NCBI GenBank assembly: GCA_016871175.1 | Contig: VFZL01000028.1 | Location: 1-53,986, forward strand | Reading direction: 5' to 3' | DNA: 53,986 nucleotides | From: Acidimicrobiia bacterium | Lineage (GTDB): Bacteria; Acidobacteriota; Vicinamibacteria; Vicinamibacterales; CAVVIG01 | Shown: positions 1 to 53,986 of the stretch, in pieces | Position numbering within the stretch: position 1 is the stretch's first letter | Layout of the letters: every line of letters starts with the position of its first letter | Notes under the pieces: model-generated | The model's input: the letters and a program-made list of their open reading frames with translations, nothing else | What the model was told of the DNA's origin: nothing | Database searches by the model: none | Translations under genes and position numbers: made by a program

Positions 1-508
1 GGCATGCAGCCGGGCCCCCCCCCCCCCCCCCCCCCCCCCCCGTACGTCGATGACGATGATGGCGTCAACTGCCGAATCGATGACGGCGCGCAGGCGCGCT
101 TCGGTGGTCTCCCGCTGAAGGTCCGCTCGCTTGAGCGCGCTGATGTCGCGCACGACGGCGAGAGCGCCGATGACACGTCCCTCGGCATCTCGGACTGCAG
201 TGCCTAGCGTCGACACATGCACCACTCGACCGTCTCTTGCCACACGAACGGACTCGACGCGCTCGAGCACCTCGCCTGCACGAAGGCGATCGAGCACAGG
301 CGTGAACACCCCGGTCCCACCTGGCATCAGAATCGACAGGGATTGACCGATCATCTCATCGGCGGTGTAGCCGAAGATGCGCTCGGCTCCTCTGTTCCAC
401 GTACGAACCCTCCCTGTCGGGTCCGTGCTGACGACGCCGTCATCCGTGCATGTCAGGAGGGCCGCGAGGAAGGCAGGAGAGTCCTCAAAGGCGGGAATCG
501 TGTCAAGC
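1..508 (-). CDS. PAS-domain sensor protein, partial, start unclear
   Basis: The minus strand encodes a clear PAS domain in one open frame. It contains DDGVVSTDPTGRV, TWNRGAERIFGYTADEMIG and a PAC-like end, GALAVVRDISALKRADL. A second PAS begins at RLRAVIDSAVDAIIVIDV and is cut by the C homopolymer at 15-41, so the output domain is missing. PAS domains bind small ligands or cofactors and feed histidine kinases or cyclases. No ATG, GTG or TTG precedes the domain in this frame, which stays open up to about position 640, inside the C-terminal tail of the HTH protein read in another frame. Either this is the 3' part of that gene after a frameshift near 500-560, or it uses a rare start. The left boundary is the window edge. 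Confidence 0.6.
15..41. repeat. 27-nt C homopolymer
   Basis: An uninterrupted run of 27 cytosines (27 G on the minus strand) lies inside a PAS coding frame. On the minus strand the frame reads a good PAS start (ending VIDV) and then dissolves into glycine codons exactly at the tract. Poly-G runs of this kind are a known artefact of two-colour sequencing chemistry at read ends, so the 14 bases beyond it may not be truly contiguous with the rest. Confidence 0.9.
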
Positions 509-1495
509 CCTCGCGCGACGCCGCCGTTCGAGATCGAACGGGGAATGGAGGGCCGAGTACGCAGCCGGCCCCGCGCTGGGCGCCACGTCCGCCTCGGCCA
601 CCTGCATCGCTGGCTGCGGTAGGCTTTCGATCGTCAGCACCTCGAGCGCGTTGACCGCCTCGCGTGGCTCACGTGCCTCGCGCACATCCGAGATCGAGGC
701 GGTCGACTCGACGGACCCCACGTGCACCCGATCAAGTGCCGGTGCAGGCTGTTGTCTATCCGCTGAACGTGCCATTGACCGACCAGACGGCGCGACGCCC
801 GCAATCAAGGCGAACCCGGGCGTTCGCCCAAGAGCCAGCGTGGCCACCACGTTGTACAGCAGACTGATCACCGCGAGGGGCGCCCAGAATGTGCCGAAGA
901 CGGTATATCCAAGAAGCGCGAGCAGCAGAGTACTACTGGCATCGATCGCGGCGGCGAGCCAACGCGTCGGGATCGGCTCCTTGGCCGCGGCGTGCCCCGC
1001 CCCGAACCGCTCCGCGACGACCAGCATCGCCTCATGAGAACTCGGTGCCTCGGAGCCGGGGGTCTCGGCAAGAAGGAGCCGCGGCTCCTCGCCGTCATCG
1101 GTGTCTGGCTTCGCGCTGGGGTGCAAGAGGGGCGCCTCCGGCACCTGCCCGAACACAATCCGCGAGCTGTTGAGTGCCGGTTGAACCGGAACCGGCGGAC
1201 GGGCTGGCACCAGGACGCCGCCCTGGCTGACCGCCAGCGCAAGCCCATCAGGGAAGGACTCCGGGAACCGTTCAAGGAACTCGCGGCAGATTTGGTCGGG
1301 GTTGAGCCCGATAGCTTCCGCATAAGCACGGATGAACGAGCGTCCGAAGATACCGCCCGGCCATCGAGACACATCGTTGCGCTCAAGGCCCTCGAAGAGG
1401 GAGGCCTGGATCTTCGTGGACGCTGCAATCTGGCCGAGCGTGATGTGTTGTCGTTCGCGCTGTCGGCGGAGCCGTGCGCCGAAGCTTTCGTTCAT
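503..1495 (-). CDS. RodZ-like HTH protein with RDD-like membrane segment
   Basis: 330 aa. Residues 5-75 form a RodZ-type HTH_25 domain: FGARLRRQRERQHITLGQIA, then FEGLERNDVSRWPGGIFGRSFIRAYAEAIGLNPD. A proline-rich linker follows, then two hydrophobic segments near 180-200 and 205-223. The sequence TRWLAAAIDA resembles the first motif of RDD membrane proteins, and GRTPGFAL resembles their TPG motif. The roughly 100-residue tail is low complexity. HTH_25 proteins with one membrane anchor connect MreB or DNA to the envelope; the RDD-like part makes this one atypical, so its role is unknown. I chose the start at 1495 because its ATG overlaps the stop of the upstream small membrane gene (ATGA). 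The end is suspect: a PAS frame without its own start begins right at the stop codon. Confidence 0.65.
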   Translation of the reverse strand: MNESFGARLRRQRERQHITLGQIAASTKIQASLFEGLERNDVSRWPGGIFGRSFIRAYAEAIGLNPDQICREFLERFPESFPDGLALAVSQGGVLVPARPPVPVQPALNSSRIVFGQVPEAPLLHPSAKPDTDDGEEPRLLLAETPGSEAPSSHEAMLVVAERFGAGHAAAKEPIPTRWLAAAIDASSTLLLALLGYTVFGTFWAPLAVISLLYNVVATLALGRTPGFALIAGVAPSGRSMARSADRQQPAPALDRVHVGSVESTASISDVREAREPREAVNALEVLTIESLPQPAMQVAEADVAPSAGPAAYSALHSPFDLERRRRARA

Positions 1496-1659
1496 GATCG
1501 ATCTTCGCCCTGATGCTCCATTAGCCACTGCCGGCTGACGGAGGCGTTTTCGAGGTACGCCATCGTGTCGGCCTTCCGACTGCTGCGCCAGATGGCGAAG
1601 GCGGCGATTACGGCCAGGGCAACGACACCGGCGATGATCGCGACGGTCATGCTCGGCAT
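1492..1659 (-). CDS. small single-pass membrane protein
   Basis: 55 aa beginning MPSMTVAIIAGVVALAVIAA: one N-terminal transmembrane helix followed by a short charged tail (WRSSRKADTMAYLENASVSRQW). There is no recognised family. Its stop overlaps the ATG of the RodZ-like gene by 4 bp, so the two are probably translated together from the promoter at 1706-1734, which leaves a leader of about 40 nt. An in-frame start 75 bp upstream would overlap that promoter's -35 element, so the shorter form is preferred. Confidence 0.6.
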   Translation of the reverse strand: MPSMTVAIIAGVVALAVIAAFAIWRSSRKADTMAYLENASVSRQWLMEHQGEDRS

Positions 1660-1705
1660 GTTGACTCCGATTAAGCGATCACACTCGGGAAGTCGGGGAA
1701 GGGCT

Positions 1706-1734
1706 AGATTAGCGGGAGGCGCGCGTGCTTTCAA
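1706..1734 (-). promoter_or_regulatory. sigma70-like promoter
   Basis: Read on the minus strand: TTGAAA (1734-1729), a 17-bp spacer, then TAATCT (1711-1706). It lies about 47 bp upstream of the small membrane protein / RodZ-like operon, in one of the more A+T-rich patches of the area. Confidence 0.5.
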
Positions 1735-1799
1735 GAGAAAGTGTGCGGCCGCTCAAAAAATTCTGCGGCAGCCAGCAACGCTCAGCCCTCGTCGCCGTG

Positions 1800-2156
1800 T
1801 CAGCGTGTCGTGCCGAAAATGAGGGGCGCGCCAGTGACCGGAGCAGCCCCCCGACCGCTCGTGACGACGCGACCAGCGGCAGTACGGAGCTCGTACGCGA
1901 GTCCGGTGGCGCCAGCTGGGTCGACGTCGAGCGCCAGCGCGATGTGGTGGCGGTCGTTGACGGGCACCATGGGGAGTGCGCCGCGGCTGGCGGGTCTCAC
2001 GAGCACCGGGGCGAGGGCCTCAGCCACCTGACCGTCGCTGGTCGGGACGCTTGCACGCTGGCTCTGGTAGCCCACGACGACCGCCAGAGTCGCCGCGACG
2101 GCCCAGGGCAATACCGCCGACCTGTACCAACCCCAATAGACTCGTCGGTTCGTCAC
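1800..2156 (-). CDS. membrane-anchored anti-sigma-like protein
   Basis: 118 aa from a GTG start; an in-frame stop lies just upstream, so no longer form exists. One transmembrane helix (residues about 12-30, SAVLPWAVAATLAVVVGYQS) is followed by an extracytoplasmic domain that ends APLIFGTTR. The layout resembles the C-terminal part of ECF anti-sigma factors, but the N-terminal zinc-finger (zf-HC2) half that binds sigma is absent, and no sigma gene is adjacent. It may be a remnant or an independent small membrane protein. It is divergent from the CBS gene. Confidence 0.5.
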   Translation of the reverse strand: MTNRRVYWGWYRSAVLPWAVAATLAVVVGYQSQRASVPTSDGQVAEALAPVLVRPASRGALPMVPVNDRHHIALALDVDPAGATGLAYELRTAAGRVVTSGRGAAPVTGAPLIFGTTR

Positions 2157-2334
2157 CGCTCAGGTGCGCCTTGGAACGTGCTCGATTTCGCGGGCCCAGT
2201 CGGGGCGCGGTCGGCTACCGCGCGCCTGAAGGAGGCAGCGCCTTTGCACGAGGGGTCTACGGGTGAGCGGGCCGACCGCGTCGACCGGGGAGGACCGGCC
2301 AGGCTGAAAGCTCGGAGCCGTGAGAGGGGATGCC

Positions 2335-2790
2335 ATGAGAGCGCGAGACATCATGACGCAAGCAGTGCTGACGGTGCCCTCGGGAACGTCTGCCGACGAG
2401 GCCTGGCAGTTGATGCGCACGCACCGTATTCATCACCTGTTAGTGGGAGGCACCGCGCGGCCGATGGGTATTGTCTCGGAGCGCGACCTCGGTGGCCGGT
2501 CGGGCGCCTCCGTGCGACGCGGTTGTACCGTGGACGACTTGATGACGCGTGGCGTCGTCTCGGTAGCCGAGGATGAGACCATTCGCAAGGTGGCCAACGT
2601 CATGCGCGGGCGATCCATCGGTTGCGTGCTCGTGTCACAGCGACGGAAGATCGTGGGCATCATCACGGTGTCCGACCTTCTGGAGCTTCTGGGCCGAGGT
2701 GGAGAACACCCCGCGCGTACGATTTCCAGGCCGCCGCTGCATCACCGCGTGCCACATCGTAAACAAACCCGGACCACCGGCGTCTGGTAG
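2335..2790 (+). CDS. CBS-domain pair protein
   Basis: 151 aa. Two CBS motifs in tandem: MRARDIMTQAVLTVPSGTSADEA... ending GIVSERDL (residues 1-55), and VDDLMTRGVVSVAEDETIRKVANVM... ending GIITVSDLLELL (60-115). Such Bateman modules bind adenine nucleotides and act as energy or signal sensors. The basic tail after residue 118 is not conserved looking. The start at 2335 is preferred over an ATG 15 bp earlier because GAGGGG sits at the right distance. The gene is followed 37 bp later by a universal stress protein on the same strand, so the two probably form a stress operon. Confidence 0.8.
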   Translation: MRARDIMTQAVLTVPSGTSADEAWQLMRTHRIHHLLVGGTARPMGIVSERDLGGRSGASVRRGCTVDDLMTRGVVSVAEDETIRKVANVMRGRSIGCVLVSQRRKIVGIITVSDLLELLGRGGEHPARTISRPPLHHRVPHRKQTRTTGVW

Positions 2791-2827
2791 AAAGCGTCCG
2801 GAACCCAACTGGTGAGGAGCTGAGTAG

Positions 2828-3757
2828 ATGTGGAACGTTTCGCGGATCCTGTGCCACATCGACTTCTCGGATGCGTCTCGTCACGCGCTCGACCAGGCCA
2901 TCGTCGTGGCGCGGTTCTTCGACGCGCCAATCTCCGTGCTGTACGTCTACAGCCAGCCGTTCCTGCCAGTGCCGGCCTACGGCATGTTGACCGACGTTGG
3001 GACCCTCACGCTCAGTCCTGAAGACACCGACCGTTTGCGGAGCGATGTCGAGCAGTTCGTCGCTCCTGCGCGGATGGCCGGGCTGCAGGTGAACATCGCC
3101 GTCGAGCCGGGCCTGCCGGCCACCCGCATCCTCGCCACCGCGAAAACGCTGCCCGCGGACCTCATCGTCCTTGGGACGCATGGTGTGTCCGGCTTCGAGC
3201 GTCTCGTCCTCGGATCGGTGACCGAGAAGATCCTCCGCAAGGCGACATGTCCGGTGCTCACCGTGCCGCCGCGTGCGGAGGGGAGCGCTGTCGTCCCCTT
3301 CAAGCACATCCTGTGCGTCGTAGACTTCTCGGAAACCTCGCTCAAAGCGTTGGCGACGGCCTTGTCATTGGCGCAGGAAGCGGACGCCGAGCTCACCGTG
3401 GTCCACGTGTTGGAGTGGCCGGCCCCGGCCACGCCAGGCGTGACGACGCCCGCCACGCCCGAACTCGGGGCCAGTGGCGTGTTCGACCTGGAGCGCTATC
3501 GTGCTGTGCTCGAGGCCGACGCCGGGGAGCGGCTGAAGGCGCTGCTCCCGGCCGGCGTACAGGAGTGGTGCACACCCGAGACGCGCGTTCTGCACGGAAA
3601 GCCGTGGGCCGAGATCCTTGCGGCGGCCAGCGCACGTCACGCGGACCTCATCGTGCTGGGGGTTCGCGGTCGCAACCCGATCGACCTGATGCTGTTCGGA
3701 TCGACCGCGAATCAGACCGTGCGGCGGGCGACGTGCCCCGTGCTCACTACGGCGTGA
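2828..3757 (+). CDS. tandem universal stress protein (UspA family)
   Basis: 309 aa with two Usp domains (about 5-145 and 155-309). Each ends in the ATP-binding signature G-x2-G-x9-G-[S/T]: GTHGVSGFERLVLGS in the first and GVRGRNPIDLMLFGS in the second. Both are followed by the usual ATCPVLT strand, so both halves should bind ATP. Tandem Usps are cytoplasmic stress-survival proteins. GAGGAG lies 7 nt before the ATG. The last 11 bp overlap the end of the convergent outer-membrane protein gene. Confidence 0.9.
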   Translation: MWNVSRILCHIDFSDASRHALDQAIVVARFFDAPISVLYVYSQPFLPVPAYGMLTDVGTLTLSPEDTDRLRSDVEQFVAPARMAGLQVNIAVEPGLPATRILATAKTLPADLIVLGTHGVSGFERLVLGSVTEKILRKATCPVLTVPPRAEGSAVVPFKHILCVVDFSETSLKALATALSLAQEADAELTVVHVLEWPAPATPGVTTPATPELGASGVFDLERYRAVLEADAGERLKALLPAGVQEWCTPETRVLHGKPWAEILAAASARHADLIVLGVRGRNPIDLMLFGSTANQTVRRATCPVLTTA

Positions 3758-4373
3758 CGGGACGATCTTCGAATCGATACCCAATACGGCAACCGACCAT
3801 CGCGACCGACTCGCCACGGCCGCCGCGCCGCACGAACACACCCGACACCTTCGGTCGGACGGAGATGCGATCGTGGACGCGCCAGTCGACACCAGCCGAG
3901 AGCCGGAACGCGGGGTCGACGAACGACTGCGACGGATCGCCGACGATGCCCTGGCGCAGGCGTCCGCGATAGAAGCCCGACATTGGCGATGCCGATGAAT
4001 CGAAGGTGGCACGGTACAGACCGAATCCCGCACCGACGAACGGCCTGACCCGCTCGCGGTTCAGCACATTGAAGATCCCGCCCACGTCGGCGTGAAACGC
4101 GCTCGCGCCCGTCCCGCGCGCGAGCCAGGACCCGCGCACTTCTGCTGCCGCTCCAGGCACCAAACGCCAACCGACGATACCCGCGAGCACCGGACCGGTG
4201 TGCGCATCCGACGTGCCGGCGCCCAGGAATCCGTCCAGATGCGTGCCGCGTTCAGGCCCGGGTGGGCGGTCCTGAGCCATGGCGGTCTCGTGTGCCGCCA
4301 AGAACGCCGCCAGCACAACCCCCAGAGCTGCGACCAACCGTGGCGACTGTGACCTCTCTGCGATGCCGGTCAT
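3747..4373 (-). CDS. outer-membrane beta-barrel protein
   Basis: 208 aa. An N-terminal signal peptide (LVAALGVVLAAFLAAHETAMA, cleavage near residue 30) is followed by alternating amphipathic strands: HLDGFLGAGTSD, VLAGIVGWRL, AAAEVRGSWLARG, VRPFVGAGFGLYRA, FRLSAGVDWRV, ISVRPKVSGVFV. It ends in GCRIGYRF, with a C-terminal aromatic typical of barrels recognised by BamA. It resembles OmpA/OmpW-like small barrels without a recognisable substrate. The ATG at 4373 follows GGGAGG. It is divergent from terC. Confidence 0.7.
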   Translation of the reverse strand: MTGIAERSQSPRLVAALGVVLAAFLAAHETAMAQDRPPGPERGTHLDGFLGAGTSDAHTGPVLAGIVGWRLVPGAAAEVRGSWLARGTGASAFHADVGGIFNVLNRERVRPFVGAGFGLYRATFDSSASPMSGFYRGRLRQGIVGDPSQSFVDPAFRLSAGVDWRVHDRISVRPKVSGVFVRRGGRGESVAMVGCRIGYRFEDRPVTP

Positions 4374-4519
4374 GAAACCTCCCGGCTTGGTCGTCGTGCA
4401 GACGCGATGCCGTCCGCCGGCAAGCCTGAATCGCGGGCGAGGCCTTCCATGCGGAGCGGACCGCCGGACGGTCGGCACCTCGCTACTCGCGCCGGCCCCC
4501 GGCTCATCGGCGATAATCA

Positions 4520-5266
4520 ATGCCCATGGACGCATTCCTCAGCTCGGAAGGGCTGCTGGCGCTGGGCACCCTCACGTTTCTCGAAATCGTCCTCGGTGTC
4601 GACAACGTGATCTTCATATCGATCTTGTCCAGCAAGCTTCCCGGGCCGCTGCAGGTGCGCGCGCGCCGGCTGGGTTTGCTGGCCGCGATGGTGATGCGGA
4701 TCCTGCTGCTGCTGTCCATCGCCTGGATCATCCGGCTGACGGCTCCGCTGTTCTCGGTCGCGAGCTGGGAGATTTCGGGCCGCGATCTGATTCTGATCCT
4801 TGGAGGGTTGTTCCTCCTCGCGAAGGCGACGCTCGAAATCCACGAACGCCTCGAGGGTGAGTCGGGGCACGCTGAACGCCGGTCGCTGCCCTCGTTTGGG
4901 GCCGTCATCCTTCAGCTCATGGCACTCGATTTGGTCTTCTCGCTGGACTCGGTGATCACGGCCGTCGGCATGGCCGAGGACGTGTCCATCATGGTCGCCG
5001 CCGTCGTGCTCGCGGTCGCGGTGATGATGTTCTCCGCCGAGGGCATCAGCGCGTTCGTGAACCGGCACCCGACGGTAAAGGTGCTGGCGCTCTCGTTCCT
5101 CCTGCTCATCGGCATGTCGCTGGTCGGTGACGGCCTTGACATGCACATTTCGAAGGGCTACATCTATTTTGCGATGGGCTTCTCGGTGTTCGTGGAGACG
5201 ATCAACCTGCGCGTGCGCGGGAGCAAGCCGCTCAAGCTGCACCAGGGGATCGGAGCGCCCGATTAG
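4520..5266 (+). CDS. TerC-family integral membrane protein
   Basis: 248 aa with about seven transmembrane helices. Family hallmarks are present: FLEIVLGVDNVIFISIL near the N-terminus and MALDLVFSLDSVITAVGMAED in the middle, carrying the conserved acidic residues in membrane helices. The C-terminal part KGYIYFAMGFSVFVETINLRVR is typical of the TerC/YkoY/Alx group. These proteins are linked to metal (Mn) efflux, tellurite resistance and metalation of exported enzymes. A GATAAT at 4512-4517 sits so close to the start that the transcript may be leaderless, using the second ATG at 4526. Confidence 0.9.
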   Translation: MPMDAFLSSEGLLALGTLTFLEIVLGVDNVIFISILSSKLPGPLQVRARRLGLLAAMVMRILLLLSIAWIIRLTAPLFSVASWEISGRDLILILGGLFLLAKATLEIHERLEGESGHAERRSLPSFGAVILQLMALDLVFSLDSVITAVGMAEDVSIMVAAVVLAVAVMMFSAEGISAFVNRHPTVKVLALSFLLLIGMSLVGDGLDMHISKGYIYFAMGFSVFVETINLRVRGSKPLKLHQGIGAPD

Positions 5267-5308
5267 GCCGGTCAGCCGGACGGGCCCCGCAGGCGAGTGG
5301 GTGCGCGC

Positions 5309-5659
5309 CTACCTGCGTCGGTGACGAGCGACGGTGATCGCCGCGTCCACCTGGCTCGGTTCGACCTGGCCGTGGAAGGTACTGCCTTCGTGAAGGATGA
5401 GGCGTGTCGACACGATCCGCCCGTCCACGTCGGCCGTGGTCCGAATGTCCACAACCTCGGTGGCGAGTAAGGTGCCCTTCACTCGGCCCGCAATCGTGAT
5501 GTCACGTCCGACGATGTCGCCCTGGACCACGGCGTCTTCACCGATAGTCACCGCGTGCCCTTCGCACCACATCGGACCCTCGACGCGTCCTTCGATGCTG
5601 ATGTCGTCGGTGGCTGTCACCTCGCCTCGGACGCTCACGGTCGGCCCGATGCGTGTCAT
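5309..5659 (-). CDS. bactofilin
   Basis: 116 aa. Short hydrophobic repeats of a right-handed beta helix run through the protein: SIEGRVEGPMWCEGHAVTIG, EDAVVQGDIVGRDITIAGRV, KGTLLATEVVDIRTTADVDG, RIVSTRLILHEGSTFHGQV. This is the DUF583/bactofilin core that polymerises into membrane-associated filaments controlling cell shape, stalks or motility. The start is set by the 4-bp ATGA overlap with the upstream PilZ response regulator gene, which implies coupled translation. Confidence 0.88.
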   Translation of the reverse strand: MTRIGPTVSVRGEVTATDDISIEGRVEGPMWCEGHAVTIGEDAVVQGDIVGRDITIAGRVKGTLLATEVVDIRTTADVDGRIVSTRLILHEGSTFHGQVEPSQVDAAITVARHRRR

Positions 5660-6330
5660 CCGAGGGTGTCCACCAGGCCATGCCAGGCGCGCGTCGCCGA
5701 CTGGCTGGCTTCGGGCAGCGCCGCGCCGTACAGCCACGCACCGTCGCTGGTGCGGCTCGACCAGATCAAGTCCACTTGCACGGCGACATCGGATTGCGGG
5801 AGCACCACGTTGAACGACGCCGGCAGCTTCGGTTCCGTCTCTCGCGCAAGTTCGAACCGCATTCCGCCGTAGCTGACGTCCAGTATTCGTGCCGTGACGT
5901 CTTGCACTTGAGCCCTCAAGTCACCGGCCACCTGCTTCCGTGCCCAGCGAGGCGTCGGACCCGCCAGCTCCTGATGCGGTCGCGAGGCCAGTTGCTCCTC
6001 GACGAGCGCGAGCAGTGCCGCCGGTGCGACGGGTTTCAGGATGAACTGCGCGCCGAGATGACGCGCGTCGGCCTCCAGCACCGCATCCGGAAAACCGGTC
6101 ATGATGATGGTGGGCACCCGCTTCGGGGCCGTCACCAGCAGTTGGAGGCCGTTGTACGGCCCGAGCCGAATATCCGCGATGAGCACGTCCGGCGTTTCTT
6201 CGCGCATCACCCGGATGCCCTCTTCGTAACTGCTCGTCGCCCGCGCGTCGTACCCGGCGCGCGTCAGCAGTTCACTGAGACCCGTGCGGGTGGCGTCATT
6301 GTCCTCGACAATCAGCACTCGTGGCGCCAT
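5656..6330 (-). CDS. response regulator with PilZ domain
   Basis: 224 aa. Receiver domain at residues 1-120: VLIVEDND acidic pocket, phospho-acceptor Asp in DVLIADIRLGPYNGL, conserved Thr in TIIMTGFP and Lys in FILKPV. A C-terminal PilZ-like domain runs from about 140-220, with the D-x-S-x-x-G motif in RILDVSYGGMRFEL; the upstream arginine motif is only partly canonical (RWARK). PilZ domains bind cyclic di-GMP, so this protein may integrate phosphorylation and c-di-GMP. The ATG at 6330 follows AAGGGA. The next gene, overlapping by 4 bp, is a bactofilin, and the opposite strand carries a hybrid kinase that is the likely partner. Confidence 0.85.
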   Translation of the reverse strand: MAPRVLIVEDNDATRTGLSELLTRAGYDARATSSYEEGIRVMREETPDVLIADIRLGPYNGLQLLVTAPKRVPTIIMTGFPDAVLEADARHLGAQFILKPVAPAALLALVEEQLASRPHQELAGPTPRWARKQVAGDLRAQVQDVTARILDVSYGGMRFELARETEPKLPASFNVVLPQSDVAVQVDLIWSSRTSDGAWLYGAALPEASQSATRAWHGLVDTLG

Positions 6331-6697
6331 CGGGTGTCCCTTGCGATCCGATTGCGAAGGCCGAGGCTCCGTCCCTCGAGAGGAGTACGCCGCCCGCGCC
6401 CGTTCACTCAACACGTCGGCCGACACATCAGCTCGCATCTCACTCACCCTGCCGCGTGTCGGCCACGGGCGGGAGAGAGGCCTCGAGCGCGCACGACATC
6501 TTTCGTTGGGGACTCCAAGCGCGCAACCCACGCGCGGTAGCCAGTATATCGAACGAGGGTTCGCCCACAACCGCACAAAACGCCCAGTTTTCCGCTCAGC
6601 CGCGGATGGTCATTGCACAGCGTTTCACTCATTCGGGCGCTCGGGATCTGCGGGCGCGAGCTGCCCCGCCGATTCCTGAGCCGGACGTCTGTCAGAG
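6331..6697. other. divergent intergenic region (367 bp)
   Basis: No protein-like frame is visible. It holds the candidate minus-strand promoter at 6543-6570 and a small inverted repeat CGAAC-GAGG-GTTCG at about 6550-6563, inside the promoter spacer. Both the PilZ-regulator operon and the hybrid kinase are read outward from here. Confidence 0.6.
6543..6570 (-). promoter_or_regulatory. sigma70-like promoter of the PilZ-regulator/bactofilin operon
   Basis: Minus strand: TTGTGG (6570-6565), 16-bp spacer, TATACT (6548-6543). The spacer contains the inverted repeat CGAAC/GTTCG, which could be an operator. The leader to the ATG at 6330 would be about 200 nt. Confidence 0.4.
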
Positions 6698-8461
6698 ATG
6701 CCGTTCTTGCTGGACACTCTCGCCACACCAATGCTCGGGCTGCTGGGCGCCTCATGGCTGGGGGGCATGTTCGCCGGTTGGTGGCTCCGTACCGGCCCGC
6801 CGGGCGGAAGCGCCCGAACTGGGCCGGTATCGATGCCGTCCCCGGACCTGGTCCAGAACAGACCAGGCGAACGAACCGTCTCCACCTTCGGCGAGGGTGT
6901 CGCGACCGGGTTTTCCCCGCTGGCGTCCTCGCTGCGCGATCTGCTGGCTGCCGCGACGCAACACACGGACGAACTCATTAGCATCGCCACGCCGGACGGG
7001 GCGATCCTGTGGGCGAATCCGGCGTATTGCGGCGCTTTGGGCTACGATTTGACCGAAATCCGATGACTACGCGCGTCGGAGACCCTCGCCGAGCAGTCCC
7101 GGACGTCGCTGATCGAAATCGAGGCGGCCGCCCGTTCGGAGGGGGTCTGGCGTGGCACGGTCGTCCGTCGGCGTCGGGATGGCTCCACGCTGCTGTCCGC
7201 CGGGTCGGTGCTCGCGCTGCGCGACGCCCAGGGGACCCCGTCGCATTTCGTTGCGGTCGAACGCGACGTGACGCAGGAAGCGCAGCTGCGCGAGCAGCTC
7301 GTACATAGCGAGCGCTTGGCGGCCGTGGGTCAGCTCGTGTCGGGTGTGGCGCACGAGCTCAACAACCCGCTCCAATCGATCATCGGGTTCACCGAGCTGC
7401 TCATCGACGCCGAGCGCCGCGAACAGCCGCGCTCGGACCTGGAGCAAGTACGCGCCGAGGCGCACCGAGCCGCGAAGATCGTTCGAAACTTGCTCGCGTT
7501 CGTTCGTCGGTCGGCGGTCGAGCGCGCGCCCGTGTCGCTGAACGCGCTGGTCGAGGCGACGGTGGCGCTACGGAAGTACGAGTTCTCGATATCGGGGGTC
7601 ACGATCGAAGAGCGCTACGCCGACGATCTCGCACCCGTGGTGGTGAACCGCGAAGAGATCCAACAGGTGCTGCTCAATCTGATCTTGAACGCCGAACAGG
7701 CGATGAAGCCGACAGGGAGTCCAGGCCAAATCAGCCTCCGGACCTGGGCGACCGCCCAGGGCGTTACTGTGGAGGTCGCCGACAACGGACCGGGCGTGCC
7801 GGCCACCATCGCTCGTCGCGTCTTCGAGCCGTTCTATTCGACCAAGGGCGTGGGCGAAGGTACCGGTCTCGGTCTGGCGATTGCGCTCGGCATCGCCGAG
7901 GCCCATGGCGGTACGCTGGAGCTCGTCACCAGACCCGAACCGGGCGCTTGCTTCCGTCTCACACTGCCGCCGGCCAGCGAGGCGGCCACAGCCCCACAAA
8001 CGACCGGCGACGCCGCCCCCAGATGGACGGCGATTCCGGGTCGGCGCGCGCTGGTCGCCGACGATGAACCTGCGTTGCGCAAGCTGCTGCACCGCCTCCT
8101 GACGCGGCGTGGGTTCGCGGTCGATATCGCCGAGGACGGCCTTCTCGCCTCGAACATGGTCGAGCTCAATCGTTACGACGTCATCCTCTGCGACGTGCAG
8201 ATGCCGCGCATGGCAGGCACCCAGCTCTTCGATCGTCTCCGTCGCCGCCAGCCCCATCTAGCCTCCGCGTTCGCGCTCATCAGCGGCGACACGCTCGATC
8301 CTTCGGTGCAGGCCTTCGCAGAGACCGCGCAGATCCCGCTGCTCGCCAAACCGTTTGGAGCGAAGAACCTGGACCTGGTGCTCGACGAGGTCCTGGCGCG
8401 CCGCATGAAAAGCCTGAAGGACCCCGCCTCGCAACAGTCCGACATCCGCGCGACAGCTTGA
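6698..8461 (+). pseudogene. hybrid histidine kinase (PAS-HisKA-HATPase-REC) with in-frame TGA
   Basis: One reading frame of 588 codons is interrupted only by TGA at 7064-7066 (codon 123). In order it holds one N-terminal hydrophobic segment, a PAS domain split by the TGA (DELISIATPDGAILWANPAYCGALGYDLTEIR, stop, then LRASETLAEQSRTSLIE... FVAVERDVTQEA), HisKA with phospho-acceptor VAHELNNPLQ, an N box LILNAEQAM, G1 VADNGPGV, G2 GEGTGLGLAIA, and a C-terminal receiver with ALVADDEP, CDVQMP and LLAKPF. All kinase and receiver residues are intact, and the frame does not shift. The stop is therefore a recent nonsense change or a sequence error. A downstream start near 7208 could still yield a soluble kinase-receiver. 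It is divergent from the PilZ regulator/bactofilin operon. Confidence 0.85.
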
Positions 8462-8568
8462 TTGGGGGGCTCGCCTCCGGTCCGCCTTCGCGTGGTGCGC
8501 CCCGGTGCGGCACGCCGACGGGGTCGTGCGGGCGCGCAGCGATCATTGAATGGCCGGCGCGTGACGTG

Positions 8569-9637
8569 CTACCGAACGAAACGGAGGCGCTCGACGGGCC
8601 GCGGCGGGGCGAGGGTCGGGTTGTAGCCGAGCTGAATCACGTCGAAGTCGCTCGCGGTGAGCGTTCGGAACGCGGGGTTCAGCACGGCGTTGTCCCAGCG
8701 TGTGTCATACGTGCCGGTGATGTACATATCCGACCCGTTGTCAGCGACGATGAGTCCGTACCGCTGCATCGCCCGAAATATCCGCCGGACGTCGGCTGAG
8801 TATGACGAGAGGTCGTTGCTGGCCTTGAGACGCAGCCGCGCACCCAAGGGCAGCGCCCAGGAGGTGCTGCCCGCCCGATGCGACGCGGGGTAGACGTACC
8901 CGTTGGTTGCTCGGACCGTTACGCGGAACGCGTGCTCGATGTTCTCCGGACCCGTTGGCCTCGTCATAGCGCACGAGCCCCGGCAAGATCGCCAGGCCCG
9001 CGGCGTCGGCCGACGTCCAGCCCTCGGGCCGCCGATCCGATCGCGTCAGGTCGAAGAATGCCCCGGACCCGGCCTGCCACGTGATCCCATCGAAGTGCAC
9101 GTTGAACAGCTCATACAGCGTGCGGTCATCCCGATTGACGATGATGAGGTGGCGATCGGCTTGGTTCCGGAGATCGACGTTGTCCGGTTGTCCGCCCTCG
9201 ATCCAGTGCGGCTGCGTCTTGGCCTCTTCAGGGATCGGATAGAAGGGATAACTCTGCCCGGTTGCGTGATTGACGCCATCGCTCTCCTGGTGATAGCGGA
9301 ACTGAACCGTTTGCCGCGACACGGCGTTATCGACCACGACGTACGGCATGCCGTAGGTTTCGACGCTGCCGGGCGATACGTCGCCGCCGAAGTCTGGATG
9401 CAAGCGGCGTGCGGCACCGATGAACGCGATGTAGTTCGCCGAATTCGGATCGATCGGCGTGTTCGAGATGTCCAGGTTCCACCAGCTGGAACGCGGAAAC
9501 AGTGGGAGCGGAGTCGGCAGCGGTCCGCCTATCACGGCGAGCGCCGAGGCCGTGGTCGCGAGAGCGATTGCCAAGCCCACCGCCAGTATCGCGGTTGGCA
9601 GAGGCGGCAGATTCCTGGATATAGTTGACAAGTGCAT
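8569..9637 (-). pseudogene. exported protein of unknown function, frameshifted
   Basis: A signal peptide (residues about 12-35: PTAILAVGLAIALATTASAL) is followed by a soluble domain: PRSSWWNLDISNTPIDPNSA, NYIAFIGAARRLHPDFGG, YGMPYVVVD, HLIIVNRDDRTLYELFNVHF, AAGLAILPGLVRYDEA. The frame is then lost near 8950 and resumes one base shifted as GPENIEHAFRVTVRATNGYVYPASH, continuing to DMYITGTYDTRWDN and the stop at 8569. Removing one T from GGGTCCGG on the minus strand restores YDEANGPENIEHA. I do not recognise a named family; its length, polar surface and export signal suggest a periplasmic or outer-surface enzyme or binding protein. An inverted repeat GGCCAA/TTGGCC lies at 9662-9678, about 25 bp before the start. 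Confidence 0.75.
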
Positions 9638-9982
9638 CGGCTGAACTCGACGCAAGCTTTGGGCCAACCGAATTGGCCAGCCGGGACGGGTGAGCCGCTC
9701 GCTTTGATGTGTCTCGCTGTCCAACGCTAGGGCAGGAACATACAGAGTTGGCGGCGTTGACCCGCGCGGCTAGGCGGAAGGCTCTGAATGCATCGCCCTT
9801 CCACCGTTCCCTGGTCGTCGCGGTGTCTCGCCACGCCCGCGCGCCAAAGACGATGTCGCGACAACGGGACGACCAGCGAACGGGCCCTGCACAAGTGCGC
9901 GCATGGCCATGGTGATCGGCCAGAAGCGCGTCAGGAACGGGTTCTCCACCCGCACGTGTCTTCGCCACCTAAGCTAGCAAGG
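9638..9982. other. intergenic region (345 bp)
   Basis: It lies between the end of dut and the start of the exported protein, both on the minus strand. I see no convincing gene. The only structure is the inverted repeat GGCCAA-CCGAA-TTGGCC at 9662-9678, a possible operator for the exported protein gene. Confidence 0.5.
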
Positions 9983-10426
9983 TTAGGCCCCCGTGTGGCC
10001 GAAGCCGCCGGCGTCTCGCTCGGTGAGGGGGAGCGCGTCGACCTCCTCCCACTGGACGCGCGCGACGGGCGCCACCACAAGTTGCGCGATGCGCATACCA
10101 CGCTCAACGAGGAACGGCGAGGTGCCGTGGTTGATGATCAGAACCTGGACCTCACCGCGGTAGTCGCTGTCTATCGTGCCCGGCGCGTTGAGTACGGTCA
10201 CGCCATGCTTAGCCGCCAAGCCCGAGCGTGGCCGTACTTGCGCCTCGAAGCCCACGGGCAACGCCACCGCGAAGCCGCAAGGGATCCGCACGAACCGACC
10301 CGGCTCGACAACGACTGGAGCGTCCACGGCTGCCGGCAAGTCCATGCCCGCTGAGCCCGTCGTCACGTACGCGGGCAGCGGCATGCCCGTGGTCAGTCGT
10401 CGAATCGCTACTCGGACGCTCTGCAT
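9983..10426 (-). CDS. dut: dUTP diphosphatase
   Basis: 147 aa, the normal length of trimeric dUTPases. All five motifs are visible: AGMDLPAA (I), [11 protein letters not shown] (II), [17 protein letters not shown] (III, with the catalytic Asp), RIAQLVV (IV) and AGGFGHTG (V, the glycine-rich C-terminal arm). It hydrolyses dUTP to dUMP and pyrophosphate, keeping uracil out of DNA and feeding dTMP synthesis. It lies 39 bp downstream of phoD on the same strand, and the pairing looks coincidental. Confidence 0.95.
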
Positions 10427-10465
10427 CGAGGCATCGTACTTCAGCCGCTCATCGGAGCCTCGGTC

Positions 10466-12028
10466 TCAGGCCCGTTCCGCGCCAGGGCGTCCGGACTCGA
10501 TGACGAAGCGGGCGCGCGTGCCGCACGGTGCGCCGGGAGTGGTCACTCCGCTTACGACCCGGTAGTCGGCTTGCAGCCGTGCCGGTGTGACATGGCAGAC
10601 CACATAGCCGCGCTGTTCGTTGTAGAAGCGGACGAACGGGTTGTCGCTCAGCACCGCCTCCATCAGGCGGGGAACATCCTGTCCATCGCCACCGGTCGTC
10701 AGCGATGTGCCGACGAGCTCGGTCGCGACCGTTGGGCCGTCAGACGTTGCGCGCACGTCATTCACCCAATTGCTGTGGACGTCGCCGGTCAGCACAACGG
10801 GGTTCGCGCCCGGTCGTGACGCGAGACATTCCACGAGCCGCTTCCGCGAGACCTCGTAGCCCGCCCAATGATCCATGGTAAAGCGGTCGCGGCCGTTCTG
10901 TCGACGATTGACCTTCGCCAGCATGACCTGCTGCGGAATCACGTTCCAGCGAGCGGTCGATGCGCGGAAGCCGCCGAACAGCCACGCCTCCTGCTGCGGG
11001 CCGAGCAGCGTAGCCCGTGGATCGTGCATCGCCTCGCACGGCCAGGTGGTATTGTCGCCGCAGGGTTGAGGCGTTCGGTATTGGCGCGTGTCGAGCACGA
11101 AGAACGACGCGAGCTGCCCGTACCGGAAGCCTCGATAGACGCGCGTTTCATAAGCAGGTACCGCGGTCGGTTTCGACGCACGCCGGAGCGGCATGTGCTC
11201 GTAGTACGCGCGGTAGGCCGCGGCACGTCGCTGGACGAAGCCCTCGACTGGTTCACCGCCGGCTGGGCTCGTGCCCGCATAGTTGTCGGCCACTTCGTGG
11301 TCGTCCCACGTGACGATCCACGGACACGCGGCATGAGCCGCCTGGAGATCGGGATCCGCCTTGCACTGCGCGTAGCGGTTCCGATAGTCGTCGAGTGTGA
11401 CCACTTCGGCCGATGGTCCCGCGTGGCGCCGCACTCGGCCGTCACCCGGAGGGTATTCGTAGATGTAGTCGCCCAAGTGGAACACGAGCGACAGTTCTTC
11501 TTCCGACAGGTGCCGGAGCGCCGTGAAGTGGCCGTGCTCGAAGTGCTGGCACGAGGCGAACGCGAACCTGAGTTGCGTGCTTCCCCCTGCGGCCAAGGGA
11601 AGCGTGCGCGCCCGCCCGATCGGGCTTGCCGCCTCCTCTGCGACGAAGCGATACCAGTACCACCGATCCGGCTCCAGGCCAGTCAGCTCGACGTGGATCG
11701 CATGCGCCCACTCCGGCGTCGCCAGCGTCGAGCCCCGGCGAACGATCTGGCGCAGTGCGTCGTCAGTCGCAACCTCCCAGCGCACACGGACGGGGGCGGA
11801 TGGCATCCCACCGCCGTGCAGCGGATCCGGTGCTAGCCGTGTCCAAAGCACGAAGCCGTCAGACGAGGGGTCGCCGGACGCCACGCCAAGCGTGAAGGGA
11901 TTGCGGCCGTCTCGCAGGCGAAGTGGTGTACGCGACTGGGCGAGCGATGACTGTGGCCCGATTAATGGAGCCGCCGCCGAGCCGAGCGCCAGTGCGCTGA
12001 GGAAATGACGGCGCGAGAGGGGAAGCAT
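10466..12028 (-). CDS. phoD: PhoD-family alkaline phosphatase, Tat-exported
   Basis: 520 aa. It starts MLPLSRRHFLSALALGSAAA, a twin-arginine signal, as expected for a metalloenzyme folded before export. The N-terminal beta-sandwich domain (GVASGDPSSDGFVLWTRLAP) is followed by the metallophosphatase core: FASCQHFEHGHF, HLGDYIYEYPP, TWDDHEVADNYAG and VLTGDVHSNWVND supply the metal ligands. PhoD enzymes are Ca/Fe-dependent phosphomonoesterases or diesterases that release phosphate outside the cytoplasm. I chose the internal ATG at 12028 because it places RR at the correct distance. It is divergent from the DUF411 gene. Confidence 0.92.
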   Translation of the reverse strand: MLPLSRRHFLSALALGSAAAPLIGPQSSLAQSRTPLRLRDGRNPFTLGVASGDPSSDGFVLWTRLAPDPLHGGGMPSAPVRVRWEVATDDALRQIVRRGSTLATPEWAHAIHVELTGLEPDRWYWYRFVAEEAASPIGRARTLPLAAGGSTQLRFAFASCQHFEHGHFTALRHLSEEELSLVFHLGDYIYEYPPGDGRVRRHAGPSAEVVTLDDYRNRYAQCKADPDLQAAHAACPWIVTWDDHEVADNYAGTSPAGGEPVEGFVQRRAAAYRAYYEHMPLRRASKPTAVPAYETRVYRGFRYGQLASFFVLDTRQYRTPQPCGDNTTWPCEAMHDPRATLLGPQQEAWLFGGFRASTARWNVIPQQVMLAKVNRRQNGRDRFTMDHWAGYEVSRKRLVECLASRPGANPVVLTGDVHSNWVNDVRATSDGPTVATELVGTSLTTGGDGQDVPRLMEAVLSDNPFVRFYNEQRGYVVCHVTPARLQADYRVVSGVTTPGAPCGTRARFVIESGRPGAERA

Positions 12029-12102
12029 GCGGGCTCTCCCAGCATACGCCAGGACAGGCGGGTCGCCAGGACGTGTTACAGTCAAAGCCGGGGGAAGCAA
12101 TC

Positions 12103-12576
12103 ATGCACACACGAATAGTGGCGGTGGTCATGGCGCTTGCGGCAGGCCTCGCGTTCAGCGTCTCATCGGTGGCGCAGCAGGCCAAACCCGCGTCGCCGGG
12201 CAAGCCGGTGATGACGGTGTACAAGAGCCCGACGTGCGGCTGCTGCAGCAAGTGGATCCAGCACATGCGTGACGAGGGGTTCGAGGTGAAGTCGACCGAC
12301 GTGCCGGATGTCAATCCAATCAAGAAGGAAAACGGCGTCCCCGCCGACGCGTGGTCGTGCCACACCGCTCAGGTGTCCGGGTACGTGCTGGAAGGGCACG
12401 TGCCGGTGAGTGCGGTCAGGAAGCTTCTCAAGGAGAAGCCGAAGGTGGTCGGCCTTGCGGTACCCGGTATGCCGGTGGGCTCACTCGGTATGGAAGTGCC
12501 AAGCGGTCAGGTTGAGCCCTACAACGTCGTGAGCTTCGACAAGGCCGGCAAGATGACCGTCTTCGAGAAGCATTGA
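12103..12576 (+). CDS. exported DUF411 metal-binding protein
   Basis: 157 aa. A signal peptide (AVVMALAAGLAFSVSSVAQQ) is followed by a DUF411 domain with the hallmark TVYKSPTCGCCSKWIQHM, a thioredoxin-like CxCC motif, and SCHTAQVSGYVLEGHVP, another conserved Cys-His pair. The C-terminal GLAVPGMPVGSLGMEVPSG is a family signature. DUF411 proteins are found with copper-handling genes and are thought to bind Cu in the periplasm; no copper pump lies nearby here. The ATG at 12103 follows GGGGGAA. Confidence 0.85.
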   Translation: MHTRIVAVVMALAAGLAFSVSSVAQQAKPASPGKPVMTVYKSPTCGCCSKWIQHMRDEGFEVKSTDVPDVNPIKKENGVPADAWSCHTAQVSGYVLEGHVPVSAVRKLLKEKPKVVGLAVPGMPVGSLGMEVPSGQVEPYNVVSFDKAGKMTVFEKH

Positions 12577-12584
12577 GGTCAAAA

Positions 12585-12597
12585 GGGGCTTTGCCCC
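12585..12597. terminator. hairpin after the DUF411 gene
   Basis: GGGGC-TTT-GCCCC lies 9 bp after the DUF411 stop and is preceded by four A. No T run follows, so it is a weak terminator candidate on the plus strand. A similar motif (CGGGCACTGCCCCGA) lies at 26202, so it may instead be a small dispersed repeat. Confidence 0.3.
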
Positions 12598-12640
12598 GAT
12601 CCCCCTCCTTCGCGACGCTTCGGTGGACCTCCGGTGCGGC

Positions 12641-12658
12641 TATAATCCGCGACGGAGG
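12641..12658 (+). promoter_or_regulatory. -10 element and ribosome binding site of the metallo-beta-lactamase gene
   Basis: A perfect TATAAT at 12641-12646 with only a weak -35 (TTCGGT, 16-bp spacing), followed by GGAGG at 12654-12658, 5 nt before the ATG at 12664. The untranslated leader would be very short. Confidence 0.45.
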
Positions 12659-12663
12659 CCCGC

Positions 12664-13554
12664 ATGTACGGTCGCATCGCGCTGATCGTCCTGGCTGGCT
12701 GCCTGGCCGCGCCCGCCTGGGCGTCGGTGCAGGAGCCGACCCGGCGCCAGTGGACGCTCGAAGCTCTGTTCCGGCGTAACGTTGGGACACGCGAACAGCA
12801 GACCACCGCCTTTCCCCCGCACAAGGTCATTGGCAACATCTGGTACATCGGCACGGAGAGCCTCGCGTCGTTCCTGATCATGACCCCCGACGGGCATATC
12901 CTGATCAACAGCTCCTACGAGGCGAACGTCCCGGTGCTCTTGGCATCCGTGGCCAAGCTTGGGTTCAAGCCCGGCGACATCAAGATCGTCCTCGGCAGTC
13001 ACGCGCACGGCGATCACATGGAAGGTGACGCCGAAATGAAGCGCCTCACCAACGCGCAGGTGATGGCCATGCAGGAAGACGTGCCGGCGCTCGAGCGCAT
13101 GAGACCCGGTGGCAAGCCACACCCCATCGACCGCGTCTTGCGTGACGGTGACACCGTGACGCTGGGTGGCACCACGCTCATCGCCCGATTGACACCGGGC
13201 CACACCAAGGGCAACACGACGTGGACGATGAAGGCCGTCGAGGGCGGACGCGCCTACGATGTGGTCATCATCGGGAGCGCCGGTGTGAATCCTGGCTTCG
13301 TCCTGGTCGGCAACAAGGACAACCCCCAGATCGCGGACGAGTACAAGCAGACCTTCAGGGTACTCCGGTCGCTTCCCTGCGACGTCCCCTTGGCGTCACA
13401 TCCAGCGATGTACAACATGGCGGAGAAGTACAGGATATTCGGCACGAACCCCAACCCGTTCATCGATCAAGCCGGGTACAAGGCGGAGCTCGACATCGTC
13501 GAACAGGTGTTCTTCCAGACGCTCGAGGCTCAGCAGAAGGCGGCGACAAAGTAG
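12664..13554 (+). CDS. subclass B3-like metallo-beta-lactamase fold hydrolase
   Basis: 296 aa with a signal peptide (LIVLAGCLAAPAWA). Zinc ligands are in place: SHAHGDHMEGD (H-x-H-x-D-H), H in TPGHTKGNTTW and H in LASHPAMYNM. The spacing and the GHTKGNTTW signature fit subclass B3 enzymes (L1/GOB/BJP-like), which hydrolyse beta-lactams with two zinc ions in the periplasm. Environmental B3 homologues may have other substrates, so resistance is an inference. The malate synthase gene starts 3 bp after its stop, giving an unusual operon of a periplasmic hydrolase with a central-metabolism enzyme. Confidence 0.87.
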   Translation: MYGRIALIVLAGCLAAPAWASVQEPTRRQWTLEALFRRNVGTREQQTTAFPPHKVIGNIWYIGTESLASFLIMTPDGHILINSSYEANVPVLLASVAKLGFKPGDIKIVLGSHAHGDHMEGDAEMKRLTNAQVMAMQEDVPALERMRPGGKPHPIDRVLRDGDTVTLGGTTLIARLTPGHTKGNTTWTMKAVEGGRAYDVVIIGSAGVNPGFVLVGNKDNPQIADEYKQTFRVLRSLPCDVPLASHPAMYNMAEKYRIFGTNPNPFIDQAGYKAELDIVEQVFFQTLEAQQKAATK

Positions 13555-13556
13555 TC

Positions 13557-15437
13557 ATGGCGAGACTAGAGATTCGTGGGAACCTGGCGAGCCAGTATCC
13601 CGATGTGTTCACGGCACAAGCGATCGACGCGTTGGAGGCTCTTGCGTCCCTCGACGATGACCAGAAATCGGTGATGACCGCGCGCATTGCACGCCGAGCG
13701 GCGAGGGCCGCGCAGCGCCAGCGCCTTGCGTTCCTCGATCCGTCTGCCACGATCGGGCGTACCGCGATCACCGTACAGCAGGCGCGCGACGGCGACTTCA
13801 TCGGCAGCGACATTCCTCACGATTTGAAGCGCCAGTGGATTCAAGGCACCGGCCCCGCGGCGAAACGGGACTCGAAGATCGAAAAGAGCATCCGCAATGT
13901 GGCGTACGCGCTGCTGTCGGGCGCGGACGGCTGGATGTTCGACGGCGAGGACGCGCTCGGGCAGTTGTCGACGATGTCGATCGACAACCAGCGCAACCTG
14001 AAGCTCGCGATCCATCACGATCCGCTGTTCCTGGGCGTCGCCCGCGAGGTGGCCGGTGAGATGAACCGGTGGGCGGAGGGGTTCTTTAAGCGTCCAATCA
14101 TCGCAGACTGGGAGACGCAGCTACGCTTCACCACACGCATGTTTCGCGCGCGCGGGTTGCACCTGGACGACCGTCACGTGCGGCGTCGAGACGGCCACGG
14201 ATTCTCCGCGTCCATCGTCGACACGGTTCTGTTCATCGTCAACAACGCCGCTCGGCTGCGGAGCGACGGGTCGTCCATCGTGCTGTACCTCCCGAAGATC
14301 CAGACCGCGGAAGAAGCTGCGCTGTGGAACGACATCCTGAACGCATTGGAGTCGCACATCGGCTTACCCGTTGGCACCACGAAGGTGTACGTGCTCGTCG
14401 AGCAGCTCGAAGCCTGTTTTCAGCTCATGGAGATTCGCGCCGCGCTGGGGCGGCACTTCGTGGGGTTCAACACTGGGCGGTGGGATTACATCAACAGCGT
14501 GGCGGACGCGATGTTCTGGGATCCGTCGTTCGTTCATCCCAACATCGATGCGATCACGATGACGTACGGCTACATGCGAAACTACGAGGACCGTGTGCGC
14601 CGTGCGGTCAGCACACCAGACAAGCTGGGGCAGTGCGCGCTCTGGCAGGGCGGCATGGAGCCCAACATCCCCGTGGGGTCCGAGGCCGGGGTCTCGTCTG
14701 GGATGACGCGCGCGGTGGCGGGCGCGGACCGCGAGCAGCGAGAAGGGGCGTGCGGCAAGTGGGTGGCGCACTGGAAGATGGTGCACATCGTCCGGCCAGT
14801 GTGGGAGAAGGTGGGCGAGGACAACCAGCTGGGTCGTACGTTCCCGCGACTGGGTTATACCCAGGCGGACGCCGATGGCCTGACCGTCTGCGACCCGGCG
14901 CCGCGCACCGTTCGCGGCGCGCGAGACCTGCTGAGCGTGGGTCTGCAGTACGGCAACGCGTTCGGGCAAAGCATGCAGGCGGCTGCGCTCAAGCCAGCAG
15001 ACTTCTTCGGCAACGAAGACGTACTCTATCTGATGGAGGACATGGCCACCGGTGAGATCCGGTTGAGCATTCTGTGGGAGTGGCTCCACAAGCACGCCAT
15101 CTTCACTGCCGATGACGAGGCCACGGGCGTGAAAGCGGGGGATACGCTGACGCTGGCCCTCTTCGATCGGCTGTTGGCGGAGGAGTACGCGAAGCTGCGC
15201 TCGGCCAGCAATCGTGACGTGCACGACGATTCGAAGAACACGACCCTCCCGGTCGCTCGCGAGATCGTGTCGGTGTATGTCCGAGATGATGTCAAGCTGC
15301 CGTGGTATATCGATCTGCTGAACATCACGCTCGGCCAGCACGAGCTGACGGAGGCCAAAGCCCGCATCGCACGGCTCGCGCAGGCTTTTCGGAAGGATGG
15401 CACCCGGATCACCGAAAATCTGGATTGGAGCGCGTAG
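13557..15437 (+). CDS. aceB: malate synthase
   Basis: 626 aa. Malate synthase A-type sequence throughout: MARLEIRGNLASQYPDVFT, GADGWMFDGEDALGQLSTMS, KVYVLVEQLEACFQLMEIRAAL, RHFVGFNTGRWDYINS, QGGMEPNIPVGSEAGVSSGM and CGKWVAHWKMVHIV. It condenses glyoxylate with acetyl-CoA to malate, the second step of the glyoxylate shunt. It is longer than the roughly 530 aa of E. coli AceB. No isocitrate lyase gene is in the window. The start at 13557 is 3 bp after the beta-lactamase stop; the frame is open upstream, but that extension overlaps the lactamase and is not protein-like. Confidence 0.9.
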   Translation: MARLEIRGNLASQYPDVFTAQAIDALEALASLDDDQKSVMTARIARRAARAAQRQRLAFLDPSATIGRTAITVQQARDGDFIGSDIPHDLKRQWIQGTGPAAKRDSKIEKSIRNVAYALLSGADGWMFDGEDALGQLSTMSIDNQRNLKLAIHHDPLFLGVAREVAGEMNRWAEGFFKRPIIADWETQLRFTTRMFRARGLHLDDRHVRRRDGHGFSASIVDTVLFIVNNAARLRSDGSSIVLYLPKIQTAEEAALWNDILNALESHIGLPVGTTKVYVLVEQLEACFQLMEIRAALGRHFVGFNTGRWDYINSVADAMFWDPSFVHPNIDAITMTYGYMRNYEDRVRRAVSTPDKLGQCALWQGGMEPNIPVGSEAGVSSGMTRAVAGADREQREGACGKWVAHWKMVHIVRPVWEKVGEDNQLGRTFPRLGYTQADADGLTVCDPAPRTVRGARDLLSVGLQYGNAFGQSMQAAALKPADFFGNEDVLYLMEDMATGEIRLSILWEWLHKHAIFTADDEATGVKAGDTLTLALFDRLLAEEYAKLRSASNRDVHDDSKNTTLPVAREIVSVYVRDDVKLPWYIDLLNITLGQHELTEAKARIARLAQAFRKDGTRITENLDWSA

Positions 15438-15472
15438 CTCAGCTTGCACGCGGGGGAGGCCTCTGCGAAGAT

Positions 15473-15910
15473 ATGCCGCCGCATCGCATGTCGGGATCCT
15501 ACGGCGCTCCGCAGCACGACCCATCCTTGAAAGTGCTCGTTGTTGATGACAACGCGGACGGGGCGGAGACCCTCTCGCTGCTGCTTCAATTGGCTGGGTA
15601 TCAGGTGCGCATCGCCTCGGACGGCCTGACCGCGCTGTCGGTGGCCGAGACGTTTCGTCCAGACGCCATCTTGTTGGACATCGGTCTTCCGGTGCTCGAT
15701 GGCTACGAGGTCGCGCGGCGGATTCGGGCCAACGCCGCGCTGGAGCGGGTGCTGCTCATCGCCCTCACCGGGTACGGCCACGACTCGGACCGTGAGCGGT
15801 CCCAAACGGTCGGCTTCGATCACTACTTCGTCAAACCGACGGACCCTCGTGTGCTCTGCGAGGTGCTGGCGCGCTGCTCGGTGCCCGCACGCCGCCACAG
15901 TCAGCGCTGA
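15473..15910 (+). CDS. stand-alone receiver-domain response regulator
   Basis: 145 aa, essentially one receiver domain: KVLVVDDNADGAETLSLLLQ, phospho-acceptor in DAILLDIGLPVLDGYEVARR, Thr in LIALTGYG and Lys in YFVKPTDP. It has no output domain, so it works as a phosphorelay intermediate or by protein contact; CheY-like proteins of this DNADGAETL type often partner hybrid kinases. A damaged hybrid kinase follows 170 bp downstream on the same strand. The start could also be the ATG at 15488. Confidence 0.85.
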   Translation: MPPHRMSGSYGAPQHDPSLKVLVVDDNADGAETLSLLLQLAGYQVRIASDGLTALSVAETFRPDAILLDIGLPVLDGYEVARRIRANAALERVLLIALTGYGHDSDRERSQTVGFDHYFVKPTDPRVLCEVLARCSVPARRHSQR

Positions 15911-16081
15911 CCGCGCTCAATCAAAGCTCTACCGTTCAGGCTCCGTACGAAGACCCCAAGAGTCCCGGCAGTACGGCCTGTGCGGCGCGGGATCCGGCTG
16001 TGTGGGCAAGCACGCGTGCCGCCCCTGGACGGCCTGTGAGGCGGTCATGCAGTGTTCTGGCACATGAGCCGATAACGAGCG

Positions 16082-18315
16082 GTGACCCGTGACGCCCGTC
16101 TCCGCGTGATGGCTCCAAAATCCGTCTCCCTTACGGCTCAGCTTCTAGTCACGGTGGTCGGCTCGAACATCGCCACCGCGCTGGCGTTGGCGACGGTGGC
16201 GTATCAGACGGTCTACGACAACCTCGACCGTGAGGCGCGGAGCCGGGTCAGCATTGCCGCCCAGAGCCGTGCCGAGGCCGTCTCTCGGATGGTGGCGGGC
16301 CAACTGCTGCGCGCCCAGCGGTTCGTCACGAGCACCGCCGGCCTGTGCGGCGAGCAGACGCCCACCGGCGAGTTCGCGTGGGAGCGCGACTGTACGCGCT
16401 CGGCCCTCCAGGACCTGCGGATCACCGAACACGCCGTAGGCGCCGTGCTCCTCTCTGGAACGCGCCGCATCGTGGGTTCCGGACGTCGACCCCGTCTGGA
16501 CCTGCCGCGTCCGATCGGCTTGGCCACGTTCGAGTATGGGACCGACGGTCAGCTTCAGTACGTGATTCGCGCCGCAGTTGGTCAGGTGTCGGTGCTCCTC
16601 GCATTCTCGGTCGCCGACTTTCAACCGTTCTTCCTCGACCGATCGAGCTTCGGCGCCGGCGAGGTGTTCTTGCGCGATGACGCGGGCCTGTTTCTGACAC
16701 CCGCTCGGTACGCCGACGGCGAGACGCCACCCGGCACGCGCCTGACGGAGGCGAGCCACGCGTGCTCTGGCGCCCCGTCGGGGTGGCGCGACATCGACTA
16801 TCGGGGCGTCGACACCATCCACGGCTTGCATCCCGTCGACGGGTTCTTGCCCCGCGCCTGTGTGGACGCGCACGTCGCCGTGGCGGAGGCGATGGCTCCT
16901 GCCGACGCGCTGCTCGGTGCGCTCGTCGGCCGGGCGGGAGTCTTCGTGCTCCTGGGGCTGATCCTCGGGCTCCTTGCCGCGCGGTGGCTCGCCGCGCCGG
17001 TGTTCCGACTGGCGGCCTCGGCTCGCGCTCTGCAGGATGGGGACTTCGATCGGCCGATTCCGATCAACGGTCCCTCGGAGGTTCGCGCGCTCGGCCGGTC
17101 GCTCGCCACCATGGCGCGCGCGCTCGGCGAGATGGTGGGGCGAGAACGACGCGCGCGACAGGAAGCCGAGACGGCCAATCGCGCGAAGGACGAGTTCCTG
17201 GCCGTGCTGTCTCACGAGCTGCGCACGCCGCTCACGGCAACCCTCGGCTGGACGCGGCTGCTGCGGTCGGGCAACCTCGACCCGTCTCGGTCCGCCCGCG
17301 CGGTCGACGCGATCGAACGGAGTGCGCTCACGCAGACGCGCCTCGTCAACGATCTGCTCGATGTGTCCCGGATCATCGCCGGCCGATTGCAGTTGGATCG
17401 CCAAGTCATTCCGTTGTTGGATCCCATTCAGGCGGGCATCGAGGAAGCGCGACCGTCCGCGGAGCGCAAGGGTGTTGTGCTCGACACTGACATCGCCGCG
17501 AACGTCCACGTACAGGGCGATGCCGTGCGTTTGGGGCAGGTGGTCTCGAACCTGGTCATCAACGCCGTGAAGTTCACCTCGCCAGGCGGGCGCGTCCTGG
17601 TCCGGCTGGCCGAGACCGACGCGCGCACGGCGGAGATATCCGTGAGTGACACGAGGATTGGCATCTCTCCCGAGTTCCTGCCGTTCGTCTTCGACCGATT
17701 CCGCCAGGCTGATAGCGGTTCCACGCGACCGCACGGTGGTCTCGGCCTCGGCCTCGCCATCGTCCGACATCTGGTGCGCCTACACGGCGGCACCGTCCAG
17801 GCGCTCAGTGCGGGGCATGGGAAAGGCGCCACCTTCATCGTGCAGCTCCCGTTGGCCGATGCACCGGACGTGGTCGACCTCGCCCCCAGACCACAGGCCG
17901 AGCGTGCCCCGCTCGTGGTGAGGATTGAGGGACTGGCGGTCTTGATCATCGAGGACGACGAGGAGACGCGCGCCGTGGTGCGGGCGATGCTCGAGGACGC
18001 CGGAGCGACGGTCGTGACGGCGGGATCAGCAGAGGAGGGGCGGCGTGCGTTGTTGTCCGGCCCTCTGTGATGATCTCGGATATCGCCATGCCCGACGAGG
18101 ACGGGTACGCGTTCCTCCGCTCGGTTCGAGCCGCGGACATTCACGTCCCGGCCATCGCGCTCACCGCCTACGCACGACGTGAGGATGCTACCGAAGCCTT
18201 CGCCACCGGCTTCCAGCTGCACCTGCCGAAACCTATCAACCGGGACGTGCTCATCAACGCGATCGCCTCTCTGGCTGGCCCGACGCGCACCGATCTGATC
18301 GAGCGGTCCGCGTGA
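16082..18315 (+). pseudogene. membrane hybrid histidine kinase with frameshift and altered G1 box
   Basis: Segment order: transmembrane helix near residues 20-40, an extracytoplasmic sensor domain of about 230 aa, a second helix (VFVLLGLILGLLAARWL), HAMP, HisKA with FLAVLSHELRTPLTATLGW, HATPase with N box NLVINAVKF and G2 GLGLGLAIVRH, and a C-terminal receiver. The receiver frame is lost at about 18060-18070 (stop at 18068) and resumes as VMISDIAMPDEDGYAFLR to a stop at 18315. The ATP-binding G1 box reads SDTRIGIS instead of DTGIG; the codon AGG at 17654-17656 would be GGG after one G to A change. Two independent lesions suggest decay or poor sequence. The start is GTG at 16082 or, better spaced for the helix, ATG at 16109. 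Confidence 0.85.
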
Positions 18316-18383
18316 GCCTAGCCGGTCTCCTACCTCGCCGACCGTCCCACGGCGTGTTGACCTCGGCGCTGCCCGTGCCGGTG

Positions 18384-18395
18384 GTGGGATCCCAC
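18384..18395. terminator. palindrome between convergent genes
   Basis: GTGGGATCCCAC, a perfect 12-bp palindrome, lies in the 136-bp gap between the hybrid kinase and argG, which converge. There is no T run and no loop, so a terminator role is only possible. Nothing else is seen in this gap. Confidence 0.2.
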
Positions 18396-18451
18396 TCCAG
18401 ACAGTGCACGAACTCGGCGGATGAGATGAGCGTCGAGTCTTCTCGCAGCTC

Positions 18452-20818
<2,367 letters not shown>

Positions 20819-20889
20819 ATCCCCGCAAAGCGCGGCACCTCGGTGTGCCGAGAGCTGACGTGCCACTCACGACTTGCGGCTGGTGACTG

Positions 20890-21342
20890 ATGCGTGTGGC
20901 GATAGTCGGGTCCGCGAGAAATCGTGACCGCTTGCGATAGCAGCTCCGCGACACCGGAGTGACCGTCGTTGGCGAGTTCCCGACCCTGGTCGAGGCGCGA
21001 GAGGCCGACCTGCACACCGATGCCTTCGTCGTGGCGAGCGCTGACCGGGCGTTGACCGATCCCGCCTCCTCGACGTCTCGCGACCCTGCGCCGCGTGTTG
21101 TCTTGGGAGATCAGAAGGCCTCGGTTCGCGAGCCCGCCGACATCGAGCCCCTGACGCTCCGGGAGATCGAAGTGCTCGAACGGTTGGCGGAAGGTCTCCC
21201 CAACAAGGCGATCGCAGCGCAACTCGGGATCAGCGACCAGATGGTCAAGTTTCACGTGGCCTCGATCACCAGCAAGCTCGGCGCGGCGAATCGGACCGAA
21301 GCAGTCAGGATCGCCGTCAGGGGCGGGATTATCACGATCTGA
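20890..21342 (+). pseudogene. LuxR/NarL-type regulator with short receiver, in-frame TAG
   Basis: One frame from ATG 20890 reads MRVAIVGSARNRDRLR, TAG at 20938-20940 (codon 17), then QLRDTGVTVVGEFPTLVEARE and on to a LuxR HTH at the C-terminus: LTLREIEVLERLAEGLPNKAIAAQLGISDQMVKFHVASITSKLGA. The receiver is unusually short (about 60 aa) and lacks a clear phospho-Asp, so it was probably phosphorylation independent even before the stop. CAG to TAG explains the stop. A later start (GTG near 20959) could produce a DNA-binding protein of about 127 aa. It lies between the dead and the active HtrA genes. Confidence 0.75.
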
Positions 21343-21379
21343 ACGAGCGGAACTCTGACCGTGGAGCGATGGCTCTGAG

Positions 21380-22333
21380 CTATCCCCGTCGCCGTGGCAC
21401 GAGCGTCAGGCGACGTCGATAGGCGCCGCGTAGGATGTCGAGGGGTGTCGGCACGTCGACGCGTTCGTCGGTCAGATATCGATGGAGGTCATCGACGCCA
21501 GAAACAGGCGTTTCGCCGATCGCGTGGATGACGTCTCCCTCCCGCAGTCCGGCCGCCGCGGCCGGACTGTCGGGATCGACGGCCAACGCGAGCACGCCGG
21601 ACGAGACCGCCAATCGATGCGCGCGAGCAATGGCGCGTGGGATCGGAGCGTTCTGGCCGCCGATGCCGATGTAGCTGCGACGGACGCAGCCATCCCGGAT
21701 GAGCCGTGACGCGACGAAGCGCGCAGTGTTCGACGCGACCGCGAAGCACAGGCCCTGCGCAGGCAGAATCACGGCCGTATTGATGCCGACGACTTCACCA
21801 GCAGTCGTCACCAGCGCACCGCCCGAGTTGCCGGGATTGAGCGCGGCATCGGTTTGAATGATGTCGTCCATCAGCCGTCCGCTCGCCGCGCGAAGCGAGC
21901 GGCCGGTGGCGCTGATGATGCCGGCAGTGGCCGAGTGGTGGAATCCGAACGGATTGCCGATGGCGATTGCAATCTGGCCCACTCGCAGTCGCCGGGAATC
22001 CCCGAGGGTCGCCCACGGGAGCGCATCACCGGACTGATCCGTCCGAACAACCGCCAGGTCAGTGTCCGGATCCTCCCCCACGAGGCGCGCCTGCATCGCC
22101 CGACCGTCGGAGAGCGAGACCGTCACCGCCGCCGCTCCGTGGACCACGTGGCTGTTCGTGAGCACGAAGCCGTCCGGCGCCATGAGCACGCCCGAGCCGC
22201 CTCCGCGCGGTCGCTCGACTCTGACCACCGCCGGCCCGACCGCTTCGATGCTGCTCGTGACCGCATCCGAATACGCATCGAGCAACACGTCATCCGAGGG
22301 GACCGATGTCAGTCCGGCGCTCTTCAAGGCCAT
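21380..22333 (-). CDS. HtrA/DegP-type serine protease with PDZ domain
   Basis: 317 aa. The catalytic triad is intact: His62 in VLTNSHVVHG, Asp92 in DPDTDLAVVR and Ser170 in LNPGNSGGALV. A PDZ domain covers residues about 225-310 (GVLALAVDPDSPAAAAGLREGDVIHAIGE). HtrA enzymes degrade or refold damaged envelope proteins, but no signal peptide or membrane helix is visible (MALKSAGLTSVPSDDVLL), so this copy may act in the cytoplasm, as may its inactive paralogue. The start is the ATG at 22333. It is divergent from the dienelactone hydrolase gene, converging with the LuxR gene. Confidence 0.88.
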   Translation of the reverse strand: MALKSAGLTSVPSDDVLLDAYSDAVTSSIEAVGPAVVRVERPRGGGSGVLMAPDGFVLTNSHVVHGAAAVTVSLSDGRAMQARLVGEDPDTDLAVVRTDQSGDALPWATLGDSRRLRVGQIAIAIGNPFGFHHSATAGIISATGRSLRAASGRLMDDIIQTDAALNPGNSGGALVTTAGEVVGINTAVILPAQGLCFAVASNTARFVASRLIRDGCVRRSYIGIGGQNAPIPRAIARAHRLAVSSGVLALAVDPDSPAAAAGLREGDVIHAIGETPVSGVDDLHRYLTDERVDVPTPLDILRGAYRRRLTLVPRRRG

Positions 22334-22440
22334 GACCCCATCGTAGGACCGCCCCAGGCGCAACGCACTACCCGAACGGGCAGGAGCGGTCGAGCTGCAC
22401 GCAGTCCTCGACGTTCAATCTCAAATGCCGTACCTCCGGC

Positions 22441-22446
22441 TATGAT
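22441..22446 (+). promoter_or_regulatory. -10-like element before the dienelactone hydrolase
   Basis: TATGAT at 22441-22446, 20 bp before the ATG at 22467, in the context GGCTATGATCC. This resembles the TATAAT before the beta-lactamase gene (GGCTATAATCC at 12638-12648). No good -35 is seen. Confidence 0.3.
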
Positions 22447-22466
22447 CCCCGCGGGGAGGCGCGAGC

Positions 22467-23363
22467 ATGGAACGAAAGCAGGCGTCGGACTTTCCGCAAG
22501 AGCTTCTCGATCTGTTCCACGAGTACCAGCACGGGGACATCACGCGGCGGACCTTTCTCGACCGCGCGAGCAAGTTCGCCGTGGGTGGAGTGACCGTCGG
22601 CGCGCTCTTCGAGAGCCTCCGTCCGGACTACGCGTGGGCCCAGCAGGTGCCAAAAGACGACTCCCGGCTGAAGACGAGCTACGAGACCGTCCCGTCACCT
22701 GAGGGTAACGGCACCATTCGTGGCTATTTCGCCCGTCCGGCCAGCGCGACCGGAAGGCTGCCAGCCGTGCTGGTCATCCACGAGAACCGGGGGCTGAATC
22801 CGTACATCGAGGATGTGGCACGCCGGTTCGCGGTGGCGAATTTCGTCGCGTTCGCGCCGGATGGCTTGACGTCCGTGGGCGGGTACCCGTCGCCGCCGGA
22901 CGACGAGAAGGCGGCGGCGATGTTTCGCCAGGTCGACGGGATGAAGATGCTGGCGGACTTCGTGGCTGCGGCCAACTGGTTGAGGGCGCGCCCGGAGTCG
23001 AGCGGCAAGCTTGGCGCGGTGGGCTTCTGCTTTGGCGGCGGCGTCTCGAACAACCTGGCTGTGCGCTTGCCCGACCTTGGCGCCGCGGCGCCCTTCTATG
23101 GACGTCAGCCGAGCGCGGAAGATGCAGCCAGGATCAAGGTGCCACTCCTACTGCACTACGCCGAGAATGATCAAGGCGTCAACCAAGGCTGGCCGGCCTT
23201 CGAAGCTGCCCTCAAGGCGGGGAACAAGTCGTATCAAGCCTTCATCTATCCGGGCACACAGCACGGCTTCCACAACGACACGACGCCTCGCTACAACGAG
23301 GCCGCGGCGAAGCTCGCCTGGCAGCGCACGGTCGACTTCTTCAACAAGCACCTGCGAGGCTGA
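22467..23363 (+). CDS. dienelactone hydrolase family protein, Tat signal
   Basis: 298 aa. The N-terminus has [25 protein letters not shown], a twin-arginine-like signal starting at about residue 25, so the enzyme is probably exported. The alpha/beta-hydrolase core has the family's Cys nucleophile in [11 protein letters not shown], Asp in YAENDQGVN and His in [10 protein letters not shown]. The oxyanion region is [13 protein letters not shown]. Classic DLHs open dienelactone in chloroaromatic breakdown; exported members have unknown esters as substrates. A YCII gene follows 141 bp later on the same strand. Confidence 0.9.
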
Positions 23364-23504
23364 GTCATAGTCACGCCGTGGTTGTCGAATTCCGGGGGCC
23401 TTGAACGACCAAGTCCTGAACCGCGCGGCAGGCCGCATTGGCTACCGCGCGGGACGGCGGTTCGGGCCAACGCCTGTCTCGAGGGCCCACCAGGAGTTCC
23501 CGCG

Positions 23505-23864
23505 ATGAAGTACCTGTGCCTGATCTGCGACGAGGAGAAGACGATCAACGACATGTCGAAGGCCGAGACGGACGCCTTCATGGGTGAGTACTTCACGTTT
23601 ACCAGTGACATCCAGGCGTCCGGACATTACGAGGCCGGCGAAGCCCTGCAACCTGTTGCGACCGCCACGACAGTCCGGATTCGGAATGGCAAGATGTCGA
23701 CAACCGACGGGCCGTTTGCGGAGACGAAGGAGCAGCTCGGCGGCTTCTATCTGATCAAGGCCAAAGACTTGAACGAAGCGATTCAGATCGCATCTCGGAT
23801 TCCTTCGGCTCGCTGCGGGTCGATTGAAGTCCGGCCCGTGGTGGACTTCGGCCAGTCGCAGTGA
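23505..23864 (+). CDS. YCII-related (DGPF-type) protein
   Basis: 119 aa. It starts MKYLCLICDEEKTINDMSKA and has the DGPF motif in STTDGPFAETKEQLGGFYLI, then DLNEAIQIASRIPSARCGSIEVRPV. This is the DGPF/YCII protein found next to ECF42 sigma factors. A four-base GTGA overlap with the sigma gene shows coupling. Its biochemical role is unknown; YciI-like folds have a conserved His/Asp pair in some enzymes. Confidence 0.88.
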   Translation: MKYLCLICDEEKTINDMSKAETDAFMGEYFTFTSDIQASGHYEAGEALQPVATATTVRIRNGKMSTTDGPFAETKEQLGGFYLIKAKDLNEAIQIASRIPSARCGSIEVRPVVDFGQSQ

Positions 23865-25123
23865 CCCCTCACGGCGACACTGCGCGGGAAGCGGTTGATC
23901 TCGTCTGCCGCACGGAGTCCCGCCGAGTGCTCGCCACGCTCATCCGGCTGCTCGGTGATTTCGAGCGCGCTGAGGAAGCGCTGCACGATGCGTTTCTGGC
24001 AGCGATACAGCAATGGCCGATCGAAGGCGTGCCGGCGAGCCCACGGACCTGGTTGGTCTCCACCGGGCGCTTCTTCGCAATCGATGCGATGCGTCGACGC
24101 GCACGCCACGATGCGTCGCTCGCCACGCTGGCCGACGCGCTCGAGCGCCAGGCCGCTGCGAATCGCGAGGGACACGAGGATCCCGCGATTGAGGATGACC
24201 GACTTCGGCGCATCTTCACCTGCTGCCATCCCGCGTTGCCTGTCGACGCGCGGATGGCGCTCACGCTCCGGGAGGTCTGCGGGCTGACGACCGAGGAGAT
24301 CGCGCGGGCGTTTTTCGCGTCCGCGTCGACCATCGCCCAGCGGATCGTCCGCGCCAAGGCGAAGATCCGTGACGCGCGGATTCCGTATCAGGTACCCCAG
24401 CACGCCGAGCTCTCGGAGCGACTCGAGGCCGTGTTGCACGTCGTGTATCTGATGTTCAACGAGGGGTACTCGACGACCGCGGGCGTGCAGCTGACGCGCG
24501 CCGACCTCTCGGGCGAAGCCATTCGGCTTGGGCGATTGATCGTCGAGCTGTTGCCGGATCCCGAGGCGATCGGATTGCTTGCGCTCATGCTGCTCCACGA
24601 ATCGCGCCGATCGGCGCGAACGTCCGAGACCGGTGATCTCGTCCTGCTCGACGAACAAGACCGCCGGCTATGGGACCGCGCGCTCATCGCTGAGGGCACG
24701 CGGCTCGCGCAACGCGCGCTCGCCTCGAGACGGTTCGGCCCCTACACGTTGCAGGGGGCGATTGCCGCCGTGCACGCGGAGGCCGACACAAGCGATGAAA
24801 CCGATTGGGCACAGATCGTCGGGATCTACGACGTCCTGATCAGAAGCGACCCGTCGCCGGTGTTCGAGTTGAATCGAGCAGTGGCGGTCGCGATGTGGAA
24901 GGGTGCGGCGGAAGGACTCGTCCGCATCGAGGCCATCCTCGCGCGCGGTGACCTCGCCGCGTATCACTGGGCGCACGCCTCGCGCGCCGACCTGTGTCGC
25001 CGGCTGGGCCGACGAGACGAGGCGCGCGCGTCCTACACGCGCGCCTTGGTCCTCGTGAAGCAGGAACCGGAGCGGCGGTTTCTCGAAAGGCGTTTGGAGG
25101 AGCTCGGGACATCAGAGAGCTGA
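23861..25123 (+). CDS. ECF42-type RNA polymerase sigma factor with C-terminal TPR-like extension
   Basis: 420 aa from GTG at 23861, which overlaps the YCII stop. Sigma region 2 covers LIRLLGDFERAEEALHDAFLAAIQQWP and SPRTWLVSTGRFFAIDAMRRRAR. Region 4 covers LTLREVCGLTTEEIARAFFASASTIAQRIVRAKAKI. A roughly 230-aa C-terminal part (DUF6596 and TPR-like helices) has the conserved VVYLMFNEGYSTTAG and FELNRAVAVAMWKG. In ECF42 factors this extension replaces an anti-sigma factor in control and is needed for activity. The genomic partner is normally a DGPF protein, as here. The target promoter is not identified. Confidence 0.93.
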   Translation: MTPHGDTAREAVDLVCRTESRRVLATLIRLLGDFERAEEALHDAFLAAIQQWPIEGVPASPRTWLVSTGRFFAIDAMRRRARHDASLATLADALERQAAANREGHEDPAIEDDRLRRIFTCCHPALPVDARMALTLREVCGLTTEEIARAFFASASTIAQRIVRAKAKIRDARIPYQVPQHAELSERLEAVLHVVYLMFNEGYSTTAGVQLTRADLSGEAIRLGRLIVELLPDPEAIGLLALMLLHESRRSARTSETGDLVLLDEQDRRLWDRALIAEGTRLAQRALASRRFGPYTLQGAIAAVHAEADTSDETDWAQIVGIYDVLIRSDPSPVFELNRAVAVAMWKGAAEGLVRIEAILARGDLAAYHWAHASRADLCRRLGRRDEARASYTRALVLVKQEPERRFLERRLEELGTSES

Positions 25124-25140
25124 GATGGAGAGCCGAGATG
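25115..25140. repeat. 13-bp tandem repeat at the sigma gene stop
   Basis: Two copies of a 13-bp unit, GAGAGCTGAGATG and GAGAGCCGAGATG (12 of 13 identical). The first spans the sigma-factor stop codon. The convergent gap to 25232 is otherwise pyrimidine rich and shows no gene. Confidence 0.6.
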
Positions 25141-25232
25141 GGAGAGTCGACGCCTCTTCTCGGGCTGACGCATTTCCCCTCTCCGCTCTCCCGCGCTGCT
25201 CTCCGCGCGCTGATTTCTGATTTGCCTCGATC

Positions 25233-26180
25233 TCAATTCGCTGTTCCGGCTTTGATGCCGAGGCCGTTGGCGTTGAGGAACTCCCGAATCTTCGTATAGA
25301 TCTGCACCCGCTCCTCGGGCTTGAAGTTGCCGTGGCCGCCGCCTGGGACGGTGAAGAGCTCGTTCTTGGCGCCGGCCTTCGTCAGCGCGTCACGCAGCTT
25401 GACGTTCTGCGAATAGGGCACGATGGGATCCGCATCGCCCTGGATACTCAGGATCGGCGGCAGGTCGGATCGCACGTGCGTGATGGGAGACACCGCGCGG
25501 GCGACCGCGTCACGTTGACCCGATCCACCAAGCCATGCCACGGCGTAGGAGCGGGCGTTCGGGCCGCCGAGCATGTCGACGAGGTCCGTGATACCGTACC
25601 AGTTGATGATCGCCGCGACCTTAGGTACCGCCACGTCGTTACCAGCGAAGCCGCCACCGGCGCACGAGGCGGTGAATCCCGCAGTGGCGGGTGCCATGCC
25701 CGTGAGCAGCGCGAGGTGTCCACCTGCCGACTCACCGCTCAAGACGATCCGGTTGACATCGATATTGTAGGTCTTGGCCTGGCTGACGACATGCCGCAGG
25801 GCGCACTGCGCATCCTCAGCCGCCGCAGGCGCCTGAGCCACACGCGCCATGCGGTATTCGACGTTCACGACGTTCCAGCCCATCTCGAGCCACGGGATGA
25901 GCGACATGAACGACGCTTCCTTGGTGCCCTGCACCCAACCGCCACCGTGATAGAAGACCAGCGTGGGCTGCGGCGTGGTGACGTCGCGTCGCCGATACAG
26001 GTCCAGCTTGAGGTCGACGCCGCTCGCGCTGAAGTAGGTGACGTTTGCCTGGATCTGATATTGGTTTTGCGCCTTCGTCGCCCAGTCGGCCGTGGCCGAC
26101 AGCTGCGCGTATGCACTCGATACGGCTCCGATCGTCAACAGCGCGGCCGTCACGACACCGTACACGGCTCGATTGACCAT
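25233..26180 (-). CDS. exported alpha/beta hydrolase (esterase, HSL/BD-FAE-like)
   Basis: 315 aa with a signal peptide (VVTAALLTIGAVSSAYAQ). The hydrolase core shows the oxyanion motif YHGGGWVQGT, nucleophile elbow LSGESAGGHLALL, acidic residue in QGDADPIVPYS and catalytic His in PGGGHGNF. This group holds lipases, carbohydrate esterases and feruloyl esterases of the BD-FAE type; the substrate cannot be told. The ATG at 26180 follows AAGGAGAACGAG. It is convergent with the sigma factor gene. Confidence 0.88.
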   Translation of the reverse strand: MVNRAVYGVVTAALLTIGAVSSAYAQLSATADWATKAQNQYQIQANVTYFSASGVDLKLDLYRRRDVTTPQPTLVFYHGGGWVQGTKEASFMSLIPWLEMGWNVVNVEYRMARVAQAPAAAEDAQCALRHVVSQAKTYNIDVNRIVLSGESAGGHLALLTGMAPATAGFTASCAGGGFAGNDVAVPKVAAIINWYGITDLVDMLGGPNARSYAVAWLGGSGQRDAVARAVSPITHVRSDLPPILSIQGDADPIVPYSQNVKLRDALTKAGAKNELFTVPGGGHGNFKPEERVQIYTKIREFLNANGLGIKAGTAN

Positions 26181-26421
26181 CTCGTTCTCCTTATCTTGAA
26201 TCGGGCACTGCCCCGAACCCCTGCCGCGTCACGTCCCGGGCTGGCGGGCGGCCGTTGATTCTACCGCGCCACTGTGGAGGATTCTACTGCCGGGCCACCG
26301 GGGGTCCGATACTCGAGGCGGGCGCCTTGGGAGCTGGCGACGCGTGTGCATCCATGTGCGGCACGCCCTTCAGTAGACAACGACGCCATCGTCGGTCAGG
26401 ATGAGGGAGAGAGCGTTGGCC

Positions 26422-26859
26422 ATGACCGGGCTTACGAACACGGAGCCCGTCCCGCGAACGCAGCCGAGCTGGTCCTCCGTTGTGGGGCTCGCTGTCGTGG
26501 CGTCGCTTGGCATTCTGTGCGCGCGCGGCGTCGTCTCAGCGAGCGAAGGCGAACCGCTGAAGATCCGGGTGACCCCGGCCGTCGCGCAACCACCTGCGTT
26601 CGTCACCGTGCGCGCGGATGTCGAGGCGCACGATGACAACCGCTCGCTCGAAGTCACGGCCGAGGCTGATGACTTCCGCGCGAGCAGACAATTACCGCTC
26701 GAAGGGAGCAAAGGTCCTCGGTTCACCGAGATCTACTTCGACAACCTACCAGCCGGCGCCTATACCGTGACGGTGGTCTTGAACGGCTCGAGCGGACAAC
26801 GAGCGCGGGTGACGCGATCGGTCCTCGTCGGCTCGCCACCGGACGGCCCACAACCGTAA
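26422..26859 (+). CDS. exported Ig-like domain protein
   Basis: 145 aa. A signal-like hydrophobic segment (SVVGLAVVASLGILCARGVVSA) is followed by one beta-sandwich domain of about 95 aa: LKIRVTPAVAQPPAFVTVRADVEAHDDNRSLEVTAEA ... YFDNLPAGAYTVTVVLNG. It resembles Ig/CarboxypepD_reg-type adhesion modules. No partner is evident. The start could be the ATG at 26401. The 220-240 bp before it holds a copy of the GGGC...GCCCC repeat at 26202 but no gene. Confidence 0.6.
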   Translation: MTGLTNTEPVPRTQPSWSSVVGLAVVASLGILCARGVVSASEGEPLKIRVTPAVAQPPAFVTVRADVEAHDDNRSLEVTAEADDFRASRQLPLEGSKGPRFTEIYFDNLPAGAYTVTVVLNGSSGQRARVTRSVLVGSPPDGPQP

Positions 26860-26915
26860 TCGATCGAGGCTCGGACCCGAACCGCTCAAGCGGTAGGCCA
26901 AGCGTCCCCGCCGTC

Positions 26916-27362
26916 TCAGCTCTTCTCCACGGTTCGCTTCATGTCGGCAAGGTCGTTTCCGAGGACCTCGCGGACCTTGCCAGCGATCGCCCAGCTGACC
27001 GGCGTCAGCAACCCGGGTGGTAAACCCTGATTCTCCAAACCGAACTCGATCGACACCTTCGTGCCGGTTCCGGACGGCTGAAACGCGAACACGGTGTCGA
27101 TCTTGGCGCCTGCCTTGTGATGGGTGATGGTGTAGGTCCGGTTCTTCTCGAAGGCGGTCACTTCCATTTCGGCGGAGTCGAGGCGGCCGAGCACCTCGCG
27201 CGTTTCGAGCCAACGGGTACCCAACCCGAACCCGCCGGGCGTCATCACCTGGACCTCTTTGATCCCTGTGACGTGTTGGGTCACGTGTTCGATGTCGGTG
27301 AACATCATGAACGTCTTTTTCACGGGCGCATCGATCTGGCTGGTCACCGTCACGGTTGTCAT
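26916..27362 (-). CDS. SRPBCC (START-like) family protein
   Basis: 148 aa. It begins MTTVTVTSQIDAPVKKTFMM, the first strand of a polyketide cyclase/dehydrase-like SRPBCC fold, and continues IKEVQVMTPGGFGLGTRWLET, YTITHHKAGAKIDTVFAFQP and the long C-terminal helix ending DLADMKRTVEKS. These small proteins bind hydrophobic ligands in a deep cavity. It is divergent from the DinB gene across a 280-bp region that holds a strong palindrome. Confidence 0.8.
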   Translation of the reverse strand: MTTVTVTSQIDAPVKKTFMMFTDIEHVTQHVTGIKEVQVMTPGGFGLGTRWLETREVLGRLDSAEMEVTAFEKNRTYTITHHKAGAKIDTVFAFQPSGTGTKVSIEFGLENQGLPPGLLTPVSWAIAGKVREVLGNDLADMKRTVEKS

Positions 27363-27540
27363 GGCCGTCCCTCCTTGCGTTGACGGGTCCGTCTCGGTCC
27401 CTCCGACAGTGCGTCTCGTCGCGCCAATGGCAGCCGGCTTTCGAAGAAGCGTGCCAGCGGCTCGCGTGCGTTCTTCTCAGGAAACGTGCCGTCGATACGG
27501 AATGTCGGTGCTGCGGCGGCGAGACCCTGCCGTGGTGAGG

Positions 27541-27568
27541 CGGCAGTGCCGGAACTCCGGCACTGCCG
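27541..27568. promoter_or_regulatory. near-perfect 28-bp palindrome, operator-like
   Basis: Two 13-bp arms, CGGCAGTGCCGGA and TCCGGCACTGCCG, are separated by only AC. It lies between the divergent SRPBCC and DinB genes and ends 3 bp before a possible DinB promoter (TTGCGA 27572-27577, 19-bp gap, TATGTT 27597-27602). A symmetric dimer binding site is the simplest reading; an extruded cruciform or REP-like unit is the alternative. Confidence 0.6.
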
Positions 27569-27642
27569 CACTTGCGACGGCGTCCACGGGGTACGGTATG
27601 TTCCAGTCGACGCGAAGAACACGGCACGCAGGAGAGTGTGAG

Positions 27643-28146
27643 ATGTCTCAGGACGTTAGCCGGTCATTGCTGAGCGAATTCGATATGGAGATGGCCAACA
27701 CCCGCGGGACACTGGAACGGGTGCCGGAGGGCCGGTCCGAGTTCAAGCCCCATCCGAAGTCGATGGCGCTTGGCCGGCTCGCCGGTCATCTGGCCGAGAT
27801 GCCGCTGTGGGCCCAGATGACCCTGGGGCAGGACTCGCTGGATCTCGCCGGGGGAGGCAGCGGCGCGGTCATGACGACGCGCCAAGAGACGCTCACGCGG
27901 TTCGATCAGCACTGGCAGAACGCGCGCGCCCTGCTCGCCGGCTGCAGCGATGCCGACTTGATGAAGACATGGACCCTCAAACAGGGGGACCGGACGATCC
28001 TCGCGATGCCCCGCGTCGCGGTCCTGCGAAGCTTCGTGATGAACCACATGATCCACCACCGCGCCCAGCTCTGCGTGTACCTTCGCATGAACGACGTGGC
28101 TGTGCCCTCGATCTACGGGCCGTCAGCGGACGAAGGCACGATGTAG
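27643..28146 (+). CDS. DinB-family metal-binding helical protein
   Basis: 167 aa. Four-helix DinB fold with the three-His metal site: His in LGRLAGHLAEMPLW, and the pair in NHMIHHRAQLCVYLRM near residues 140-150. The C-terminus reads LRMNDVAVPSIYGPSADE, as is usual in this family. DinB/YfiT proteins include thiol-dependent transferases (bacillithiol, mycothiol) and uncharacterised members; this one cannot be assigned. The ATG at 27643 follows AGGAGAG. Confidence 0.88.
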   Translation: MSQDVSRSLLSEFDMEMANTRGTLERVPEGRSEFKPHPKSMALGRLAGHLAEMPLWAQMTLGQDSLDLAGGGSGAVMTTRQETLTRFDQHWQNARALLAGCSDADLMKTWTLKQGDRTILAMPRVAVLRSFVMNHMIHHRAQLCVYLRMNDVAVPSIYGPSADEGTM

Positions 28147-28168
28147 CCGCCAGTCGTTGGCGAGGCCA

Positions 28169-29082
28169 TCAGACCCGAGACTGTTCTGGGCTGGCGAGTG
28201 GACGGCCCCCTGGCGGTGGCCCGATGCGGATGTCGTCCACCGTCATGCGCAGCATCGCAAAGAGCGGCTTGGTGTCCTCGACCGCCTTGTCCAGGACGGT
28301 GTCGATGGCGTCCTCGGTCAGATGGAGCCGATGGCCATGTTGCATCGCGCGCAGCTGCAGGCGCGCCGGATAATCGCCGGTCGTCCGGCGGTACATGATC
28401 GTCGTCGCGTCGTGGCCGAACTGCGCGAGCGCGCTCAGGTCGTCCAGTAGACCGCTGGGTGGCGGCGACCACATCGCCGTCAGTCTCAATGGTAGCTTCC
28501 AGTGCTGGCCGATGCTCTTCGCGGGGTTGTCATAGCTGAAGCCGAGCGTCTTCAGGCACGCGCGTGCCGGCGCCAGAGCACCCCCCCCTGGGTCTCGAGC
28601 GAGATGAGCGCGTACTGCGTCGGCAAGTGGCACGCGACGAGCACTTCGCCGAGGTTGCGAAACATGCCGGCGAGCTGCGCCTCTTCCTTGTCCTTGACGG
28701 CGAGCGCCACCGCGGCTTCACCCGCGTGATGGGAGCTGAGCATCGCGAGGAGCATCAGCTTCTTCAATGAGCCCGAGCGCTTCCGGTAGTGGTCGAAGAA
28801 AAGCAGCGTGCTCGCCAGCGAGGCGACGGTTTTCACCCCCATGAGCAGGATGGCGCGCGTGACGCTGTCGAGCGACCGGTTCGACCGGTTGTACTGGAAC
28901 GAGTTGGCCACCTGCAGCACCTTGAGCGTGAGCCCATAGTCCTGCAACACCAGTTCGGCCAGCTCCTGCGCAGACCGGTCGCGTTGGTCCAACGTCATGA
29001 GCTGCTGGATCTGTTGTGAGAACGCCGGGAACTCCGCGTCTTTCAGGATCTGTTGGACGCAGGCGTCGAGCGACTTGACCAT
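28169..29082 (-). pseudogene. HDOD-domain protein, frameshifted in a C8 tract
   Basis: The protein begins MVKSLDACVQQILKDAEFPA and runs through a typical HDOD domain (VLQDYGLTLKVLQVANSFQYN, SVTRAILLMGVKTVASLAS, LSSHHAGEAAVALAVKDKEEAQLAGMFRNLGEVL). It loses frame at ISLETQGG and resumes as ALAPARACLKTLGFSYDNPAKSIGQHW to the stop at 28169. The break lies in eight consecutive C (minus-strand G) at about 28571-28578; one more G, or two fewer, restores the frame. HDOD proteins are signalling adaptors in motility and stress. The tract may be a sequencing indel or a phase-variable switch. Confidence 0.82.
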
Positions 29083-29186
29083 CGTCTGAATGGCTACGCT
29101 GAGCCACTGGCGTAATCGGCATTGGGGCGCGCGCCGGTAGGTGACCAGCCAGTGGCCGTTTCGCGCAACCACGCGCAGCGCTGGAC

Positions 29187-29513
29187 TCAGCGTCTGACCC
29201 AGCGCGCCGCGACCCCTTCATCGCGGTCGGTGTTGGACAGCTCGTACGCGAACGGCGCCTCACCGTCGGCGAAGCGAACACTGATGCCCTCCATCGGTTG
29301 CCACTCCACGGTGACGAACCGATTCGACTCGGCGATCTCCCAGAGCGATTTGTCCTCGAGCACCAGGAACCGCCCCGCCTCGCGCGTTTCCTGCACGTAG
29401 TGACCGGGGCCCACGCCTGGGTAACGCGGCTCGGGCGTTTGTGAGAGGACCGCGACCGACAGGCCCGCCATCGCCGCGGTCAGCACGGCGAGCCGTCTCC
29501 CTCGATGGATCAT
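29187..29513 (-). CDS. small exported protein coupled to a cupin
   Basis: 108 aa. A signal peptide (LAVLTAAMAGLSVAVLSQ) is followed by an acidic domain with PGHYVQETREAGRFLVLEDKSLWEIAES, resembling the short exported proteins in which a 'LEDGSLWEI' motif begins a beta-rich domain. The function is unknown. Its ATG overlaps the cupin stop by 4 bp (ATGA), so the two exported proteins are produced together. Confidence 0.65.
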   Translation of the reverse strand: MIHRGRRLAVLTAAMAGLSVAVLSQTPEPRYPGVGPGHYVQETREAGRFLVLEDKSLWEIAESNRFVTVEWQPMEGISVRFADGEAPFAYELSNTDRDEGVAARWVRR

Positions 29514-30085
29514 TTCCTGAGTGTGGGGTTCACGTACCCGGCGGGCAGCACGCGCGCAGGATCGGGGCGGAACGCCAGGTACTCGACGTGGTCCGGTACC
29601 TCAGCCCACCCGTGGTAGACGCCGGCTGGAATGATGACGACGTCGCCAGCCTTGACCTGTCTCGTCTGCGCGGGTTTGGTGAAGACGGCGGTGTTCGAGG
29701 GTCCCACGACAGTGGTCACGAGCACGTTGTCCGACGGAAATGGCTTCACGTGCGTGACTTCGCCGCCTGTCACGAGTGTGCCGCCGCCCGAGAGGATGTA
29801 GTACACCTCGGTGAGCTGCACGTGGTTGAGCGCCGTCACCGTGGCGCCGGGCTTCACGACGCCGCGCCGCAGGACACCCAGGCCGAAGTTCTCCTTCCCG
29901 ACGTCGACGATCCGGGTCTCTTCGTCGGCGCCCTTCATGGCTTTCATGACAGCGCGGATCTCTTCGGCGGTGATGTCCGTGGCAATGGTCGCCGACGGCG
30001 AAGTTGGAGTCTGTCCCGTGACGGGACGAGGCGACGAAAGGCACGGCACGAGCGCGAGCGCGAGGCAGAGAGAGGTTCGTGGCAT
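29510..30085 (-). CDS. exported cupin-domain protein
   Basis: 191 aa. A signal peptide (LCLALALVPCLSSPRPVTG) is followed by a single cupin barrel. Motif 1 is around NHVQLTEVYYILSGGGTLVTGG, motif 2 is GDVVIIPAGVYHGWAEV with its metal-binding His. A catalytic role (dioxygenase, isomerase) or ligand binding are both possible. The start is the ATG at 30085, chosen because it places the signal at the N-terminus; the longer frame is Arg-rich and not protein-like. It is divergent from the OPT gene with 153 bp between. Confidence 0.82.
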   Translation of the reverse strand: MPRTSLCLALALVPCLSSPRPVTGQTPTSPSATIATDITAEEIRAVMKAMKGADEETRIVDVGKENFGLGVLRRGVVKPGATVTALNHVQLTEVYYILSGGGTLVTGGEVTHVKPFPSDNVLVTTVVGPSNTAVFTKPAQTRQVKAGDVVIIPAGVYHGWAEVPDHVEYLAFRPDPARVLPAGYVNPTLRK

Positions 30086-30238
30086 GTCGACGATTATCTG
30101 TCGAAAACGGGTGAGGTCGTGGCCGACCCGTGCCAGGGTTCGCCTCCGCCGCGCGGGCACCGCAGGAACCGTTTGGGGGCGGGCGTGTCCCGACCCCGCG
30201 AACCCCTGGAACCGCGAAGCGTGATAAGGTCCGCGATC

Positions 30239-32011
30239 ATGAGCCACGCCGCCCACCGTGCCACAGCTGACGTCCATTCCGCCGCCGACAAGGTCGGCGT
30301 CAGGCCGCCTGGCGCCCGGGAGTTCTCCGGTCGTGCCATCGTCTCAGGGCTGATCGTGGCCGTGGTCATGGGTGCGTCGTACCCGTACGTCGTGCTCAAG
30401 CTCGGATTCGGGCCCAACGTCTCGGTGGTGGCGGCATTTTTCGGGTATCTCGCCCTCGGCGTCGTGTTCCGAGGCTACAACCGGTTCGAGAACAACATGG
30501 TGCAGACGGCTGGCACGGCCGCCGCACAGACCGCCTTCATGTGCGTGATGTTGGCCGCGTTCGACATGTTAGCCGCCCGACCGGGGGCCAACCTCGGCGT
30601 CACGCTCACCCCCATGACATCGTTCTTGTGGCTCACGTCGGCGGGCTTGCTCGGCGTGCTCTTGGCCGTCCCCATGCGTCAACACTTCGTCGTCGACGAA
30701 CGCCTGACGTACCCGGACGGCGTGGCCGCGGCAGAGACGATCATCGCGCTGGATGGGACGGGCTCCGACGCGCGGAGGGCGGCGCGCGCTCTCGCTGTGG
30801 CCGGCGTCGCGTCGGCAGCGCTGATGCTGATGACCGAAGATGCGCACGTGCTCAGCTGGTTCTCATCCATCACGCTCATCGGCACCGCCGTCACGATGGC
30901 GGCAGGTGTCGGCATCAATTGGAGTCTCTTGTCGCTTGGATCGGGCATGCTTGTCGGATTGCGCATCAACGTCAGCATGCTGCTCGGCGTGATCATCGGA
31001 TGGATCTTCGTGCCGTACATGCTGCTGCGATACGGCGTCCTCTCGTCGACGTTCACGCGCAACGACGTCCTGCTGTGGTCGATGTGGCCTGGCACGGGGC
31101 TCCTCATTGCCAGCGGCTTGACGGCGCTCGCGCTGAAGTGGGACGTGTTGTCGCGCACGTTCTCGAACTTGTCGACGCGCGGCGACGACGCCAGTTTTCC
31201 GCTTCGATGGACCGTCATCGGTGTGGTGCTCTCGACCATGGCCCTCCTCGTCGTCCAGAAGGCGATCTTCGGTCTCGACCTGTGGATTACCGCGGTGGCG
31301 GCCCTGCTGTCGGTGCCGCTCATGCTTGTGGGCCTCCGCGTGCTCGGCGAGACGAACTGGGGGCCGATCAGTCAGCTCACCAACACGATGCAAGCGATCT
31401 TCGGCGCCATCGTGCCGGGCAACATCACCGTGAACATGTTGGCGAGCGGGACCACCGGAACGATCGCCACCGTGTCGGAGGCGCTGATGCAAGACTACAA
31501 GGCCGGCCACATGATCGGATCCTCGCCGAAGTACATGACGATCATGCAGCTGCTCGGGACGCCAATCGGAGCGGCCGCGGTGTCGTGGATGTACCCCCTG
31601 TTGCGGAGCACCTATGGCATCGTCGGCGACAACGCTGGGCTCACGTCTCCGATCTCACGTCGCGTGGCTGGGTTCGCGGAAATCCTGTCTCAGGGCGTCA
31701 GCGCGCTCCCCGCGGGTGCGGTTCCGGCGCTCATTGTCGGCGCCCTCCTCGGAATTGCCATCGCCGTCGCGGAGTCGAAGGGTGTCCGCTGGGTCCCCTC
31801 TCCGACAGGCGTGGGAATCGGTATGATGGTGCCTGCGGCGGTCATCATCGTCATGTTCCTCGGCGGCATCGTCGAGCACGCGTGGCGTCGAGTGTCCCCC
31901 CGCAGCCACGAGCTGTATCTCCCCCCAGTTGCCTCGGGATTCATCGCGGGCGAGGCGCTCATCGCTGTCCTCATCCCGCTGCTCGTCGTCGTCGGCCTCT
32001 TGCATGTGTGA
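30239..32011 (+). CDS. OPT-family oligopeptide/metal-chelate transporter
   Basis: 590 aa, about 14-16 transmembrane helices. OPT signatures are GLIVAVVMGASYPYVVLKLG, YNRFENNMVQTAGTAAAQTA, ERLTYPDGVAAAETI, GTTGTIATVSEALMQDYKAGHMIGSSPKYM and QLLGTPIGAAAVSW. Bacterial OPT proteins are proton-coupled importers of small peptides or metal chelates. No peptidase is adjacent; an interrupted exported protein follows 8 bp later. The ATG at 30239 is chosen; the frame is open upstream for about 800 bp but that part is a shadow of the cupin genes. Confidence 0.9.
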   Translation: MSHAAHRATADVHSAADKVGVRPPGAREFSGRAIVSGLIVAVVMGASYPYVVLKLGFGPNVSVVAAFFGYLALGVVFRGYNRFENNMVQTAGTAAAQTAFMCVMLAAFDMLAARPGANLGVTLTPMTSFLWLTSAGLLGVLLAVPMRQHFVVDERLTYPDGVAAAETIIALDGTGSDARRAARALAVAGVASAALMLMTEDAHVLSWFSSITLIGTAVTMAAGVGINWSLLSLGSGMLVGLRINVSMLLGVIIGWIFVPYMLLRYGVLSSTFTRNDVLLWSMWPGTGLLIASGLTALALKWDVLSRTFSNLSTRGDDASFPLRWTVIGVVLSTMALLVVQKAIFGLDLWITAVAALLSVPLMLVGLRVLGETNWGPISQLTNTMQAIFGAIVPGNITVNMLASGTTGTIATVSEALMQDYKAGHMIGSSPKYMTIMQLLGTPIGAAAVSWMYPLLRSTYGIVGDNAGLTSPISRRVAGFAEILSQGVSALPAGAVPALIVGALLGIAIAVAESKGVRWVPSPTGVGIGMMVPAAVIIVMFLGGIVEHAWRRVSPRSHELYLPPVASGFIAGEALIAVLIPLLVVVGLLHV

Positions 32012-32019
32012 GGGTGTTC

Positions 32020-33336
32020 ATGATCGGGATGTCTCGCCGTCCCAACTTGGTTGTCGCGCGCGGCGTGACGTGGACGTGGCTCTTCGCTGTCGGGGCGTTC
32101 GGTTGGCCTGTAGACACCCGCGCGCAGGCGCCGACCGAATCCGCCGCACCCACCGCCTCCGACGTGCGCGATCGAGCCATCGCCGAGCGGTTCGCGCCCA
32201 TCTTTCATCAGGGGATGGTCGCATCGCGCTTCAGTTTTATCACCAATTTCGACTTCGACGGCGATTGGGTGGGAGACAACAACTAGGCGAACGCCGCTGA
32301 TGCGACGCACCGCCAGAAGGCGTATGTCTACTATGCCGTCAGCGAAACGCCCTCGCACTATTTCGTGCACTACGCCGCGTTTCACCCCCGCGACTACAAA
32401 GGTGGCGAGCTGACCGGCGCGATGTTCAGCCAGGCCGTCCGTCGCGGGGCAAGAGCCTCGACGCGCGTTGCGCCGACAGATCTTGCGAACGATGTCGTGC
32501 TCGCACACGAGAACGACCTCGAAGGCTGTCTGGTCGTCGCGCGCAAGAATGGGCCTCGCCTCGAAGATGCGGAGGTCGAGGTCGTCGAAACACTGGCGCA
32601 CAACAGGTACCTCAAGTATCAGCCGTCCGCCACGCTGGCGAAGGGGATCGGGACGGTTCGTCTCGACGGACAGCATCCACTGATCTACATCGAGCCCAAG
32701 GGGCACGGCATGGAGGCCTTCGCCGACCAGCCGAAGACTCCGGCAGAGGGCGCTGGCACGACCGTGGGCACGGCTGGCCCGGGCGGTCGCGGCGACCCGG
32801 CGGCTGGCGTCAACGGCTCGGACGGCTCGACCCAGACGGCGGGTGGCCTGGTCGGCCGCGTCGCCGGACTCGTGTCGCGCGTCGAGGCGGCGAGGAAGCT
32901 GGTGAACAACGAGAAGCCCGAGACGATCCGCGTCTATCGGTTCACCGGAACCGCCGAGGATCCAGAGAGCACCGAGGGAGACGTCGGCTACGACCTGCTG
33001 CCGACCTACAGCACGATGTGGGCACGTGCTCGCACTGCGCCGAACGAGACGTACGGTGAGGTCCAGGATTACGGCGAGCGCGAGGTTCGTACCGCGGGTG
33101 CCCCGAAGGCTGGCACCTTCATGCTGGGTGGGCTCGGGTCCTCGTTCCGTGGCGTTCAAGGTGCCGAGAACAAAGCGCGTCCTCCGTGGGGCTGGTTCGA
33201 TATGACCGAGCGGGACCGCCCGCTGGGCGAGTGGTTCCTCGATCCGGCCGCCGCGGTGCGTCGGCATTTCCCGACGCTCGACATGGACACCGGGTACCTG
33301 CGCCAGCCGTTCTTGGGCATCACACGAACGCCGTAG
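32020..33336 (+). pseudogene. exported protein of unknown function with in-frame TAG
   Basis: 439 codons in one frame with TAG at 32284-32286 (codon 89). A signal peptide (LVVARGVTWTWLFAVGAFGW) leads into RDRAIAERFAPIFHQGM and NFDFDGDWVGDNN, stop, then ANAADATHRQKAYVYYAVSETPSHYFVHYAAFHPRDYKGG, a strongly protein-like continuation. The probable original residue is Trp (TGG to TAG). The C-terminal half has WFDMTERDRPLGEWFLDPA. I do not recognise the family. It follows the OPT gene by 8 bp, so it is likely co-transcribed. An in-frame start at about 32365 gives a 323-aa remnant without a signal. Confidence 0.75.
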
Positions 33337-33512
33337 CCACTCGGTTGACGCCTCGGCTCAGCTCGGCTCGGCTCGCCCACGTCGATCACGCGCTGGGGCA
33401 GCGCTCGTCCTTCGCGGCATCCGCGGCTGGCCTGTTCGTGACGCGGTGCGCGTGGCGGCAGGGCCACGTTGACCCGCTCCGGATTGAGCGATATCGTGCG
33501 AAGAGAGTGGCG

Positions 33513-34508
33513 ATGTCGAGCGGTGCGAGATTCGGAGGGGGACGGGCGATCACCGAGCGAGTCGTCCGCAGTCTTCTCGTCACGATCGTCGCGCTCTCCG
33601 GCTGTGGCACCCCGCCGGCGCCGCCCACGCCCGTCGATCTGACCATCGGGACGGTGTTCGCGGGCAGCGCTTGGACCGCGGTGGGGAAGTCCCTTGCGGA
33701 CGTGTATTCGGCCAAGCTCCCGGGCGTGCGCGCCACGGCGACGACGAACGAGGATCTCGAGAGCACCGCCGATTCACTCCAGCGCGGAGACGTGCAGCTG
33801 GCGATTGAGGATGTCGAGACCGCGTACGTCGCCTTCAGCCGTGGAACCCCGCAGATGGCCGAACCGCATCGCGACCTGCGTGCGATGGCCGTTCTGTTCT
33901 CCATCGCCGTTCACGTTGTCGCCCGCACCACCGCCGGCATCGAAGGCATCGGCGACTTGAAAGGCAAGCGAGTCGGCATGGGGGCGCCCGGCAGTCCGAC
34001 GCATCGGGCCGCCGCCCTGATTCTGGAGGGCCACGGCGTCGGCGTGAAGCATATCACACCCGTCCCGCTGACCGGCGACGCGGCTGCGGCTGCCATTCGG
34101 GAAGGCACACTCGATGCGGCGTTCATCTACGTGTCGTTTCAGAATCCGGTCGTCACCGCGCTGACCGGCGCCGATGATGTCCGATTGGTGCCCATCCAAC
34201 GATTGTCGCTGGGTCACATCCAGGAAGGTCACCACTTCCTCAAGTCGACGACGATTCCTGGAGGCACGTACAAGAACCAAGAGGAAGACGTTTTGACGGT
34301 CGGCATGGACGTCGTGCTCCTCTGTCGGCAATCGGTGCCCGACGCGCTCGTCTACGACCTCACGAAGACGCTGTTCGACTCGCTGCCAGTGCTGCGGCAG
34401 GCCCATCCGTCGGCAGCCGGCATCGACCCCGATCGCGGCCCGACCTCTGCCATCCCTCTCCATCCGGGCGCGGCTCGCTACTATCGCGAGCGCGAGCTGC
34501 TCCGGTAG
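33513..34508 (+). CDS. TAXI-family TRAP solute-binding lipoprotein
   Basis: 331 aa. An N-terminal lipoprotein signal ends LSGC, predicted lipidated Cys near residue 31. The body is a TAXI (TRAP-associated extracytoplasmic immunogenic) binding fold: VDLTIGTVFAGSAWTAVGKSLADVYS, ATTNEDLESTADSLQRGDVQLAIEDVETAYVAF, IGDLKGKRVGMGAPGSPTHRAAA, IREGTLDAAFIYVSFQNP and a C-terminal IPLHPGAARYYRERELLR. Such proteins bind dicarboxylates, glutamate or similar acids for TRAP permeases, but no TRAP permease gene follows. A sensor kinase begins 10 bp later, so it more likely feeds a signal to that kinase. The GTG at 33507 is an alternative start. Confidence 0.85.
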   Translation: MSSGARFGGGRAITERVVRSLLVTIVALSGCGTPPAPPTPVDLTIGTVFAGSAWTAVGKSLADVYSAKLPGVRATATTNEDLESTADSLQRGDVQLAIEDVETAYVAFSRGTPQMAEPHRDLRAMAVLFSIAVHVVARTTAGIEGIGDLKGKRVGMGAPGSPTHRAAALILEGHGVGVKHITPVPLTGDAAAAAIREGTLDAAFIYVSFQNPVVTALTGADDVRLVPIQRLSLGHIQEGHHFLKSTTIPGGTYKNQEEDVLTVGMDVVLLCRQSVPDALVYDLTKTLFDSLPVLRQAHPSAAGIDPDRGPTSAIPLHPGAARYYRERELLR

Positions 34509-34517
34509 CCGTCAGCC

Positions 34518-36191
34518 ATGCGCGTGGGAGCTCGCGGCGCTCTGCTCTTCGCGGCGGGTCTCGCTGCCGCGACCGGCCTGACCTTCTGGCTCGGCCTGCG
34601 TGCGACGCGCGAATGGCAGGGCAGCACGGTCGAAGCCGCCGAGCGCCGCGGCAACGAGGTCGTGACGCTTCTGGCGGCGGCGCTGGAGCGCGACATGAAG
34701 GGCGGGCACGTCTCCGTGCTCCTCAAGGTCCAAGAGCGCGAGCTGGCGCAAGTGGCGCCGTACGAGTTGGCAGACCGCTTCGCGCGGGGGTTTGCGCGGT
34801 TCCCGTATCTGGATTCCTTCTTCGTCTGGACGGCGGGACCCGGTGACGGTTCGACCTACGCGTTCAACCGTGCCGACCGCCGTCCTGCGTGGGATCGCGA
34901 CACCGTGGCCGACGTGCCTTATCCGGTGGTCATTCGACAGCATCCGGAGGCGCTCCGGAGCACGGTCCTTCTGGCGCGCGCGCAGGGCCGTCTCGGTGTG
35001 CGCTTCACGCTGTTCGAGGTGTCCATCGAGGGTGTGCGGTACCAGGTCATCGCACACCTGCTCTACGACGGCGTCGGGGAGACCGCCACCCTGAAGTCCG
35101 CGGTTGGCTTCCTCGTCAACCTCGAGTGGGTTGAGCGTTACTACTTCTCGGACGTGCTCACACAGGTGCAGCAGATCATCGACGACCCGTCGCTGAGTCT
35201 GCAAGTGGTGAACAACACAGGAGCCGTGGTCGCGTCGGTCGGCCCCCCTCTCGCCCAGGAGGCGACGTCTGCAGGGGCGACGCACGTGCGGCACTTCCCG
35301 CTGGCGTTCGCGGAGCAGACCTTGTCAGATGGGCCGCAGCGCTTCCGCGACCCGACCTGGATGACACGTGTTGGCGTCGGGAACGAGACGACCCGGCTGG
35401 CGGCCACCCGCGGTGGGACGCGGACCGTGCTGTTGCTCGGCCTCGGCACGCTCGTCACCATTGTCGGACTCGGGGTCACCGTCCGGGCCGCGCGGCGGTC
35501 CGCGGAGCTCGCCGAGGTGCAGTCGGAATTCGTGTCCGCCGTGAGTCACGAGATGAAAACGCCCTTGTCGCTCATCAAGCTCGCGAGCGATACGTTGGCC
35601 CACGGACGTTACGCGTCTCCCGAGGCCATCGGCGAGTACGGGCAGATGATCATGAAGGAGTCCCAGCATCTCGCGCGACTCATCGACAACGTCCTGTGCT
35701 ACGCGCGGATCACCGACACGACGTCCGAGTACGACCTCGAGGTCGTCGACGTCTCGGAAGTGGCGCAGGAGTCTCTGGATCGGTTCGCGCCGCAGCTCCG
35801 GGAGCTCGGCTTCGAGGTGCAGCTGCAGGTGCCGGCCGAGCCGGCGCTGGTCCGTGCCGACGCGTTGATGCTCGGGCAGGTGTTCGATAATCTGGTCGAC
35901 AATGCGCTGAAGTACGCCAAGGACGGCCGATGGGTCGGTGTCACGGTCGCGAGCGACGGTGACACGGTGCGCATCGAGGTGGCCGACCGAGGGCCTGGCG
36001 TGCCGCCCGACGAACGGGGCCCCATCTTCGAAAAGTTCTATCGACGCAAGGGGACACGCCTTCGGGGTGCGGGGCTCGGGCTCGCCATCGTGCGACGGAT
36101 CGTGGAGGACCATCGCGGGACCGTGGACGTGATCGGCCAGGTGGGGCAGGGCTCGACATTCGTCGTCAGAGTGCCAAGGGCCTCCGCATGA
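34518..36191 (+). CDS. membrane sensor histidine kinase
   Basis: 557 aa. The first helix (residues 9-27) and second helix (about 302-323, VLLLGLGTLVTIVGLGVTV) enclose a roughly 270-aa extracytoplasmic sensor domain. Then HisKA with FVSAVSHEMKTPLSLIKLAS, N box DNLVDNALKYA, G1 VADRGPGVPPDERG, F box FEKFYRR and G2 LRGAGLGLAIVRRIV: complete and canonical, no HAMP seen. It lies between a TAXI lipoprotein gene (10 bp upstream) and an OmpR regulator (4-bp ATGA overlap). The natural reading is a kinase whose periplasmic domain senses the loaded binding protein, as in TctE/BctE-type systems. Confidence 0.93.
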   Translation: MRVGARGALLFAAGLAAATGLTFWLGLRATREWQGSTVEAAERRGNEVVTLLAAALERDMKGGHVSVLLKVQERELAQVAPYELADRFARGFARFPYLDSFFVWTAGPGDGSTYAFNRADRRPAWDRDTVADVPYPVVIRQHPEALRSTVLLARAQGRLGVRFTLFEVSIEGVRYQVIAHLLYDGVGETATLKSAVGFLVNLEWVERYYFSDVLTQVQQIIDDPSLSLQVVNNTGAVVASVGPPLAQEATSAGATHVRHFPLAFAEQTLSDGPQRFRDPTWMTRVGVGNETTRLAATRGGTRTVLLLGLGTLVTIVGLGVTVRAARRSAELAEVQSEFVSAVSHEMKTPLSLIKLASDTLAHGRYASPEAIGEYGQMIMKESQHLARLIDNVLCYARITDTTSEYDLEVVDVSEVAQESLDRFAPQLRELGFEVQLQVPAEPALVRADALMLGQVFDNLVDNALKYAKDGRWVGVTVASDGDTVRIEVADRGPGVPPDERGPIFEKFYRRKGTRLRGAGLGLAIVRRIVEDHRGTVDVIGQVGQGSTFVVRVPRASA

Positions 36192-36871
36192 AGAAGCGGA
36201 TTCTCATTGTCGAGGACGATCAGGCGCTGGCGCGCGTCTTGGCCGACAACCTGCGATTCTCCGGGTACGATGTCGCTCACCTCGATGATGGCGCTGAAGT
36301 CGTGACGAAGGTGCGCACGTTCGCGCCCGACCTGGTGCTGCTCGACGTCATGTTGCCCAACAAGGACGGTTTCAGTCTGCTCGGGCTCGTTCGGCAAGGC
36401 GGCCGAACGCCGGTCATCATGCTGACGGCGCGCGATCAGAAGGCCGACAAGCTCGAAGGCCTCGAGCGCGGGGCCGACGACTACGTCACCAAGCCGTTCG
36501 ACTTCGAGGAGCTGCAGGCCCGGATTCGCGCTGTGCTACGGCGGGCTCGGAAGATGGTCGTGCGCATTTCGCTCGGCGACGCCGAGATCGATTTCGAGGC
36601 CTTCAAGGCAACGCGGCACGGGAAGGACCTGAAGCTGTCGCGACGGGAGTTCGACCTCTTGCTCTACCTGGCCGAGCGAGAGGGCGCTGTCGTGCCCAGA
36701 AGCGAGCTGCTCCGCGAGGTCTGGGGGTTTCCTGAAGAGCCCGCCACGCGCGCGGTGGACTACGCGATTCGGCGTCTTCGTATGAAGATAGAATCGGATT
36801 CGCGTCAACCGCGCCACATCCACACGGTCCACGGCGATGGGTACTCTCTGACGCTCACGCAGCCAGGGTAG
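36188..36871 (+). CDS. OmpR-family response regulator
   Basis: 227 aa. Receiver domain: ILIVEDDQ, phospho-acceptor in DLVLLDVMLPNKDGF, VIMLTARDQKADKLEGLERGADDYVTKPFDFEEL. Winged-helix domain (about 130-225): LKLSRREFDLLLYLAEREGAVVPRSELLREVWGF ... TRAVDYAIRRLRMKIE ... IHTVHGDGYSL. The overlapping kinase gene upstream is its partner. A flavin amine oxidase gene starts 4 bp after the stop and is probably both co-transcribed and part of the response. Confidence 0.95.
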   Translation: MKKRILIVEDDQALARVLADNLRFSGYDVAHLDDGAEVVTKVRTFAPDLVLLDVMLPNKDGFSLLGLVRQGGRTPVIMLTARDQKADKLEGLERGADDYVTKPFDFEELQARIRAVLRRARKMVVRISLGDAEIDFEAFKATRHGKDLKLSRREFDLLLYLAEREGAVVPRSELLREVWGFPEEPATRAVDYAIRRLRMKIESDSRQPRHIHTVHGDGYSLTLTQPG

Positions 36872-36875
36872 ACAT

Positions 36876-38420
36876 GTGATCACACGACGCGGTTTCATCG
36901 AGCGCGTGGCGGCGGCAGGTGGAGTGTCGCTGGCCTATGACGCCATGATCGGTCTCGGCCTGCTGGAGGCGACACCCACGGCGCCGTTCGACCTGCAGGG
37001 CCAGGTCAAGGGCGTACGGGTGGTCGTCATCGGGGCGGGGCTGGCCGGGCTCACGGTCGCCTACGAGCTCGGCAAGCACGGCTACCGTTGCACGGTTCTC
37101 GAAGCACGAAGCCGACCGGGCGGGCGGGTCCATACGATTCGACGCGGCACGGTCAGCGAAGAGGAGGGGCCGTGGCCGATTCAGGTCTGCCAGTTCGACG
37201 AAGGGCTCTACTTCAACTGCGGTCCGATGCGGATTGCCAATCACCATCGCACGACGCTCGACTACTGCCGCGAGCTCAACGTCCCGCTCGAAGTCTTCGC
37301 CGTCTCAACGGATAGCCAGTGGATCTACCAAACCCAACAACAGGGCCTCATGGGCCGCCGCGTGCGCCTTCGCGAGGTCCGCACCGACCTCGACGGCTAC
37401 CTCGCCGAGCTACTCAGTAAGTCCGTGTCCGCTGGCGCGCTCGACGAGTCGCTCACGAAGGACGATGCGGAGCGGTTGCTGGCGCACCTCAAGACGCTGG
37501 GCCGCCTCGACGACCGCGGGACCTATCGCGGGCAGGAGATGCGAGGGCCTGCCGTCGAGGGGCCCCAGGGTGAGCTGCGGTACACGCCGCTGCCCCTGGG
37601 TGAGCTGCTTGGCTCGAAGGCCGGCGAGTACGTGCATCAGGGCTACGAGTATCAACCCACCATGCTCCAGATCGCCGGCGGCAGCGACCGGTTGCCGCAG
37701 GCGCTGGCGGCCCGCCTTGCACGCCGGATCATCTATCGTGCGGCCGCAAAACAGATTCGTCAGCACGAGCACGGGGTGTCGGTGACCTACGCCGATGACG
37801 ACGGGGACGTCCGCACGCTGGAGGCGGACTACGTGGTCTGCGCGATCCCGCTGGTCCTGCTCAAGGACATCGACACCGGCTTCGCGCCGGACTTCAAGGC
37901 GGCGATCGCATCGGTGCCGTACTCCGCCGCGGGCAAGATGGGCCTTCAATTCAAACGGCGGTTCTGGGAAGAGGACGACCAGATCTTCGGTGGCGCCACG
38001 AAGACCGACCAAGACATCGCGCAGATCGTGTATCCCTCACATGGATTCCTCACGCGCAAGGGGATCTTGACGGGCTACTACATTCAGGGGCAGGCGGGGC
38101 GTCCCGTCGGCGACATGTCCCCAGGCGCGCGACTCTCGCTCGCGCTCGAGCAAGGAGCGCGCATTCATCCACAGTATCCAGCCGAGTTCGAAAGCGGCTT
38201 CTCTGTGGCATGGCACCGCGTTCGGTGGAGCCTCGGCTCGTGGTCGGTCACCCCCGCCGACGTGAAGACACGTCTGAGTCAGCCCGATCGGCGGGTGTAT
38301 CTGGCCGGCGACCACTTGAACCTGAACGCGTGGATGCAGGGCGCGTTCGAATCCGCGCGCCACGTTGCAACGGCGATACATGCCCGGGCCATGGCCGGAA
38401 ATGAGGCCAGGCCTTTCTGA
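36876..38420 (+). CDS. flavin monoamine oxidase family protein, Tat signal
   Basis: 514 aa from GTG. It starts MITRRGFIERVAAAGGVSLA, a twin-arginine signal, so the folded flavoprotein is exported. FAD is bound through VVIGAGLAGLTVAYELGKHG, the ARSRPGGRVHT motif and, at the C-terminus, VYLAGDHLNLNAWMQGAFESA. Substrate-domain features fit L-amino-acid/monoamine oxidases, which oxidise amines to imines with H2O2 release. Its place directly after the TAXI-kinase-regulator genes suggests that it oxidises, or signals about, the ligand sensed. The exact substrate is unknown. Confidence 0.9.
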   Translation: MITRRGFIERVAAAGGVSLAYDAMIGLGLLEATPTAPFDLQGQVKGVRVVVIGAGLAGLTVAYELGKHGYRCTVLEARSRPGGRVHTIRRGTVSEEEGPWPIQVCQFDEGLYFNCGPMRIANHHRTTLDYCRELNVPLEVFAVSTDSQWIYQTQQQGLMGRRVRLREVRTDLDGYLAELLSKSVSAGALDESLTKDDAERLLAHLKTLGRLDDRGTYRGQEMRGPAVEGPQGELRYTPLPLGELLGSKAGEYVHQGYEYQPTMLQIAGGSDRLPQALAARLARRIIYRAAAKQIRQHEHGVSVTYADDDGDVRTLEADYVVCAIPLVLLKDIDTGFAPDFKAAIASVPYSAAGKMGLQFKRRFWEEDDQIFGGATKTDQDIAQIVYPSHGFLTRKGILTGYYIQGQAGRPVGDMSPGARLSLALEQGARIHPQYPAEFESGFSVAWHRVRWSLGSWSVTPADVKTRLSQPDRRVYLAGDHLNLNAWMQGAFESARHVATAIHARAMAGNEARPF

Positions 38421-38427
38421 TCCCGTC

Positions 38428-38469
38428 CCAGGCTTGCCTGGCCCACCTCGCGTGCCTGGCCTGCCAGGC
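38428..38469. terminator. two palindromes between convergent genes
   Basis: CCAGGC-TT-GCCTGG (38428-38441) and GCCTGG-CCTG-CCAGGC (38454-38469), both built from the same GCCTGG/CCAGGC unit, fill the 59-bp gap between the amine oxidase and the aldolase-like gene. They look like a bidirectional terminator, without T runs. Confidence 0.45.
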
Positions 38470-38479
38470 CTGACTTGTG

Positions 38480-39550
38480 CTACTTCTTCGAGAACGGCCC
38501 CACCTCCGGTACCGGCTGCGTGTTCGCGAGCGGACCGAGCTCGGCCGCGACGCCCCGCGCGATGGCGGCGGTCTCGCTGCCGGCCTGGAAACAGGTGAAG
38601 TCGGGTCGATCGCGCCACGCGTAGGGACCGCACAGGCGGACCTTGGCCTTGAGGGCCGCGTCGTGGACGACGTTGATGAGCCGTTCGTAGTCCGGCGAGC
38701 CCTGTGGGTAGCCGGAGAAGTTGCCCAGATCACCGCTTGCGGCGAACACGGCGCTGATGCCTGGTACCTTCGCGATCGCCTCGGCGTTCTTCACGCCCTC
38801 CAGCGTCTCGATCATCAGAATCAAGATGATGTTCTCGTTGGCTGTCTGACGATACCCACCCGGCACGGTGCCCCACATCGCTGGATCGAACGCCTGGCCA
38901 CCCCCATTGCTCCGCCGCCCCAGCGGCGGGAAGTAGGTCCAGTCGCGCGCGGCCATCGCTTCCTCGGCGGTGTCGACCGTCGGCACGACGATGACCAGAG
39001 CGCCAGCGTCGAGCGCATGCTGGATTTCACGTTCGTCGGTGTAGGCGACGCGCGCGCCAGGGACGGCCTTCGCGTGGGGACAGGTGCGCCACATGCGCGC
39101 CACCGCCTGCCAATCGTGCTGGTCATGCTGCATCTCGGTCCAGATGAAGTCGTAGCCGGCATTGGCCATCGCACAGTAGGTGGACGGATCGGTCGACGCA
39201 AACACCGTCCCGCCGGTGACCTTGCCGCCCTGCATCATCTTCAGCTTCACCGGATTCCAGATCCTGGCGCCCGCGGGCGGATTGAAGGCCGGTCCGAACT
39301 TCCAGGTGCTCGGGTTGAAGGGACCCTGGTTCACCGAGCCGCTGAGTGGCGTGTTGATCGCGCCGCTGTCCTTGCCGGCTGGTGCCGCGAGCGGAAAGGA
39401 CTGCTTACCAGCATCCGGGTTGTTCGCATACGGATCCGCGCTCGGCTGAGCTGGTCGCGCAGGCTGTTGTGCGTTCTGCGCTTGACCCGACAGCGTGACC
39501 AATCCCACGGCCAGCATTCCTGCCAGCGCCGCCATCTGCATTCGTCTCAT
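38480..39550 (-). CDS. exported HpcH/HpaI aldolase family protein
   Basis: 356 aa. It begins MRRMQMAALAGMLAVGLVTLSGQAQ, a signal peptide with an AQA-type end, followed by a low-complexity Pro/Ala linker. The barrel domain follows: MQGGKVTGGTVFASTDPSTYCAMANAGYDFIWTEMQHDQHDW, DAGALVIVVPTVDTAEEA, IILILMIETLEGVKNAEAIAKVPGISAVFAASGDLGNFSGY. The metal-binding Glu (IETLEG) and Asp (SGDLGN) match the class II HpcH/HpaI fold that cleaves 2-keto-3-hydroxy acids. Export of such an aldolase is unusual; similar exported proteins occur in Acidobacteriota and have no known role. GGGAGGTC precedes the start at the right distance. Confidence 0.85.
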   Translation of the reverse strand: MRRMQMAALAGMLAVGLVTLSGQAQNAQQPARPAQPSADPYANNPDAGKQSFPLAAPAGKDSGAINTPLSGSVNQGPFNPSTWKFGPAFNPPAGARIWNPVKLKMMQGGKVTGGTVFASTDPSTYCAMANAGYDFIWTEMQHDQHDWQAVARMWRTCPHAKAVPGARVAYTDEREIQHALDAGALVIVVPTVDTAEEAMAARDWTYFPPLGRRSNGGGQAFDPAMWGTVPGGYRQTANENIILILMIETLEGVKNAEAIAKVPGISAVFAASGDLGNFSGYPQGSPDYERLINVVHDAALKAKVRLCGPYAWRDRPDFTCFQAGSETAAIARGVAAELGPLANTQPVPEVGPFSKK

Positions 39551-39647
39551 CGCGACCTCCCTCACAGCACATCGGGGCATTCTACCGCGTCAGTGGGCGG
39601 GGCGGTGGCACGTGCCGTTGCGGTTCGCTCACTGGCGCCCTGCGGGG

Positions 39648-41623
39648 CTACCGGCGACCGAAGATCGAGGCGATGCGGCGGCCGATCGACCGGAAGATGT
39701 TCTGCACGGCACGGGTCGTGGCCTGCTCGAAACTGCCTTTGCGGACAGCGCAGAGCCGCGACGGTACGTCATCGCCGTCCTTGAAGTGCTCCGTGTAGCG
39801 CGGACAGCCGTCGACCGGTTTGAGGTGCGAGACGCGGCAGAGTTCCTCGCCGCGTAGACCCGCCGGAATCTCGAACTCGCGCGCGGGGAAGAGATGCGCT
39901 GTGCGCTTCATGAAGTCGGCCCAGATCGGGAGTGCCACGCGCGCGGCGTAGGCCCCGCGTCCAATGGGCTCGGGGCGATCGCGCCCGACCCACACCCCGA
40001 CGACCACCGAGCTCGAGAATCCGACGAACCACGCATCGCGGTAGTCGTTGGTGGTGCCGGTCTTGCCCCCGACCGGCCCGACGACTCCAAGCGATCGCGC
40101 TGGCGATCCGGTCCCGCCGTCAATCACATTGCGGAGCATCGAGACCATCTGAAACGCCACCTGCTCCGACACGATCCGCTTCCGGTCGACGGGCCGATAG
40201 AACACGAAATCGCCGTCCGCATCGAACACATTGATGACCCCGCGTGGCTTCACGACCTCGCCGCCGCCCGGAAACACCGCGTACGCCGCGGTGAGATCGA
40301 GGGGCGAGACCAGGCCGCTCCCCAGTGCGAGTGAGGCGACGTCGGGCAGATCCCGAAGTCCCGCATCGGTTGCCAGTCGCAGCACCTGGCGCGTGCCGAC
40401 GCGCTGCTGGAGTGCCACTGCGGCGGCGTTGTTCGACTCCGCGAGCGCCTCACGCAATGTGATCGCCGTCGGGTCGACCCCCTCCTCGTGCGACACGTTC
40501 CGAGGCTTCCACTCCGGATTGTCTGGCGCTCCGACCTCATCGAGATGATCGAGCATACTCACAGGCGAGAGGCCGTGTGCGAGCGCCGCCGCGTAGACGA
40601 TCGGCTTGAAGGCGGAGCCTGGCTGGCGACGGCTGCGTGTCGCGCGGTTGAACGTGCTGTGTGTGCAGTCCGCGCCGCCTGGACGTCGTCTCTCGCGTAC
40701 CGCCGAAGGCCACGCGCAATCGCCTGTTCGGCGGCGTCTTGCGCTGCGCGGTTGAACGACGTCTGCACCTGCCAGTCGGGTGGGTGATCGCCGCTAAACT
40801 GGTTGCGAAATTGCTGGCGCAGCCAGCCTTTCGCCCATCCCGCCGTGGGATCCTGTGGCGACCGGCACCTCTGAATCCTTGGCCGCTCCACTCGCGCCGC
40901 CTGCTCTTGGGCGGCCGTGATATAGCCCTGTTCACGCATCAACCCCAGCACGAGGTGGCTGCGCCGGAGCGCGCCCTCGTAGTTCGACCAGGGCGAGAGC
41001 GTGGAAGGGGCCTTGATGAGGCCGGCGATGAGCGCCACTTCGGCCAATGTGAGCGCCTTCGCTGGCTTCCGAAAAAGGTGCGCCGCCATCGCGTCGACGC
41101 CATACACGCCGGCACTCAGGTAGATGCGAGTGAGGTAGAGCTCGAGGATCTGGTCCTTGGACAGCTGGACCTCGAGCAGCACGGCGATCGACGCCTCCTT
41201 GGCTTTGCGCGCCAAGGTCTTGGTGTTCGACAGGAACAGCGTGCGCGCGAGTTGCTGCGTCAGCGTGCTACCGCCCTCGGATCGGCCGTCGCTGAGACTG
41301 TTGCGCACGATCGCTCGCGCGACCCCGATGGGATCGATGCCCGGATGGAGATAGAAGCGGCGATCCTCGACCGCGACGACGGCATGCTGCAGGTCGGCGG
41401 CGATCTCGAAGAGCGGGACGTCGTGGCGCTGTTCGTCGAGTCTGAACCACGGCCGGCCATCAGCCGCGTAGAACACCGTGTCGCCAACGCCGCGCGTGAG
41501 CCGGTGCACGACGCGAACGTAGCGTGCCATCCACCAGCCCGATATCGCGCTGCCGGCCACCGCGATCGCCACGACGGAGGCCCCGATCCACTCCCACCAG
41601 CGCCGCGGCGCCCGCAACTTCAC
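39648..41623 (-). pseudogene. class A penicillin-binding protein (PBP1A type), broken by a small deletion
   Basis: The N-terminal half (41623 down) has a cytoplasmic stub, one transmembrane helix and a GT51 glycosyltransferase domain with AVVAVEDRRFYLHPG and EGGSTLTQQLARTLF. After RGLRRYARDDVQAA the frame is lost at about 40673-40679. A shifted frame continues FNRATRSRRQPGSAFKPIVYAAALAHGLSP, carrying the catalytic Ser-x-x-Lys of the transpeptidase, then SNN (LAESNNAAAVA) and KTGTT (GGKTGTTNDYRDAW) to 39648. About 15-20 residues expected between QAA and FNRAT (VALDPRTG-like) are missing, and the breakpoint lies in a GGCGGCG repeat. The product would polymerise glycan but not cross-link. Confidence 0.87.
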
Positions 41624-41635
41624 GGCCTGGCTGCC

Positions 41636-43987
41636 TCAGGCTGTATCTGCCGGCTTCGCGTCCCCGGCTGGCACCCGCGGGGCATAGGAGAACGTGAGCG
41701 TATCCTCGATGAGGCCGATCGTGACCGTGCCGCCGTGCTCGAGTTGACCGAACAGGATCTCGTCGGTCAGCGGGTCGCGCACCTCCTTCTGCACGGTGCG
41801 GCCGAGCGGTCGCGCGCCGTACACCGGGTCGTACCCCTTGGCGGCGAGCCACGCGCGTGCCGCGGGCGTCAGCGTGATCGCCACGCGTCGTTCCGCGAGC
41901 TGCGCCTCCAGCTGGAGGATGAACTTTTCGACAATCGTCTCCATAACGGCCGATGTCAACGGACTGAACGTCACGATCGCGTCGAGGCGATTGCGGAACT
42001 CCGGGCTGAAGGTCCGATCGATGGCCGCCTTGGCCTTGGCCGTCGCCGTTCGTCGCGCCGCTTCGTCGCGCGCGGTCGTCCTCCCACCCTCCGCGAAGCC
42101 GATCGACTTCTCGCTCATCTCGCGCGAGCCGGCGTTCGACGTCAGGATGAGTACGACGTTGCGGAAGTCCGCTTTGCGACCGCTGTTGTCCGTCAGCGTC
42201 GCGTGGTCCATGACCTGCAGGAGGATGTTGTAGATGTCCGGATGGGCTTTCTCGATCTCGTCGAGCAACACGACGCTGTACGGGTGGGTGCGAACCGCAT
42301 CGACCAGTTGTCCACCCTGCTCGAATCCGACGTATCCGGGTGGGGCGCCGATGAGCCGTGCCACGGCGTGCTTCTCCATGTACTCCGTCATGTCGAAGCG
42401 GATGAACTCGTTGCCCAGCTGCATGGCGAGCTGCTTGGCGAGCTCGGTCTTGCCGACGCCGGTCGGTCCGGTGAAGAGGAAGCACCCGGCCGGGCGCTCA
42501 GGCTGAGCGAGACCGGCCCGTGACCGTTTGATCGCCTGCGCGACTTGATGCACGGCGTCCGCCTGGCCGAACACCACGCGCCCCAGGGCTTCTTCCAGGA
42601 CGCGCAGCCGTTCCTTGTCCGAAGAGGAGGCCTGCTTCGCTGGAATGCGAGCCGCGCGTGCGACGATCCGCTCGATCTCCGGCACATCGACGACCGGAAG
42701 CGCAGTCGCGTCGACCGGGACGCCGGCCTCAGGCGCGGGTGTCGCGAGACGAGCGACCGCGCCGGCCTCGTCCAGGAGGTCGATGGCGCTGTCGGGGAGG
42801 CGCGAGTCGCGGAGATGCCTCGCAGCCAGCTTCGCCGCGACCTCGAGTGCGGCGTCCGTGTAGGTGACGCGGTGGTGCTCGGCGTAACGGCTGCGCAGGC
42901 CAGCGAGGATGCGGACCGTTTCCTCCTGAGAGGGCTCGTCCACCGCGATCTTCTGAAGCCGCCGCGCCAGCGCACGATCTTTCTCGACCTGTTTGAACTC
43001 TTCGAAGGTCGTCGAGCCGATGACGCGCAAATCCCCCGTCGTCAGGATCGGCTTGAGCATCGTCGCCAGGTCCATCGTGCCGCCGGTCACCGAGCCGGCG
43101 CCGACCGTCGCGTGCATCTCGTCGATGAATAAGATGGCCTTCGGCCTGGCGCGGAGCGCGGCGATCACGGCCTTGAAGCGCTCTTCGAAGTCGCCACGGA
43201 AGCGCGTGCCCGCCAGCAGGGCAGCCGTATCCAAGGCGAACACTTCCGCCGTCTTGAGCGCTTCGGGGGCCTCGGGCCCGATGAGGCGCAGCGCGAGTCC
43301 TTCGGCCAGCGCCGTCTTGCCCACGCCTGGATCGCCGACGAACACGGGGTTGTTCTTCCGGCGCCGCATGAGCACCTCGGTGGTGCGCTGCAGCTCCGGG
43401 AGTCGGCCGATCAACGGATCGAGCGTGCCCTGGCGTGCTCGATCCGAGAGGTTGATGCAGTAGGCCGACAGCGGGTCCCGCGACGTCGCCGACCCTTCAT
43501 CGCCACCGCCCGCGGTCGCGCCCGGCTCCGAGGGCTGCGATCGATCGATGGGCGGCATCTTCGTCGTGCCGTGCGAGATGTACTCGAGGACGTCGAGGCG
43601 CGTAAGGCCCTGCGCCGCCAGCAACCGCGCCGCTTCAGTGTCCGCATGCTGCAGGATCGCGGCGCAGATGTCGCCGGCATGGACTTCCTCGCGTTGCGCG
43701 CTCTGCACGTGCAGCACGGCGGTCTGCAACACGCGACGGAACGCCGCCGTCTGCTGCGGGTCGTGCTCCCGCCCGCGGCGCAATTGCTCGATCGACCCGT
43801 CCAGATACCCGTCGAGATCGCGGCGGAGCTTCCCCAGGTCCGCACCGCACGCCGCCAGGATCCGCTCGCCCTCCGGATCGTGCGCGAGGGCGTACAGCAG
43901 GTGCTCCACGGTCAAGTAGGCGTGGCGCCGAGACACCGCCTCCCGGTAGGCCACCGTCAGCACGATCTCGAGAGACGCCGAGAACAT
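41636..43987 (-). CDS. clpA: ATP-dependent Clp protease ATP-binding subunit ClpA
   Basis: 783 aa. The N-domain (1-150) is followed by two AAA+ modules: Walker A GDPGVGKTALAEGL and Walker B AILFIDEMHATVGAGS in D1, then FTGPTGVGKTELAKQLA and SVVLLDEIEKAHPDIYN in D2. The ClpP-docking loop is present as EKSIGFAEGG (IGF). It unfolds substrates for ClpP; clpP itself is not in the window. It lies 4 bp downstream of clpS, the classic pair for N-end-rule degradation, and 12 bp before the broken PBP1A gene. Confidence 0.96.
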   Translation of the reverse strand: MFSASLEIVLTVAYREAVSRRHAYLTVEHLLYALAHDPEGERILAACGADLGKLRRDLDGYLDGSIEQLRRGREHDPQQTAAFRRVLQTAVLHVQSAQREEVHAGDICAAILQHADTEAARLLAAQGLTRLDVLEYISHGTTKMPPIDRSQPSEPGATAGGGDEGSATSRDPLSAYCINLSDRARQGTLDPLIGRLPELQRTTEVLMRRRKNNPVFVGDPGVGKTALAEGLALRLIGPEAPEALKTAEVFALDTAALLAGTRFRGDFEERFKAVIAALRARPKAILFIDEMHATVGAGSVTGGTMDLATMLKPILTTGDLRVIGSTTFEEFKQVEKDRALARRLQKIAVDEPSQEETVRILAGLRSRYAEHHRVTYTDAALEVAAKLAARHLRDSRLPDSAIDLLDEAGAVARLATPAPEAGVPVDATALPVVDVPEIERIVARAARIPAKQASSSDKERLRVLEEALGRVVFGQADAVHQVAQAIKRSRAGLAQPERPAGCFLFTGPTGVGKTELAKQLAMQLGNEFIRFDMTEYMEKHAVARLIGAPPGYVGFEQGGQLVDAVRTHPYSVVLLDEIEKAHPDIYNILLQVMDHATLTDNSGRKADFRNVVLILTSNAGSREMSEKSIGFAEGGRTTARDEAARRTATAKAKAAIDRTFSPEFRNRLDAIVTFSPLTSAVMETIVEKFILQLEAQLAERRVAITLTPAARAWLAAKGYDPVYGARPLGRTVQKEVRDPLTDEILFGQLEHGGTVTIGLIEDTLTFSYAPRVPAGDAKPADTA

Positions 43988-43991
43988 GCGG

Positions 43992-44309
43992 TTAGGCCTC
44001 TTCCATGATCGCGCGGAGCGGGTACCCGGTCTCCCGGGCCTGCATGGTCACCGTGTCCACCTTGGTTTCCGCGATCTCGCGGGTGTACACCCCGGCGAGG
44101 CCGCGGCCGTTCACGTGAACCTGCATCATGATGCCGTAGGCCTCGGCTGGTGACTTCTGGAACACCGACTCCAGGATATGGACGACGAAGTCCATGGTGG
44201 AGTAGTCGTCGTTGAGGAGCACGACGTTGTACTGCTTCGGCGTGTCCTGCTTGGAGCGCACCCGCTCTTGGACGGCTCCGCCTGTGTCATCTCGATGGCC
44301 GGCCACCAT
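43992..44309 (-). CDS. clpS: ClpS adaptor protein
   Basis: 105 aa from the ATG at 44309 (upstream in-frame starts exist at 44324 and 44357). The core has [24 protein letters not shown], with the Asn-Asp pair and hydrophobic pocket that bind N-degron residues, then [33 protein letters not shown] and [14 protein letters not shown]. ClpS delivers N-end-rule substrates to ClpA, encoded immediately after. The N-terminal extension before residue 20 is variable in this family. Confidence 0.92.
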
Positions 44310-44337
44310 CACAGAGTACCGCATTCGGCCGCGACGG

Positions 44338-44853
44338 TCACCGTCCGTCAGCGGCACCCGTTCGTGGGCCGATGACGAGGTACGCCCAATAGCACTTCGC
44401 GTCCTTGCCCCACGTCAGCACCATCACCTCGCCGCCGCCACGGTGCGCGAAGACACCGTAGCGGATCTCGGCCTCGGTGGCTGGCACCTCGATGGTGAAA
44501 TCGTCCAGCGACTGGTCGTGCGTGAAGTTCAGCACTTTCTTGTCGTCGAGGCTCGACTCGGTCACGAGCGCCCAGTGCCGCACCACCTGAGCGGTATCGA
44601 CGAAGGCGGGCAGCTCGATGGCCACGTTCTCGAACGAGCCGCGTGCGACCAGCCGTCCGTCCTTCAGGCTTACACCGCTGACTTGGTCCAAGCGGAGCGG
44701 TGACAGCTGACCTAGGACGGACACCGTGCCCGCCGTTCCCTTGAGCGACGTTGCCTGAGCGGCGGCCTGCGTGCAGCCGCTCGGGCCGAGGCTGCACGCC
44801 ACCACGAGCAGGCCGCAGCTTCGCCGCACCCTTCCGGATAGAAGCCGCATCAT
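44338..44853 (-). CDS. small exported protein, possible lipoprotein
   Basis: 171 aa. The N-terminus ([26 protein letters not shown]) is a signal with a lipobox-like GPSGC. The mature domain is beta rich: [45 protein letters not shown], then [21 protein letters not shown] and [21 protein letters not shown]. No family is recognised. It lies 28 bp upstream of clpS on the same strand and may share its operon. Confidence 0.6.
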
Positions 44854-44946
44854 ACCTACTGGATACTCTTTAGATGCAAACTGTGCCTCGTATGAGGCGA
44901 ATGGCACCCATGTCTCGTAACGGGCAACCTCGTGAGCCAAAAGGAT

Positions 44947-44976
44947 TTGCAAGCTCGGCGGCCTCAGCGCTATCTT
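44947..44976 (+). promoter_or_regulatory. sigma70-like promoter upstream of the HWE kinase
   Basis: TTGCAA (44947-44952), 18-bp spacer, TATCTT (44971-44976). If used, the kinase must start downstream, which supports the GTG at 45150 rather than the ATG at 44874. The stretch 44854-45149 otherwise holds only an Arg/Ser-rich open frame with no protein-like sequence. Confidence 0.35.
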
Positions 44977-45149
44977 ACACAGTTGCGTGCACACGCGCGA
45001 GGGCCACCCATCGCTTGAGGACGAGCGCAGTTACGGACCACCGTCACCGACACAAGCCCCTCCCGATCGAGTCGCCGATTTCCCGGCGCGCGGCCGATCG
45101 CATCAAGCCGGACGTTCGGCCTCGCGGACGTGCGCGGCATGCCAGGTCC

Positions 45150-45779
45150 GTGAACGCGCTTGGACGTGCACAAGCGGACGCGGTCGAACTGCTTCGCGAG
45201 GTGCATCACCGCGTGAAGAACAGTCTGCAGGTGATGCAGAGCCTGCTGGCGCTCGAAGCCAGCCGTCTGTCGCATCCCGACGCACGTCGCGTGGTGGGCG
45301 TGATTCAGGACCGGCTGCGCGCCGTGGCCTTGGTGCACGATCAACTGCATCGGTCGTCCAACCTTCGGTACGTCGATCTCCGGGGCTACGTCGTGGCCGT
45401 GATCGATGGTGTCCGGCGGTCACACGATTTCGACGGGCGCCGCATCCACGTGCGCGTTCGTGGATCGCAGGGACTGGTTGGGATGAACGACGCGCTCCGC
45501 GTGGGCCTGATGCTCAACGAACTGGTATCGAATGCCGCCATGCACGCGCTGTCGGGCGGCCGTGGCGGCGAGATCCTCGTATCCGTTTCGTTCTGTCCGC
45601 GCCGTCGCCTCCGCATCAAGGTGTCGAACACCGGTGTGCCGCTGCCGGCGCGCTTTTCTCCCCCAGTCGATCGACTGGGCCTCGCAATTGTTGGCAATAT
45701 CGCCCGCCACAGCGGTGGGCGGCTCTGGTGGAGTCGCCGGCCACTTACGAGCTTCTACGTGGAGCTGAAACGATCGTGA
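45150..45779 (+). CDS. HisKA_2 / HWE-type histidine kinase without a sensor domain
   Basis: 209 aa from GTG at 45150; the frame is open to an ATG at 44874, but that part is Arg-rich and not protein-like. The phospho-acceptor region is LLREVHHRVKNSLQVMQSLLALEAS, the HRxKN signature of HisKA_2/HWE kinases. The ATPase part has LNELVSNAAMHALSGG and a weak G1 box, VSNTGVPLP, where Asp is replaced by Asn (AAC against GAC). G2 is RLGLAIVGNIARHSGG. No PAS, GAF or membrane part remains, so input must come from another protein. Its stop overlaps a LuxR-type regulator by 4 bp (GTGA). Confidence 0.75.
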   Translation: MNALGRAQADAVELLREVHHRVKNSLQVMQSLLALEASRLSHPDARRVVGVIQDRLRAVALVHDQLHRSSNLRYVDLRGYVVAVIDGVRRSHDFDGRRIHVRVRGSQGLVGMNDALRVGLMLNELVSNAAMHALSGGRGGEILVSVSFCPRRRLRIKVSNTGVPLPARFSPPVDRLGLAIVGNIARHSGGRLWWSRRPLTSFYVELKRS

Positions 45780-46477
45780 CTGTGATCAATGAAGCCCTCG
45801 CCTCTCCGAAGGCGACCATCATGGTTGTCGAGGACGAATGGGTCGTTGCGCGCCACGTGCAGCAGACCCTGCAGTCACACGGATTCGACGTTGGTGAGCC
45901 GATCGCGAATGGCGACGAGGCGTTTGGCGTCGCCGCCCGCCAGCGTCCGGATCTCGTGCTCATCGATATCGGATTAGCCGACGGGACCGACGGGCTGACG
46001 CTCGCCGAGCGCATTCGACGGAGCGTGAACCCTCCGCAAGTGGTGATGTTGTCCGCCCACATCGACGAGGATTCGATGCGTCGCGCGTGCGCCGCCGGTG
46101 CGTCCGGTTACGTCGTCAAGCCGTTTCATCACTCGCAGCTGCTGAGCGCGGTGCTGGTGGGACTGGCGCGTGGCCGACAGGAGCGGACCGAACGCGAGGA
46201 GCGCCGACAGGCAGCCACGACGCTGCGCGCGCTCGCAGTGGACCTTGTGCGGCGCCAGGAGGGTGAGGGGGGCGAATCGCACGCCAACCTGATGGCTCAG
46301 CTCTCGGCGCGTGAGCAGAACATCGTGCACTTGCTGGCCGAACATCATCGCCCGCGATCGGTGGCCGCTGAGCTCGGCATCAGCTATCACACGGTGAGAA
46401 ACCACCTGCGACGGATTTTCCGGAAGTTGAACGTATCGTCCCAGTCGGAGCTCTTGCGTATTCTCAAGGAGCCGTGA
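45776..46477 (+). CDS. response regulator with LuxR-type HTH
   Basis: 233 aa from GTG. Receiver (15-135): IMVVEDEWVVARHVQQTL, DLVLIDIGLADGTDGL, VVMLSAHID and GYVVKPFHHSQL. A short basic coil follows, then a LuxR HTH (170-230): LSAREQNIVHLLAEHHRPRSVAAELGISYHTVRNHLRRIFRKLNVSSQSELL. It overlaps the HWE kinase by 4 bp and is its likely target; a second receiver protein follows 10 bp later. Confidence 0.92.
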   Translation: MTVINEALASPKATIMVVEDEWVVARHVQQTLQSHGFDVGEPIANGDEAFGVAARQRPDLVLIDIGLADGTDGLTLAERIRRSVNPPQVVMLSAHIDEDSMRRACAAGASGYVVKPFHHSQLLSAVLVGLARGRQERTEREERRQAATTLRALAVDLVRRQEGEGGESHANLMAQLSAREQNIVHLLAEHHRPRSVAAELGISYHTVRNHLRRIFRKLNVSSQSELLRILKEP

Positions 46478-46487
46478 GGCGCTCAGG

Positions 46488-46895
46488 GTGGACGACGCCC
46501 CGCTCGTGGTCATCATCGAAGACGATCACTTCGCCGCATTTCTGTTCAAACAGACGCTGAACGCTCACGGCTACGCGGTGGCGATCAACTCCGGCGAGAC
46601 AGTCGATCTGCCGGCGCTCGTGTCGCTGAAACCGGCGGCGCTCCTCGTGGACTTGCACCTGAGCGAAGGCGATGGCGTGCAGTTACTGCGGCGACTCCGG
46701 ACCGTCCGGTCGCTTCGCCACGTGCCGGCGGCTCTGATCACTGGCGACTATTTCACCGACGCCACCGTGTCACGGGAGATCGAGAAATTGGGGATCGAGA
46801 TGTACTTCAAGCCGTTGTGGGACGACCAGCTGCTGTCGGTCGTCGCTGGACTGGTGAAGCGCGGGCTCGTCGCGCTTGACGAAGCGTCCCGGTGA
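46488..46895 (+). CDS. single-domain response regulator
   Basis: 135 aa from GTG. VVIIEDDHFAAFLFKQTLNA, phospho-acceptor Asp in AALLVDLHLSEGDGV, Thr in PAALITGDYF and Lys in MYFKPLWDDQL make a complete receiver. It has no output domain. It completes a three-gene unit of HWE kinase, DNA-binding regulator and free receiver, suggesting a branched phosphorelay or phosphate sink. Confidence 0.9.
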   Translation: MDDAPLVVIIEDDHFAAFLFKQTLNAHGYAVAINSGETVDLPALVSLKPAALLVDLHLSEGDGVQLLRRLRTVRSLRHVPAALITGDYFTDATVSREIEKLGIEMYFKPLWDDQLLSVVAGLVKRGLVALDEASR

Positions 46896-46916
46896 CGCTT
46901 CAATCGGGCGCTTCTG

Positions 46917-47969
46917 ATGGCCGCATCCGTACGCACGATCACGGCCACCCGCGGCGAGGCGCGTATGCGACTCGACCGCGTGCTGCAACGGCAGCTCACC
47001 GACCTTCGCGGGGCCACGCGGACGAAGGTCCAAGCGTGGATTCGGCAAGGTGCCGTGTTCGTCAATGGGCGTGCCGCAGGTCGTCCTGCCGCGCGCGTCT
47101 CGGTTGGCGATGCTATCACCGTCCACCTGTCGTCGGATGCGTTCCGTCCGGCTATGGTGGTCGAACCCGAACCGCTGACCGGAGTCCACGTGTTGCACGA
47201 GGATCCCTATCTGTTGGCGGTCGGCAAGCCGGCCGGGATGGTGGTTCACCCGACGTACGGGCATGCCAGCGGCACGCTGATGAATGGTCTGCTGTGGCAT
47301 GCGCGGCAGTGGCCCTCGGCGCAACGACCGTCACTCGTCGGACGGCTCGACAAGCTCACATCGGGCATCGTCCTCGTTGCGCGCACTCGTGCCGTTCACG
47401 CATCGCTGCAACGAGCGCTCGCCAACTCAGTCAGCCACAAAGACTATCTGGCAGTGGTCTATGGGCGCGTCGCGCCACTGCGCGGCACCATCGCGCTGCG
47501 TCTGCATCGCGACGACCGTGACCGGCGGCGCGTCGTCGCCTCCACGCTGCGTGGACAGCCCGCCGTTACGAGCTACGAGCGGCTGGCGCGCGCGTTGGCG
47601 CCAGACGCCGGGCTCGCGCTCCTACGCTGTCGTCTCCTGACTGGGCGAATGCACCAGCTCCGCGTGCACTTGGCCGCCCGCGGGTGGCCGATCGTCGGCG
47701 ACCCGGTGTACGGTGAGTCACGTTGGGCTGCCGTGGCCGATGGCGCACTGAAGCAGGCCTTGCGCGCGTTCCCCCGGCAAGCGCTCCACGCGTGGCGGTT
47801 GAGCTTTCCCCATCCGGTCACGGGCGCACCGGTGCGCATCGAGGCCCCGGTTCCGTCGGACATGCAGGCCCTGCTCGCTCTGGCGTCGATCGAAGTCCCC
47901 CTCTGGCTCACCAGCGCTGTCCGCGCGACCAAGGGGGAAGCCGTGGCTCTTGACCGAACGACCTCATAA
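46917..47969 (+). CDS. RluA/RluD-family RNA pseudouridine synthase
   Basis: 350 aa. An S4 RNA-binding domain (MRLDRVLQRQLTDL ... VQAWIRQGAVFVNGRAA) precedes the catalytic domain. The active-site loop reads VGRLDKLTSGIVLVART; the catalytic Asp in RLDK is kept although the usual DxTSG is LTSG. Other family matches are LLAVGKPAGMVVHPTYG, LTGRMHQLRVHLAARGWPIVGDPVYG and RQALHAWRLSFPHPVTG. It isomerises uridine in 23S rRNA (RluD modifies helix 69). The start could be the internal ATG at 46965. Confidence 0.92.
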   Translation: MAASVRTITATRGEARMRLDRVLQRQLTDLRGATRTKVQAWIRQGAVFVNGRAAGRPAARVSVGDAITVHLSSDAFRPAMVVEPEPLTGVHVLHEDPYLLAVGKPAGMVVHPTYGHASGTLMNGLLWHARQWPSAQRPSLVGRLDKLTSGIVLVARTRAVHASLQRALANSVSHKDYLAVVYGRVAPLRGTIALRLHRDDRDRRRVVASTLRGQPAVTSYERLARALAPDAGLALLRCRLLTGRMHQLRVHLAARGWPIVGDPVYGESRWAAVADGALKQALRAFPRQALHAWRLSFPHPVTGAPVRIEAPVPSDMQALLALASIEVPLWLTSAVRATKGEAVALDRTTS

Positions 47970-47976
47970 TGTGCGC

Positions 47977-48546
47977 ATGCCTCGACTCGCGACCGTGTGT
48001 CTGCTCGCCGTGTGGTGCTTCCCCACAACCGCCGCTCACGCGCAGACGGCCGGTGCGGAGACCAGTTTCCTGGCCCTGGATCTCTTCGGTGGCGCGCATC
48101 CGGAGGCATCGACGGCGACGGGACAGAATAAGCCTGCGGGGACGTTCGGCTGGGAGATCGGATCGACCGTCCGCTTCATCCGGTGGATCGGATTGACGGC
48201 CGCCGTGGGTCGCGTACGCACCCCCGAGCGCGCCTGGATCACGCACGTGCAGGCAGGTCCCCGCGTATCGCACACGCTTGGTTCCATCAAAGACCTTCGC
48301 GGTTTCGCGCACGTCGTGGTCGGACGCGCCATGAGTGAGCTGCAAACAGGCATGGCCGACGACAGCTTGGAGATCATGGCCGGCGGCGGCGTCGACGTGT
48401 TCAATGTGTTCCGCTTTCGGCTGGACTTCGTGCGCCGCGATCTCGAGACATTCCCGAGAAACAACGGGCGATTTCTCTTCGGCGTGGCGCTGCCACTGTG
48501 TTTTCGAGGGTGCACCGACATCGATGGGTTCGCGGCGGGCCGATGA
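47977..48546 (+). CDS. exported outer-membrane beta-barrel-like protein
   Basis: 189 aa. A signal peptide (LATVCLLAVWCFPTTAAHAQ) is followed by beta-barrel-like strands: FLALDLFGGAHPEA, FGWEIGSTVRFIRWIGLTAAVGRV, LEIMAGGGVDVFNVFRFRLDFVRRDLE, NGRFLFGVALPLCF. It ends in CTDIDGFAAGR, so the last residue is not the usual aromatic. It is immediately downstream of the pseudouridine synthase and overlaps the next gene by 4 bp. Confidence 0.65.
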   Translation: MPRLATVCLLAVWCFPTTAAHAQTAGAETSFLALDLFGGAHPEASTATGQNKPAGTFGWEIGSTVRFIRWIGLTAAVGRVRTPERAWITHVQAGPRVSHTLGSIKDLRGFAHVVVGRAMSELQTGMADDSLEIMAGGGVDVFNVFRFRLDFVRRDLETFPRNNGRFLFGVALPLCFRGCTDIDGFAAGR

Positions 48547-49421
48547 GTGCTCGGGCGGGCGCAGGCGGCGCCACCGCCGTTGCCGTGCCGTGTCTGACCA
48601 TCGTAGCGGGCGCGGCTGATCTCAAGCCGGCCACCGAGGCTGCGTTCGAGCGCTACGCGCGCGCCACGGAGCGTCGGATTGCCGCGGAGGTGGCAGCGCC
48701 CGCAACCTTTCTCTCCGTCTCGACCAAGCCTGATCGTGACTGCCAGCGCACGTTCGATGCGCTGAATCGCGGCGAGATCGTCGTGGAGCCGTTGAGGTCG
48801 ACTGACGCAGGACGCGCCATCGACATACCGGGTGGACTGGTGCATCACTGGCTCGGCACGACGTTCCTTCCCGACGTTTGTGTTTGCGACGCCGTCATGC
48901 TGCTGCAGGACTACAACCGGCACGGGGAGATCTATCGGCCCCGCATCGAGCGATCCGAGCTTCTTTCGCAGAACGGGGATCGATTCACGTTCTTTCTCCG
49001 CTTCTTCATGAAGAAGGTCATCACCGTCGTCATCAACAGCGAGCACCAAGCCGAGTACGTGAGGTTGACACCAGAGCGTGTTCACAGCCGCGTCGTCAGC
49101 ACGCGGATAGCGGAGGTCGAGCACCCGGGCGCGCCTGACGAGCGCGAGAAGCCGGTGGGTCGAGATGGCGGGTACTTGTGGCGACTCAACACCTATTGGC
49201 GATTCCTCGAGCGCGACGGCGGGACCTATCTGCAGTTCGAATCGATATCGCTGACGCGGAGGATCCCTGTCGGCCTCGGTTGGGTCGTGGGTCCGTTCAT
49301 CAACAGCCTGCCTCGCGAGTCGCTGGAGTATACGCTCCAAACGACCCGCGATGTGCTCACTCAACGACGTGGTGCGGCGGATCGGCCGATCGTTCAGGTT
49401 CAGGCGCGCGGTAGAGGATGA
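48543..49421 (+). CDS. conserved exported protein with START-like C-terminal region
   Basis: 292 aa. A short signal-like N-terminus (GATAVAVPCLTIVAGAADL) leads to KPATEAAFERYARATERRIAAE and, at the C-terminus, LWRLNTYWRFLERDGGTYLQFESISLTRRIPVGLGWVVGPFINSLPRESLEYTLQTTR. That pattern, a strand with WRF then ISLTR then GPFINSLPRESL, fits SRPBCC-type hydrophobic-ligand proteins known only as conserved exported proteins in Acidobacteriota and relatives. The start overlaps the previous stop by ATGA. No enzymatic motif is seen. Confidence 0.65.
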   Translation: MSARAGAGGATAVAVPCLTIVAGAADLKPATEAAFERYARATERRIAAEVAAPATFLSVSTKPDRDCQRTFDALNRGEIVVEPLRSTDAGRAIDIPGGLVHHWLGTTFLPDVCVCDAVMLLQDYNRHGEIYRPRIERSELLSQNGDRFTFFLRFFMKKVITVVINSEHQAEYVRLTPERVHSRVVSTRIAEVEHPGAPDEREKPVGRDGGYLWRLNTYWRFLERDGGTYLQFESISLTRRIPVGLGWVVGPFINSLPRESLEYTLQTTRDVLTQRRGAADRPIVQVQARGRG

Positions 49422-49465
49422 GCTCAACGCCGGCCGCGCTCGGGCTCCGAGGTGCCGGTTCACAG

Positions 49466-49495
49466 TTCCGCTCGGACCGCCTGCGGGGCTATCAT
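49466..49495 (+). promoter_or_regulatory. possible promoter of the PQQ dehydrogenase operon
   Basis: TTCCGC (49466-49471), 18-bp spacer, TATCAT (49490-49495), 125 bp before the ATG at 49620. Two GTTGGTC copies 13 bp apart (49505-49511 and 49518-49524) and a second TGGTCGTG at 49527-49534 lie just downstream and could be an operator. The rest of the 198-bp gap also has a TGCGACT tandem pair at 49566-49579 with a third copy at 49600. Confidence 0.3.
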
Positions 49496-49619
49496 GACGG
49501 CCCAGTTGGTCGTGCGCGTTGGTCAATGGTCGTGAGACATCGCCGCAGCTTCAGCGCGCCGGAGATGCGACTTGCGACTTGTGCCCCGCGACGGTGACCT
49601 GCGACTGAGGAGGTTTCTG

Positions 49620-51710
49620 ATGCGTCGACAGTCCCTCGCTCTTGTCGCCGCCTGCGTTGCGGCGCTGGCCGTGCTGACGATGCGGTCGCTGCCGGCCCAA
49701 GGCCCGGCAGGACCTGCGGGCACCACGAGAGGAGAGTGGCCCTCGTACCACGGCAACAACAAGAACCATCACTACTCGGCGCTCGATCAGATCAACGCCT
49801 CCAACTTCGGTTCGCTCGAGGTCGCGTGGCGGCTCAAGACCGACAACTTTGGCACGCGTCCCGAGTTCAAGCTCGAAGGGACGCCATTGATGGCGGGAGG
49901 CATCGTTTACACCACGGCCGGCACACGGCGCGCGGTGATCGCCCTGGACGCGACCACGGGCGAACTGCGCTGGGTCCATGGCGAGCCCGAGGGGCCGCGA
50001 GGGGCTGCTGCTCCGCGTCAGCTCTCCGGTCGCGGCGTGTCGTACTGGACCGACGGGAAAGAAGAGCGGATCCTCTACGTCACGCCCGGCTTCCGACTCG
50101 TGGCGCTCAACGCGAAGACCGGGCAGCGCGTGCGCTCATTTGGCACCGACGGCGCGGTGGACCTGAAGACTGCGGCGGTGTTCGGTACCGGGCAGCCAAT
50201 CGATTTGATCAACGGCGAGATTGGATTGCATGCGACACCCGCGGTCGGCGGAGACACGGTCATCGTCGGCTCCGCGTTCCGGGAAGGCCACACGCCGAGG
50301 ACACACAACAACACCAAGGGCATCGTCCAAGCGTTCGACGCGCGCACCGGCAAACGGCTGTGGAACTTCAATACGATCCCGCGCCCCGGTGAGTTCGGCA
50401 GCGACTCGTGGGAGAACGATTCGTGGGCCGTCAACGGCAACGTCGGCGTCTGGAATCAGATGGCGATCGACGAAGAGCTCGGCATGGTATACCTGCCGGC
50501 CGAGACGCCAACATCCGACTTCTACGGCGGTCATCGGCCCGGCAATAACCTGTTTGCCGAATCTCTCGTCGCCCTGGACATCAAGACCGGTCGGCGGAAG
50601 TGGCACTTCCAGTTGGTGCACCATCCGCTCTGGAACATGGACATCTCGTCGGCGCCCATCCTCGAGGACATCACCGTCGACGGTCGCGCTGTCAAGGCGG
50701 TGTCGGTGATGGGCAAGCAGGCGATGGTGTACGTCTTCGATCGCGTGACGGGCCGACCCGTGTGGCCGATGCCCGAGACGCCGGTTCCCGCTGGTGACGT
50801 GCCGGGTGAGACGTACTCAAAGACGCAGCCCATCCCGAGCAGACCTGCGCCGTACGACCATCAGGGTGTCGTGCCCGAGAGCCTCATCGACTTCACGCCG
50901 GAGCTGCGCGCCGAAGCGCTGAAGCTGATGTCGATGTACAGGATGGGTCCGCTCTTCACGCCTCCGGTCTTGAGCCGGAAGGAAGGACCGATTGCGTCGT
51001 TCCGATCGTCCGGCGGCACGAATTGGCCCGGTGGCGCGTTCGATCCGGAGACACAGGTGCTGTACGTGCCGTCCTACACGTCGCTCGTCCCGGTCGGTCT
51101 GATGCCACCTCCAGATCCGCAGTTCTCGGACATTCGCTACGTGGTCGGCAACGCCGCGGCTGGCGGCGTGCGATACATCACCGGTCCAGGCGAAGACGCC
51201 GGCGCAGACTCCACGCGCACGCGGCCGGCGGGCGGCGGCGGTGGAGAAGGTGGCGCGGGCAGTGCATCGCCGACGCCACAGGGTCTGCCATACCTCAAAC
51301 CGCCGTACGGTCGCATCACCGCGATCAACCTCAAGAACGGCGAGCACATCTGGCAAGTCGCGCACGGCGAAACGCCGGACTTCGTGCGCAACCATCCGGC
51401 GTTGAAAGGCGTGAACATCCCTCGTACCGGCCAATCTGGCGCCGTCGGTGCGCTCGTGACGAAGACGCTCGTCATCTCGGGCGAGCCGCAGGCGACGACG
51501 TTGCCGGGCCGTCCGCGTGGGGCGAACCTGCGCGCGTACGACAAGGCGACAGGAAAGGAGGTCGGTGCGCTCTTCCTGCCGGCACCACAGAGTGGATCTC
51601 CGATGACCTACTCGATCAACGGAAGGCAGTTCATCATCGTCGCCGTGAGCGGCGGCAATTATTCTGGCGAGTACATCGCGTTCGCGTTGCCCGAGAGCGG
51701 GTCGCGTTAG
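49620..51710 (+). CDS. exported PQQ-dependent (quinoprotein) dehydrogenase
   Basis: 696 aa. A signal peptide (SLALVAACVAALAVLTMRSLPAQ) is followed by an eight-bladed quinoprotein propeller with recurrent W-docking motifs: GEWPSYHGNNKNHHYSALDQINASNFGSLEVAWRLKTD, GTPLMAGGIVYTTAGTRRAVIALDATTGELRW, RPGEFGSDSWENDSWAVNGNVGVWNQMAID, HFQLVHHPLWNMDISSAPIL and PPYGRITAINLKNGEHIWQVAHGE. PQQ enzymes of this glucose/alcohol dehydrogenase group oxidise alcohols or sugars in the periplasm and pass electrons to quinone or a cytochrome. No haem c motif (CxxCH) is present. GGAGG precedes the ATG at 49620. Confidence 0.9.
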   Translation: MRRQSLALVAACVAALAVLTMRSLPAQGPAGPAGTTRGEWPSYHGNNKNHHYSALDQINASNFGSLEVAWRLKTDNFGTRPEFKLEGTPLMAGGIVYTTAGTRRAVIALDATTGELRWVHGEPEGPRGAAAPRQLSGRGVSYWTDGKEERILYVTPGFRLVALNAKTGQRVRSFGTDGAVDLKTAAVFGTGQPIDLINGEIGLHATPAVGGDTVIVGSAFREGHTPRTHNNTKGIVQAFDARTGKRLWNFNTIPRPGEFGSDSWENDSWAVNGNVGVWNQMAIDEELGMVYLPAETPTSDFYGGHRPGNNLFAESLVALDIKTGRRKWHFQLVHHPLWNMDISSAPILEDITVDGRAVKAVSVMGKQAMVYVFDRVTGRPVWPMPETPVPAGDVPGETYSKTQPIPSRPAPYDHQGVVPESLIDFTPELRAEALKLMSMYRMGPLFTPPVLSRKEGPIASFRSSGGTNWPGGAFDPETQVLYVPSYTSLVPVGLMPPPDPQFSDIRYVVGNAAAGGVRYITGPGEDAGADSTRTRPAGGGGGEGGAGSASPTPQGLPYLKPPYGRITAINLKNGEHIWQVAHGETPDFVRNHPALKGVNIPRTGQSGAVGALVTKTLVISGEPQATTLPGRPRGANLRAYDKATGKEVGALFLPAPQSGSPMTYSINGRQFIIVAVSGGNYSGEYIAFALPESGSR

Positions 51711-51723
51711 TCAGGAGGTCACC

Positions 51724-52929
51724 ATGAAGCGAGCAACCAGAACGCGGACCGTTGTCGCCGCCGCCCTCGTCGCGTGGACCGCACTTGGCGTCGGCCAGTG
51801 GTGGCTGCAGCAGTCGGCCGTCGCCGCCCAGGGTGGAGCCGGCGCCTCGGCGCGGGCGCCGAAGTTCGAGGTCGATCCGATGTGGCCGAAGCCATTGCCG
51901 AATCATTGGATCCTCGGTTCGACGATTGGCGTGTGGGTGGACTCGCGCGATCATGTCTGGGTCATCCATCGTGGTGCATCGACGCTCGACGCGAACGAGA
52001 ACGCGCTTGGTGGCACGCCGCAGCTGTCGAAAACGTGCTGCGCCGCGGCGCCGCCGGTGCTCGAGTTCGATCAGGCCGGGACACTCGTGCAGCACTGGGG
52101 CGGCCCAGGGGCGGGTTTCGAGTGGCCGCAGAGCAACCACGGCATCTTCGTCGAGACGAATGGTACCGTGTGGATCGCCGGTAACGGCGCGCAGGACGGT
52201 CAGGTCCTGAAGTTCACGCGTGAGGGCAAATTCCTAAAGCAGTTCGGCTTTGGCTGGGCGAATGCGAGCAGCACCGACCGCTGGGCGTTCCGCCAGCCCG
52301 CGAAGGTGTTCGTCGACGAGAAGGGCAAGGAAGCGTACGTCGCCGACGGCTACGGCAACAAACGCGTCGTCGTGATCGACGCGGAGACCGGCGTGTTCAA
52401 GCGCCTCTGGGGCGCATACGGCAACCCGCCGAGCGATGCCGATGCCGGACGCTATCGGCCGAACGCGCCGCCCCCGCAGCAGTTCCGGAATCCGGTGCAC
52501 TGTGCCGATCTGTCAGTCGATCGCATGGTGTACGTCTGCGACCGCGCGAACGATCGCATCCAGGTCTTCACGGCTGAGGGCAAGTTCGTCAAAGAGGGGT
52601 TCGTCGAGAAGGAGACGCTCGGCAGTGGCTCCGCGTGGGACATCGCCTTCTCGCGTGACGCGCAGCAGCAGTATCTGTTTCTCGCGGACGGGATGAACCA
52701 GCGCGTCCACATCCTCGATAGGCAGTCGCTGCAGGTGCTCTCGAGCGTTGGCGATGGTGGCCGGCAGCCGGGACAGTTCTTCGGCGTGCACAGCATCGCG
52801 ACCGATTCCAAGGGCAACCTCTACACGACGGAGACCTGGGAGGGAAAGCGGCTGCAGAAGTTCACGTTCAAGGGCGTCGCGGCGGTTCCGACGGCGCAAG
52901 GAACCGCCTGGCCGAGGGCCACTCGGTAA
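51724..52929 (+). CDS. exported NHL-repeat beta-propeller protein
   Basis: 401 aa. A signal or anchor segment (TVVAAALVAWTALGVGQWWLQQSAVAAQ) precedes a six-bladed NHL-type propeller with repeats such as LGSTIGVWVDSRDHVWVIHRG, NHGIFVETNGTVWIAGN, PAKVFVDEKGKEAYVADGYGNKRVVVID, HCADLSVDRMVYVCDRANDRIQVF and HSIATDSKGNLYTTETWEGKRLQKF. These are usually called peptidyl-alpha-hydroxyglycine lyase-like, but no catalytic residues can be assigned. It starts 13 bp after the PQQ dehydrogenase with a clear AGGAGGT ribosome site, so the two form an operon and may act together. Confidence 0.85.
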   Translation: MKRATRTRTVVAAALVAWTALGVGQWWLQQSAVAAQGGAGASARAPKFEVDPMWPKPLPNHWILGSTIGVWVDSRDHVWVIHRGASTLDANENALGGTPQLSKTCCAAAPPVLEFDQAGTLVQHWGGPGAGFEWPQSNHGIFVETNGTVWIAGNGAQDGQVLKFTREGKFLKQFGFGWANASSTDRWAFRQPAKVFVDEKGKEAYVADGYGNKRVVVIDAETGVFKRLWGAYGNPPSDADAGRYRPNAPPPQQFRNPVHCADLSVDRMVYVCDRANDRIQVFTAEGKFVKEGFVEKETLGSGSAWDIAFSRDAQQQYLFLADGMNQRVHILDRQSLQVLSSVGDGGRQPGQFFGVHSIATDSKGNLYTTETWEGKRLQKFTFKGVAAVPTAQGTAWPRATR

Positions 52930-52970
52930 CAGGCTCGGTAAGGCCAGGTCGGTCGGCTGGGGAGGAGACA

Positions 52971-53087
52971 ATGGACTCGCAGGTGTTGTCAATCGCGGCT
53001 CCAACGGGGCGGATCAGGTGGTTCCTCTTGACGGCTCCAGGCCTGGTGCTCTTGCTCGTTCTCGGGTTGCTCATCCCCTCCTTGTGA
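52971..53087 (+). CDS. 38-aa membrane peptide, possibly the start of a broken gene
   Basis: MDSQVLSIAAPTGRIRWFLL... ends ...GLLIPSL at a TGA. One C-terminal transmembrane helix is visible, and GGGGAGGAG lies at an ideal distance before the ATG. In another frame just downstream (about 53088-53152) stands VIVNPADPDAFVAAAHRIQGGG and a stop, a sequence that looks like the end of a bacterial PH-domain protein. Together they may be the two ends of one gene that lost its middle. Confidence 0.4.
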   Translation: MDSQVLSIAAPTGRIRWFLLTAPGLVLLLVLGLLIPSL

Positions 53088-53148
53088 TCGTGAACCCGGC
53101 CGATCCCGACGCGTTTGTGGCGGCTGCGCACCGAATACAGGGGGGCGG

Positions 53149-53865
53149 GTGAGCGACCTGACAACCGGCTCGGCGACGACGGCCGTTGGTCGGTGGCTCG
53201 AGACGTTGCGCGAGCAGAATGCGAGCGATCTGTATCTCGTCGCGGGCGCGCCGCCGTCCATTCGATGTGACGGTGTGGTGCGGCCGCTCGCGGAACCGGC
53301 GCTCGACGGTGATGGCATCGAGACGGCCGTGCTCGCGGTCCTGGCAGCGCACGCGGTCGAGCGATGTCGATCACAGGGGATTGTCGACGCCTCGCTGCGC
53401 TGGCCATCGCACGGGCGATTCCGGATCAACCTTCATCGGGAGCGGGGACGCGCTGCGGCGAGTGTCCGCGCCTTGCCGCTCATCCCCCCGCAGCTCGACA
53501 CCCTTAGCCTACCGGCTGGCATCGAGACGCTCACGAGGCTCCCCCACGGTCTCGTGCTCATTGGCGGACCAGCAGGATCTGGCAAGAGCACCACGATGGC
53601 CGCGCTCATCGATCTGATCAATGGTCGCGATCATAAGCACATCATCACGATTGAAGATCCGCTCGAGTACGAGCACGCGCACCAGCGAAGCCTCGTCGAA
53701 CAGGTGGAGATCGGCGTTGACGCCCCTGATTTCGCGACCGCGCTGCGCGCGGCGGTTCGCCAGTCGCCCGATGTCATCGTCGTGGGAGAAATGCGGGATC
53801 CGGAGACCATGGAGATGGCGCTGTCGGCGGGAGAGACGGGGCACTTAGGGACCGTCAGACAATAA
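53149..53865 (+). pseudogene. PilT-like type IV pilus retraction ATPase, truncated by an IS end
   Basis: From GTG at 53149. The N-terminal domain has LREQNASDLYLVAGAPPSIRCDGVV. The ATPase core has Walker A GGPAGSGKSTTMAALID, Asp box IITIEDPLEYEH, Walker B region DVIVVGEMRDPETMEMALSA and the first part of the His box GETGHL. At that point (about 53847) the family consensus (GHLVFGTLHT) stops abruptly; the last codons GTVRQ come from the inserted DNA. About 130-150 C-terminal residues, with the arginine finger region and AIRNLIRE-type motif, are missing. PilT retracts pili for twitching. The TTA codon at the junction is rare in this GC-rich region. Confidence 0.85.
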
Positions 53866-53986
53866 CTGATTAGATTAGCGACGGCGGCGGTGTGAAGCGG
53901 GGGGCAATCGTGTAGTTCCAGTCGCCGTGAAACTCGTGTCGCTTGAGCTGGACGGTGGCCATTTGCGCATCGCTGACGGTGACGCC
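53848..53986 (-). mobile_element. end of an ISAzo13-like insertion sequence
   Basis: From about 53848 the sequence changes to GGGACCGTCAGACAATAAC, a plausible IS terminus, and becomes transposase sequence on the minus strand. Only one end is in the window, so the terminal inverted repeat and target duplication cannot be verified. Confidence 0.55.
53870..53986 (-). CDS. ISAzo13-family-like transposase, C-terminal fragment
   Basis: The minus strand encodes GVTVSDAQMATVQLKRHEFH, then GDWNYTIAPRFTPPPSLI and TAA at 53872-53870. The DEMA-like stretch followed by H-E-F-H-G-[DE]-W-N-Y-T-I at the C-terminus is characteristic of ISAzo13/Rhodopirellula-type DDE transposases. The N-terminal and catalytic parts lie beyond the window edge. 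Confidence 0.65.
   Translation of the reverse strand, partial: GVTVSDAQMATVQLKRHEFHGDWNYTIAPRFTPPPSLI

Follow-up and report, generated by a model that had tools for sequence, protein, structure and literature searches.

A TAXI-family lipoprotein gene linked to a sensor kinase and an OmpR-type regulator, with no neighbouring permease, in an acidobacterial lineage

In the BctC/BctE-BctD system of Bordetella pertussis, a binding protein of the TctC type switches on a kinase, which in turn controls the genes nearby (PMC5812351, PMC9602780), and a survey of 2022 counts about ten characterised cases in which a kinase is activated by a binding protein (PMC9602780). The proximity of such genes is no guarantee that their products interact, since binding of PA4985 to AruS was not seen (PMC11113362). 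'Orphan' TRAP binding proteins have been noted, the vast majority of the binding-protein genes being operonic with a permease (PMC12344293). No TAXI protein feeding a kinase was found in the titles and abstract openings listed by searches of the open-licence literature, and the word 'kinase' is absent from the main text of two papers on TAXI proteins (PMC12344293, PMC11574862).

We report the analysis of a stretch of 53,986 nucleotides (the window) from contig C28 of a genome (G000) of 4.44 Mb that is 97% complete. A preliminary description had proposed that a TAXI lipoprotein, a sensor kinase, an OmpR-type regulator and an exported amine oxidase are encoded together, the lipoprotein presenting a ligand to the kinase and the regulator inducing the oxidase that degrades this ligand. 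The features of this part of the window are as follows:

33469..33497 (+): sigma-70-like promoter, TTGACC-17-TATCGT, 9/12 consensus matches, directly 5' of the TAXI gene
33513..34508 (+): TAXI-family solute-binding lipoprotein (TIGR02122, PF16868, lipobox, model fold match)
34518..36191 (+): sensor histidine kinase with a dCache-like extracytoplasmic sensor at about residues 28-302 and a HisKA/HATPase_c core (Pfam, model, fold matches, motifs)
36188..36871 (+): OmpR/PhoB-type response regulator (Response_reg and Trans_reg_C, Asp53)
36876..38420 (+): exported flavin oxidase, L-amino-acid-oxidase-like (PF01593, match to PDB 2jae)
38480..39580 (-): HpcH/HpaI aldolase-family gene, convergent with the oxidase gene (Pfam; blastn, 81% to the same-genus locus L062)

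The gene families assigned in the preliminary description agree with these domain matches, as does its account of the spacing: the four genes share one strand, with 9 bp between the TAXI and kinase genes, an overlap of 4 bp between kinase and regulator, and 4 bp before the oxidase gene. The search for sigma-70-like promoters returned the single site listed (0.3 expected), and a similar TTGACC...TATCGT, read by eye, stands 5' of the TAXI gene in the same-genus genome. Because a promoter-like site precedes the TAXI gene in both genomes, the transcript probably starts at this gene. The one terminator-like site overlaps the junction of kinase and regulator (2.6 such sites are expected by chance), and in the window genome the oxidase gene is probably carried on the same transcript as the sensor genes.

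Two further stretches of this region may hold interrupted genes. A penicillin-binding-protein-like gene, named by eye, occupies 39648-41623 (-) as two overlapping frames (39648-40562 and 40559-41623); its same-genus counterpart is one frame of 674 residues (L062, 12699-14723), and the split in the window would be a frameshift or an assembly error. Between an OPT-type transporter and the TAXI gene, 32014-33336 (+) likewise holds two frames (32014-32286 and 32365-33336), possibly another broken gene; a Pfam search of the larger frame, 32365-33336, gave no match.

In order to establish which of the genes are kept together, the window genome and 59 relatives (60 genomes in all) were searched separately with the kinase sensor, the TAXI protein and the oxidase, and the locus set also took in named loci from a scan in which each species was represented by a single genome, and two later loci (L144 and L145). 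This gave 35 distinct loci with close homologues of the sensor (E at most ~4e-30), at each of which as many as five called genes to either side were scored with phmmer, many of the neighbourhoods ending early at contig ends. A TAXI gene lies no more than two genes from the kinase in 34/35 loci, and in 31 of the 35 it is directly upstream and on the same strand; elsewhere it is divergent (L108), separated from the kinase by a DUF1850 gene (L109) or placed after the regulator (L072). The counted loci include TAXI fragments at contig ends (L065, L073 and L107) and two TAXI genes that the gene caller had missed and tblastn recovered (L080 and L117), while L144 and L145, added after the TAXI-kinase rule had been stated, both fit it. 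The exception is L115 (3107-5514; contig C101 of G400), where, alone in the clade, no TAXI gene lies near the kinase. Within five genes of the kinase, 27/35 loci have a regulator of the same family, one of them a fragment at a contig end (L109, E 7e-15); in seven of the other eight loci the contig ends after no more than one further gene downstream of the kinase, L123 being the exception. No TRAP permease or DctP gene occurs among the neighbours in view at any of the 35 loci, some of whose contigs end early. At 15 remoter kinase homologues, no TAXI gene was found nearby (0/15). Locus L126 (5833-14804; contig C2 of G243) carries two TAXI-kinase modules on one contig, with a regulator near each.

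The conserved unit is therefore the TAXI lipoprotein, the sensor kinase and the OmpR-type regulator, and to this extent the arrangement given in the preliminary description, a TAXI gene with kinase and regulator genes and no neighbouring permease, holds among the relatives. The order of four genes does not: the oxidase gene stands beside the module at the window alone (1/35 loci) and is missing from the same site in the same-genus genome, and, lack of conservation of that order being a refuting condition set in the preliminary description, a conserved four-gene unit was rejected.

The TAXI-linked kinases occupy one side of the kinase tree with a support of 100/100 (31 rows against 15), where the label was set by similarity, a TAXI gene is adjacent in 30 of the 31 rows, and two kinase fragments (L070 and L080) were left out. 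In the TAXI tree, from which fragments of fewer than 240 residues were omitted (L065, L073, L107 and L123), the kinase-linked rows do not group into a single clade, and the label needs two changes. The distances among TAXI proteins follow those among their kinases (r 0.846 for 26 pairs, with 0/2000 permutations as high), a co-inheritance that is confounded by shared species history. The kinase family was found in 25/149 genomes drawn from the window's order (E at most 1e-50) and in 22/396 drawn from the phylum (E at most 1e-6, the five best candidates of each genome being scored), and 21 of these 22, including the window's, belong to the same order. A wider scan of species, resting on a single peptide pattern, passed 21 loci, 20 of them with Acidobacteriota names and one, L122, named Acidimicrobiia and apparently from the same order. 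The permease-free TAXI-kinase-regulator module is real and restricted to this lineage.

We consider it likely that the lipoprotein, the kinase and the regulator make up a three-component sensor that depends on its binding protein. In this mechanism the TAXI lipoprotein, anchored in the envelope, would close around a small ligand outside the cytoplasm and, once loaded, dock on the dCache-like sensor domain and alter the activity of the kinase; the regulator would then switch nearby genes. The TAXI protein would not here be a transport subunit and, in the window genome, the exported L-amino-acid-oxidase-like enzyme, encoded last in the run of genes, would probably be co-expressed with the sensor. 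As in systems of the BctC/BctE and LuxP/LuxQ kind, the gene for a binding protein is linked to those for a kinase and a regulator. The part of the preliminary description in which the lipoprotein signals to the kinase draws partial support from the conserved, permease-free linkage (34/35 loci), and the part in which the oxidase is the output of the unit is not supported. Counting against a sensor that depends on the TAXI protein are the clade kinase at L115, without a TAXI gene nearby, and the failure of the kinase-linked TAXI rows to form one clade.

The window TAXI protein belongs to its family by a score of 210 bits against TIGR02122 (cut-off 84), and its AlphaFold model matches six solved TAXI entries with Z 31.5-33.6, the next-best match having Z 17.3. 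Its lipobox reads LSGC, and a loose lipobox pattern is present in 24 of the 26 kinase-linked TAXI rows tested. In VcGluP, Y45 and Q93 are the residues that matter most for glutamate, and Gln93 touches the amino group of the ligand (PMC11574862). At the glutamate site, Y45, Q93 and E125 of VcGluP are replaced by W54, D100 and I131 in the window protein; glutamate was rejected as the obvious ligand, as key residues of the site are altered, and D100 may point to a preference for an amino group. Across 28 kinase-linked TAXI rows, nine different residues occur at the position of Q93, which suggests that the TAXI proteins of different loci have different ligands. The pocket residues W54, D100, E102, F129 and Y206 are common to the window and to L062, L063 and L064, position 102 being E in all.

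The hydrophobic stretches of the kinase, placed by eye at about residues 9-27 and 303-322, enclose some 275 residues, close to the periplasmic domain of about 270 residues that had been described, and the catalytic core is complete as claimed, with His344 in SHEMKTP. The catalytic motifs of both kinase and regulator are intact, Asp53 and Lys102 being present in the latter. The region between the stretches was modelled as a single domain (pLDDT 89) and consists of a long N-terminal helix followed by two PAS-like subdomains, as in dCache domains. Its best crystal match is TlpA (9kpj; Z 12.6, rmsd 4.2), and it matches LuxQ with LuxP bound (2hj9) with Z 10.8 and rmsd 4.6. Foldseek gave E values down to 2.6e-08 with TM-scores to the query of only 0.21-0.46 among the 50 rows listed, and the Foldseek and crystal matches include dCache-like domains of chemoreceptors and kinases. 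Pfam matched no sensor domain in the kinase, and a search of PDB sequences with a profile of the sensor found nothing with an E value of 1 or less. Four residues of the sensor (M60, F92, W125 and W204) are present in 31/31 kinases of the TAXI-linked clade and in 0/15 of the remoter homologues.

Domains of the dCache type often bind ligands directly, and the kinase might not need the TAXI protein. The kinase could then sense the ligand within its own dCache-like domain, the TAXI protein buffering or scavenging the ligand without docking, and both the fold of the sensor and the invariant R118, R121 and W125 of the TAXI-linked clade, which could line a pocket, are compatible with this; R118 is also present in 10/15 of the remoter kinases, which have no TAXI gene. 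We nevertheless regard direct sensing as unlikely, for R121 and W125 are scarcely found outside the TAXI-linked clade (31/31 within it against 2/15 and 0/15, respectively, among the remoter kinases), as would be expected of a sensor that depends on the TAXI protein, and the retention of the TAXI gene in 34/35 loci would be left unexplained.

The oxidase begins with TRRGFIE, a twin-arginine-like start when read by eye, and its residues 39-505 align to the L-amino-acid oxidase of PDB 2jae (E 1e-85), the nearest solved structure. The enzyme resembles L-amino-acid oxidases, with a corresponding activity predicted, and these matches do not bear out the 'amine' of its earlier label. Comparison by blastn with L062, from the only same-genus genome found, matches 33612-36857 of the window to 7334-10593 and 38486-39472 to 10707-11696, such that about 1.6 kb of the window stands against about 0.1 kb in L062, the extra segment being the oxidase gene. 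Because the regulator gene at L062 directly adjoins the aldolase gene, which in the window stands on the far side of the oxidase gene, the latter would have been gained in the window genome or lost in the same-genus genome. A recent acquisition judged by composition was rejected: the GC3 of the oxidase gene is an ordinary 0.82 (0.80-0.85 in the other three genes), no sign either way. The nearest homologue in the searched genomes, from another family of the same order, has 59% identity over residues 1-365. The oxidase gene appears to be a local addition that lies outside the conserved module.

Neither a TAXI nor a kinase gene was seen at the eight oxidase-homologue loci viewed (L096, L097, L098, L100, L132, L136, L138 and L139), and at two of these, L136 and L138, an outer-membrane protein gene adjoins the homologue. 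At L097 (3603-5998; contig C75 of G032) the oxidase homologue adjoins a gene of the RidA family, whose role would fit an L-amino-acid oxidase that makes imines.

These results bear on the catabolic unit of four genes, in which the oxidase destroys the ligand that the TAXI protein presents to the kinase. The 4 bp between the regulator and oxidase genes make co-transcription likely in the window genome, and Asp100 in place of Gln93 of VcGluP would suit an amine or an amino acid as ligand, so that such a unit could hold in this one species alongside the three-component sensor. It is a shade less probable than direct sensing, given the single occurrence in 35 loci, the empty same-genus site, the eight homologue loci without the module and the three loci, L062, L063 and L064, that share the W54, D100, E102, F129 and Y206 pocket and have no oxidase gene in view.

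The genome G000 contains one TAXI gene and one DctM match. The latter lies on contig C27, fused to DctQ and adjoining its own DctP gene, for which reason this TRAP permease was rejected as a hidden partner of the TAXI protein; the claim that no TRAP permease gene lies beside the TAXI gene is thereby upheld. The only GltS match lies on a different contig (C6) from the TAXI gene (C28), and no fused DctQM permease lies beside the window TAXI gene, nor is gltS beside or fused to it. Among the 21 genomes with the module, a DctM match is absent in five and a GltS match in 11, and G243, 97% complete and with two modules, has neither. That the TAXI protein serves a TRAP or GltS permease encoded elsewhere, with the kinase a chance neighbour or lone sensor, is the least probable of the alternatives, since what favours it, the fused DctQ-DctM protein and GltS homologue on other contigs and the published TAXI-GltS pairing (PMC12344293), is outweighed by the separate DctP gene, by the module genomes that lack these permeases and by the near-total linkage of the TAXI gene to one kinase clade.

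TRAP-linked TAXI genes are also present in the same order (L088, L094, L131, L133, L137 and L140). The TAXI protein of L088, whose gene precedes DUF1850 and a fused permease, is the sister (100/99) of that of L109, where the order at 6540-9808 is TAXI, DUF1850, kinase and regulator fragment; from the sequences it looks as if the permease had been exchanged for the kinase, or the reverse. We put forward tentatively, as a possibility somewhat short of even, that TAXI proteins of this order moved from TRAP transport into signalling, where they came to serve a single kinase lineage as dedicated subunits for ligand presentation; that lineage would then have duplicated and altered its binding pockets, so that some genomes have several sensors, near differing outer-membrane and periplasmic catabolic genes, with L109 as a surviving trace.

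The genes that the regulators might control may be sought among those beside or near the modules, which encode TonB-type outer-membrane proteins, PQQ dehydrogenases, cytochrome proteins of the DUF1592 or DUF1553 type and gamma-glutamyltranspeptidase. The gene for the last of these adjoins the TAXI-kinase-regulator module at L077 (3747-5552; contig C54 of G046). TonB-type proteins occupy 10/57 direct flanks against ~2.3% expected, a figure that takes the density at its upper bound and assumes 0.9 genes per kb (binomial 6e-07, for loci that are not independent); in the 57, one flank of L126 is counted twice and the two of L109 are its DUF1850 gene and regulator fragment. At the TAXI-less kinases the count is 2/29, and the difference from 10/57 is not significant (Fisher p 0.32). 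The excess of outer-membrane proteins beside the modules is suggestive only.

A TAXI lineage tied to kinases would show a family of transport proteins turned into sensors and would supply several natural sensors with differing pockets. It also calls for caution in annotating kinase-linked TAXI genes as subunits of transporters.

Among the known systems, BctC/BctE is the closest tested precedent and likewise pairs a binding protein of a secondary-transporter family with a kinase; BctC, however, is of the TctC type and serves a transporter encoded beside it, whereas the window protein is a TAXI protein with no transporter gene seen nearby. LuxP/LuxQ likewise has a separate binding protein and a kinase whose sensor is dCache-like (the window sensor matches LuxQ in 2hj9 with Z 10.8), although LuxP is from another binding-protein family than TAXI and LuxQ, a hybrid kinase, acts in a phosphorelay. 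The TAXI-TRAP systems, VcGluP and TtGluBP, have the same binding-protein family and fold (Z 31.5-33.6), from which the window differs in having no fused DctQM permease alongside and in the altered residues of the glutamate site. In the TAXI-GltS system of Bordetella pertussis, the TAXI protein has likewise left TRAP for a new membrane partner, there a symporter and in the window a kinase; BP0403 is elongated and dimeric, whereas the window protein is of conventional length, and conventional-size TAXI genes beside gltS have also been shown (PMC12344293). The combination of a TAXI protein with a dCache-like sensor would be a new version of kinase sensing that depends on a binding protein.
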